Part shown: positions 1 through 40,983 of the stretch, one piece after another
How positions within the stretch are numbered: position 1 is the stretch's first letter
Layout of the letters: each line of letters begins with the position of its first letter
Origin: a virus
IMG/VR virus record: IMGVR_UViG_3300041403_000146
Span: 1-40,983 of that record
Reading direction: 5' to 3' (one strand)
Length of the DNA stretch: 40,983 bases
Program-made: the position numbers and the translations under genes
The notes under the pieces: model-generated
Database searches by the model: none
Told to the model about the DNA's origin: nothing
What the model saw: only the letters and a program-made list of their open reading frames with translations

Positions 1-123
1 GGTAAAAATAAACCAACGGTCTTGCAACAAAAGCATCTGGATGATATAAAACAGAAAGGCGGCATAGCTGTCGTTATAAATGAAGACAATATAAAAGATA
101 TACCTAAGTTGTTTGGGTATTAG
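1..123 (+). CDS. C-terminal fragment of a VRR-NUC-type nuclease (5' end outside window)
   Basis: Frame 1 is open from the first base to a TAG at 121-123 and gives 40 residues, so this is the end of a gene that starts outside the window. The fragment contains KPTVLQQKHL followed by KGGIAVVI. That PTxLQ helix and the small-residue turn before a beta strand are typical of the end of VRR-NUC nucleases (PD-(D/E)XK fold, structure-specific DNA cleavage). The catalytic residues lie upstream and cannot be seen. It sits 9 bases before the next gene and belongs to the same rightward unit as the replication genes, which suits a recombination or junction-processing role. The family call rests on about 25 residues only. 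Confidence 0.55.
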   Translation, partial: GKNKPTVLQQKHLDDIKQKGGIAVVINEDNIKDIPKLFGY

Positions 124-132
124 GAGAACACA

Positions 133-336
133 ATGTACATCTACAAGGCAGTCAATTTGCGGGACGGCTCACGCCCTGTCAGATACTTTCCTACCAAAGA
201 ATTACGCCGAGATTATATAAGGGCAGAAGCTCGTCGCGGTGTTACTGAGATATCTTTGTCTGTCATCTACGTAGACCGAGGTAAGTTAGCCGTGGTCGAT
301 TTACTTAACAATGAGATAGGGAGCGTATCTATATGA
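133..336 (+). CDS. Hypothetical 67-aa protein
   Basis: ATG start with an AGGAGA ribosome site 5 bases upstream that overlaps the previous stop codon. The protein is small, basic in its first half (an arginine-rich stretch RRDYIRAEARRG) and predicted to be mixed alpha/beta with a hydrophobic C-terminal strand. No family is recognised. Its TGA overlaps the ATG of the next tiny gene (ATGA at 333-336), so the two are probably translationally coupled. The strong ribosome site and the coupling on both sides support a real gene. Function unknown. Confidence 0.6.
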   Translation: MYIYKAVNLRDGSRPVRYFPTKELRRDYIRAEARRGVTEISLSVIYVDRGKLAVVDLLNNEIGSVSI

Positions 337-422
337 ACGACGAAGATTGGATTGAGCTAATGAGTTGGTTACTAATGACGGTGCTTGTTGTGGTGGTAAT
401 GAAAGCACTGCTCGAAATGTAA
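333..422 (+). CDS. 29-aa single-pass membrane micropeptide
   Basis: A short frame starts at an ATG that overlaps the stop of the preceding gene by four bases (ATGA) and ends with TAA at 420-422. The peptide has an acidic N-terminus (MNDEDWIEL) followed by about 17 hydrophobic residues rich in Leu, Met and Val (WLLMTVLVVVVM) and then a Lys. This fits one transmembrane helix. Coupled start, compact position and clear membrane character support it as a gene; the short length keeps confidence moderate. Phage micropeptides of this kind often modulate host membrane proteins or lysis timing, but nothing here assigns a role. Confidence 0.45.
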   Translation: MNDEDWIELMSWLLMTVLVVVVMKALLEM

Positions 423-463
423 ACATATAGATACACATTGGCGCATATATAGTACACATAAAT

Positions 464-550
464 GTATCCAATTGGATACGCTAGCGTCTGATTGGTAATG
501 AATGTGCGTCTAATTGGAATTAAAACTATGCAAAACTGGAATTACATTCC
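464..550. promoter_or_regulatory. Perfect 16-bp palindrome plus phased TGG repeat array (operator or iteron candidate)
   Basis: The 154-bp gap 423-576 holds no gene. It contains a perfect palindrome GTATCCAATTGGATAC at 464-479. Direct repeats follow: GCGTCTgATTGG at 484-495, GCGTCTaATTGG at 506-517, and TGGAATTA at 515-522 and again at 537-544. The (T/C)TGG cores start at 472, 492, 514 and 536, so spacing is 20, 22 and 22 bp, about two helical turns. A further inverted repeat GGAAT-TAC-ATTCC lies at 538-550. Sites on one DNA face suggest cooperative binding by a repressor or replication initiator. A weak promoter-like pair (TTGGAA at 514, TGGAAT at 537, 17-bp spacer) overlaps the array. No binding protein is identified. 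Confidence 0.55.
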
Positions 551-576
551 GATATTTCATAAAGAGAGAGTGAGTT

Positions 577-819
577 ATGAGCGAGTTTAATGAGGTAGCA
601 AAGGAAGCTGTGTGTAATTACTTACAGCGAAGGGGCGAGGCGGTGAAGGACACGATCATATTAGTCCACGTCACAGTGGGCAACAAGACTATGGTGATGG
701 CTCAGTTGATGCCAGTTCTCACTGAATTGATGAGCGAGGGGAGAGTCGAGACCATTGACGGTAGATACTACAAGATCAGCTCCCCTGCAAAGAAGTTAAT
801 CAGCGGCAAGTGGGTATGA
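577..819 (+). CDS. 80-aa putative winged-helix-like small protein
   Basis: ATG start after a purine-rich ribosome site (AAGAGAGAGTGAG). The sequence reads as helix, helix, helix and then a beta hairpin (GRVETIDGRYYKI), with a conserved-looking final basic tail. This is the layout of a small winged-helix DNA-binding domain, where the hairpin GRVET...YYKI would be the wing. No named family is recognised. It is the first gene after the palindrome/TGG array at 464-550, so autoregulation at that array is an attractive but untested idea. Its stop overlaps the next ATG (ATGA at 816-819). Confidence 0.6.
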   Translation: MSEFNEVAKEAVCNYLQRRGEAVKDTIILVHVTVGNKTMVMAQLMPVLTELMSEGRVETIDGRYYKISSPAKKLISGKWV

Positions 820-1109
820 TTACTTACATTGTTTTGTTTGTAGCACAGTTCTGCTTTGTAGCGACTAAGGCTTTCCAACAACTAAACGTGATGCACCATA
901 AGCGCATGTGGGTATTCTGGACGAGTGCCGTGATGTCTGTGTTCGAGTGTGGTGTGTACGGTGCTGTGACATTCGAGGCGTACGAACTGATCCAGAGTGG
1001 GGACGTTCTGTATTTTATGTTACTAGCAATACCACTATGGCTCGGCGGATCGCTGGGCTCTATTGTTTCAATGACCATTCACATGAGGATGCGCGATGCA
1101 AGACATTGA
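816..1109 (+). CDS. 97-aa inner-membrane protein, about three transmembrane helices
   Basis: The start is set at the ATG at 816, which overlaps the previous stop as ATGA. A GTG two codons upstream is also in frame but has less support. Hydrophobic stretches lie at about residues 2-18 (MITYIVLFVAQFCFVAT), 33-55 and 65-88, with short polar loops. The third contains a small-residue helix (PLWLGGSLGSIVSM) that resembles a packing motif. The C-terminus is basic (HMRMRDARH). The family is not recognised, although short three-helix proteins of this type recur in marine phages. It overlaps the following gene by 14 bases. Confidence 0.6.
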   Translation: MITYIVLFVAQFCFVATKAFQQLNVMHHKRMWVFWTSAVMSVFECGVYGAVTFEAYELIQSGDVLYFMLLAIPLWLGGSLGSIVSMTIHMRMRDARH

Positions 1110-1443
1110 TAAAGTATTAAATGAACGAGGTACGAGGTACGGGAACTTTGAGACCCAAGCCCTGATTACCCAAGACCTAAAGCGGATGATCCGCAGGTAC
1201 GCACTGCAACAAGACACGGCTATGTCGCCAGACCAGTGGGAAGCCCTAGATATGATCTGCTCTAAGATTGCTAGGATACTGAACGGTGACCCAGACTATG
1301 ACGATTCGTGGGTAGATATTGCCGGATACGCTCAGCTTATAGTAAATCGTTTACGTGATATCAACAACGCCCAACCCGGTAGCTCCGGTAATTCTATAGA
1401 GGACTTAATGCGTGAAGCCACAAGTATGCTTGAGCGGGAATAA
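1096..1443 (+). CDS. DUF6378 family phage protein
   Basis: 115 residues starting at an ATG inside the previous gene, with GAGGAT 5 bases upstream. The N-terminal half carries NERGTRYGNF, and the centre has ALDMICSKIARILNG followed by DPDYDDSW-DIAGYAQL. This ERxxRYG / KIxRILxGDP / DIAGYA signature is the hallmark of the DUF6378 family common in phages. The fold is predicted to be all helical and somewhat MazG-like, and a nucleotide-related role has been suspected but not shown. The low-complexity C-terminal part (about residues 93-115) looks disordered. It lies among the small genes leading into the polymerase. Confidence 0.8.
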   Translation: MQDIDKVLNERGTRYGNFETQALITQDLKRMIRRYALQQDTAMSPDQWEALDMICSKIARILNGDPDYDDSWVDIAGYAQLIVNRLRDINNAQPGSSGNSIEDLMREATSMLERE

Positions 1444-1660
1444 CCCTCGATTACTGACAGCTCCGTGTGTATTGGAGTGGTACGAATACCTTGCAAAAGA
1501 CTGTGCCGAAAGTGGTAACGCACTGCAAGCCAGTATGTGGGCGGCAAAGGCTAGAAACATGAGGTCTGCGGAAATAAAAGAAACAGATGGCGTGTACGAC
1601 GAGTCTTTGTGGAAAGAAATAAATAGGAGAACAGGCGATGGAGAAGCTGTCGGAACTTAG
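1412..1660 (+). CDS. 82-aa hypothetical protein with GTG start
   Basis: The frame begins at GTG 1412 inside the end of the DUF6378 gene, with AGAGGA at 1398-1403 placed 8 bases upstream, which supports this unusual start. A TTG at 1430 is an alternative. The useful part is VLEWYEYLAKDCAESGNA and the following helical stretch, rich in Ala, Lys and aromatic residues (SMWAAKARNM). It then has an acidic segment and a basic end. No family is recognised. It overlaps the zinc-ribbon gene downstream by 23 bases, so the three genes 1096-1811 form a chain of nested ends. Confidence 0.55.
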   Translation: MKPQVCLSGNNPRLLTAPCVLEWYEYLAKDCAESGNALQASMWAAKARNMRSAEIKETDGVYDESLWKEINRRTGDGEAVGT

Positions 1661-1811
1661 GCACTGCCCTCACTGCGGGCACGAGTTAGAGCAAATGGAG
1701 TTTCTGTGGTGTGGCTACTGCGGAGACGTAACAGAACTAGACGAATATAAAGAGCAACGGGAGAGAGAAAATGGACTTGATAACGATAGACTTCGAGACG
1801 TATTACGATAA
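1638..1811 (+). CDS. 57-aa zinc-ribbon protein overlapping the polymerase start
   Basis: ATG at 1638 with AGGAGA 7 bases upstream; TAA at 1809-1811. The peptide has two knuckles, HCPHCGHE at about residues 9-16 and WCGYCGD at about 24-30, a classic CxxC...CxxC zinc ribbon, followed by a highly charged tail. It overlaps the upstream gene by 23 bases and the DNA polymerase gene by 41 bases in another frame. Zinc ribbons this small usually bind nucleic acid or a protein partner. The position suggests an accessory factor of replication or transcription, which is inference. The cysteine pattern makes a chance frame unlikely. Confidence 0.7.
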   Translation: MEKLSELRHCPHCGHELEQMEFLWCGYCGDVTELDEYKEQRERENGLDNDRLRDVLR

Positions 1812-3591
1812 GGAGTTTTCGCTAAGTAAGATGACAACCGAAGAGTACGTGCGTGACCCTCGGTTTGAAGTCATTGGGGTAGGTATAAAAGTCAACAATG
1901 GCCCGACTGAATGGGCGAGTGGGAGACACGATGAAATCAAAGACTATCTGGATACGTTTAATTGGGCAGACTCTATGGTACTCGCTCACAACACTATGTT
2001 TGACGGTGCTATTCTGTCTTGGCTTTTTGATGTTCGCCCTCGTGTCTGGGCTGATACATTGTGTATTGCTCGTGCATTACATGGGCTCAATGTTGGTGGA
2101 TCGCTTAAAGCTCTTGCTGTTAAGTACGGAATTGGGGAGAAAGGTGACGAGGTGGTCAATGCGCTAGGCAAAAGGCGTGCGGACTTCTCTGACTATGAAC
2201 TTGAAAAATACGGGGACTACTGCGTCAACGATGTAGAGCTAACCTATAACTTGTTTAAGATAATGGGACGAAACTTCCCGAAACAAGAACTGAGGTTAAT
2301 CGACCTGACCTTACGTATGTTCATCGAGCCTGTACTTGATCTGGACTTAGACTTACTAGAGCAACACATGTACAACGTCAAAAGACGTAAAGAGGAACTA
2401 CTCGAAACTGTAGCCGTAACTAAAAAGGAACTGATGAGCAACCAGAAGTTTGCGGAGTTGCTACGTGAGTTAGGTGTGACACCCCCGACTAAAGTCAGTA
2501 AGACCACAGGCAAGGAGACGTTTGCGTTTGCGAAGACCGACGAAGGTTTTGCCGCCTTGTTAGAACACGATGACGATAGGGTGCAGACATTGGCCACTGC
2601 AAGGCTTGGCACAAAGAGTACCCTAGAAGAGACGCGCACCCAGAGATTCATCGACATCGCCAATCGAGGTTTGCTACCTGTACCTGTACGCTATTATGCC
2701 GCACACACTGGGCGTTGGGGTGGCGATGACAAAATTAATCTGCAGAACTTGCCTAGTCGTGGACCTAACGGAAAGATGTTAAAGAAAAGCATCATAGCCC
2801 CAAAAGGTTACATGCTAGTTGACTGCGACTCATCACAGATCGAAGCCCGTGTACTTGCGTGGCTAGCAGGGCAGGACGACCTAGTAGAAGCGTTCCAAGA
2901 AGGTCGAGATGTATATAAGAAGATGGCGTCTGCTATCTATAACGTGCCAGAAGACGAGGTAACAAAAGAACAACGGTTCGTAGGTAAGACCACTATTTTA
3001 GGTTGTGGCTATGGCATGGGCGCAGTGCGGTTCCAAGATCAGCTAAAGTCATTCGGTACCGATATCGACGTGGATGAAGCGCGTAGGATTGTAGACATTT
3101 ACCGTAAGACAAATCACAAGATCAGTCAGTTCTGGAAGGACGCACAGCAGACTCTTGTAAACATGTCGCAGGGTCGTAAGTTCAATCTGGGCAAATCACT
3201 CGAAGTTGTGCCGGAAGAATATGCGATACGGCTACCGTCAGGATTACTAATGCGGTATGAGGACTTACAGTTCGAGCAGAACGAGAAAGGCTTGCAGTTC
3301 GATTACAAGACACGACGAGGCCGAGTAAAGATATACGGTGGAAAGGTTACTGAAAACGTGTGTCAGGGAATCGCAAGATGTATCATCGGCGAACAAATGC
3401 TAGCAATATCAAAGCGTTACCGCGTGGTTTTAACGGTGCACGATTCTGTTGTATGCTGTGTACCAGAAGACGAATTAACTGTAGCCCAAGGCTACATAGA
3501 GCAGTGTATGCGGCTCGTACCGAAGTGGGCAGAAGGTATGCCTATTAACTGCGAGTCTGGTGTTGGTAAAGCGTACGGAGATTGTGAGTGA
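1771..3591 (+). CDS. Family A DNA polymerase with 3'-5' proofreading exonuclease
   Basis: 606 residues, a compact T7-class replicative polymerase. The N-terminal DnaQ-like exonuclease is complete: D7/E9 in TIDFETYY, D78 in AHNTMFDGA, and Y150/D154 in YCVND. Polymerase motif A is VDCDSSQIEAR with catalytic D353 and E358. Motif B is GKTTILGCGYG with K406. Motif C is TVHDS with H557-D558. The residue matching E. coli Pol I position 762 is Leu410, not Phe or Tyr. The start is ATG after GGGAGAGAG and lies inside the zinc-ribbon gene. The stop overlaps the GTG of the nuclease gene. It replicates the phage genome together with the primase-helicase encoded downstream. Confidence 0.97.
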   Translation: MDLITIDFETYYDKEFSLSKMTTEEYVRDPRFEVIGVGIKVNNGPTEWASGRHDEIKDYLDTFNWADSMVLAHNTMFDGAILSWLFDVRPRVWADTLCIARALHGLNVGGSLKALAVKYGIGEKGDEVVNALGKRRADFSDYELEKYGDYCVNDVELTYNLFKIMGRNFPKQELRLIDLTLRMFIEPVLDLDLDLLEQHMYNVKRRKEELLETVAVTKKELMSNQKFAELLRELGVTPPTKVSKTTGKETFAFAKTDEGFAALLEHDDDRVQTLATARLGTKSTLEETRTQRFIDIANRGLLPVPVRYYAAHTGRWGGDDKINLQNLPSRGPNGKMLKKSIIAPKGYMLVDCDSSQIEARVLAWLAGQDDLVEAFQEGRDVYKKMASAIYNVPEDEVTKEQRFVGKTTILGCGYGMGAVRFQDQLKSFGTDIDVDEARRIVDIYRKTNHKISQFWKDAQQTLVNMSQGRKFNLGKSLEVVPEEYAIRLPSGLLMRYEDLQFEQNEKGLQFDYKTRRGRVKIYGGKVTENVCQGIARCIIGEQMLAISKRYRVVLTVHDSVVCCVPEDELTVAQGYIEQCMRLVPKWAEGMPINCESGVGKAYGDCE

Positions 3592-4259
3592 GTATTGCAC
3601 CGTGGTCATTTAGTCGGATTAAGGCATTCGAGCAGTGCCCGAAGAAGTTCTATCACTTGAAGATAGCAAAGAATTATCGGGAGCCAGAGACCGAGGCGAT
3701 GCACTACGGTACAGTCGTGCACGAAGCGGCTGAGAAATACATTCGAGATGGCGAGCCTCTACCCAAACAGTTCGAGTACATGGAACCTACACTCAAAGTT
3801 CTTTTGAGTATGAAAGGGGAGAAGTTGTGCGAGTACGAGATGGGCTTGACAGAGAACCTAGAACCTTGTGCTTTCGATGCAGAGGACGTATGGTTTAGAG
3901 GCATCGCTGACTTGATTATTATCAACCGCGAAAATAAAGTTGCGAAAGTACTTGATTACAAGACCGGAAAGAGTGCAAAGTATGCTGACAAGGGACAGCT
4001 TGAATTGATGGCATTAGCCACGTTTAAGCACTTCCCAGAAATCGAAGTAGTGCGGGCAGGACTTCTGTTTGTTGTGGCAAACAAGTTTATTACTGACGAG
4101 TACTACAAGAACGAAGAACAGAAATTGTGGCGTAAGTGGTTGTTCGACTACGGTCGAATGGAGAAGGCTTACAAGAACGATGTATGGAACGCACACCCAA
4201 GTGGGCTATGCAGAAGACATTGTGTAGTAACCGAATGTCCACATAACGGAGCTAACTAA
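3588..4259 (+). CDS. Cas4/RecB-like PD-(D/E)XK nuclease with probable Fe-S cluster
   Basis: 223 residues from a GTG start that overlaps the polymerase TGA; GGAG lies 7 bases upstream. The N-terminus is SFSRIKAFEQCPKKFY, typical of the RecB/Cas4 nuclease family. Catalytic residues visible are H45-E46 in GTVVHEA, D108 in IADL, and D123 and K125 in LDYKTGK. Cysteines C17 and C208, C212, C217 follow the one-plus-three arrangement that ligates a [4Fe-4S] cluster in Cas4 and AddB. The expected activity is DNA end resection or single-strand exonuclease cleavage. No CRISPR or cas1/cas2 is nearby, so a role in phage recombination or replication-fork processing with the adjoining polymerase and helicase is likelier. 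Confidence 0.9.
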   Translation: MSIAPWSFSRIKAFEQCPKKFYHLKIAKNYREPETEAMHYGTVVHEAAEKYIRDGEPLPKQFEYMEPTLKVLLSMKGEKLCEYEMGLTENLEPCAFDAEDVWFRGIADLIIINRENKVAKVLDYKTGKSAKYADKGQLELMALATFKHFPEIEVVRAGLLFVVANKFITDEYYKNEEQKLWRKWLFDYGRMEKAYKNDVWNAHPSGLCRRHCVVTECPHNGAN

Positions 4260-4260
4260 C

Positions 4261-4551
4261 ATGCCATACAAGAACAAACCAAGACCGTACAAGAAAGAGT
4301 ACCAACAGCAGAAAGAGCGTGGTGAGCACTCAGATCGTATGGAACGCCAACGCGCTAGACGCGCAATGGATAAGACAGGCAAGGATGCCAACAAGAACGG
4401 TAAGGCTGACAAGCGTGAAGGCAAAGACGTAGCGCACAAGAAGCCATTAGCCCGTGGCGGCAGTAATAAGGATGGAGTTACTGTACAAAGCCGAAGTAAG
4501 AATCGTGCCGCAGGTGGAGCGATGAGTAAACCACCTCGACGCAAAAGGTAG
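4261..4551 (+). CDS. Small, very basic HNH-like protein
   Basis: 96 residues with very high Lys/Arg content. The C-terminal half reads GKDVAHKKPLARGGSNKDG followed by TVQSRSKNRAAGG. That is the core of the short HNH-like proteins of marine phages: (D)H-K-KPL-x-GGSN-x(n)-V-SRSKNR. The residue usually found as Asp before the His (DVDH) is Ala here (DVAH), so nuclease activity may be reduced or lost. The N-terminal half is a disordered basic region likely to bind DNA or RNA. It starts one base after the nuclease stop codon and ends directly before the structured leader at 4552-4735. Confidence 0.75.
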   Translation: MPYKNKPRPYKKEYQQQKERGEHSDRMERQRARRAMDKTGKDANKNGKADKREGKDVAHKKPLARGGSNKDGVTVQSRSKNRAAGGAMSKPPRRKR

Positions 4552-4570
4552 CCGATCCTCCCTCCGTGGC

Positions 4571-4605
4571 TACGTGCTGACTAGATGCACGTAAAACAAT
4601 CTAGT
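4571..4605 (+). promoter_or_regulatory. Possible H-type RNA pseudoknot
   Basis: TACGTGC (4571-4577) pairs perfectly with GCACGTA (4587-4593). ACTAGAT (4580-4586), which sits in that loop, pairs perfectly with ATCTAGT (4599-4605). The two 7-bp stems interleave with a 2-base first loop, no base between the stems, and an A-rich 5-base last loop (AAACA-type). This is the textbook topology of an H-type pseudoknot with coaxial stacking. The 5-base loop is at the short limit for spanning 7 bp. Interleaved DNA operators would be the other explanation. The element lies 126 bases before the helicase start codon. Confidence 0.5.
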
Positions 4606-4687
4606 AAGCTCAGGGTTGCTAACTCCAAATTCCCATGAAGCCGACCTAGCCCCATCGGTGAGCGAAGCGGGGCCACAAAATTACAAT

Positions 4688-4708
4688 ACACGGACACCGG
4701 TCTCGTGT
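4688..4708 (+). promoter_or_regulatory. Stable hairpin just upstream of the helicase ribosome site
   Basis: ACACGGAC pairs with GTC-T-CGTGT around an ACCG loop: eight base pairs with one bulged T at 4703. It ends 14 bases before AAGGAG. An alternative pairing of 4685-4690 with 4716-4721 overlaps it. This makes a switchable translational control plausible but not shown. Confidence 0.45.
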
Positions 4709-4735
4709 GATTTGCTGTATTAAGGAGAACATGTT

Positions 4736-6271
4736 TTGGATATTATCGACAACAAAGCTCTACTACTACGACTGCGAAACCCGCAGAAAGTAACGACGAT
4801 TATACCTAAGAGCAAAGAGCTTGCTGATAATAAAGTAATAGTTAATTGGGGGCTAGACGAAGTGCAAGTACTAAGGAATCTGGGGATCAACGCCCCATCA
4901 CCAATACGCGAGCGGTACAGTTGGTCAGGTAAATACAAACCGTTCGAGCATCAAAAGGACACCGCATCGTTTCTCACACTGAACCAACGTGCATTTTGTT
5001 TTAACGAGCAAGGTACAGGCAAGACCGCCAGTGCGATATGGGCGGCAGACTTCTTACTAAACCAAGGTCGGATCAACCGCGTGCTTGTAGTATGTCCACT
5101 GTCTATTATGGATTCAGCGTGGCGTAACGACTTGTTTAGCTTTGCTATGCACCGATCAGTTTCGGTGGCGTATGGCTCCGCGAAGAAACGCAAAGAGATA
5201 ATCGAACAAGGTAGTGAGTTCGTGATAATAAATTATGACGGGCTAGAGATTGTTCGTGACACTGTTGCAGAAGGTGGGTTTGACTTAATCATCGTGGACG
5301 AAGCAACACACTACAAAAATCCGCAGACCAAGCGATGGAAAGTACTGAACAGTTTGCTAAAACCAAACACTTGGTTGTGGATGATGACGGGTACCCCTGC
5401 CGCACAAAGCCCATTGGATGCGTACGGTCTGGCTAAACTTATTAATCCGAAAGCGGTACCACGGTTCTATTCTGCGTTCAGAGATCAAGTTATGTACAAG
5501 GTCACGCAGTTCAGATGGATACCCAAAGAGACTGCAACCGAGACAGTATTCAATGCGTTGCAACCTGCTATTCGATTCACCAAAGATCAGTGCCTAGACT
5601 TACCAGAAATGATTTATGTGAAGCGAGAAGTAGAACTTACCAGACAGCAGAAGAAATACTACGAAGACTTACGTAAGCACATGGCGATTGTAGCGGCAGA
5701 AGAGCAGATAACCTCAGCCAATGCCGCAGTCAACATGAACAAGCTATTGCAGTTGTCGTCCGGTGCACTCTACACCGATAAAGGAGAGGCAATAGAATTT
5801 GATATCAAGCACAGATACAACGTCTTGAAAGAAGTAATAGACGAAAGTAGCCAGAAGGTGCTTATATTTGTTCCGTTCAAACATGTTATAGACGTGCTAG
5901 TCGAGAAGCTAACCAAGGACAACATAACGTGTGCCGTCATACGTGGGGACGTACCTGCACCGAAGCGCACCGAGATATTTAAACGGTTCCAAGAACAGGA
6001 TGATCCAGAAGTGCTCGTGATCCAACCGCAGTCTGCCGCACATGGGGTAACACTAACTGCCGCAAACACCGTCGTGTGGTGGGGGCCGACTTCATCATTG
6101 GAGACATACGCACAGGCCAATGCTCGGGTACACAGGTCAGGGCAGACCCACAAGTGTACAGTGGTACAGCTACAAGGTTCGCCTGTAGAGAAACACATTT
6201 ACAAACTGTTAGACAACAGAATAGACGTTCACACAAAAATGATCGACCTTTACAAAGAAATAATTGACTAA
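4736..6271 (+). CDS. SNF2-type superfamily 2 DNA helicase/translocase
   Basis: 511 residues with both RecA-like lobes. Walker A is NEQGTGKT with K96. Motif II is VDEATHYKN with D188-E189, and motif III is MMTGTP. The second lobe carries IRGD, then QPQSAAHGVTLT, and motif VI QANARVHRSGQ with R464 and R467. This matches phage SNF2-like ATPases that translocate on double-stranded DNA and act in fork restart or recombination. The start is TTG: AAGGAG at 4722-4727 is 8 bases from it but only 3 bases from the out-of-frame ATG at 4731, which would give a 20-residue peptide. It follows the structured leader and sits beside the Cas4-like nuclease, a natural helicase-nuclease pair. Confidence 0.93.
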   Translation: MDIIDNKALLLRLRNPQKVTTIIPKSKELADNKVIVNWGLDEVQVLRNLGINAPSPIRERYSWSGKYKPFEHQKDTASFLTLNQRAFCFNEQGTGKTASAIWAADFLLNQGRINRVLVVCPLSIMDSAWRNDLFSFAMHRSVSVAYGSAKKRKEIIEQGSEFVIINYDGLEIVRDTVAEGGFDLIIVDEATHYKNPQTKRWKVLNSLLKPNTWLWMMTGTPAAQSPLDAYGLAKLINPKAVPRFYSAFRDQVMYKVTQFRWIPKETATETVFNALQPAIRFTKDQCLDLPEMIYVKREVELTRQQKKYYEDLRKHMAIVAAEEQITSANAAVNMNKLLQLSSGALYTDKGEAIEFDIKHRYNVLKEVIDESSQKVLIFVPFKHVIDVLVEKLTKDNITCAVIRGDVPAPKRTEIFKRFQEQDDPEVLVIQPQSAAHGVTLTAANTVVWWGPTSSLETYAQANARVHRSGQTHKCTVVQLQGSPVEKHIYKLLDNRIDVHTKMIDLYKEIID

Positions 6272-6292
6272 GTTACAAACCGACACTATACT
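6264..6292 (+). promoter_or_regulatory. Sigma70-type promoter
   Basis: TTGACT (6264-6269), a 17-base spacer and TATACT (6287-6292) match the consensus at five of six positions in each box. The -35 box overlaps the helicase stop codon. Transcription should begin near 6299 and drive the coiled-coil, helix-turn-helix, ssDNA-binding and possibly primase genes separately from the upstream unit. Confidence 0.7.
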
Positions 6293-6299
6293 AAAAATC

Positions 6300-6314
6300 C
6301 CGATACACAATCGG
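6300..6314 (+). promoter_or_regulatory. Inverted repeat at the predicted transcription start (operator candidate)
   Basis: CCGAT-ACACA-ATCGG lies immediately at the expected +1 of the 6264-6292 promoter. A 5-bp dyad here could be a repressor site or a small 5' hairpin protecting the transcript. The helix-turn-helix protein encoded at 6733-7092 is the nearest candidate binder, by position only. Confidence 0.4.
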
Positions 6315-6331
6315 AGCGAAAGGAGAACGAT

Positions 6332-6724
6332 ATGTCGAATATACCAGTCGATAAACTGACCTCGGTTTATCTAAAGATCAAGGCTCGCAGGAGTGAGCTA
6401 GCTGCACAATTCAAGGAAGAAGACTCTGCTCTAGTCGAAAAACAAGAGCGCATCAGAAAAGCGTTACTGAACTACTGCAAAGATAATAACGTGGACAGCG
6501 TTAAGACTCCGAACGGTACGTTCTATCGCTCAGCAAAAACTAAGTATTGGACCTCTGATTGGGAAGAGATGCACAAGTTCATTCTTGAGTATCAAGTGCC
6601 CGAGCTTTTATCGAAGCAGATCAACCAGTCTAATATGAAACAGTTTTTGGAAGAGAATCCAGACGCGCTACCTAAAGGCTTGAACGTGGATTCTGAATAC
6701 ACAATATCAGTAAGAAAGGCATAG
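6332..6724 (+). CDS. 130-aa conserved-looking phage protein, N-terminal coiled coil
   Basis: ATG with AGGAG 4 bases upstream. Residues about 8-48 form a charged coiled coil (SELAAQFKEEDSALVEKQER). A compact domain follows, with TPNGTFYRSAKTKYWTSDW and later KQFLEENPDALPKGLNV, ending in a beta strand ISVRKA. The layout (coiled coil, then a G-TFYRS hairpin, then an ISVRK strand) resembles Gp157- and Gam-like phage proteins that protect or handle DNA ends. The resemblance is in architecture and not strong enough to name it. It is the first gene behind the internal promoter and precedes the helix-turn-helix gene by 8 bases. Confidence 0.7.
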   Translation: MSNIPVDKLTSVYLKIKARRSELAAQFKEEDSALVEKQERIRKALLNYCKDNNVDSVKTPNGTFYRSAKTKYWTSDWEEMHKFILEYQVPELLSKQINQSNMKQFLEENPDALPKGLNVDSEYTISVRKA

Positions 6725-6732
6725 GAGTTACT

Positions 6733-7092
6733 ATGGAAATACAAAGACGTTTTGTACCCATTGAGGATGTCGCAAGATATTTCTCAGTGTCTATCAGTAC
6801 CATTCGCGCATGGGTGCGGCAGGACAGAATACCATCGGACACCTACATTAAAGTAGGGAACACGTATAGATTCTCTATACCAAAAGTCGAAGATGCGCTA
6901 CTCTCTGCCGACGCACCTGAAAAGGATGCGGATGATAACGATGAATTGGGTGAAGCACAGTTGGAATTAGATTTTGAATCTGACCTTCCAATAGAAGAAG
7001 CAAGTTCAGACGACGATGGGCTACTTGACATTGTCGAAGATGCTTGGACGATAGATCCCACTGAAGATTTAGATTTTGATGAAGATTACTAA
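6733..7092 (+). CDS. Helix-turn-helix (MerR/excisionase-type) protein with highly acidic tail
   Basis: 119 residues. Positions 8-57 are a winged helix-turn-helix of the excisionase/MerR N-terminal type: VPIEDVARYFSVSISTIRAW, then a wing with GNTYRFSIPKVEDAL. From about residue 60 to the end the chain is mostly Asp and Glu (DADDNDELGE, SDDDG, DLDFDEDY) with a few hydrophobics and no basic residues. It is probably disordered. The first part should bind DNA; the tail may recruit a partner or mimic DNA. It lies 11 bases before the ssDNA-binding candidate, which also ends in acidic residues. AGGAG lies 6 bases before the ATG. Confidence 0.8.
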   Translation: MEIQRRFVPIEDVARYFSVSISTIRAWVRQDRIPSDTYIKVGNTYRFSIPKVEDALLSADAPEKDADDNDELGEAQLELDFESDLPIEEASSDDDGLLDIVEDAWTIDPTEDLDFDEDY

Positions 7093-7103
7093 GGAGACGA
7101 CAG

Positions 7104-8018
7104 ATGTCAGAACTTTCTATGTTTAAAGGAAATGCGCTTGCTAACAGTGATTTGTTTAAGTCATTGCAGGGACTAAACGACAACCTTGCGGGGGGCTCAA
7201 CAGGCGGTGGTACCTCACGTCGAATAAGTCTCAAAGGTGGTAAGTTCCGTGAGATCGTTAACGGTGAGCAAGTTAATGTAAGCAAAGATGAGTCGATGCG
7301 TATTGTGATTGTTGATGCGGCACCGATATCACGTACTTATTACGAAGGTGAATACGATCCTACTAAGGTAGTGCCACCAACATGTTGGTCTAAAGATACC
7401 CAGAAGCCCGCGCCCGAAGTACCAGAAGAACAGCGCATGGCGACTAAGTGCATGGACTGCCCCATGAATGTCAAAGGCTCTGGACAGGGTAACAGCCGTG
7501 CATGTCGTTTCGGACAGCGGTTGGCAGTTGCAGTTGAAGGTAAGCTCGACACGGTGTATCAGTTGCAATTAGCGGCAACAAGTATCTTCGGCGAAGCCAA
7601 GAACAAGAAGATGCCAATGCAAGCGTACGCTCGGTTCTTACAGGCGCACAATACTCCCGCCATTGCACTCGTTACAGAGATGTATTTTGATGAGGACTCA
7701 GACGCGCCCAAACTGTTCTTCAAACCCGCACGTCCGTTAGACGAAGATGAGTTACAACAGGTAGTTGAACTGCGTGATACTCCCGAGGCTAAAAAAGCTA
7801 TTGACTTGACTGTTTATCAGACAGATACTGGCAGAACCCCTCAGCAAAGTGCAAGTTTGTTTGAGGAGCCCGTACAGGAGAAGCCAAAAGCACAAGTAGT
7901 AGAAGACGATGAAGAAGAGGATATAAAGCCCAAACGCATCGTTAAGAAGTCTGTTACTCCAGAACCCAAGGCTGACGACGATCTGAGTGATCTTGTATCT
8001 GAATGGGATGATGAATAA
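7104..8018 (+). CDS. Putative single-stranded-DNA-binding protein with zinc site and acidic tail
   Basis: 304 residues. The N-terminus is a flexible Gly/Ser/Thr segment (about residues 28-40) before a beta-rich core. Cysteines occur in PPTCWSK, TKCMDCPMN and SRACRFGQR, a likely four-cysteine zinc site within the core. The last 55 residues alternate acidic runs (EDDEEEDI, DDDLSDL, EWDDE) with a short basic patch, as in T7 gp2.5 and other SSBs, whose acidic tails contact replication proteins. The assignment rests on this architecture and on its place between replication genes rather than on a named family. AAGGAG precedes the ATG. A structured gap follows. Confidence 0.7.
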   Translation: MSELSMFKGNALANSDLFKSLQGLNDNLAGGSTGGGTSRRISLKGGKFREIVNGEQVNVSKDESMRIVIVDAAPISRTYYEGEYDPTKVVPPTCWSKDTQKPAPEVPEEQRMATKCMDCPMNVKGSGQGNSRACRFGQRLAVAVEGKLDTVYQLQLAATSIFGEAKNKKMPMQAYARFLQAHNTPAIALVTEMYFDEDSDAPKLFFKPARPLDEDELQQVVELRDTPEAKKAIDLTVYQTDTGRTPQQSASLFEEPVQEKPKAQVVEDDEEEDIKPKRIVKKSVTPEPKADDDLSDLVSEWDDE

Positions 8019-8027
8019 GAAATAACA

Positions 8028-8083
8028 CCTAGCGACTAGGCGTTGCCGAAAAGGGCACTACGGTGCCCCCGTCGCTTTGTCTT
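8028..8083 (+). promoter_or_regulatory. Structured RNA element between the SSB-like and primase genes
   Basis: In the 84-base gap GGGCAC-TACG-GTGCCC (8053-8068) is a perfect six-pair hairpin with a stable tetraloop. It is enclosed by AGCGAC (8031-8036) pairing with GTCGCT (8071-8076), after which TTGTCTTT follows. CCTAG-CGA-CTAGG (8028-8040) can form instead of the outer stem. The pieces look like an attenuator or weak terminator with an alternative fold. The primase start lacks a strong ribosome site (GGGGCG at 8091-8096 is the best match), so this element may control primase expression. Confidence 0.5.
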
Positions 8084-8102
8084 TAAAACTGGGGCGCTGT
8101 AA

Positions 8103-10910
8103 ATGGACACGAAAGATTTTCTTGACGCAGTACTGGGGGACGACGGCCACTACTGTGTTTTTGCCGCAAAGGATGGCAAGCGAGTACAAAAATTCTATAC
8201 CACACGCGAAGAAGTTATTGAGGCGGCTACACATTTTGATAGTAAAGGGTACGAAACCTACTTTGCGTTAGCTACATTTTGTGAAGCGGGATCGAGGAAA
8301 GCCACTAACATAAAATATCTTAAGAGTTTTTTCTTAGACTTAGACTGTGGCCCAACCAAAGACTACCCAACCAAACGGGACGCACTGATATCACTCAAAG
8401 AATTTGTAATCAAGTTAGAGCTACCTAAACCCATAGTTCTTGATTCGGGACGTGGTATTCACGCATATTTCCCACTAACTGAGCAAATACCGTACGTTGA
8501 CTGGTTACCTGTAGCAGAAGCACTGAAGAGAGCCTGTGCAGATAACGGACTGTTAGCAGACCCTGCGGTGACAGCAGACGGGGCTAGAATACTTCGCGTA
8601 CCAAACACCCACAACTATAAAGACGCTACACCAAAAGAAGTTAAGGTGTTGACAAAACGTCAACCAGCTACCGGGCTTGACTATTTTGCGTCTCTTGTAA
8701 ACGAGTTTACTATAAAGCTACCGACTAAGATTCCAGAAGGTGCTAACACCGCAATGGATAACCTGTTGGGTAATATACAGGGAAATTTCAAAAAGATATT
8801 AGACCGTACCATAAAAGGTACAGGTTGTGAGCAACTAAAGTATATCCTGCTCAATCAGGAGAACATGCCTGAACCCATGTGGCGAGCAGGATTGTCGATA
8901 GCTAAGTTTTGTGCAGACGCTGAGCAAGCCGCTAAAGCCTTATCAAAACGGCACCCAGACTATACGTGGGAAGCTACACAAGAGAAGATGGAGCTAATCA
9001 AAGGCCCGTACCTGTGCAGTAGCTTTGACGAATTTAACCCCAATGTATGCAAGAATTGTCCGCACCACGGTAAAATCAAGTCCCCAGTTAGTCTCGGTAA
9101 AGAGATACAAGAAGCTACCGAAGAGGACAACATCGTACTTGTGCAAGAGCCCGCCGAAACTGATACGGCAGTAGTTGGTACGACCTACACCATACCATCT
9201 TATCCTAAGCCATACTTTAGAGGAAAGGTAGGGGGCGTGTATCGTAGAAGCGTAACAGCAGATGGTGACGTAGACGAGAAGTTAATTTACCACAACGACA
9301 TTTACGTTTTGAAACGGCTAAAAGATCCAGAACTAGGCGAGTCTGCCGTTATCCGTCTGCACCTACCTAAAGACGGGGTACAAGAGTTTATGATGCCGTT
9401 GATGTCTATAACCTCTAGGGAAGAGTTCAGAAGGCAGATGTCAATACAAGGCGTTGTAATTGCTAAGGTTGATGATTTGATGGGGTACATCATGAGTTGG
9501 ATAACAGAGTTACAGGCCACTACAGTGGCAGAGAGTGCACGTAGACAGTTTGGTTGGTTACCAGACCGAGCGGGCTTTGTTATTGGTGATAAGGAATATA
9601 CAGCAACTGGGGTAGAGGTTAACCACCCTACGTCTTCCACATCTCAATACTTCAGATCGTTTACGGCAAAGGGAACCCTCGATGGTTGGAAAGAGGCTAT
9701 GGCGTTCTACAATAGAAAAGGTATGGAACTGCACCAGCTAGTTGTCTGCGCCCAGTTTGGATCGGCACTGGTTGAGTTCATACCGAACGTAAGTGCCGCA
9801 GGGTTACATATTTACAGTAAAGACTCAGGGCTCGGTAAGACCACTGCGTTATGGGCAGGGGCGTCAATATGGGGTGATCCTAAGACGGTGGTAGTGCGAA
9901 ACAACGACACGCAAAACTTTACGTTCAACCGTGCAGAAGTATTCAAAAACATACCGTTATGCGTTGACGAGATTACTAACGTAGAACCTAAGACGCTAGC
10001 GGCCTTTGCATACCTTATCACTGGTGGATATCAGAAAGGTCGTATGAGCACGGGTAGGAACGAGGAACGTTTCCGTGGAGAAGAGTGGAGGAACCTTGTA
10101 ACAAGCACCGGAAACAAAAGCATCATCGAATCCATATCCCTACTGAAAGCGGCTCCCTTAGCGGAAGCACAGCGGATACTTGAGGTGCGAGCGCAGAAGT
10201 ATGTGTTCGACGACAAGAAGGATGTTAGCGACTTCAACAAAAAGCTATCTTCTAATTTCGGTCATGCAGGTCCGATATTTGTATCCTACATACTACGCAA
10301 TCAAGACAAAGTGCAGACACTCGTGGACAGCGTAAAGGAAGAAGTAGACAAGATCTGTGGGTTAGATGAGCAAAACAGATTCTGGTCAACCTACATAACC
10401 TGCACCATAGCTGGTTGTATATTGGCTAACAAATTAGAACTTATACCTTACGACCATAATAATATTCTTGATTTTTGCAAGGCTATTGTTGCGTATAACC
10501 GACAGGCTATGCTCAGTTCAGAGCTAGGTGTAGACCATCTGTTGAACAACTACTTATACGAAAAGTACACAAATGTGCTTATAATCAAAAGCACCGACGA
10601 TCTACGCAAAGAAACGCACGGTAACGGCCTTGACACATTAGTTATAGCAGACGCTAGTCCTCGTGGCTCGTTTGTTGCACGGTATGAACCTGACGTTGGT
10701 AGACTGTATCTACTACCTAAACCACTGAAACATTGGTGTATAAATCAGCAGATAGACTATGGTAGTTTGGTAGATGATCTAATAAAGAACTTAAAAGCAA
10801 AGCGTTTAAAGGTGCGGCTAACTAAAGGTACGTCGTTTAACTTGCCACCTACTGACGCTATTGTGGTGGACTACGAGTGGAAAACGCTTGATGCCAGTTC
10901 TCAAGATTGA
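8103..10910 (+). CDS. Primase-helicase: AEP-type primase fused to DUF927 ATPase
   Basis: 935 residues. The N-terminal third is an archaeo-eukaryotic-type primase: FFLDLDCG with metal-binding D79 and D81, SGRGIHAYF with H120, and RILRVPNTHNYK (R162-K173). A cysteine group around CKNCPHHGK, after LCSSFDEF, probably binds zinc. The C-terminal half is a DUF927-type AAA+ helicase domain with Walker A DSGLGKTT (K579), Walker B LCVDEI (D622-E623) and the following STGNKS sensor-like loop. Such fusions prime and unwind at the fork and replace the T7 gp4 primase-helicase. Its stop lies inside the next small gene. Start ATG chosen as the first in frame before the conserved part. Confidence 0.88.
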   Translation: MDTKDFLDAVLGDDGHYCVFAAKDGKRVQKFYTTREEVIEAATHFDSKGYETYFALATFCEAGSRKATNIKYLKSFFLDLDCGPTKDYPTKRDALISLKEFVIKLELPKPIVLDSGRGIHAYFPLTEQIPYVDWLPVAEALKRACADNGLLADPAVTADGARILRVPNTHNYKDATPKEVKVLTKRQPATGLDYFASLVNEFTIKLPTKIPEGANTAMDNLLGNIQGNFKKILDRTIKGTGCEQLKYILLNQENMPEPMWRAGLSIAKFCADAEQAAKALSKRHPDYTWEATQEKMELIKGPYLCSSFDEFNPNVCKNCPHHGKIKSPVSLGKEIQEATEEDNIVLVQEPAETDTAVVGTTYTIPSYPKPYFRGKVGGVYRRSVTADGDVDEKLIYHNDIYVLKRLKDPELGESAVIRLHLPKDGVQEFMMPLMSITSREEFRRQMSIQGVVIAKVDDLMGYIMSWITELQATTVAESARRQFGWLPDRAGFVIGDKEYTATGVEVNHPTSSTSQYFRSFTAKGTLDGWKEAMAFYNRKGMELHQLVVCAQFGSALVEFIPNVSAAGLHIYSKDSGLGKTTALWAGASIWGDPKTVVVRNNDTQNFTFNRAEVFKNIPLCVDEITNVEPKTLAAFAYLITGGYQKGRMSTGRNEERFRGEEWRNLVTSTGNKSIIESISLLKAAPLAEAQRILEVRAQKYVFDDKKDVSDFNKKLSSNFGHAGPIFVSYILRNQDKVQTLVDSVKEEVDKICGLDEQNRFWSTYITCTIAGCILANKLELIPYDHNNILDFCKAIVAYNRQAMLSSELGVDHLLNNYLYEKYTNVLIIKSTDDLRKETHGNGLDTLVIADASPRGSFVARYEPDVGRLYLLPKPLKHWCINQQIDYGSLVDDLIKNLKAKRLKVRLTKGTSFNLPPTDAIVVDYEWKTLDASSQD

Positions 10911-11112
10911 TGACATAGCCCCCGACGGGGTACGTATAATAATAGATTGGGATGCCTTTGAGTTGGGGGCGTCAATGTTTATACCTTGTATAGACACCGA
11001 AGAAGCAGTGAAGCAACTACGTAAAATTGCATCACGAAAAGGTATAAAATTTAGCTATAAACCAATGATAGTTAACGAAAAATGGGGGGTTCGCATTTGG
11101 CGAACCTTGTGA
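10891..11112 (+). CDS. 73-aa hypothetical protein, last gene of the rightward unit
   Basis: Start set at ATG 10891, inside the end of the primase gene; an upstream TTG at 10861 is also in frame. The protein begins with beta strands (LKIDDI, GVRIIIDW), has a central helix EEAVKQLRKIASRKG, and ends in strands with WGVRIWRTL. The alternating beta-alpha-beta layout is that of a small single-domain protein. No family is recognised and no good ribosome site is seen, so expression may depend on coupling to the primase. A terminator follows 55 bases later. Confidence 0.55.
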   Translation: MPVLKIDDIAPDGVRIIIDWDAFELGASMFIPCIDTEEAVKQLRKIASRKGIKFSYKPMIVNEKWGVRIWRTL

Positions 11113-11123
11113 TATTCTGTCGG

Positions 11124-11157
11124 CGACAGTAGCCTGTGCCCCCAGTGCTACTTGTCG
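11124..11157. promoter_or_regulatory. Long hairpin at the convergent junction
   Basis: CGACAGTAGC (11124-11133) pairs with GCTACTTGTCG (11147-11157), ten pairs with one bulged T, around a C-rich 13-base loop. A short CTGTC-GGC-GACAG hairpin (11117-11129) overlaps its left arm. Being a dyad it forms on either transcript and may protect 3' ends or stall convergent polymerases. Confidence 0.5.
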
Positions 11158-11166
11158 TTCTCCCTT

Positions 11167-11190
11167 GCCCTAGCTTGCTAGGGCTTTTTT
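11167..11190 (+). terminator. Rho-independent terminator of the rightward unit
   Basis: GCCCTAG-CTTG-CTAGGGC followed at once by six T residues: a perfect 7-bp GC-rich stem and U-tract. It works on the plus strand only, because the other side has no T run. The T run reaches into the stop codon of the convergent 2178-aa gene, leaving no spare bases. Confidence 0.92.
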
Positions 11191-14100
11191 ATTCAAACCC
11201 ACTGCCAATATCTTCTAGCTTAGCTCGCAGGTTCGGGGATAACGTCACACCGTTGTACATAGTACGAGAAGTTTTCATGTGCTGAGCTATAGACCGCTGG
11301 ATTGTGCTCGGTGTAATAGCCGCTGTTGGATGCCTTCTGTTAAACGAGTTTATCTCTACTTGTGCAGCCCTAACACCCTGCGTATCACCAAACCGCAAAG
11401 CGACGTAGTATTGGCGTAGTAGCTTAGTACGCTTTTCGTTCACTGTTCGGTCGATACGCTTCAACACTTGGTTGCGCTCTTGGTTCCGAGTGTATTCGGC
11501 AGGTGCGAAACCTACAAACTGCGCGGCTAGGTCCCCTAGCGTTAGGTCGTCTAGTATTGGGTCTCCGCGACGAGTATTGATTGCGCCTTCGGTACCATAG
11601 CGGTATGTCTTAAAGGCGTTACGGAACGCTGAAGGTAGCATATTCTCTACGCCACGTTGCACTTCCCCGTTTAGGACATCTTGCGTACCGCGTATGAACT
11701 GCGAGGTATACCCGTAGAACGGACCGCCCAGTGTGCTGACAATCGTCTTCTCCATAGAAGGGTCGAAGTTGTATCGGTTAGACTGGAGTATCAGATTAGA
11801 CAAACCAACACGAGCCGCTACGTCCACACCAGTAATCTGATTGAGAAGCCCCTTATACATGCCCTCGCCTAAGTACTCACGAGCCAGAGTCTCTGCATCT
11901 TCCTCTTCGTCATCTAAGAACAAGTTAGCAATAAAGGCACCGATGCCGAAAAGGGTTAGCCCCTGCACGCCTGACATAAGTAGTACAGCTAAAGTTGTCC
12001 CGACTAACTGACGCTGTGCGATGCGGCGTACTTCTGGGTCAGACTCGGCCATCTTGATAGCTTCAAACGCGGTCTTAATCTGCGTGTAGTACATCTGTAT
12101 GCCGTAGGTCTTATACATCATAGCAACCCGACCAATATGCTTCTGAGCAATTCTCGGAGCTGTTGCTAGTACGGCACCGCCGTTGGTTTGTTGGGTTTCG
12201 TATAGTGCATTGTCTACTGCACGCGCCATCAGCTCTGCTTCAGAGAGATTAGTTTCGCCTTTGGACGCAAGCGGCTTTTCTTTTAGACGGGTAATTTCAT
12301 TTAAGAAGTTAGACACAAGGCTGACCTGACGGTTATGCCGTTCTACCGTATGGAAGCTAAACGCAGAGTACGCATTGATGCGGTCCCATACATTCTTAGC
12401 TTTACCTGACATTTCCGCACCGAGTGTATCGTAGAACATAGATCGGTTAAGTAGCCCACGGTCGCTAGCTTTCTGCACCAAGGGCATCATGGCTTCGACT
12501 AATTGACGCTTTGTCATACCGTTATAGAAATCGGCTTTGTCGTCTATGTCGATATCAGTCCGTATGCGGAGTACGCCATTCTCGTCTGCTTGGTAGTAGT
12601 TGTCGATAGAAGGCATACCGCGTACTAACTGGGTCTTATCTTTAGCGCCCATGATTGCTACGCGATGATTAAAACCACTGCCATTATATAACTTCATTGC
12701 CGCATACATGTTTTGCTGAGCTTGCTTAAAGCTCGTTCTCCCGGCCAGATATGGGAACACAAATAAAGGTAACTGTGACAAGTTAACGATAGCAGAAGAT
12801 ACGTTGAAGCCGATAGTACCTAAGAAAGCTACGCGGTTAGCTAAGCGTGCCGCTCGTGCAAACATATCCGTGGGTGGATTGATAGCAAACTCGCTACGTG
12901 CATCCCATTCTTCGATGATTACGTTCGCTGTAGTTGGATCAAGAGTAGTGTTCTTCTTGTTAGCTTCTGCTATAACCTCGGCGCGTAATTCTTCCATAGT
13001 AGCGCGTACATCTTTAGAGTACTTGAACTGTACTACCTGCCTACCAAGGTTATACGCCTTTTCTCTAAACGCAAACAAAGCGTTTGACTTGAATCCAAGT
13101 ACACCTTCCCGTTTTTGTAAGGCTTTAGCAAACGACGTAGCAGGTAGCATCTGCACAAATAAACGCATCGTATCGTCAATGACTTTGTTATCTACTTTGT
13201 TGGCTTGCATGATCTGGATAACCTGACCTACAAATGAAGTAGATGGCGCATCGTTAAACTTAGACTTGCTTAAGTCATTTACAGTTTCTATGTTTGTAGC
13301 ACCTGCGGCTTTCAATGCAGCGATCTGTCTATCTCGTGCCGCTAGGGTTTCAAACGCTTCAAAAGTGTACTCGCCATTAGGGTCGGTGTACTTCAACCAA
13401 TGGTCGCCTTTACGCACTAGGGGGAAGTACGGTTCGATGCGTTGTTTCGGGAATATGCCGAGGAATACTTTTCGCGCTTGCGGACCAAGATTAGTTTCGA
13501 TGCTTTCTACCAACTCGTCGTACATAGTTTTGTACGCATCACGCAACTGGGTGTACTGCTCTTGTCCATTCTTACCTAACGCTTTCCAATCTGCTTGCAG
13601 ACTATCCCACTTATTAGCTTTGTCGTCTTTGTAGTCGGATCTTGGTTTAGATGGATCGACTTCTTCTATGGTGCTATTAGCTACGAGACGGTCAAACGTT
13701 TCTGTTTTATCGGGATTGTTTTTACGCCAATCTTCTAACGACTTAGCTGTAGCGTCCAACCTCATGTCAGATCTGTTAGTGGCACCTTCTTGCTCTTCAA
13801 ATAGCTCGTGCAGTCGGTATGCTTTCTTAGATCCAGTTACTCTAGCAGTCTGATCTGCCGCTGCTTGAGATGGTAGAGAGGCGATTAGAAGTTTTTTACC
13901 TAGCGTAGGTACAGTGCCACGGAAGAACTCCGCAGTGTTGTCCATGAACTCACTTTCTTTAACTCGCTTAGTTGCTTTGGCGGCATTGGCGTAGCCTCTG
14001 CCCAAGTTGTTCATGAACCCGCCTATGGTACCTTCACTGGATACCATATATAACTCACCAGCATTTCGCAGGTTGGGAGCAGGTGCCATAATCGTCTCGA

Positions 14101-17100
14101 TCATAGCGTTCAAATTGTCATCAGTGAGTTTAGTCTGCGTTTCAGCACCGAACAGTTTTCGGAAGAAGTTGACGATGCTATTAAACGCTTTGCGTAACGC
14201 CGATACGTTACCTTCTTTTGGATAGACAAGGCTAAGCTCAGCGCGGAAGTCCGCATTAGTGTAGATCTCGGCTACAAACTCATCTAGTGACTGCGCTCCA
14301 TAATGTGTAGACAACTGGTCCTTCACATCGTCAAACAGTTTTTGTAGCTGTCTGGTTAGCGGATGCGACTTATTAGCCAACGTCGCAGAAGTTACGGCAT
14401 GAGTTGCTTCGTGTAGCAGTGTGTGAGCGTTTCCGGCGAGGTCGGAGTTTAGCTTTATCGTGTTGGTTTTCGGATCAAAAAGACCTGCAACCACGTTGCC
14501 TGAGCTGTCTTTAAGGTTCTTCTCCACAACAACTTTAGTAGAACCAATCTTATCTGCCAGCTTAGCAGCTGCTTTTCTAACTCTATTACTAACGCCTGTT
14601 TTACTGAGTGCATACAAAGCCCCCTGCAAATTACCTTCTTTAAGCATAGCCGACACAGCCGGATGCGTTTGCGTAGTGAGGTCTAGCACTGAGTCTTTGG
14701 TGAGCAATTTCTCAATGTTACCGCCTCTGGCTAAGAATGCTTCTACGTCACTTGCTAACGACTCACGCATTTTGTTGCGCTCTGCCGCAGACATTTCAGA
14801 AACTTCTTTAGTTTTTGCTGCACCTACTGTGGCTTCTAGCCCAGCGGCTAATTTATCTATGTCGGAAGAACTAGCAGTAAACTCGTTAAGCGCATCTATA
14901 TTTCGTTTGGCTGCAGCGGTTTCTTTTTCCGCTTTTGTTACTGCTCTATCTTTACGTAATGCGTCGGCAAGCGCTTGTTGTTCCGCAGCTTTGGCGGCTT
15001 CTTGCCTTTCTATAGACCGCTGATATGCTTTGTCAGCAAGTTTCTTCTGTGTGACAGCTTCGCGTATTTTGATATCAAGGTTGTTCTGTACAGACGCTGT
15101 TAAGTTCTTGTCTATCCACTGCTTGGCTTTCCGTGCGCTAGTAGCACCGGTACCTTCAAAGTGATTATCGACACGAGCGTTGCCGCTTTTAGTGTACCTC
15201 TCCATCTTGTTAGCAATGTCAAACGCAATAGCTTGCAGGGCGTCAACAGGACGTTGATAACGTCGAAAGTACATACCCGCTGCAAATTCTGGAGTAACTG
15301 CCTTTTTAGTTTCGGCTTTGTACTCCGGTAACGCTTTAATTTTCTTAGTGTCTGACTGCGGTAACGTAATGTTCAACACCGACATATCTAGTGGTCGACC
15401 TAATGTCGCATCGTATTTTGGTAGTGATTTTTCAGATACGCGGGTAAACGGTTTCTTTGGAGCCGTGGGCTTAGTCTTTAATGGAGCTGGCTTAGATCCT
15501 TTTCGTACAGTAGTAGCTGCAGTGTCAGGCTTACTAGCTCCCAATCCAGTTCGTCCAGTTCCTGCAGGTCGTTTGGCAGGTTGCTGTAGTGTAGTGGCTC
15601 CTCTTGCAGGTGCGCTTGGTACACTAGGCTTAGCGCCTTTTCCACTTGCTGCTGACTTAGTTTCGACAGGTTGAACATCTTGGTCTGCCTTTGCAATGAA
15701 GTCTTGTATCTTCTGCTTGGTATTAGCTTTAATCCTACTCGTTTTTGCGTAGTTGTCCAGAGCAGTTATTACCTGTTCTCGTTGCGCAGGATCGTTTAGA
15801 TCCTTACCAATAACTTCTTTGTATACAGGTTTAATCTTAGGGATGCTAAGTTCTCTTAGGTCTTTAGCAGTTACCGACCTACGTTCTGCTTTCGGTGCAG
15901 GTTGTCTAGCCACTTCGGGGGTAACTTCGGGGGTAACTTCGGGGGTGGACGGCTTAGTAGTTTTACTACCACGCTCGGGTATTAGCGCTTCCATCTCAGA
16001 AAGCTGTGCCGATTCAGGTGTTGTGGGTATTTGTTTGTTTTCTACAAACGCACGCTGCGCATTTACCGCACGTTGGATAGTGGCAGTTTCTTCAGGGGTA
16101 GGATCAGTTTTTTGTACCCCGTCCGCCGAAAGTGCTTCCTTGTAGGCTCGAATGACTTTGTTGTAGTTCTGACTCGGAGTGCTCTCTATTACATCCAAAA
16201 GAATGTTTCTGCGGCGCTGTTCTGTAGCACGTTGTTGAGCGCTTACTTGCCGTCCTGTAAGAGATTCAATCTCCGATTCCATACGCATAGCTTCGTCTTC
16301 AGCTACCATACGTGCTAGTTCGGTTTCGTTTTCTGCCCGTGTTACTAGGTCGAACTGTCTGCTTCTTAACTCTGCGCTATCCCTAGCCGCGGGCATTGCA
16401 TCTACTGCATCAGGTGCAGTTGGTCCTTGGAACCGCTCTCTATCTCTAAGAAGTTCTACAGGGAATAAGTCAGGTTGCCCGAACGCAGCTTCATCTCCAC
16501 GTTCTGCAGCGGCAAGTGCTAGTTGTTCTTGGGCAGGGGCGACAGCGGCATCCGCACGGCGTCTGTTTAGTTCTCGTTCTACTCCTGTTATATCGAGGTC
16601 GCCCATCTGCGCTTCTTCTCGCGCAACTCGTTGAATAGCTTCTAATCCCTGTGCGAGTTGTTCTTGGCGCTGATCTTCAGCTGCTTTGGCTTCTTGTTCT
16701 TGACGTAATCTTTCTTCTCGTAAAGCTTCGGTATTACGCTCTACACCACGTAGAGCTTCTGGGGGCAAAGTGTCGCTAAGGGCGGTTTCACGTAAATTCT
16801 CATAATCGCTTTCTGACGCCGCTTGCCCTTCTGGAGTAACGATCATTCTAGGAGCAGGTAATGCAAGTATCTCTTCGGCTTGGTCTTGTGCATCAGCTAC
16901 TGCGGCATCACGAGGTTTTCCGGGGAGGAACAACCCAAGTAGTGCACCTGCAAACGCCCCTATACCACCTTCTTCGGCGGCACCATCTAATAAAGTTTGA
17001 TCTGGGTTGTACCCCTGCTCGATAGCATTTTGTAGTACAGCAGCTGTAGCTTCCTGCGCACCTTCAATACCACCTGTTACCGCAGCGTTTCGTACCCTGT

Positions 17101-17725
17101 CTCTAAACTTATTTACTGTAGCGGGGCCGAGTTTGTTCACCATGTCGGTTAAGACGGGTACGCCTAGTCTAGACACGAATCGACCAAGTGGAAGTATTTC
17201 GGTTGTACCAACTAAGGCACCTTTTAGAGCGGCGGCACCACGATCTTCTTCAGATATACCTGCGGCACGAGCACGTTCACTAGCTTCACCAGCACCAGCA
17301 CCGACGGCCAAAGCACCAGCGGCAGGTAGCGCGGCAGGACCAAGCGCAGCTGTACCCAAGAACGCGCCGAGAGAACCGACACCGCTAGCTAGCTTATAAG
17401 AAAGGTCTTCTGCTCTACCACCTTCAGGACGAACGGCTTCAGCGGCACCTTTGATAGCTTCTCTTGCAGCAAGCTCATTTTCTTCGTCAAGTAGTGTTGC
17501 GGCACCTAACGCGGCAGACTCAAGAGTCCCTACTGCACCTGCGCCGAGACCGGATAGGATGTTCTCAAGCATACCAACGTCACGGTTAGCCATGAAACGT
17601 TCGACATCTTGATCTATCTCTATTTGCTTCTGTACAGCCGCAATTACTTGTGCATCTGTGGCACCTTCTGGGCCTTCTACTTCATAGACCTTGCCATTGG
17701 GCCCAGTAACTTCATAGAGTGCCAT
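11189..17725 (-). CDS. Giant 2178-aa internal virion / polyvalent protein with zincin motif
   Basis: The N-terminus (about 1-35, with YEVEGPEGATDAQVIAAVQ) is a short module common in phage virion proteins. Residues 50-270 hold several Ala/Gly-rich amphipathic or membrane-like stretches (SLGAFLGTAALGPAALP, GGIGAFAGALLGLFLP). Residues 290-560 are charged and coiled, 560-780 a Pro/Thr/Lys linker. At 1105-1109 the motif HEATH is followed by DEFVAEIYT, the HExxH...E pattern of zinc metallopeptidases in large polyvalent phage proteins. The remaining 1000 residues are helical with a membrane-like segment near AVLLMSGVQGLTLFGIG. Probably an ejected internal protein carrying a protease. Last gene of the leftward unit, AAGAGGT before its ATG. 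Confidence 0.85.
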   Translation of the reverse strand: MALYEVTGPNGKVYEVEGPEGATDAQVIAAVQKQIEIDQDVERFMANRDVGMLENILSGLGAGAVGTLESAALGAATLLDEENELAAREAIKGAAEAVRPEGGRAEDLSYKLASGVGSLGAFLGTAALGPAALPAAGALAVGAGAGEASERARAAGISEEDRGAAALKGALVGTTEILPLGRFVSRLGVPVLTDMVNKLGPATVNKFRDRVRNAAVTGGIEGAQEATAAVLQNAIEQGYNPDQTLLDGAAEEGGIGAFAGALLGLFLPGKPRDAAVADAQDQAEEILALPAPRMIVTPEGQAASESDYENLRETALSDTLPPEALRGVERNTEALREERLRQEQEAKAAEDQRQEQLAQGLEAIQRVAREEAQMGDLDITGVERELNRRRADAAVAPAQEQLALAAAERGDEAAFGQPDLFPVELLRDRERFQGPTAPDAVDAMPAARDSAELRSRQFDLVTRAENETELARMVAEDEAMRMESEIESLTGRQVSAQQRATEQRRRNILLDVIESTPSQNYNKVIRAYKEALSADGVQKTDPTPEETATIQRAVNAQRAFVENKQIPTTPESAQLSEMEALIPERGSKTTKPSTPEVTPEVTPEVARQPAPKAERRSVTAKDLRELSIPKIKPVYKEVIGKDLNDPAQREQVITALDNYAKTSRIKANTKQKIQDFIAKADQDVQPVETKSAASGKGAKPSVPSAPARGATTLQQPAKRPAGTGRTGLGASKPDTAATTVRKGSKPAPLKTKPTAPKKPFTRVSEKSLPKYDATLGRPLDMSVLNITLPQSDTKKIKALPEYKAETKKAVTPEFAAGMYFRRYQRPVDALQAIAFDIANKMERYTKSGNARVDNHFEGTGATSARKAKQWIDKNLTASVQNNLDIKIREAVTQKKLADKAYQRSIERQEAAKAAEQQALADALRKDRAVTKAEKETAAAKRNIDALNEFTASSSDIDKLAAGLEATVGAAKTKEVSEMSAAERNKMRESLASDVEAFLARGGNIEKLLTKDSVLDLTTQTHPAVSAMLKEGNLQGALYALSKTGVSNRVRKAAAKLADKIGSTKVVVEKNLKDSSGNVVAGLFDPKTNTIKLNSDLAGNAHTLLHEATHAVTSATLANKSHPLTRQLQKLFDDVKDQLSTHYGAQSLDEFVAEIYTNADFRAELSLVYPKEGNVSALRKAFNSIVNFFRKLFGAETQTKLTDDNLNAMIETIMAPAPNLRNAGELYMVSSEGTIGGFMNNLGRGYANAAKATKRVKESEFMDNTAEFFRGTVPTLGKKLLIASLPSQAAADQTARVTGSKKAYRLHELFEEQEGATNRSDMRLDATAKSLEDWRKNNPDKTETFDRLVANSTIEEVDPSKPRSDYKDDKANKWDSLQADWKALGKNGQEQYTQLRDAYKTMYDELVESIETNLGPQARKVFLGIFPKQRIEPYFPLVRKGDHWLKYTDPNGEYTFEAFETLAARDRQIAALKAAGATNIETVNDLSKSKFNDAPSTSFVGQVIQIMQANKVDNKVIDDTMRLFVQMLPATSFAKALQKREGVLGFKSNALFAFREKAYNLGRQVVQFKYSKDVRATMEELRAEVIAEANKKNTTLDPTTANVIIEEWDARSEFAINPPTDMFARAARLANRVAFLGTIGFNVSSAIVNLSQLPLFVFPYLAGRTSFKQAQQNMYAAMKLYNGSGFNHRVAIMGAKDKTQLVRGMPSIDNYYQADENGVLRIRTDIDIDDKADFYNGMTKRQLVEAMMPLVQKASDRGLLNRSMFYDTLGAEMSGKAKNVWDRINAYSAFSFHTVERHNRQVSLVSNFLNEITRLKEKPLASKGETNLSEAELMARAVDNALYETQQTNGGAVLATAPRIAQKHIGRVAMMYKTYGIQMYYTQIKTAFEAIKMAESDPEVRRIAQRQLVGTTLAVLLMSGVQGLTLFGIGAFIANLFLDDEEEDAETLAREYLGEGMYKGLLNQITGVDVAARVGLSNLILQSNRYNFDPSMEKTIVSTLGGPFYGYTSQFIRGTQDVLNGEVQRGVENMLPSAFRNAFKTYRYGTEGAINTRRGDPILDDLTLGDLAAQFVGFAPAEYTRNQERNQVLKRIDRTVNEKRTKLLRQYYVALRFGDTQGVRAAQVEINSFNRRHPTAAITPSTIQRSIAQHMKTSRTMYNGVTLSPNLRAKLEDIGSGFE
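15913..15946 (-). repeat. 12-bp tandem repeat coding for TPEV units
   Basis: The unit CTTCGGGGGTAA occurs twice and a third time in part. On the coding strand it gives PEVT-PEVT-PEV in the linker of the 2178-aa protein. It is a likely site of length change by slippage. Confidence 0.7.
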
Positions 17726-17734
17726 AGCTACCTC

Positions 17735-19384
17735 TTAACTTTTTTGTCGTACTTGAAACTGAGAAGTGTCAATTTCTCCTGCGGTGGCACTACCTACTCC
17801 ACTCTGCTCCCGTAGCATTTTGTCGTAGGCTTCTTTTAACATCAAGTAGTTTGGCATAGACCTAGTAATACGCTCTAGAGCTTGACTTAACTGCATTCTA
17901 GCGGCGCGGATCTTTTGCTCGTCAACACCAAAGAAGCCACCTTCTTCAGCCTTAGCAACATCTTCTAACGCACGTTGGTATTCGGGGTCTTGCATGAGCG
18001 CGGCTTGTAACTGCTCGTTAGCATCATTGTATAACGTACCTAGCGCTTGTAGTCGTTGTGTGCCAGCTTGCATGTTACGAAGACCGCGTAATCCTTCTGC
18101 TGTCTGACGTTCTATTTCGAGTTTAGCTTGTTCAGTGTCCATACCCATAAGTTCTTTATCTACGCCCATGAGCTTTTCAATGCCTGAACGTTGGGCAGCC
18201 TCTTGTTGCGCTTGCCTTTTAGCCGCCGCTGCAGTACCACCCGCCATAACAGAACCGAACGAACTACGTCCGCCAGCACCAAGTAGGAAATCTCGAAGGC
18301 GCTCTTTACGCATTTTCTCTGGATCTTGTTGTGCTTTAAGCAGCTTCTCGTACTCCGCTTGTCTTTTCTCAAAACTAGCCCGTGGTCCAACCGCCGCGAT
18401 ACCTTGAGGTGCAGTAGTGGGGGTGGGGGTAGGAGTTGATGTTGGGGCCGCAGGTGCAGACGTCGTTGGAGCTTGACTTTCGGGCATCGCCATTCTTTCG
18501 GGTATTTGCGACATATCTATTTCTTGCAGGGCACCCTGCGAAACATCCTGTGGAGCTCTTACGCCTTCTTGCACTTCTCTGCGTGTACGCGCTCTTTCTC
18601 CATCACCTTCAAATAAGCTCGAAACAGCTTGCATAATCCCATCAGGTTCTGCGTTACCGCGAGTGCCCATACCTCTTTGCCCAGTACGCTGCATAGACGG
18701 TTTGCGTTCGGGCATTAATCCAGCTAAGCCGTTGCCTTCTTCTGGACGTGCTGTTTCTTTTGGACCTAACAGACTAGATAAATCTGCAGTATCAATGGTT
18801 GGAGCGCGATCAGGAACCCGCATACCTTCTGCAGGGCGTTCGCCCATACCCACTCGTCCAGATTCTCGAATCTCGTTGTTCATTAACTTTTGTTCGATAT
18901 ATCTACGAGCATTGGGGTCATCCCCGTATACTTCCATTAAAGTTTTAGCGTCCGCGCCTTTTCTAATAAGGTCATCAATAATACCTTCTACCGCACCACC
19001 TTCGGCGAACGCAACGATGCCACCACCTGCCATTTTCTGCATATTACCTGCGGGTAGCTGGGGTAATCCTTGGTTAGCGGTACGCTGCATGTTCTGCTGT
19101 TGGCGCTTAGCGCGTTCTTGCATAATGCCGCTAGTCTGCTGGACCATTTCGTCTTTAGTACGCCCCAACAATTCCGCTTCGCGCTGTTGTTTAACAGTCT
19201 GCGGGCTAGTTTGCATTTGCATTTGCATTTCACGAGCAGCCGCATCTTTTTCAGACTTGAGCTTTTGCAGGGCTAGCAGGTCGATAAGTTCTTGATTCTG
19301 CTGATACCGTTGCATTAACTGTTGAGGGTTACCTCGATACGCATCGACTTTTTGTTGTATCTGTTGGTCAATTCCACCGATCAT
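17735..19384 (-). CDS. 549-aa Gln/Met-rich virion protein with AGGG motif
   Basis: The first 110 residues are a Gln-rich coiled coil (QQIQQKVDAYRGNPQQLM). At about 116-131 comes KMAGGGIVAFAEGGAV, a hydrophobic glycine motif also met in neighbouring genes in variant form. A Pro/Thr-rich linker follows at about 310-335 (STPTPTPTTAPQ). The C-terminal 150 residues are helical, rich in Ala and Gln. No enzymatic motif is visible. The position between the 281-aa protein and the giant protein, each with 1-10 bases or overlap between them, makes a structural or ejection-related role the best guess. Its ATG overlaps the preceding stop by one base (TAATG). Confidence 0.72.
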   Translation of the reverse strand: MIGGIDQQIQQKVDAYRGNPQQLMQRYQQNQELIDLLALQKLKSEKDAAAREMQMQMQTSPQTVKQQREAELLGRTKDEMVQQTSGIMQERAKRQQQNMQRTANQGLPQLPAGNMQKMAGGGIVAFAEGGAVEGIIDDLIRKGADAKTLMEVYGDDPNARRYIEQKLMNNEIRESGRVGMGERPAEGMRVPDRAPTIDTADLSSLLGPKETARPEEGNGLAGLMPERKPSMQRTGQRGMGTRGNAEPDGIMQAVSSLFEGDGERARTRREVQEGVRAPQDVSQGALQEIDMSQIPERMAMPESQAPTTSAPAAPTSTPTPTPTTAPQGIAAVGPRASFEKRQAEYEKLLKAQQDPEKMRKERLRDFLLGAGGRSSFGSVMAGGTAAAAKRQAQQEAAQRSGIEKLMGVDKELMGMDTEQAKLEIERQTAEGLRGLRNMQAGTQRLQALGTLYNDANEQLQAALMQDPEYQRALEDVAKAEEGGFFGVDEQKIRAARMQLSQALERITRSMPNYLMLKEAYDKMLREQSGVGSATAGEIDTSQFQVRQKS

Positions 19385-20229
19385 TACGCACCACCCCCAA
19401 AGATCAATTCATAAAGAGACTGTATACCACCGGCACCAGATAATATGTTAGACAGAGTGCTAGGTTCCGCGTACGTATAAGACTGCGCCTGTAGCGGCAT
19501 ACCCTGAAGAAGTGACTGCATATACTGTACTTGCTTGTACGGGAAGTCTCGTTCTTCTTCAAACTGTTGTCGATCAGCCATAATACCTTCAGACTGTACA
19601 GCACGCTCTTGAGCACCGAGATCAGCTTGCCGCTGTAGTGCCTGTAACCCGTACTGGTTTACAAGATCTTGAGCGGCTCGTTGCCTATCTTGCTCTGTAT
19701 TGAACTGCTGCTGCGCCTGAGTATACGCTTGTTGGTAGCCAGTACCAGTGATGTCCGCAATATTACGTAACATGTTTCGGTTTAGTTCTGACTCCATAAT
19801 AGCTTGTCGAGAACCACCGTACGCACCTGCTTTTGTCAGCCTTGCAGCATCTTGTACTCTTTGGATTTGCGCTTGGCGCTGTGCTTCTGCTATTTGCGGT
19901 TCTAATGCGGCTTGTATGTATGGGCTCATGTACTGCTGAGCTACACCCTGCTGTGTAAACGACTGTGGGGTATACGCGCCCATCTGTTCTGTAGGTACTG
20001 CTAACCCTGCTATGCCACTGAACGCCGCTTGTTGAGCGGCAGATTGCCCAGCCGTAAGTGGGCCTGTATAAGCTTGGTAGGGTTGTGAGGCAAGTGCTTG
20101 ACCTCTACCCAACATTTCAGTTACATAAGGTCCAGCCCAAGAAGAAAGAGACGACTCTGTACCGGTTTGTTTGCCTACTAGCGGGTCTTCAAACGCAGTC
20201 GCTGCTGTGGATATTGCATCAGTACTCAT
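19384..20229 (-). CDS. 281-aa Gln/Ala-rich virion protein
   Basis: After a Ser/Thr-rich start it carries YQAYTGPLTAGQSAAQQAAF, then a long helical region with AGAYGGSRQAIMESELNR and GTGYQQAYTQAQQQF. The C-terminus is Ser/Gly-rich (SGAGGIQSLYELIFGGGA). Proteins with the AYGGSRQ helix are frequent in the virion gene blocks of marine podovirus-like phages, but no function is established. It fits an internal core or tail-tube-associated protein. GAGGTGAA lies 5 bases before the ATG. Nine bases separate it from the preceding stop. Confidence 0.7.
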   Translation of the reverse strand: MSTDAISTAATAFEDPLVGKQTGTESSLSSWAGPYVTEMLGRGQALASQPYQAYTGPLTAGQSAAQQAAFSGIAGLAVPTEQMGAYTPQSFTQQGVAQQYMSPYIQAALEPQIAEAQRQAQIQRVQDAARLTKAGAYGGSRQAIMESELNRNMLRNIADITGTGYQQAYTQAQQQFNTEQDRQRAAQDLVNQYGLQALQRQADLGAQERAVQSEGIMADRQQFEEERDFPYKQVQYMQSLLQGMPLQAQSYTYAEPSTLSNILSGAGGIQSLYELIFGGGA

Positions 20230-20237
20230 AATTCACC

Positions 20238-20963
20238 TCACGCTGGCGTGTAGCTAGTAGGATTAACTTGTTTACCTTGGGCTTCCGTACCAGTCCGCGC
20301 TTTTCGTATTCTGTCCATCATATCATAAAGTTGTTTAGCGCCAGCATTAGAATTACCATTGCCTAAATGACTTACTACGTCTGCTGGTACTACAAATTCG
20401 CCATCACTTAATCTTGCTTCCTGCATACCATCAATAGAAGCGGGAACTTTGTCGGCCATACCGTCTGTGGCACCACCTAAATAGTATCCTTTTGGTTGTA
20501 TAGAAGCTAACCCACCCGCTGCCATCTGCGACACTGTTTGGTTAGTTTGCTGAGCACGTCGCATGGCTTCTTGTTGTGCTAATCGAGCGGCCTGTTGTTG
20601 AGCCGCTGCTTGCGCTTGTGCTACTTGGGGGGCGGGACTTTTAGGGCGTTGTGCGTACGTAAGATCACTAAAATATCTTCGCCCTGCTTCGCCGGGTCTT
20701 CGACCTTCGTCCGTAGTAGGTACTCGCTCCCTAACTACTTGATACTCAGGTATTTTACCTTGATACCCAGTTGGTCTTTGGTCAGAGTCAAAAAGACCTA
20801 ATTCGTTTATTAACGCACTTCCACCTAAACTAAGCAAAGCACCCCAGTCGGTATTATCTGCACTAGTACCTAAAAACGAAAGAAGGTCTTCAGTAAGCCC
20901 AGATTTGTTGTCTTTAAAGTCAAAATCACTTAGGTAGTCCCAAGCTCTATCTAACCAACTCAT
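20238..20963 (-). CDS. 241-aa virion protein with C-terminal DGEFV domain
   Basis: The start is placed at ATG 20963, one base after the stop of the 2273-aa gene and 6 bases behind GGAG; an upstream TTG at 20975 overlaps that stop. The N-terminal half is acidic and poorly structured; residues about 110-150 are Gln/Ala helices (AQAAAQQQAARLAQQEAM). Then MAAGGLASIQPKGYYLGGA, resembling the AGGG motif of the 549-aa protein, and a compact C-terminal domain with LSDGEFVVPADVVSHLGNG and KQLYDMMDRIR. This DGEF-ADVVSxLGNG domain recurs in phage structural proteins of unknown role. Confidence 0.72.
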   Translation of the reverse strand: MSWLDRAWDYLSDFDFKDNKSGLTEDLLSFLGTSADNTDWGALLSLGGSALINELGLFDSDQRPTGYQGKIPEYQVVRERVPTTDEGRRPGEAGRRYFSDLTYAQRPKSPAPQVAQAQAAAQQQAARLAQQEAMRRAQQTNQTVSQMAAGGLASIQPKGYYLGGATDGMADKVPASIDGMQEARLSDGEFVVPADVVSHLGNGNSNAGAKQLYDMMDRIRKARTGTEAQGKQVNPTSYTPA

Positions 20964-20964
20964 A

Positions 20965-23900
20965 CTATTCTCCAAGGAGCTTTAAAAGCTCATCGTTAGC
21001 ATCAAATACAGTGCCGCCTTTGGCATAACCGCGTTGACTTCCATACGGACTTACAAACATACCTTCTTGCTGCGGCGTAGCAAAGATACTACTAAAATCA
21101 TACAAGTATCCTATCCTAGCAGGGTCAGGTGTTTCAACTGTAACTTGTCGTCCAGTAATATCTTGTGCGCCAGCTAACAATCCGAAAAGTTCATTTATAT
21201 TACCAAACTGCCTAGTTTTTTCAGCTTCGGCGGCTAATTGTGCTTGTGTTTGCTGGTTTAGTCCTAAAACAAAGTCATACAGTCCGGTGGGTTGAAACTG
21301 TTGAGCTTGCGATAAATCGACCTGCTCGCCCTGAAAAGACTGCTGTAAAGCGGTTAGGTCATTTACATCTATGATGCCATCGTTATTAACATCGTACCCC
21401 AGTTGCTGCGGGGTGTATTGCATTAATTCGCCAAGCGCTTCTTGCTGGGCAATGATATCTGCAACGAAGTCTATATCGACTTGTGTTACTTGCGACGGCG
21501 GCTTACCAATAAGTTGAGATACCGCATCTAGTTCGGTAGAGAGTCTTTGTTCAGTAGACGCAACTTGGTCTATTATGGTCTGTTCTGTTACACCTAACTG
21601 CGTAGCTAGATCAGATATTGCTAGTTGTGTGGCTTCAGAACGCGCTATGCCAGCGGCTTCATACTCTTGAATTAACGCGTTTAGCGTATCTACACTTTCT
21701 TGGCTGGCAACGTTTTTAAGTTCTTCTTGGATGTTGTTAACTGCACTTACAACATCATTTACCGTAACCCCAAGTTGATCTAACGCAAACTGGTTATTGT
21801 TTATGGCGTTAGCCACTTCCTCGAAAGATTGATTAGTCTCCGATGCAAGATCCTGAATGGCTTGCTGTAACGCTTGGTCTCGATTAAACCCTTGCTGCTC
21901 GTACTGAGTGACCAGTGTTTGCAGTCTGTCTATTTGGTCTCTGGTCGCTACGTCTTGAAGTTGCTCTTGTATATTAGTAACTGCGGTATTTAGCTGATTT
22001 ACATCAACTCCTAGTTGACTAATAGCGTCTTGGTTTTGGCCTATTCCAGCGGCCAACTGTTCTACGCTTACGCCGAGTTCTGTAGATAGCTGCTGTAGCG
22101 CTTGTTGTAGCGCTTGATCGCGACTAAGTCCCTGTTGTTCGTACTGAGTAACCAACGCTTGTAAGCGATCTACACTTTCTTGAGTCGCTACGTCTTGTAG
22201 TTGCTCTTGTATATTGGTGACAGCATCGTTTAGCTGATTTACGTCAAGCCCTAATTGACTAATGGCATCTTGGTTTTGACTTATTCCAGACGCTAGCTGT
22301 TCTACGCTTACGCCGAGTTCGGTAGATAGCTGCTGCAGTGCTTGTTGTAGTGACTCGTCTCGACTAAGTCCCTGTTGCTCGTACTGAGTAACCAACTCTT
22401 GTAAACGGTCTACGCTTTCTTGAGTCGCTACGTTAGATAACTGCTCTTGTATACTAGTGACAGCATTATTAAGCTGATTTACGTCAAGTCCAAGTTGGCT
22501 AATAGCGTCTTGGTTCCGGCCTAACGCACGGGCTAGCTGATCTACGCTTACATCTAGGTCTCTAGACAGATCTTGTAGCGCGCGTTGTAACGCTTGGTCT
22601 CGGGTTAGTCCCTGAGACTGATACTCTGCTATTAGACCTTCAAGCGTATCGACACTTTCTTGACTAGCTACATTAGATAATTGGTCTTGGATGCCCGATA
22701 CTGCAGAATTTAGGTCGTTTATACTTAGACCAAACTCGTTTAATGCAGCTTGATTTGCCCCTATTGCCGCCTGAATCTGCTCTACTGATTGTCCAGTTTG
22801 GGCAGATAGATCTTGTATAGCTCGTTGTAGAGCTTGGTCTCGGCTAAGTCCTTGCTGTTCATATTGACTTATAAGGTTAGATAAAGCTTCTACTTGGTCT
22901 CTAGTAGCTACGTTAGATAGTTGGTTTTGAATGTTAGTAACAGCTTGATTAAGCTGACTTATATCCACACCTAGCTGATTAATCGCATCTCGATTTTGGC
23001 TTATACCATTACTTAGCTGCGCTACACTTACACCCAGTTCGCTAGATAATTGTTGCAGTGCTTGCTGAAGTGCTTGGTTAGCGTCTAAACCTTGATTCTG
23101 ATACTGCGTTATTAGAGCTTCTAAACGATCTACGCTTTCTTGACTAGCCAAGTCAGAGAATTGATTTTGAATGTTATTAACAGCCTGAGTAAGCTGACCT
23201 ATATCTATACCTAGCTGATTAATAGCGTCTCTATTTCCAGCGATGGCCGCAAGAACACTTTCTGGAGACTGTCCGGTCTGTACGGATATGTCCGCTATTG
23301 CACGCTGCAAGGCTTCAAACTGACTCATGTTCTGAGCTTGGTACTGCTCCATGAGTGCTTGTAGATTATCCACCTGTTGGCGAGTAGCTAGGTCGCCTAT
23401 TTGCCCTTGGATAGTTGTAACCGCGCCGTTCAGCTCATTTATACTTACGCCAATATCACCTATAGCGTCTCGGTTTTGGTTTATAGCAGCGGCTAACTCG
23501 TCTACACCAACACCAAGTTGAACGGACAAGTCTTTAATTGCTTTCTGAATAGCCTCATCACGCCCCATCCCTGCGGCTTCATTGGCATCAACTTTTGCGG
23601 AAAGTGAATCTACACTAGATTGAGACGCAAGATTGTTTATTAGTCCTAGTATTTGGTCTCTAAATGCCGTTAGCGTAGACTGTTTAGCAACATCAGTTAG
23701 CGAATCTAATATCTGATCTACAGTGCCTTGGACCCTATCTACTGATTCTTGGGAGGCGACATCTGCTAGCAGTCCAATAATTTCAACACGTAAGTTATTT
23801 ACGTCTTCTGTAGTCGCGCCATTCTCAACTAGCTGGTTTAGCAGGTTAGTTAGATCAATACCCGTTTGAGGATCAGGATCTTGGCCAGTATTAGGATCGG

Positions 23901-26900
23901 GATCTTGGCCAGTGTCGTCTCCTTCATCATCAGGTGCAACATAATCTGGTGGTTGTGTGTCTACCCCAGTGTAGTTTCGGTATATGTCTAAGAAACCGTT
24001 TGCAGAATTGTCGTCTCCGTTGTCTACCGCTCTTTGGTACAGACTCCATAGCGTATTAGCGACACCTCTAGCGGCATCGTCTGCACGGTCGAACCACGAC
24101 TCTTCTTGGTCAGTACCTTGGTCCACGTTAGGATCAGTTTGTGTACCGTCTGTATTAGTTATGGTGTTGTCGTCTGGGCTATATGTAGTGCCGTCGTTGT
24201 ACTCTACGTTACCATCTGTATCGACAGTGCCTTCGCCGAATTCACCGGTACGTAAATTATACGTAGTACCATCTTTGTAGTAGACAATACCATTATCGTA
24301 ATCAATGTGAGCGATTGTAGCCGCATCGGGGTTATTGGTATCAGGTAGTAGATTTTGTATCTCCGTACCAATATCGGTGTCGTCGCCTCTACCTATTAGG
24401 TTAGTGATTTGGGTTTCAGTCAATGTAACGCCAGCAGCTTCTGCAGCGGCTAGCACTTCTTCCCGACTTTTATATAAGGGGTTTGCGTAATCTAGCACCG
24501 CTTGTTGGGCATTACTTCCGTCGTATGCGCCATTTAAAATATTAAGCAGGTCTTCGTAAGTGGGCTCGAACCCTTCTAAGCTAGAGAAAGCATCTGTTAC
24601 GTCGTCTAACTGACCTTCTGTGTAGCCTATACGTAGAACGTCTTCAAATTGCTCTGGGGTAGGGGTACCATCATACTTAGAAAAAACATCTCTTAACTCA
24701 TCTGTGCTTGTGTACCCTGCGTCGTTTACTTCATTCATAACGTTAAAGTAAACGATATCTCTAGCCGCACCCTGCATGTCACCCAGTATGGTATCCATTT
24801 CGGCAGCGAGTTGAGCAGAAGCGATTGCCATGCCCCTATCTGATAAAGTCTGCTTTGCTCTACCGATTATGTCGGCTATGGTTCTGTTAGCGCCCGTTAA
24901 AGTGCCCGTAATAACGCTAGCAACATCTGAGGTTAGAATCGAAGTTCCTGCTACAGCCCCACCAGCCAAACCACCTATAAAGGCAGAGGCCCACGCTTCC
25001 CCGCTAGAAAACTCTTTATTTGGGTCGAGTTCAGCAAGTAGGAGTTGTTGGTATATGTTGGTACCACCTTCTTCTATAAACTCGCTTAAGCTCTCCACAC
25101 CCATTATTTGGAAGATGTCACTAAACTCTTGACCTATCTTGTTTCTACCAAGTACTCGCTCGAATACTTCGTTACCAAATACTGCTTCTGATACACCCGC
25201 CGCTATAGTGAACATAACCCCCGCTCTAAGAGCGTATTCTTGGGCTACGGTATCTGCTATATCTGCAGCTTGCGCTTCTATTTCGGCATCGGTAAGTTGT
25301 GGGTTGCGGTTTTTTATTTCTATAAGTTGTTTTTGGAATACAATTTCATACGCTTGATCGTACGTATCTTCTGCGCCACCAGCAAACGCCTCTACAACAC
25401 TAAATCCTTTATCTGCGGCGCGAAGTACGTAGTCTGGACCTAACAACTTTTCTAAACCGTCGTTTACAACTCCAGCTAGTTCACTAGCTCTATCAGCTAA
25501 TTTAAATTTACCCGGACCTAGTACTGTACCAAATACTTTTTTAAGCACTTTGCCAGTACCTGCCGAAACTACGTCTATGGCTTTTGTAGCGAACGCTTGC
25601 AGTGCTTCCTCACCTAGTTCTCCAGCTACAACACTATAGAAGAACTCTCTTGGTGCGCTCTCTAAGTTACCGAATATTGCTTTAGCAATTTCTTTTGGAT
25701 CATTAGTTTGTACCGCTGCAGAAAGTCTAGCCCCCATAGCATCACTAACAGCTTTAAAATCTTCTGGGGTTTTTGCATCGGCTAGATCAATTAGGTTTTG
25801 CCCAAAAGTCCCCAACGCACTGTCAGAATCGTACTCTCCAACCAATATACTTAGAGTATTAAACCATCTAGCTAACGAACCACCAGCCGCAGTCATAGTA
25901 GTAGCTGCCAAAAGAAGGTCTTCGTTACCTGTTTCGGCGGCTTTTGTTAGCAGTTTTTCTACGGATTCAAGACTTCCTACGTCTTTAAACTTAGCTTTAA
26001 GGTCGTTGGCAAACTTGTCAAAGTTACCCTCTATGTATGCCCGCAAAACGTTGGTTTCTATTGGGTTACCATCTTCATCGTATATAGTCGCGGTGCCCGG
26101 CAATATTGAATAAATGCCCGCAGCGATAGTTCCCCAAGCACCTAGAGCTTCAGGGTCTTCTGATAGGATTTCAATGTCTGGTAAGTTCGCATTAGGGTCA
26201 GTAACGTTGTTTTCGTCTGGTTTGTAGTTGTACCACTGATTTTTAAACTCGTCCCAGAACTGTGCGCCCGTTATGGTTGCGGTGCCAGACGCAGCGCCAG
26301 ACCCACTAAGCGTCCATGAGGTTAATACTTCCTCTGTAAGTTCATCGGCGGGGGTACCAGCAAACGCATTACCTACGAATACAGTGCCCGGCTCACATGG
26401 TGGGGCAAAACAAAATGTACCTGTTGCACCGCCAGATCCACCAGACCCAGTTACAGTATCAAACAAAGCTTTTAGCGAAGCAGTTGCGCTGCCAGCCATA
26501 GCTCCTGCGGAAGGACCGGCGTTGCCAAGAGTTAAATTTATATCAAACCCATCGGGTATGTTTAAGTATCCTTTTAGTGAGTCAAGCGTAGCCTTAACGA
26601 TGTTGCTATCAGCTAAAAACTCGCCGCCACCGGTAAATACAGCGGCCTGTAATGCGGCTTCTAAATCTCCACCTTGAGCAGCGGTAATAAGTGCGGCGGC
26701 AGTAGCATTAGCGGCTATAGACGCAGCGGAGCCAGCTTCTGCGGTAGTTCTAGCCACTCCTGATATTGTAGATCCGGGAATAGGGGCACCACCAGACAGC
26801 CCCGCGTTCATAAACACTTGTCCTAATACTTGCCCCAACCCAACCGTAGCCGCAGTAATAAGTACGGTTTGAGCGATAGATGGCATAATGTCGCGGAGGT

Positions 26901-27786
26901 TAGGGTCTTTTACCTCCAGAGTACGCATTTCCTGACCCAAGATAGGGTCAAATATATACGTAGAGCCGTCACCCGTTTGACGGTATAGATCTACACCATA
27001 CGCTGTGTAAACAGCGGCGGCCATTGGGTCGTGTGTGTATGTGTACTCAACAGCATCGGCGTACTCTAACCCCTGTGTCATCATCACATAAGGCACTGAC
27101 ATCTCTAGGATTGGCTTGATTATGGACTGGAATTGCTTAAACTCTTCCTCGCCCATGTCGCCGTATTTGCTGATATTGGTGTAGTTAGCACCTGTAGTGT
27201 CGCCTAACGTTATATCGGTACCGTAGTATTCAGACAACGCGGCTTCAGGACCAGCACCACTAAGTAGCGTCCAATATGCTTCGGATACAGTCTCCGACGT
27301 TATAATATCTTCAGAGTTTTGGTACTCATCGTAAATCGACAAATACTCAGGTAAGTCTGCAAGAGTACGGATATCCTCAAAGGATTTTAAATTCTGAACC
27401 GCCCATGTTATTGGGGACGGATCTTGGAAACCTTGATAATTAGGATCGGTAAAGTATATCGTCTCGTTAAACGCATCATCACGTTTATCTACGTCTTTGG
27501 GGATGTCCATACCACCGGACAGTAAGTTCTGCCAACGGTCAAAGTACTCTGCTATTTGTGGTGCACGTTCACCAAACCTCGTAGCGTATACTTGGTTGGA
27601 TACTTGAGTATTTGCGTCGGCTTGTTCACCAGCGGTGTACGTAGAAGTTTTAGTGTTATATGTAGACCCGTCACTAAACTCTACAATTCCTGTTTCGGCG
27701 TCGTAGTTTACAAGCGATATAGTAGGCTCCGGCAAGTTGTATCCGGGCAAATCACCAATATCTATAGGTCCGATATTAAAATCCAT
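20965..27786 (-). CDS. Giant 2273-aa virion protein with eight 80-aa coiled-coil repeats and an EF-hand
   Basis: Residues about 27-51 and 1158-1215 are short beta repeats (VEFSDGSTYN, VYYKDGTTYN). The region 300-410 and around 920-950 contains Gly/Ala hydrophobic segments (SAFIGGLAGGAVAGTSIL) of possible membrane-insertion type. A Asp/Pro linker (DPDPNTGQDPDP) at about 1290 precedes eight near-regular 80-residue repeats from residue 1386, each a helix with ESVDRLQ...QYEQQGLSRD followed by DAISQLG-DVNQL. An EF-hand loop lies at 2132-2143 (D2132, N2134, D2136, D2140, D2143) and the end has GYAKGGTVF. It may be a long internal or tail protein, folded as an extended fibre. No enzyme motif seen. 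Confidence 0.8.
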   Translation of the reverse strand: MDFNIGPIDIGDLPGYNLPEPTISLVNYDAETGIVEFSDGSTYNTKTSTYTAGEQADANTQVSNQVYATRFGERAPQIAEYFDRWQNLLSGGMDIPKDVDKRDDAFNETIYFTDPNYQGFQDPSPITWAVQNLKSFEDIRTLADLPEYLSIYDEYQNSEDIITSETVSEAYWTLLSGAGPEAALSEYYGTDITLGDTTGANYTNISKYGDMGEEEFKQFQSIIKPILEMSVPYVMMTQGLEYADAVEYTYTHDPMAAAVYTAYGVDLYRQTGDGSTYIFDPILGQEMRTLEVKDPNLRDIMPSIAQTVLITAATVGLGQVLGQVFMNAGLSGGAPIPGSTISGVARTTAEAGSAASIAANATAAALITAAQGGDLEAALQAAVFTGGGEFLADSNIVKATLDSLKGYLNIPDGFDINLTLGNAGPSAGAMAGSATASLKALFDTVTGSGGSGGATGTFCFAPPCEPGTVFVGNAFAGTPADELTEEVLTSWTLSGSGAASGTATITGAQFWDEFKNQWYNYKPDENNVTDPNANLPDIEILSEDPEALGAWGTIAAGIYSILPGTATIYDEDGNPIETNVLRAYIEGNFDKFANDLKAKFKDVGSLESVEKLLTKAAETGNEDLLLAATTMTAAGGSLARWFNTLSILVGEYDSDSALGTFGQNLIDLADAKTPEDFKAVSDAMGARLSAAVQTNDPKEIAKAIFGNLESAPREFFYSVVAGELGEEALQAFATKAIDVVSAGTGKVLKKVFGTVLGPGKFKLADRASELAGVVNDGLEKLLGPDYVLRAADKGFSVVEAFAGGAEDTYDQAYEIVFQKQLIEIKNRNPQLTDAEIEAQAADIADTVAQEYALRAGVMFTIAAGVSEAVFGNEVFERVLGRNKIGQEFSDIFQIMGVESLSEFIEEGGTNIYQQLLLAELDPNKEFSSGEAWASAFIGGLAGGAVAGTSILTSDVASVITGTLTGANRTIADIIGRAKQTLSDRGMAIASAQLAAEMDTILGDMQGAARDIVYFNVMNEVNDAGYTSTDELRDVFSKYDGTPTPEQFEDVLRIGYTEGQLDDVTDAFSSLEGFEPTYEDLLNILNGAYDGSNAQQAVLDYANPLYKSREEVLAAAEAAGVTLTETQITNLIGRGDDTDIGTEIQNLLPDTNNPDAATIAHIDYDNGIVYYKDGTTYNLRTGEFGEGTVDTDGNVEYNDGTTYSPDDNTITNTDGTQTDPNVDQGTDQEESWFDRADDAARGVANTLWSLYQRAVDNGDDNSANGFLDIYRNYTGVDTQPPDYVAPDDEGDDTGQDPDPNTGQDPDPQTGIDLTNLLNQLVENGATTEDVNNLRVEIIGLLADVASQESVDRVQGTVDQILDSLTDVAKQSTLTAFRDQILGLINNLASQSSVDSLSAKVDANEAAGMGRDEAIQKAIKDLSVQLGVGVDELAAAINQNRDAIGDIGVSINELNGAVTTIQGQIGDLATRQQVDNLQALMEQYQAQNMSQFEALQRAIADISVQTGQSPESVLAAIAGNRDAINQLGIDIGQLTQAVNNIQNQFSDLASQESVDRLEALITQYQNQGLDANQALQQALQQLSSELGVSVAQLSNGISQNRDAINQLGVDISQLNQAVTNIQNQLSNVATRDQVEALSNLISQYEQQGLSRDQALQRAIQDLSAQTGQSVEQIQAAIGANQAALNEFGLSINDLNSAVSGIQDQLSNVASQESVDTLEGLIAEYQSQGLTRDQALQRALQDLSRDLDVSVDQLARALGRNQDAISQLGLDVNQLNNAVTSIQEQLSNVATQESVDRLQELVTQYEQQGLSRDESLQQALQQLSTELGVSVEQLASGISQNQDAISQLGLDVNQLNDAVTNIQEQLQDVATQESVDRLQALVTQYEQQGLSRDQALQQALQQLSTELGVSVEQLAAGIGQNQDAISQLGVDVNQLNTAVTNIQEQLQDVATRDQIDRLQTLVTQYEQQGFNRDQALQQAIQDLASETNQSFEEVANAINNNQFALDQLGVTVNDVVSAVNNIQEELKNVASQESVDTLNALIQEYEAAGIARSEATQLAISDLATQLGVTEQTIIDQVASTEQRLSTELDAVSQLIGKPPSQVTQVDIDFVADIIAQQEALGELMQYTPQQLGYDVNNDGIIDVNDLTALQQSFQGEQVDLSQAQQFQPTGLYDFVLGLNQQTQAQLAAEAEKTRQFGNINELFGLLAGAQDITGRQVTVETPDPARIGYLYDFSSIFATPQQEGMFVSPYGSQRGYAKGGTVFDANDELLKLLGE
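21712..23631 (-). repeat. Eight tandem 240-bp units coding for 80-residue repeats
   Basis: Each unit begins at a V/L-A-(S/T)-x-x-x-V-D motif. Eight complete units run from 23631 down to 21712; a degenerate ninth begins at 21711, and two shorter relatives lie just upstream in the protein. Units six and seven are closest to each other, which suggests recent duplication. The 80-residue period contains one long helix plus one shorter helix. Confidence 0.88.
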
Positions 27787-28409
27787 TACAAATTACTCAC
27801 AAAAGATACAGCCAATACAGCAGATGGGACGCCGGGGTGTGGGCTCGTAGCCGCTTCAGTATGTAAACTAGCGCTAGTGTTGCTCGTTGCCCAATACATC
27901 TCGATATAGTCTCCAGCTACAAGGTCAATACTAAAGTTCCAATGTATAGTTCGGTCTGCGTTACCTTTGATAGACTGTTTTTGCCCGCCGTAAGGTACAT
28001 CAGTGCCGGACTTATTAATCCACGTCCAGATAGTAACATCAGATGAGTTTGTGTGCTGTATTCCCAAAGTTAGTTGGAAGTTATACATGCCGTCAGCACT
28101 TACGGTCACACGAGTACTATCTGCGCCTTCTATAGAGACTCCGTTACCAATATAGGTGTTCTCTAATTCTATAGGATACCCTGTGCTAGTTGCCGCAGCG
28201 GTCTGATTAGTTGTACTGTAAAGCAACGCACGGGGGAAGTATAGGAACCTACCTCCATCATCCGTGGACAAAACCGCCCTTAGTAGCGATGTAAGACGAT
28301 TAAAAAACAGACGTAAGATGTTGTTCTGCTGGTCGTGATACGGTCTGCTGTACGTGTTTGTCGCCAGCGGCAGGGCAGGGGGTTCGACTTTTTCTATCTC
28401 GTTAGCCAT
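27786..28409 (-). CDS. 207-aa tail protein, C1q/TNF-like beta-sandwich
   Basis: The N-terminus TNTYSRPYHDQQNNILRLFF is a short module seen in marine phage tail proteins. It probably attaches to the virion. From about residue 75 the sequence is beta-rich with the pattern NTYIGNGVSIEG, VTVSADGMYNFQLTLGIQ, and VAGDYIEMYWATSN, resembling a C1q/TNF-type jelly roll in which the strand GMYNFQ is characteristic. The most likely role is receptor or carbohydrate contact at the tail, or a decoration of the tail hub. Its stop overlaps the start of the 2273-aa gene, and its start overlaps the stop of the 614-aa gene by one base. Confidence 0.7.
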   Translation of the reverse strand: MANEIEKVEPPALPLATNTYSRPYHDQQNNILRLFFNRLTSLLRAVLSTDDGGRFLYFPRALLYSTTNQTAAATSTGYPIELENTYIGNGVSIEGADSTRVTVSADGMYNFQLTLGIQHTNSSDVTIWTWINKSGTDVPYGGQKQSIKGNADRTIHWNFSIDLVAGDYIEMYWATSNTSASLHTEAATSPHPGVPSAVLAVSFVSNL

Positions 28410-30253
28410 TATCGTCTGCCATCAGGTCGCATATCGACTCGGGTCGAACCTAACTGCCATTTAACTCCTTCTCCACTAGATTCTACTTTGATAGCCAATT
28501 GTCTACCACGCACTCGAACAAACACTTGCCCAGTATACTCTTGAATAGGTACAGTCGCTGATCGCGTTACTGTAGCGGTGTTCGTGCCGCCTTCTGACGC
28601 AGGGTTTTGATACCCAGAACCTGAATTCTTTAACGGTAGCAGTGTCATATCCACACTTGGAGCGGTGGCAGTGGAGCCTTCAAATGACACATCTGGCAGT
28701 ATCCTATGGATAAAGGCGAAATTGTGACCATCTTCTAAGTCAAATTCTGCCGATGTTATATACGCTGTAATAGGTAGTGGAGTCTCTGTTGTGTTGTCGT
28801 CAACACCGTTTTCGTGCTCCACTAAGTTGCTTGAGTAAGTAGCCGCGATGGGGTAATCGTTTAGACCTGTGTCAATCCACGCGGTGCGCCCTAGCGTGCC
28901 GTAGTACCATATATTTTCTAGATAGTTAAATACGACGTACCGATCTACTTGTGACGCTCCACTAGAGCAGTAAAACCACCATATTTCATGAAAGCCTTCG
29001 TTTGTACCCGCGAATACCTGTTCGTACTGATTACGGTTTATATTACCAAATACGAATTTACGTACATCACAAGGCAAAGGCTGCACACGACCGTCATAAG
29101 CATAGAACTTATCTTTACCCATCCAGTACGCAATACCATTAGCATACGCAACGCATTTAGTAGAGGCTATAGACATGTTACTGCCAAGCAACTGTGACGA
29201 CCATACGATATCAGGACCAACGTACTGCAGTGAGTACATGGACGAGTTAGTCCAAACTAGAATTTCCTGACGGGCTTGTATGGCGGTTACAATTTCCGCG
29301 CCAGCCGATAGTCGCAAACTACCTGCTTGGTTCGTCGCTGCTGGGGTCCAGTTTGTCGCGTCTTCTTGATCTGACCATCTAATTAGCATGGGATCAATTT
29401 CGGTACCGCCGATGGCAACACTGCCGAAACAAAACACAAATCGGTTAGTATCCGACACAAGAATCTGGTTCTGCCCAGACGGTACATTAGACGCACCGCT
29501 TAAAGAAGATAGTAATACGCCCCTAGTAGACACCCCACCGGAAGCTGTCCAGTAGTAGATCGGACCACCACGGAACCCAAATACTAAGTCCTCGCCGAAG
29601 TTACTTTGAGTCCATAAACGCAACTTTTCTTCACCTACTGCACCCGTACCCCAGACCCCTGATCCCCAAGTAGATGCGCCCCAACCTGTAATCGGAACGG
29701 TAATTTCTGGACCTGTACTGATCTGGTACTCAGCGGTAACGGTCCCACCGCCCGTAGCCGTAGAACTTGCATTAGTACCTGCATCTATTGTGTATGTAGA
29801 CCCGACGACTGACAGTATTAAATACTCGCCGTCTACAGTAAGCCCACCTACCGCAGTGGCACCGCTAAACGTAACGTAGTCGTCCACCGTGTAACCACCT
29901 GCGGCATCGGTAACTGTAACTATAGAAGAGCCTGAAGTAGTTGCGAACGGGTCGGTCAGTGTTTCTGTAGCTCTGAGTGGCGTTATGTCGTAGTAACTAC
30001 CACCACGAGACACGTACATTTTGACGTTAGTACCCACGGCAAGCAGTTGTTGCCCACCTAGAGTTACCCAACGTAGCAGTGAACGACACACACCCAAGAA
30101 GAAACTAGTAGATACACGCGTCCACCCACCGATCTTTTCCGGCGAACCTTGGCGAAATCGTATTTTATCCGAGTCGTACCAGCCGCCTTCGTTTGTGTAG
30201 CGGGTATTTTCCCTGTTTACGCCGGGTTTTAGCACTAACTTCTTTAACGGCAT
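28409..30253 (-). CDS. 614-aa tail hub / DNA-stabilisation (P22 gp10-like) protein
   Basis: Begins MPLKKLVLKPGVNRENTRY, then GGWYDSDKIRFRQGSPEKIGG, a start common to tail-hub proteins of podovirus-like phages. The rest is beta-strand rich with Trp and Tyr at regular spacing (about WGASTWGSGVWGTGA, LFWVFYC-like stretches), consistent with a beta-propeller-type protein like P22 gp10, which plugs the portal. Residues about 95-190 insert an Ig-like module (TTSGSSIVTVTDAAGGY). P22 gp10 similarity is architectural only, and tail protein is the safer reading. It is the first gene after a promoter at 30302-30331, with AAGGAT 5 bases before its ATG. Confidence 0.7.
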   Translation of the reverse strand: MPLKKLVLKPGVNRENTRYTNEGGWYDSDKIRFRQGSPEKIGGWTRVSTSFFLGVCRSLLRWVTLGGQQLLAVGTNVKMYVSRGGSYYDITPLRATETLTDPFATTSGSSIVTVTDAAGGYTVDDYVTFSGATAVGGLTVDGEYLILSVVGSTYTIDAGTNASSTATGGGTVTAEYQISTGPEITVPITGWGASTWGSGVWGTGAVGEEKLRLWTQSNFGEDLVFGFRGGPIYYWTASGGVSTRGVLLSSLSGASNVPSGQNQILVSDTNRFVFCFGSVAIGGTEIDPMLIRWSDQEDATNWTPAATNQAGSLRLSAGAEIVTAIQARQEILVWTNSSMYSLQYVGPDIVWSSQLLGSNMSIASTKCVAYANGIAYWMGKDKFYAYDGRVQPLPCDVRKFVFGNINRNQYEQVFAGTNEGFHEIWWFYCSSGASQVDRYVVFNYLENIWYYGTLGRTAWIDTGLNDYPIAATYSSNLVEHENGVDDNTTETPLPITAYITSAEFDLEDGHNFAFIHRILPDVSFEGSTATAPSVDMTLLPLKNSGSGYQNPASEGGTNTATVTRSATVPIQEYTGQVFVRVRGRQLAIKVESSGEGVKWQLGSTRVDMRPDGRR

Positions 30254-30266
30254 ATTAATCCTTCAT

Positions 30267-30280
30267 CTAACAAAAGTTAG
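30267..30280 (-). promoter_or_regulatory. Small hairpin in the 5' leader of the 614-aa gene
   Basis: CTAAC-(four bases)-GTTAG is a five-pair hairpin with a 4-base loop in the leader between promoter and ribosome site. Its stability is low. It may help expose or hide the start region. Confidence 0.3.
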
Positions 30281-30301
30281 TTTAACCGCATTATGTAACA
30301 T

Positions 30302-30331
30302 CTTTTACGTAGAGGCTACCACAGTTGTCAA
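30302..30331 (-). promoter_or_regulatory. Leftward sigma70-type promoter between HNH and 614-aa genes
   Basis: Read on the minus strand, a perfect -35 TTGACA (30326-30331) is followed 18 bases later by TAAAAG (30302-30307, four of six to TATAAT). The -35 overlaps the HNH gene stop codon. No other gap of this size exists in the leftward half. It would start transcription of the tail-hub to giant-protein genes. The -10 is imperfect, so it may need an activator or be weak. Confidence 0.5.
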
Positions 30332-30867
30332 GTTTTTTCCGCTACTAATTCGTGTTCAGCAGGGTCGAAACTCGTACCCTTCTTCCTATTATCTTTTGAA
30401 GTCATAATTTGGAGGTTAGCTGCTGTATGCAGTCCGCATACGTCTTTGTGAGCTAGGGGTATGATGTGGTCTACGCAGTGTTCGATGCCCGTCTCAAGGG
30501 TTAGGCGTCTGGCTTTTATATACATCTCTGCAACGACAATCTTGTCTTTTTCGCATTGTATTGTCGCTTGAGCTAAACGCCGCTTGCGTAGCTTCCTAAA
30601 CTTGCGAGCTTTGTAGGGGTTTAGTTCCCTACGTTTTCTGGCTTTTTCGGTACGCTTGTTTTTAACTTCTTCTGTGCAGTACGATTCCCAGTACTTTCTA
30701 TAGTTCTCTTTATCGCGCTTTTTGTTTCTTAGAGCCATACAAGCTACGCATAAACGGCTTCCTATATACCGCTCATCTACGTGCCCATATTTGCAGGGTT
30801 TCCCAGTAAAGTATCTATTAAGTCCTATTTTTAACGCTTCTTCGCGGGAGATAACAAGTTTGCCCAT
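30328..30867 (-). CDS. HNH endonuclease, probable free-standing homing type
   Basis: 179 residues. The N-terminus has a zinc-binding unit (GKPCKYGHVDERY...RLCVACM) followed by a long basic helix region (RKRRELNPYKARKFRKLRKR). The C-terminal HNH core is HCVDHIIPLAHKD, CGLHTAANLQIM and SKDNRKKG: the D-H, N and K of the beta-beta-alpha-Me fold are present. Free-standing HNH genes with this two-part structure are typical intergenic phage mobile genes. It sits between the lysozyme and tail-hub genes and breaks the functional order, and the promoter downstream may compensate for the insertion. GGAG lies 8 bases upstream of the ATG. Confidence 0.87.
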   Translation of the reverse strand: MGKLVISREEALKIGLNRYFTGKPCKYGHVDERYIGSRLCVACMALRNKKRDKENYRKYWESYCTEEVKNKRTEKARKRRELNPYKARKFRKLRKRRLAQATIQCEKDKIVVAEMYIKARRLTLETGIEHCVDHIIPLAHKDVCGLHTAANLQIMTSKDNRKKGTSFDPAEHELVAEKT

Positions 30868-30882
30868 CTTCCCGCTCCGACA

Positions 30883-31299
30883 TTATTGGGTCTTGCCCGT
30901 ACGGATCATCTCAGTAATCCGTTTTGACCTCTGTGCCCCAACGTCCTCCCTCGCCCACTTACTATCTAGAAACTCGTCAGCTGCTTTTTCGTATAGTCCT
31001 TCTGCCATCGCTGCCAATGCTTTACGGAAAGTTAATAGGCCGGGCAGACCCATGTTAAAGCACAGATCCACCAACGCATACTGGCGCACGGTGTCTAAGT
31101 CAGAAAACCAAGAAAAGCAGTTAAGCTCTTGATAGCAAAGCTCTATATCGTTGCGAAGCATGTATTCTGCCTCGTCGTTTGATATACCTCGGTCTTCTAT
31201 GTTTCTACCATACCCTATAGACAGCTTCCCTGCTGTGCACGTATATGGCTTGAGCCGAAGTCCTTCATGCTCTTTAATCATGTCAATTAGATACTGCAC
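30883..31299 (-). CDS. T4-type lysozyme (endolysin, GH24 muramidase)
   Basis: 138 residues from a GTG start; GGTGGT is just upstream and the length before the active site equals that of T4 lysozyme. Catalytic E12 lies in KEHEGLRLKPY. C21 takes the place of T4 Asp20 and S27 of Thr26, in the same 8- and 5-residue spacing (Glu-8-Cys-5-Ser). SIGYGRN and a helical C-terminal domain follow. It should hydrolyse the glycan bond of peptidoglycan to release progeny. No signal peptide or SAR segment is present, so export depends on a holin from the next genes upstream (31309-32173). Confidence 0.92.
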   Translation of the reverse strand: MQYLIDMIKEHEGLRLKPYTCTAGKLSIGYGRNIEDRGISNDEAEYMLRNDIELCYQELNCFSWFSDLDTVRQYALVDLCFNMGLPGLLTFRKALAAMAEGLYEKAADEFLDSKWAREDVGAQRSKRITEMIRTGKTQ

Positions 31300-31308
31300 G
31301 ACACCACC

Positions 31309-31674
31309 CTACTGTTTTACACGTTTGCTCAAAAATCCTTCTACCGCCCCACCACCGAAGTAGAAGAACACGATAGTTAGCATGATTTCACCGATGTAAA
31401 AATCCCCTAACACTTGTTTGACGGCTGGAATATCGCCCTTTCCTAGCAATGTCATTACTAGTACTAACACAAAACACGTTAAAAACGTAACCGTAAACAT
31501 GACAGCAAGGTACCGCTGTGCGATCTTAAATGGCGCGTACGCCTCTAATAGATTGATTTTAGCTTGGTTCTTAGCAACGATTTCTTCTTCTTTGGACGTA
31601 TGCAACGAGTCTATCAGGTCTATGCCTGACTTAATGACTTCGCCCGAACCGAATATCTTTGCAAGAATGCCCAT
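31309..31674 (-). CDS. Holin-like 121-aa membrane protein
   Basis: Start at ATG 31674, which overlaps the upstream TGA by one base; a GTG one codon earlier is also in frame. An N-terminal amphipathic helix (GILAKIFGSGEVIKSG) is followed by a charged coiled segment. Hydrophobic segments lie at about residues 55-78 (YLAVMFTVTFLTCFVLVLVM) and 92-110 (IGEIMLTIVFFYFGGGAVEG). Length, layout and the next-door lysozyme match the three-helix holin family of phages and gene transfer agents. A basic tail KRVKQ ends it. Expected role: timed holes in the inner membrane. Confidence 0.75.
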   Translation of the reverse strand: MGILAKIFGSGEVIKSGIDLIDSLHTSKEEEIVAKNQAKINLLEAYAPFKIAQRYLAVMFTVTFLTCFVLVLVMTLLGKGDIPAVKQVLGDFYIGEIMLTIVFFYFGGGAVEGFLSKRVKQ

Positions 31675-31970
31675 CACTTATCGGACTCTTCTTCCTGCAT
31701 TATCTTTAGTATTTGTCTGATATCTTGGCGCTGTTCTTCGACCATTCGTAGGATATGTTTTTGGTCTGAGTTAAGTACCGCTGTGTCTTTTTGTATATCG
31801 GAAATAGATGCTTGCATATCAGCTTGCTTGGACTGGAGCTGTTTTATCTGCTGCTCCGCTAATTCTTGTCCGTTAGCAAGTGTCGCGTAAGCTATACCAC
31901 CCGCAAATATTAAAGCGCCACTAGTTGTTAGCACCTCAGCAGAAATTATCTTGTTCCAATCGACAGCCAT
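31674..31970 (-). CDS. Membrane-anchored coiled-coil lysis protein (i-spanin-like candidate)
   Basis: 98 residues: a short polar start, one transmembrane helix at about 11-31 (VLTTSGALIFAGGIAYATLA) and then a long coiled coil to residue about 90 (QIKQLQSKQADMQASISDIQ). One N-terminal membrane helix followed by a periplasmic-length coiled coil is the layout of inner-membrane spanins (Rz). No lipoprotein partner (Rz1) with a lipobox is visible. It could instead be a holin regulator. It lies between two small membrane proteins and upstream of the lysozyme in the same leftward unit. AGGTGACG precedes its ATG. Confidence 0.65.
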   Translation of the reverse strand: MAVDWNKIISAEVLTTSGALIFAGGIAYATLANGQELAEQQIKQLQSKQADMQASISDIQKDTAVLNSDQKHILRMVEEQRQDIRQILKIMQEEESDK

Positions 31971-31978
31971 GACGTCAC

Positions 31979-32173
31979 CTACTTCTCACTCAACGGTTGG
32001 GTGGTTATGAATCTTAGTATAACTATAGCGCTTGCAATCCCACAACCAATAATAGCTTGAACAGCGGGGTTAGCGGGTATGAACCCTACAAAGCCCTGAA
32101 GCACAGATAAGCACGCTAAAGCGACACCAAACTGTACTGTACGAGACTTAAGAGCTTGTTTTACTTGGTTCAT
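31979..32173 (-). CDS. 64-aa two-helix membrane protein, second holin candidate
   Basis: Basic N-terminus (NQVKQALKSRTVQFG), hydrophobic helices at about 14-34 and 38-57 with a short turn (PANPAVQA), and a polar C-terminus. Similar short two-helix proteins accompany phage lysis genes. With the 121-aa holin candidate this would be a holin/antiholin or pinholin pair, to be settled by experiment. The start overlaps the stop of the 973-aa fibre gene by one base. Confidence 0.65.
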   Translation of the reverse strand: MNQVKQALKSRTVQFGVALACLSVLQGFVGFIPANPAVQAIIGCGIASAIVILRFITTQPLSEK

Positions 32174-35094
32174 TACGCGTTCTCCAATGCTTCGAGGCGA
32201 GTAGTTAGTTCCTGCACAGCTGCAACCAATAGTGGCACTAACTTACCTTGGTCAATACCTTGATATATTGGATTACCTTCGGCGTCAACTGCGTCTTTTT
32301 CGCCGTCTACTGCTTCCGGTACAACAAGCTGTACTTCGTGCGCTAGGAACCCATCAAAAGTTTGTGCTGGGTTTGATATAAAGTTAAATCGGTGCGTAGG
32401 CAGTTGTTTTAGTCTGTTAACTGCATCCGTAAGTGGTACGACATTTTCTTTAAGGCGGTAGTCTGAACTCGTAGCATACGTTACACCACTGACGTTACAG
32501 GTTATTTTACCTTGTTGCCCATTACCATTAGAGAAACTAATCGCGTCGTAGTTAGTCCCAGTTAGAGACATTCTATGTTCTTGGCGAGCAGCATTGTTCA
32601 CAATACGTAAATAGTTAGTAGTTGCATCGCCATAGTATGTGTAGAAATAGAACGTATCCCAACCACCTGTGTCGTTGTTAGCTGCACAAAACCCGCCAGT
32701 ATTAGCGCTTCTACGATACATACCAACATCGGCATCAGCTGAAAACGCAATGGAAGGCGCGGTGTCTGATCCGTCCGCAAACTTAGCTACACCAGTAAAT
32801 GTGGGGTTTGTTGTAGAGGCTTTTGCGTTTAACTGAGTCTGAATAGCACTTGTAACGCCATCTACGTAGTTAAGTTCAGTAGATGTAGCAGTTACGCCAA
32901 GATCTGCCAAACTACCTACTTTGCTGTTTAGTTGAGTCTGGATGTTACTAGTGACGCCATCTACATAATTAATTTCTGCAGTGGTCGCCGTTACCCCATC
33001 CATTTTGTTAAGTTCAGCGGCAGTAGCGGTAACACCAAGATCGGCTAAACTTCCTACTTTACTATTTAACTGGGTTTGAATTGCACTTGTCACACCATCT
33101 ACATAGTTAAGTTCAGTAGATGTAGCAGTTACGCCAAGATCTCCCAGACTACCCACTTTGTTGTTTAACTGAGTCTGGATGTTACTAGTGACGCCATCTA
33201 CATAATTAAGTTCAACAGCGGTAGCGGTTACACCTAGATCAGCTAAACTCCCTACCTTGCTATTTAACTGAGTCTGGATGTTACTTGTTACCCCATCTAC
33301 ATAATTAAGTTCGGTAGATGTAGCAGTTACGCCGTCCATTTTGTTGAGTTCAGCGGCAGTAGCGGTAACACCAAGATCAGCGAGTGTATCGGGTTTAGCA
33401 TTAAGTTGCGTTTGAATCGAACTTGTTACACCATCTACGTAGTTAAGTTCAGTTGTTGATGCAAGTAACCCATCTAGCTTATTTATCTCTATGGCTGTAG
33501 CGGTAATACCTAAATCAGCTAAACTTCCTACTTTATTGTTGATCTGAGTCTGAATTGCGCTGGTGACGCCATCTACATAGTTAAGTTCTGTAGCGGAAGC
33601 TGTTATACCTAGATCGCCTAAGTTACCCACTTTAGCGTTTATCTGACCTTGTATCCCACTGGTAACGCCACTTAGATAGTTTATTTCTACGGTTGACGCT
33701 ATGGCACCATCTAGTTTGTTTAATTCAGCTGCGGTAGCCGATACACCCAAATCGCCAAGACTGTCTGGTTTAGCGTTGATCTGAGTTTGGATGTTACTTG
33801 AAGTTCCACTTAGATAGTTTATTTCTACCGTAGATACAGTAACACCATCCAGTTTATTCAATTCTGTAGCAGAAGACGTTACGCCAAGATCAGCCAAAGA
33901 GCCTACTTTGTTGTTTATCTGCGATTGGATGTTACCGGAAGTGCCTGTTAGATAGTTAAGTTCTACCGTAGATATTAACGCACCATCTAGCTTGTTAAGT
34001 TCGGCAGCAGTTGAGGTAACACCCATGTCGGTAAGGCCACCGACTTTACTATCTAACTGAGTCTGAATTGCGCTTGTTACACCATCAACATAATTAAGTT
34101 CAGTTGTAGTAGCGAGCAGACCATCTAGCCTGTTAATCTCTGTAGCAGTAGCAGTGATTCCAAGATCGCTTAAACTTCCCACTTTGGCGTTCAATTGCGT
34201 TTGAACGTTACTTGTCACACCATCTACAAAGTTGAGCTCAGCGGTAGTAGCAGTTATACCGGTTAAGCGATTAAGCTCCGCAGTATTCGCGGTAATACCA
34301 TCTAAAACGTTAAGCTCAGTAGCTGTAGCTGTTACACCAAGATCGGATAGCGAATTCGGCTTCGCGTCAATCTGAGTCTGAATCGCGCTTGTAACACCGT
34401 CTACATAGTTAAGCTCGGTGGTAGTGGTAGTTAGTCCGTCTAACTTGTTTATCTCAGCGGCGGTAGCGGTCACGCCCGTTAAGATGTTTAGTTCCGCTGT
34501 AGATGACGTTATACCATCAAGCGTATTTAATTCCGTAGCGGTAGCCGTAACACCGTCTAAAATGTTTAATTCTGCGGTGGTAGCTGTGACACCATCTAAG
34601 ATATTCAGTTCTGCAGTGGTTACTGTGGCCCCGTCTAAGATGTTAATTTCTGCAGCGGATGCCGTGACATCGAGTTCAGATAGTGTAGCCTTAGTAGACA
34701 GTACGTCCGTACCATCGCAGAATAAAACCTGAGTGTCAGTATTAGCTAACGTTACGCCTGAGCCGCCAGAGGTTTTTACTGTAACGGGCTGTCCTGTCGT
34801 GTTTCTTACAATATATATCTTACTGGCAGCGGGGCAAATTAACTGCCCTGTACCTGTCAACGCCGTACCTGTATCAGTTAGAACAAGTATTGCCGCTCTA
34901 GATTCGGCAGTGGTACCATTTGCGGTAGTGAGCGTATGGGTGTTTGTTGTCCACGTGTCTATCGTAGCAAGTCCCGCAACAGCCTCTTCTACCATTGAGG
35001 TAATATTGTTATTTACGATATCGCCCCATGTACCGTCCAGTTCGCCTTCGGTAGGTAGCGCTAGCTTCAGTATAGATGTATATTGTGTTGCCAT
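32173..35094 (-). CDS. 973-aa tail fibre with ELN repeats and self-cleaving S74 C-terminal chaperone
   Basis: The N-terminal 135 residues (LKLALPTEGELDGTWGDIVN) are the virion-attaching type seen in marine phage fibres. Residues about 140-760 are an array of ELN-(Y/K/I)-(V/L)DG units, at first 13-residue, then 33- and 46-residue with IQTQLNSKVGSLADLGVTA, which should form an intertwined triple-stranded fibre. After a receptor-binding-like domain (GMYRRSANTGGF) the end is an intramolecular chaperone (peptidase S74): SSDYRLKENV with S877-D878, and FNFISN, FDGFLAHEVQ. Cleavage before S877 would release the last 97 residues once the trimer has folded. The lysis genes follow downstream. Confidence 0.92.
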   Translation of the reverse strand: MATQYTSILKLALPTEGELDGTWGDIVNNNITSMVEEAVAGLATIDTWTTNTHTLTTANGTTAESRAAILVLTDTGTALTGTGQLICPAASKIYIVRNTTGQPVTVKTSGGSGVTLANTDTQVLFCDGTDVLSTKATLSELDVTASAAEINILDGATVTTAELNILDGVTATTAELNILDGVTATATELNTLDGITSSTAELNILTGVTATAAEINKLDGLTTTTTELNYVDGVTSAIQTQIDAKPNSLSDLGVTATATELNVLDGITANTAELNRLTGITATTAELNFVDGVTSNVQTQLNAKVGSLSDLGITATATEINRLDGLLATTTELNYVDGVTSAIQTQLDSKVGGLTDMGVTSTAAELNKLDGALISTVELNYLTGTSGNIQSQINNKVGSLADLGVTSSATELNKLDGVTVSTVEINYLSGTSSNIQTQINAKPDSLGDLGVSATAAELNKLDGAIASTVEINYLSGVTSGIQGQINAKVGNLGDLGITASATELNYVDGVTSAIQTQINNKVGSLADLGITATAIEINKLDGLLASTTELNYVDGVTSSIQTQLNAKPDTLADLGVTATAAELNKMDGVTATSTELNYVDGVTSNIQTQLNSKVGSLADLGVTATAVELNYVDGVTSNIQTQLNNKVGSLGDLGVTATSTELNYVDGVTSAIQTQLNSKVGSLADLGVTATAAELNKMDGVTATTAEINYVDGVTSNIQTQLNSKVGSLADLGVTATSTELNYVDGVTSAIQTQLNAKASTTNPTFTGVAKFADGSDTAPSIAFSADADVGMYRRSANTGGFCAANNDTGGWDTFYFYTYYGDATTNYLRIVNNAARQEHRMSLTGTNYDAISFSNGNGQQGKITCNVSGVTYATSSDYRLKENVVPLTDAVNRLKQLPTHRFNFISNPAQTFDGFLAHEVQLVVPEAVDGEKDAVDAEGNPIYQGIDQGKLVPLLVAAVQELTTRLEALENA
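32820..34670 (-). repeat. ELN-(x)2-DG peptide repeat array in the 973-aa fibre
   Basis: About fifteen hundred bases of short and longer units with cores ELNYVDGVTS or ELNILDGVTA. Unit lengths are 39, 99 and 138 bp. DNA identity is high between the last few long units, which invites recombination and change in fibre length. Confidence 0.85.
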
Positions 35095-35104
35095 TTACTT
35101 AACC

Positions 35105-35998
35105 TCACGCGGCTATGTCAGTCCATTCAGGATCTTGCGTGTCAAGTATATCCTGCCAATCTGAGCTTGGGAACCCACTGACGTCTTGCCAATTAGATGT
35201 TTGTGTATCGTCTACGTCCTGCCATGCAGGTGTTTGAGCGTCGTCTACAACTTGGTAATTGGGGTTTTGAGTATCATCTATGTCTCCCCAAACAAGAACT
35301 GAGTTTAGAAGCGCTGTTGCCTGTACGCCAATGGCGTATATATTTGCACCGCCTGTGGCTTCGACTAAACCTAATTGAACAGCGGCTTGTACTCCAGCTG
35401 GGAACACACTAACGCCCAGTGATACACTTACTGTACCTAACTGTGTAGCTGCCTGTACCCCAGTAAGGGAGATGTTTGCGTCACCTATTACTGATACTGT
35501 ACCAAGTTGAGCTGTAGCCTGTAGTCCAGTTATTAGAGAGTTAGCACCGCCTGTGGCTTCGACTGAACCGAGTTGGGTATCGCCTTGTACCCCAGTAAGT
35601 TGTGTATTTGCGGTTCCAATTACCGAAGTAGTTCCGACCTGCCCCGAAGCTTGTACCCCAGTAACCGCAGCGTCTATGTCAACTGTTACTTGTACTGAGC
35701 CAATTTGCCCAGTCGCTTGGATACCAGTTACTGATATATTGGGACTTAACGATACAGCTACATCGCCAACTTGCCCGGTACTTTGCACACCAGTAACAGA
35801 AGTATTAGCCGCAGTTGTGGCTTGGACTGTACCAACTTGCCCATTAGCCTGTACCCCTACGGGGTATACTTTAGTTATACCTAATGCGGAAGCTGTCCCT
35901 ACTTCACCGGTGCCTACAACGCCGGTTAGAGTTACCTCTGCACTCGCAATATCGCCGAACGAGAACGGCCTTGTACTATACGGTGCAGAGGAAAACAT
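35105..35998 (-). CDS. 297-aa beta-repeat virion protein with C-terminal WQDV repeats
   Basis: Starts MFSSAPYSTRPFSFGD. From about residue 22 to 230 it is built of nine or ten units of about 22 residues, TGVQATGQLGTVSV followed by a variable loop, with alternating hydrophobic pattern suggesting a beta-solenoid or stacked strands. The last 65 residues are a second repeat family, DDTQTPAWQDV-type, of ten to twelve residues, with regular Trp. No Cys and almost no charge in the first part. The function is unknown; position between the fibres suggests a tail or fibre-associated protein. Start ATG; its stop is 10 bases before the next ATG. Confidence 0.7.
   Translation of the reverse strand: MFSSAPYSTRPFSFGDIASAEVTLTGVVGTGEVGTASALGITKVYPVGVQANGQVGTVQATTAANTSVTGVQSTGQVGDVAVSLSPNISVTGIQATGQIGSVQVTVDIDAAVTGVQASGQVGTTSVIGTANTQLTGVQGDTQLGSVEATGGANSLITGLQATAQLGTVSVIGDANISLTGVQAATQLGTVSVSLGVSVFPAGVQAAVQLGLVEATGGANIYAIGVQATALLNSVLVWGDIDDTQNPNYQVVDDAQTPAWQDVDDTQTSNWQDVSGFPSSDWQDILDTQDPEWTDIAA
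35310..35940 (-). repeat. About nine 66-bp units coding for the 22-residue TGVQ repeats
   Basis: The units share ACNGGNGTACA-type codons for TGVQ. The spacing of 66 bp is regular, with a few 69-bp ones. A second short repeat (WQDV) occupies 35105-35290. Confidence 0.75.
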
Positions 35999-36005
35999 GG
36001 GTTAT

Positions 36006-36200
36006 CTACCCTTCATCAGTTTGTTCCGATAGAGATTGCATCATAGCATCGGAAAACATCTTTTTAGCAGCGGTCAACTGATCCGCTTGGAATCGCAAAT
36101 TATTTAGTTGTACTTCGATATTCTGAAGTTGCGCAACTAAGTACTTTTGCTCGTCGTTTAAATCTTCTTCTTTGTACTCTTTACCGTCAATAGTAATCAT
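36006..36200 (-). CDS. DUF6447-type 64-aa coiled-coil protein
   Basis: Begins MITIDGKEYKEEDLNDEQKYL, the signature of the small DUF6447 family found with phage tail genes: a beta hairpin followed by a coiled coil (VAQLQNIEVQLNNLRFQADQ). Function of the family is not known. Seven bases separate it from the start of the 297-aa gene. The ribosome site is weak. Confidence 0.7.
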   Translation of the reverse strand: MITIDGKEYKEEDLNDEQKYLVAQLQNIEVQLNNLRFQADQLTAAKKMFSDAMMQSLSEQTDEG

Positions 36201-36212
36201 AAAATACCTATA

Positions 36213-36578
36213 TTAAGCTGCTGGATCTGGGTCTGGTGTAGGTTCAGGTGCCCAAGGTAACGGGGGTTCGTGTATGGCTTTAGCATCAATTTGCTTTTGG
36301 ATCATACTGTTCACATGCTCTTCATAAGAGTCAACTACAACTGCTTGTATCCAACCGAGCACAGTTTCTTCTGTAAGTTGGTCGAACGGCACAAATTCAC
36401 CTGCGGGTACATTGTCCGCTGTAAATGGAGTAGCCCCCGAAAAGGAGCCTTCGTTGCCTTGGTCGTCAACACCAATCTTCTTCCAATAGGTCTGCACTAC
36501 CGCGTTAGGCAGCGTTTCCCCTTGCTCGTTTACTTCGTCTTTAGTTTTAAGTCCAGTGACTTGCCATGTATATTGCAT
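36213..36578 (-). CDS. 121-aa conserved phage protein next to tail genes
   Basis: Starts MQYTWQVTGLKTKDEVNEQG and includes AVVQTYWKK, GSFSGATPF and TEETVLGWIQAVVVDSYEE. This is a recognisable family of small proteins encoded beside tail fibres in many marine phages, with no agreed name or role. Predicted beta-sheet first half and helical second half; the tail is Pro-rich (PEPTPDPDPA). A perfect AAGGAGAA ribosome site is 5 bases before the ATG. Probably a tail accessory or assembly factor. Confidence 0.7.
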   Translation of the reverse strand: MQYTWQVTGLKTKDEVNEQGETLPNAVVQTYWKKIGVDDQGNEGSFSGATPFTADNVPAGEFVPFDQLTEETVLGWIQAVVVDSYEEHVNSMIQKQIDAKAIHEPPLPWAPEPTPDPDPAA

Positions 36579-36596
36579 ATTTTTCTCCTTCAGAGA

Positions 36597-36935
36597 TTAT
36601 GCCAGTTGTGGTCGTGTGTCTGGAAACTGATCCGTGCCCGGCCAGTCTCTTAGTTCTTGCCTGTATGCTGTTAGCGCTTCCTTTTGAGGGTAATCAGGGA
36701 GAAGCATTATTGAGTCTGTTCTCTTCAGCTCTGCGTCTCTCCACTCCCTAGCCTGATCTTCAATCTGCGCTTGAGTATATGCAAATTCTCCTGTTGATGG
36801 GTCGTATGTTTTCCCCAAAACTGATACATCATACTCTGAGTAAAGCATTTCTCCATATTGTAGCGCGTAGCCATCTGTAACCTGCTTCAGCGAAACGCAT
36901 ACGTTTTGATCGTCTAATTCTATTATATTAAGCAA
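36597..36935 (-). CDS. Tail fibre assembly chaperone-like protein (Phage_tail_APC type)
   Basis: 112 residues. The start chosen is TTG at 36933-36935, 8 bases from GGAGGT (36944-36949); another TTG two codons upstream at 36941 leaves only 2 bases. The C-terminal domain (about residues 60-112) reads EWRDAELKRTDSIM, PDYPQKEALTAYRQELRDWP and FPDTRPQL, the signature of phage tail assembly chaperones that pack fibres. The N-terminal part, beta-rich with GYALQYGEMLY, is variable. It overlaps the upstream 93-aa gene by 8 bases. Adjacent fibre genes are its likely clients. Confidence 0.85.
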   Translation of the reverse strand: MLNIIELDDQNVCVSLKQVTDGYALQYGEMLYSEYDVSVLGKTYDPSTGEFAYTQAQIEDQAREWRDAELKRTDSIMLLPDYPQKEALTAYRQELRDWPGTDQFPDTRPQLA

Positions 36936-37209
36936 ACTCAACTACCTCCCATGCTACATATGTTGTATTAACTCCATCGTACTTATAACATTGTATGTTT
37001 GTGCTAGACGTTAGTTGGGCGCTAGCTAATGCTTGGTCAAGAGCGCCTGTAAGTCTTGTGTGTTGGCTATGTGTCACAAACGACTTTGACGTATCAACAG
37101 CGGTTATTGTTGTATCAACGGCTTGAGAGTTGCTCATGTTTACAATACCTCGCTGAACGGATTTTATTCCTCCGCCACCGCCTAAAACTGTTGTTAAATC
37201 ATATGCCAT
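36928..37209 (-). CDS. 93-aa small fibre-associated protein
   Basis: Begins MAYDLTTVLGGGGGIKSVQR, with a flexible Gly run, then ITAVDTSKSFVTH, and ends in beta strands (CYKYDGVNTTYVAWEVVEF). The GGGGIKSVQRG-(V) plus AVDTSKS pattern is found in many small phage tail proteins of unresolved function. It is likely a distal tail or fibre-tip component. AAGGAGGA lies 4 bases before its ATG. It ends inside the chaperone gene and starts 9 bases after the giant fibre. Confidence 0.65.
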   Translation of the reverse strand: MAYDLTTVLGGGGGIKSVQRGIVNMSNSQAVDTTITAVDTSKSFVTHSQHTRLTGALDQALASAQLTSSTNIQCYKYDGVNTTYVAWEVVEFA

Positions 37210-37218
37210 GCGTCCTCC

Positions 37219-40200
37219 TTATGGTCCCACCATCCAGTAACCATTGGTGGTATTGTACTTTATAAGTGTAAAGCTACCAACCACGCCGTTAAATGTTACT
37301 GATGTGTCGTAAGAGCCATCTGGTAAATATATTCTAGTAGCGGTAACGGTTATGTTTATGCCTTGGCTGTTTTTAATAACAACCATATCACCGCGCTGCC
37401 AAGACGAATGAGTCAGCGTAAGGCTTAAGTTTGCAGACCATTGATGATACACGTGAACTGCACAGTCGCCACGCGTTGGTGTTCCTCCAGCGTTTGCGTA
37501 TACGTAATTAACACCACCGCCATTGGTAGCTGTTGATATACTACCACCACTAAGCTCGCTGTCGTAGTTGCCAGTGTGAATTACGGGATAGGCAACGCTA
37601 CCCATAGACCAGCCGCCAATCTTTATTTTGTTATCTGTATCAAGACCGAAGTTAACTGCGTATGCATCCGGCCTATGGAACGACATTACAGCTCCATATG
37701 AAGTATTCCCGCGAACGCTAAGAGTTGTGTCATTCGCGGAAGTGAATGCGGATGTATTTTCTCTTGTAGTTACTATACCAACCATGTTAAGCGTGCTTAG
37801 TACAGACGTGCCATTTGGGTCTACATAATACGCAGTGTTGTTTAGGTCATAAATAAGTGGCGTTCTGAACTGATCGTTCGCCATAACATAAGTGTTATTT
37901 ACCTCAAAACGCTCAGCTCCTCCGGTAACGATCCTAGCTTGGTCTGCTGCGTGGAATTGGAAATACGTGTCGGTATCACCGTTGTGTCGCAGAATATCGT
38001 CAATACGAATCTCATGAAAAAAACTGTTTCCGGCTGCATTTACATAATAAGCAGTGTTGTCTATGTCGTAGAAGAGTGGTGCTCGCATGTCATCCGAAGA
38101 TCTAAGAGACCCGCTTTTTGTTTGTGCGCTACCTCCAGTATCAACTATTTCTCTCCAGCCAAACCAAGCATCGGAACTGTAAGTTGCGTTTCTAAACCGA
38201 ATAGGCGTGGTAGCGTCGTTAGTGTATGCATAGAAAAACTGCCAAGATGCAGAATTAGAGTACATATTAATGTTATCTACGTACCCATAAGAGAACGACC
38301 AGTCACCTGTTTCAACAAACTCCCAAGTTCTTACATAATCTCCCCAACCAGAAGGTAATGTGGCCTCTGTGTGCTGTCCGCGAGCCTCTAAATTTAACCG
38401 TTGTGCTTGGCTACCATTACCATAAATAAGACCATTTACCGTTAAATCGTTTAGAACGGATGTTAAATTTGGGTCTACGTAGTAAGACGAATCATTTTGG
38501 TCATAGAATATATATGAGCGTACGTCGGCGGCTGTGTCGTACATGCGGATGCCGTCGCCGTCAAAAGTAACTGTTTTGTCAAAATAAAACGATCCTCTGT
38601 CAGTAGAAAAATGACAGTAAGAAGTATTTTGCGGGCCAGCAATCAGATAGCCACTTACAGTATTGAGCCTATGGCCGCTGTTGTAGTTTGGGTTCCAATA
38701 ATAACTTGTGTTGTCTGAGTCGTAGAAGATTGGTGCTCGCATGTCGGTTGCAGCTGTTACACGGCCGCCTAGCGCGTTAAAAGTCCCATCAGCACCAAAT
38801 GTAAAGTATTTATAAGCACCAGAAGCCCCTGTACGTATAGCCATTGCGTTGGTAGCAGACTCGTATAAATAAGCTTCATTTGCGCCAATGAACGACGCAC
38901 GTATTCTTGAGTTTGTTCCGGCTGGATTTACATAGAAAGCGGTGTCGTCTGAATCATAGAAGATTGGCGCGCGTACATCCGTAAAAAATGTAGCATTACC
39001 ACTACTGGTTATATTTAAATGTAAAAAATTATCTTTGAAATCTGTGTGGGTATACGTAGTAGGTGTTGTTACCCCGGACCCAACAAAAAATGATAACCCT
39101 TCGTTAATAGCTGACGTTATTAAAGAGAAGTCAGTAGAGCCACCTCCATCATATGTCCAAAGGTTTGTTGCAGTGTCCCAAGTAATCTGATTAGCATTAC
39201 GAGACATTACTATTGAACCACGAGTGTATCCGTTTGCGGAATCATTGCCTATCGTGCCAATTTCGGTAACACCTGTGTTCGTTGCGTTATTAACACGTAG
39301 TGCTTTTAAATTTGTTAAGGAGGCTGGGTCTACATAGTAAGAGGTGTCGTTTGAATCATAGAAGATTGGTGCACGGAATGAACTAGTAGCATACATATCA
39401 GCATAGCCGTCATGATGTATGTTATAAAAGCTATTCCAAGTGGTATCTATACCCTTCCGTATTCTTAGCTGTGGTACGCCGCCGCCGTTTACTGCTGTAC
39501 TGCCGAACGCTAATTGGTAAGACGCATCACCAGTGCTGGATGTTGTACCAGACCAAGGACTGAAGTGCATAACGCCAGCGTAGTTACCCCCCGACCCAAC
39601 ACTAGACGCAAGAGCAAAAAACCACCGCACCGCTCGTGTTTGGACGTTAGGGTACCAGACCGCATTATTCGCATTACGCTCGCCATCATTGTACGTTAAC
39701 CACCCAGTCATATTAATACTGTTAAGGCTAGACGTACTAGCGGGATTTGTATAGTAAGCAGTGTTGTCTGAGTCGTAGAAGATCGGTGCGTCTACGCGAG
39801 AACCCACAAACAAATGCCCAGCAGTAGTTAGTGACATTGCACCTTGAGCGGTTGTGTGTCCTTCGTGACCCCACCAAAATCCACGGTCGGATTCGTTGCT
39901 AAACTGGAAGGTCATAGCCCAGTCGTTGAGGCCACCATAAGTTACAGCCGACTGCATTCCAATAGCGTAAGAACTAGAAGAATAAACTCTTATCTTGTCT
40001 CTACTTGATGTGGCAGGCCCATCTAAACGGTTATAGTTTAAAATGTTAACGTCAGAAGTTGAAGCTGGATTTAAATAGTAAGCAGTGTTGTCTGAGTCGT
40101 AGAAGATTGGTGCTCTGCTAGACGTAGTAGCAAAGTTATTACCAGAATAATCTACTTTTAAGCCCCAAGTGCCACCAATTAGTACACCAATACCAGAAGG

Positions 40201-40983
40201 ATCAAAGTAGAAATAACCTTTTAGGGTATCGCTACTATCGTGCATCTTGAACCCGCCAGAAGTGGCGGTGCTGTTAAACTGTATGTACTGTGAGCTACCG
40301 GTTAGATTAGAGCTACCGGAAAAATCAAGTATGTTGAGTCTGGATGAGCCAGCGGGGTCTACATAGTAAGAGGTGTCGGCTGAATCATAGAAGATTGGAG
40401 CACTAAAAGAGGAGTTTGAAGTAGCAGAACCAAGAAACAGAACGTCATTATCTAGGTAATAAAACCTCATAGCCCGATTTGCAGCATGTGTAGACGCACT
40501 CATAGCGCCCATGCCCATGTGAAAATACCCGTCCCCAGTATAATACATGTGCATTGAGGCACTGCCCCATTTTCCAGATTCTCCTATACTGATGCCGCCA
40601 CGCTCTGTCGAGCCATCTGCCACATCCATTGTTATCCAATTAGTGTCATTTCCTAGCCCTACATTCAAATCACCTGCAACTACAAGTGTATTTAGTAATG
40701 AGGTGGAAGCTGGATTTACATAGTAAGTGGTGTCGTTTGAATCATAGAAAATTGGTGCACGGATATCTACATTAGCGGTGACATTGCCAGAGCTGTTGAT
40801 ACTTAGCCTATCAGCATTGTTGACGCGAAACTGCATTGAGTCAGTCGAATGATTGTATTCGATATAACCCGCCAATGACCCGTCACCAAAAGCAAGTCGA
40901 CCAAGACTTGTTGCCCCGCTATCAATAACGATGCCTGCATTTCCAGTGCCTTTCGCAGCTAATTGATTAAGACTCGTATAGCC
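37219..40983 (-). CDS. Giant tail fibre with ten FYD repeats (5' end outside window)
   Basis: The visible 1254 residues begin without a start codon: the frame is open to the window edge, and 36 residues (including AAKGTGNAGIVIDSGA and LGRLAFGDGS) lie before a TTG at 40873 that could be mistaken for the start. Ten copies of RAPIFYDSDNTAYYVNPAS-like units appear, separated by variable beta-rich segments with Trp (WGDYVRTWEF), one resembling a pyocin-knob/tip domain. The C-terminus (NGYWMVGP) is a compact beta domain with WQRGDMVVIKNSQG, suited to receptor contact. No S74 chaperone is seen. It is the first leftward gene in view, and likely a fibre for attachment. Confidence 0.88.
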   Translation of the reverse strand, partial: GYTSLNQLAAKGTGNAGIVIDSGATSLGRLAFGDGSLAGYIEYNHSTDSMQFRVNNADRLSINSSGNVTANVDIRAPIFYDSNDTTYYVNPASTSLLNTLVVAGDLNVGLGNDTNWITMDVADGSTERGGISIGESGKWGSASMHMYYTGDGYFHMGMGAMSASTHAANRAMRFYYLDNDVLFLGSATSNSSFSAPIFYDSADTSYYVDPAGSSRLNILDFSGSSNLTGSSQYIQFNSTATSGGFKMHDSSDTLKGYFYFDPSGIGVLIGGTWGLKVDYSGNNFATTSSRAPIFYDSDNTAYYLNPASTSDVNILNYNRLDGPATSSRDKIRVYSSSSYAIGMQSAVTYGGLNDWAMTFQFSNESDRGFWWGHEGHTTAQGAMSLTTAGHLFVGSRVDAPIFYDSDNTAYYTNPASTSSLNSINMTGWLTYNDGERNANNAVWYPNVQTRAVRWFFALASSVGSGGNYAGVMHFSPWSGTTSSTGDASYQLAFGSTAVNGGGVPQLRIRKGIDTTWNSFYNIHHDGYADMYATSSFRAPIFYDSNDTSYYVDPASLTNLKALRVNNATNTGVTEIGTIGNDSANGYTRGSIVMSRNANQITWDTATNLWTYDGGGSTDFSLITSAINEGLSFFVGSGVTTPTTYTHTDFKDNFLHLNITSSGNATFFTDVRAPIFYDSDDTAFYVNPAGTNSRIRASFIGANEAYLYESATNAMAIRTGASGAYKYFTFGADGTFNALGGRVTAATDMRAPIFYDSDNTSYYWNPNYNSGHRLNTVSGYLIAGPQNTSYCHFSTDRGSFYFDKTVTFDGDGIRMYDTAADVRSYIFYDQNDSSYYVDPNLTSVLNDLTVNGLIYGNGSQAQRLNLEARGQHTEATLPSGWGDYVRTWEFVETGDWSFSYGYVDNINMYSNSASWQFFYAYTNDATTPIRFRNATYSSDAWFGWREIVDTGGSAQTKSGSLRSSDDMRAPLFYDIDNTAYYVNAAGNSFFHEIRIDDILRHNGDTDTYFQFHAADQARIVTGGAERFEVNNTYVMANDQFRTPLIYDLNNTAYYVDPNGTSVLSTLNMVGIVTTRENTSAFTSANDTTLSVRGNTSYGAVMSFHRPDAYAVNFGLDTDNKIKIGGWSMGSVAYPVIHTGNYDSELSGGSISTATNGGGVNYVYANAGGTPTRGDCAVHVYHQWSANLSLTLTHSSWQRGDMVVIKNSQGINITVTATRIYLPDGSYDTSVTFNGVVGSFTLIKYNTTNGYWMVGP
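37790..40765 (-). repeat. Ten dispersed FYD-type repeats of about 25 residues in the giant fibre
   Basis: Units such as FYDSDNTAYYVNPASTS and FYDSNDTSYYVDPASLT occur ten times, 70 to 200 residues apart, separating different inserted modules. At DNA level near-identical 20-base stretches recur, for example TGAGTCGTAGAAGATTGGTG (plus strand) near 38716 and 40097. This is a mosaic with repeated joints. Confidence 0.87.

Follow-up and report, generated by a model that had tools for sequence, protein, structure and literature searches.

A conserved double-pseudoknot RNA element in the replication operons of uncultured phages

Results

A double-pseudoknot RNA among phage replication genes

Positions 4571-4675 of the window (the whole stretch analysed, i.e., the 40,983 nucleotides of IMG/VR virus record IMGVR_UViG_3300041403_000146) almost certainly encode a member of a genuine conserved family of structured RNAs, as judged from the substitutions that separate its relatives. 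The element spans about 105 nt and consists of two pseudoknotted domains in series, P1/PK1 followed by P3-P4-P5/PK2 (Table 1). In the second domain, P3 closes a junction that holds P4 and P5, and the loop of P5 pairs 3' of P3 to form PK2. The original prediction had described the 5' third of this element as an H-type pseudoknot in the leader of a helicase gene. The observation itself is confirmed and enlarged by the second pseudoknot, and its interpretation as an RNA leader is partly supported.

Table 1. Features of the element and of its surroundings in the window.
Feature	Positions	Strand	Basis or remark
Upstream gene, small basic HNH-like protein, phrog_4590, 96 aa	4261-4551	+	profile match
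Candidate anti-Shine-Dalgarno hairpin TAGCC/GGCTA, C-rich loop CCTCCCTCC (4557-4565)	4549-4572	+	sequence
P1, 5' strand TACGTGC	4571-4577	+	pairs with 4587-4593; 3 pairs with changes on both sides among relatives
PK1, 5' strand ACTAGAT, in the P1 loop	4580-4586	+	pairs with 4599-4605
P1, 3' strand GCACGTA	4587-4593	+	covariation
A-rich loop AAACA	4594-4598	+	site of an extra hairpin, P2, in most relatives
PK1, 3' strand ATCTAGT	4599-4605	+	covariation
P3, 5' strand GCTC, closes the 3' domain	4608-4611	+	pairs with 4660-4663
P4 hairpin GGG...CCC	4613-4634	+	sequence; variable in relatives, outside the covariation count
P5, 5' strand CCGA	4641-4644	+	pairs with 4655-4658
PK2, 5' strand TAGCCCC, in the P5 loop	4647-4653	+	pairs with 4669-4675, one mismatch in the window
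P5, 3' strand TCGG	4655-4658	+	covariation
P3, 3' strand GAGC	4660-4663	+	covariation
Conserved spacer GAAGC	4664-4668	+	sequence conservation in relatives
PK2, 3' strand GGGGCCA	4669-4675	+	covariation
Second leader hairpin ACACG GAC ... GTC T CGTGT	4688-4708	+	fold, -9.6 kcal/mol
Shine-Dalgarno AAGGAG and TTG start of the helicase	4722-4738	+	start position agrees with relatives
Downstream gene, SNF2-type DNA helicase	4736-6271	+	PF00176 2.7e-22; phrog_62 1.7e-114

The two perfect, interleaved 7-bp dyads that drew attention to this site are the P1 and PK1 stems, and their loops (TG, none and AAACA) have the 2, 0 and 5 bases initially reported, the last being A-rich. Such a pair had been thought unlikely to arise by chance, and the counts agree: when the whole window was scanned for interleaved perfect 7-bp stems of the same geometry, the only occurrence on either strand was one on the + strand, and 60 simulated windows (first-order Markov copies of the window) contained none. 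The 5-bp version of this arrangement is expected about once per window and the 7-bp version about 0.004 times, the latter value being extrapolated from the fall-off across 3, 4 and 5 bp. The gap of 184 bases and the TTG start are also present, and in the minimum-energy fold of the leader one pairing extends to the ribosome site, as had been described. The whole leader shows no unusual stability in this fold relative to shuffles (z -0.34), so that stability alone would have missed the element.

The structure is maintained by compensatory changes

If the dyads form RNA stems, homologues should carry compensatory changes in both of them, and they do so abundantly. Among 33 distinct sequences, 95.1% of the P1+PK1 cells are paired, against 24-43% in controls with a slid register, and both sides differ in 68 cells, compared with 18 in shuffles (the cells are not independent, because the sequences are related). 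The 3' domain gives a similar picture in 33 distinct sequences: 91.4% of the P3+P5+PK2 cells are paired, against 36-45% in the slid registers, with 49 cells changed on both sides against 15 in shuffles. All five counted helices (P1, PK1, P3, P5 and PK2) thus stay paired via compensatory changes. Such changes on both sides affect five of the eight family pairs of PK1 and four pairs of PK2. P3 occurs as GUUC/GAAC, GUCC/GGAC, GCUC/GAGC, GCCU/AGGC and GCCA/UGGC, and P5 as CCGA/UCGG, CAGA/UCUG, CGGA/UCCG and CUGA/UCAG.

Alignment A3 was built by excising segments by rule and then joining them. The register of P1 was picked by pairing, so its 100% pairing is partly built in, and the outer AU[C/U] of PK1 served to place the segment, so that the evidence for this helix is carried by the other five pairs. 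In alignment A2, four rows are off by one base at P3.

At paired sites, G-U exceeds A-C by 51 to 22, which points to an RNA made from the + strand. The same ratio argues against the dyads functioning as DNA, i.e., as a replication origin, a recombination site or a site bound by a regulator, as do the constant orientation of the element relative to the operon and the fact that compensations restore pairing rather than a fixed sequence. The location among replication genes, adjoining an HNH-like gene, would suit a role of this kind, which we consider most improbable.

R1, a covariance model built on the 3' domain, matches the window at 4598-4676 with 76.6 bits and reveals no further copy above chance in the window, where there is otherwise an 11-bit chance match only. 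Conservation extends to unpaired bases: in the spacer region, CGAA is invariant and the next G and C are nearly invariant among 33 relatives. A compact pseudoknotted fold with invariant unpaired bases is reminiscent of several small ribozymes, and a self-cleaving RNA could process the polycistronic message. This is very unlikely given that we found neither a match to a ribozyme of Rfam at E up to 10 nor a recognisable cleavage site. The loop between P1 and the PK1 3' strand varies: most relatives carry the hairpin P2 there, and the small clade of the window is devoid of P2 and has a C-rich stretch directly 5' of P1 instead.

The element is probably new, and is stably inherited

A pattern search of IMG/VR with the 3' half of the element retrieved at least 119 viral stretches. 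The same pattern matched two GC-rich actinobacterial contigs among the GTDB genomes; since both lack the 5' domain, we took them as chance matches, leaving no credible bacterial copy. A blastn search of isolated phages with two elements returned chance pieces only, and looking for members whose PK2 is composed differently yielded one unrelated coding match. Rfam 15 at gathering score gave nothing credible on the window or on eight relatives, and with three elements alone at E up to 10 it gave only weak matches, far below the gathering scores. We found no report of the element in the literature (open-licence papers, titles and abstracts of matches). The suggestion that it might be new therefore holds with respect to Rfam 15, and the double-pseudoknot element probably defines a new family of structured RNAs in uncultured phages. 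The structured control RNAs known in phages come mostly from cultured models, e.g., T4 and lambda; here, an architecture that is absent from Rfam is carried by all these stretches of uncultured-phage DNA.

There is normally one copy per record. For the clade of the window we found ten contigs, of which five have tandem copies 109 nt apart; in the cut-out segments the P1 stems of the two copies differ yet both pair (CGUGU/GCACG and AGUGU/GCACU). On the helicase tree, the presence of the element requires 4 changes, against 24.5 in shuffles, and falls into three groups (L025, which seems to lack it, is a truncated contig). The element is thus inherited stably in three helicase clades, and so few changes rule out frequent mobility. 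Of the close relatives examined, more than half lack it, and these often have nearly no gap at the site. Structured-looking stretches with no clear element occupy the same site in three genomes (L016 at ~3480-3560, L077 at 3494-3565 and L036, 5' of the helicase). Some of them resemble P5/PK2 followed by a T run, with cmsearch E-values of 0.02-0.9 for L077 and L016, and these stretches are possibly distant members.

The element has two genomic contexts

Nearly all distinct copies (87 of 88) lie 3' of the basic HNH-like gene and/or 5' of the helicase, in the same direction. As far as the contigs extend, the gene order is polA - exonuclease - HNH-like gene - element - helicase; IMG/VR contains hundreds of relatives of this helicase. 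In some genomes (L069, L010) the stop codon UGA of the upstream gene is inside the PK1 loop. Readthrough from the upstream gene was ruled out, because the frame beyond its stop codon closes again soon. In compact genomes (L033, L010, L144), PK2 ends only a few bases 5' of the Shine-Dalgarno, and in some relatives there are about 100-200 nt extra between the element and the gene start. Short tandem repeats of the TTATTCAG type occupy the element-helicase spacer in L130, L160 and L173. In several lineages, a gene inserted between the element and the helicase occupies the place behind the element. In L039, L099, L101, L132, L144 and L151, this gene encodes about 137-152 aa and looks by eye like a putative nuclease (VEIKTR motif).

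The second context is that of L100, L178, L198 and L199, contigs that are near-copies of one phage. Their element lies 3' of the stop codon of a DUF927 primase, a convergent HNH-like gene follows about 4 nt further on, and the helicase has no element in front of it. Since the element here comes last in the replication operon, it is not always a leader. The earlier description as a structured leader of the helicase thus stands for the RNA, through covariation, and for the position in the main clade; it does not extend to the genomes where another gene comes between element and helicase, as is often the case, nor to the L100 type. Neither in the window nor in L100 did the site of the element show an intrinsic terminator or a sigma-70 promoter (for promoters the test is weak).

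In both contexts, the element has the phrog_4590-type gene as a neighbour, in one of them with the relative orientation reversed. Its product in the window is rich in Lys and Arg, and the relative in L100 (6882-7133) weakly matches HNH endonuclease families. HEARO, or omega RNA, is the RNA of IscB, and IscB-type proteins carry RuvC and HNH domains. Our element resembles this RNA in being structured and in adjoining an HNH-like gene; in contrast, the neighbouring basic protein has about 80-120 aa, which is too small for the RuvC domain of IscB (in the window's 96-aa neighbour we found no RuvC match), it is just as present in phages that lack the element, and there is no match to Rfam.

The L100 context also bears on whether the element acts in trans. 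A small RNA or decoy freed from the operon transcript could act on a target of the host or of the phage, e.g., a host defence or RNA-binding protein, and this would fit a self-contained fold that is kept where no gene follows it and that is present as a rule in one copy per record, sometimes in a tandem pair. Yet the place between cistrons is fixed in the main clade, with close abutment to the Shine-Dalgarno, and no promoter-like site was found (again a weak test). We regard this possibility as rather improbable.

Hairpins near the core and possible control of the downstream gene

We see about an even chance, higher than for any rival explanation, that the element acts in cis, in the transcript of the replication operon, to control the gene that follows it. 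Comparison of sequences establishes the fold of the element, the selection acting on it, its position and its strand. In the mechanism that we propose, the element would be transcribed as part of the replication operon mRNA, and its compact core would bind a factor, perhaps a protein, from the phage or from its host, or else a small ligand. The folding state of the core would then set whether a CUCC hairpin masks the Shine-Dalgarno of the next gene; the candidate masking hairpin is in the P1-PK1 loop of many relatives and directly 5' of P1 in the window. The controlled gene would usually be the SNF2 helicase, and sometimes the gene inserted before it, and the controlled step would be translation.

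Several observations bear on this proposal. Where the helicase is displaced, it is the inserted gene that the element precedes, which favours control in cis, whereas the L100 type offers no co-directional downstream gene to control. The short distance from PK2 to the Shine-Dalgarno in compact genomes, the near absence of a gap in element-free relatives, the stable inheritance and the intact P1 stems of tandem copies also speak for it, and the extra 100-200 nt of some relatives speak against it. Counted per sequence cluster of P2 hairpins, CUCC occurs in 7 of 14 clusters against 1.4 expected, and CCUCC in 5 against 0.45, in a post hoc test of a motif that was noticed in the same data. In L092, the next gene has a GAGAGA-type Shine-Dalgarno and P2 carries UUCUCUCU (p 0.007). 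The position 5' of ribosome sites, the CUCC hairpins and this match together suggest that translation is gated by Shine-Dalgarno masking. Overall, the complementarity of P2 to its own Shine-Dalgarno is weak (Fisher p 0.018; -8.3 kcal/mol for the own site and -8.0 for those of other clusters), and L180, which belongs to the window's clade, has CCCC in place of the CUCC motif. Because of these two points and of the post hoc nature of the motif test, we do not put control in cis any higher. The candidate hairpin of the window spans the stop codon of the upstream gene.

A broader reading, which we hold as tentative and on the unlikely side, makes the element a new class of phage RNA, a portable receptor with two pseudoknots. 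It would respond to a factor that reflects the state of replication, either a phage protein or a nucleotide, and would act as a translational switch inside the replication operon and, in other phages, as a 3'-end module of that operon. If the core does bind a replication protein or a nucleotide, the element would be part of a phage control circuit for the supply of the replication helicase. The natural variants of the element suffice for clean mutate-and-restore designs.

Comparison with known RNAs

SAM-II and the preQ1 classes are translational riboswitches with pseudoknots. The element is similarly a compact pseudoknotted RNA 5' of a Shine-Dalgarno, in tandem in one clade. It differs in that no metabolic gene lies downstream, the genes suggest no ligand, nothing in Rfam matches, and it is placed inside an operon, once at the operon end.

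In arrangement, the closest system is the translational operator of T4 gene 32, an H-type pseudoknot bound by gp32. There, the pseudoknot lies 5' of the Shine-Dalgarno and overlaps the upstream homing endonuclease frame segG, and UUAAA/UAAA repeats separate it from the start codon (PMC535899). Both are intercistronic pseudoknots that precede the Shine-Dalgarno of a replication gene. Still, we found no sequence relation between them, and the element does not belong to the T4 gene 32 operator family: it has two pseudoknotted domains in about 105 nt, against one of about 28 nt in T4, the repeats are missing (4676-4735 contains one UUAA and no UAAA), and the gene downstream encodes an SNF2 helicase rather than a single-strand binding protein.

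The 3' domain recalls the exonuclease-resistant RNAs of mosquito-borne flaviviruses, in which a hairpin loop of a three-way junction pairs downstream of the junction (PMC5760640). The likeness is one of topology only, with covariation here for P3, P5 and PK2 and with P4 visible outside the count; the sequence is different, there is no Rfam match, the carrier is a DNA phage, and a 5' pseudoknot is added. This topology is among the arguments for a module of mRNA processing or stability, in which the pseudoknotted block would halt exonucleases or mark a cut, allowing separate levels for the flanking genes. Such a module would fit an element that follows the upstream gene at its 3' end in either context and that, in L100, forms the 3' UTR of the entire replication operon. 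If the element blocks nucleases, it would provide a DNA-phage parallel to the viral exonuclease-resistant RNAs. However, the unpaired bases are more conserved than a simple roadblock needs, most of the close relatives do without the element, often with no gap at the site, and no family of this kind is matched in Rfam. We therefore judge this explanation unlikely.

Further observations

The second leader hairpin of the window has a CACG/CGTG stem that is changed to CGCA/TGCG in L180. Hairpins with a GACACC-type loop shortly 5' of the Shine-Dalgarno are found in many of these phages, including those without the element, e.g., at 4688-4708 in the window, 3940-4000 in L019 and 3566-3610 in L077. 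In L016, L036 and L077 they are followed by a T run and look like intrinsic terminators. Elsewhere in the window, the - strand encodes a protein of 2178 aa (11189-17725) with a match to a DarB-like antirestriction family in its C-terminal third (phrog_10089, 1.2e-54).
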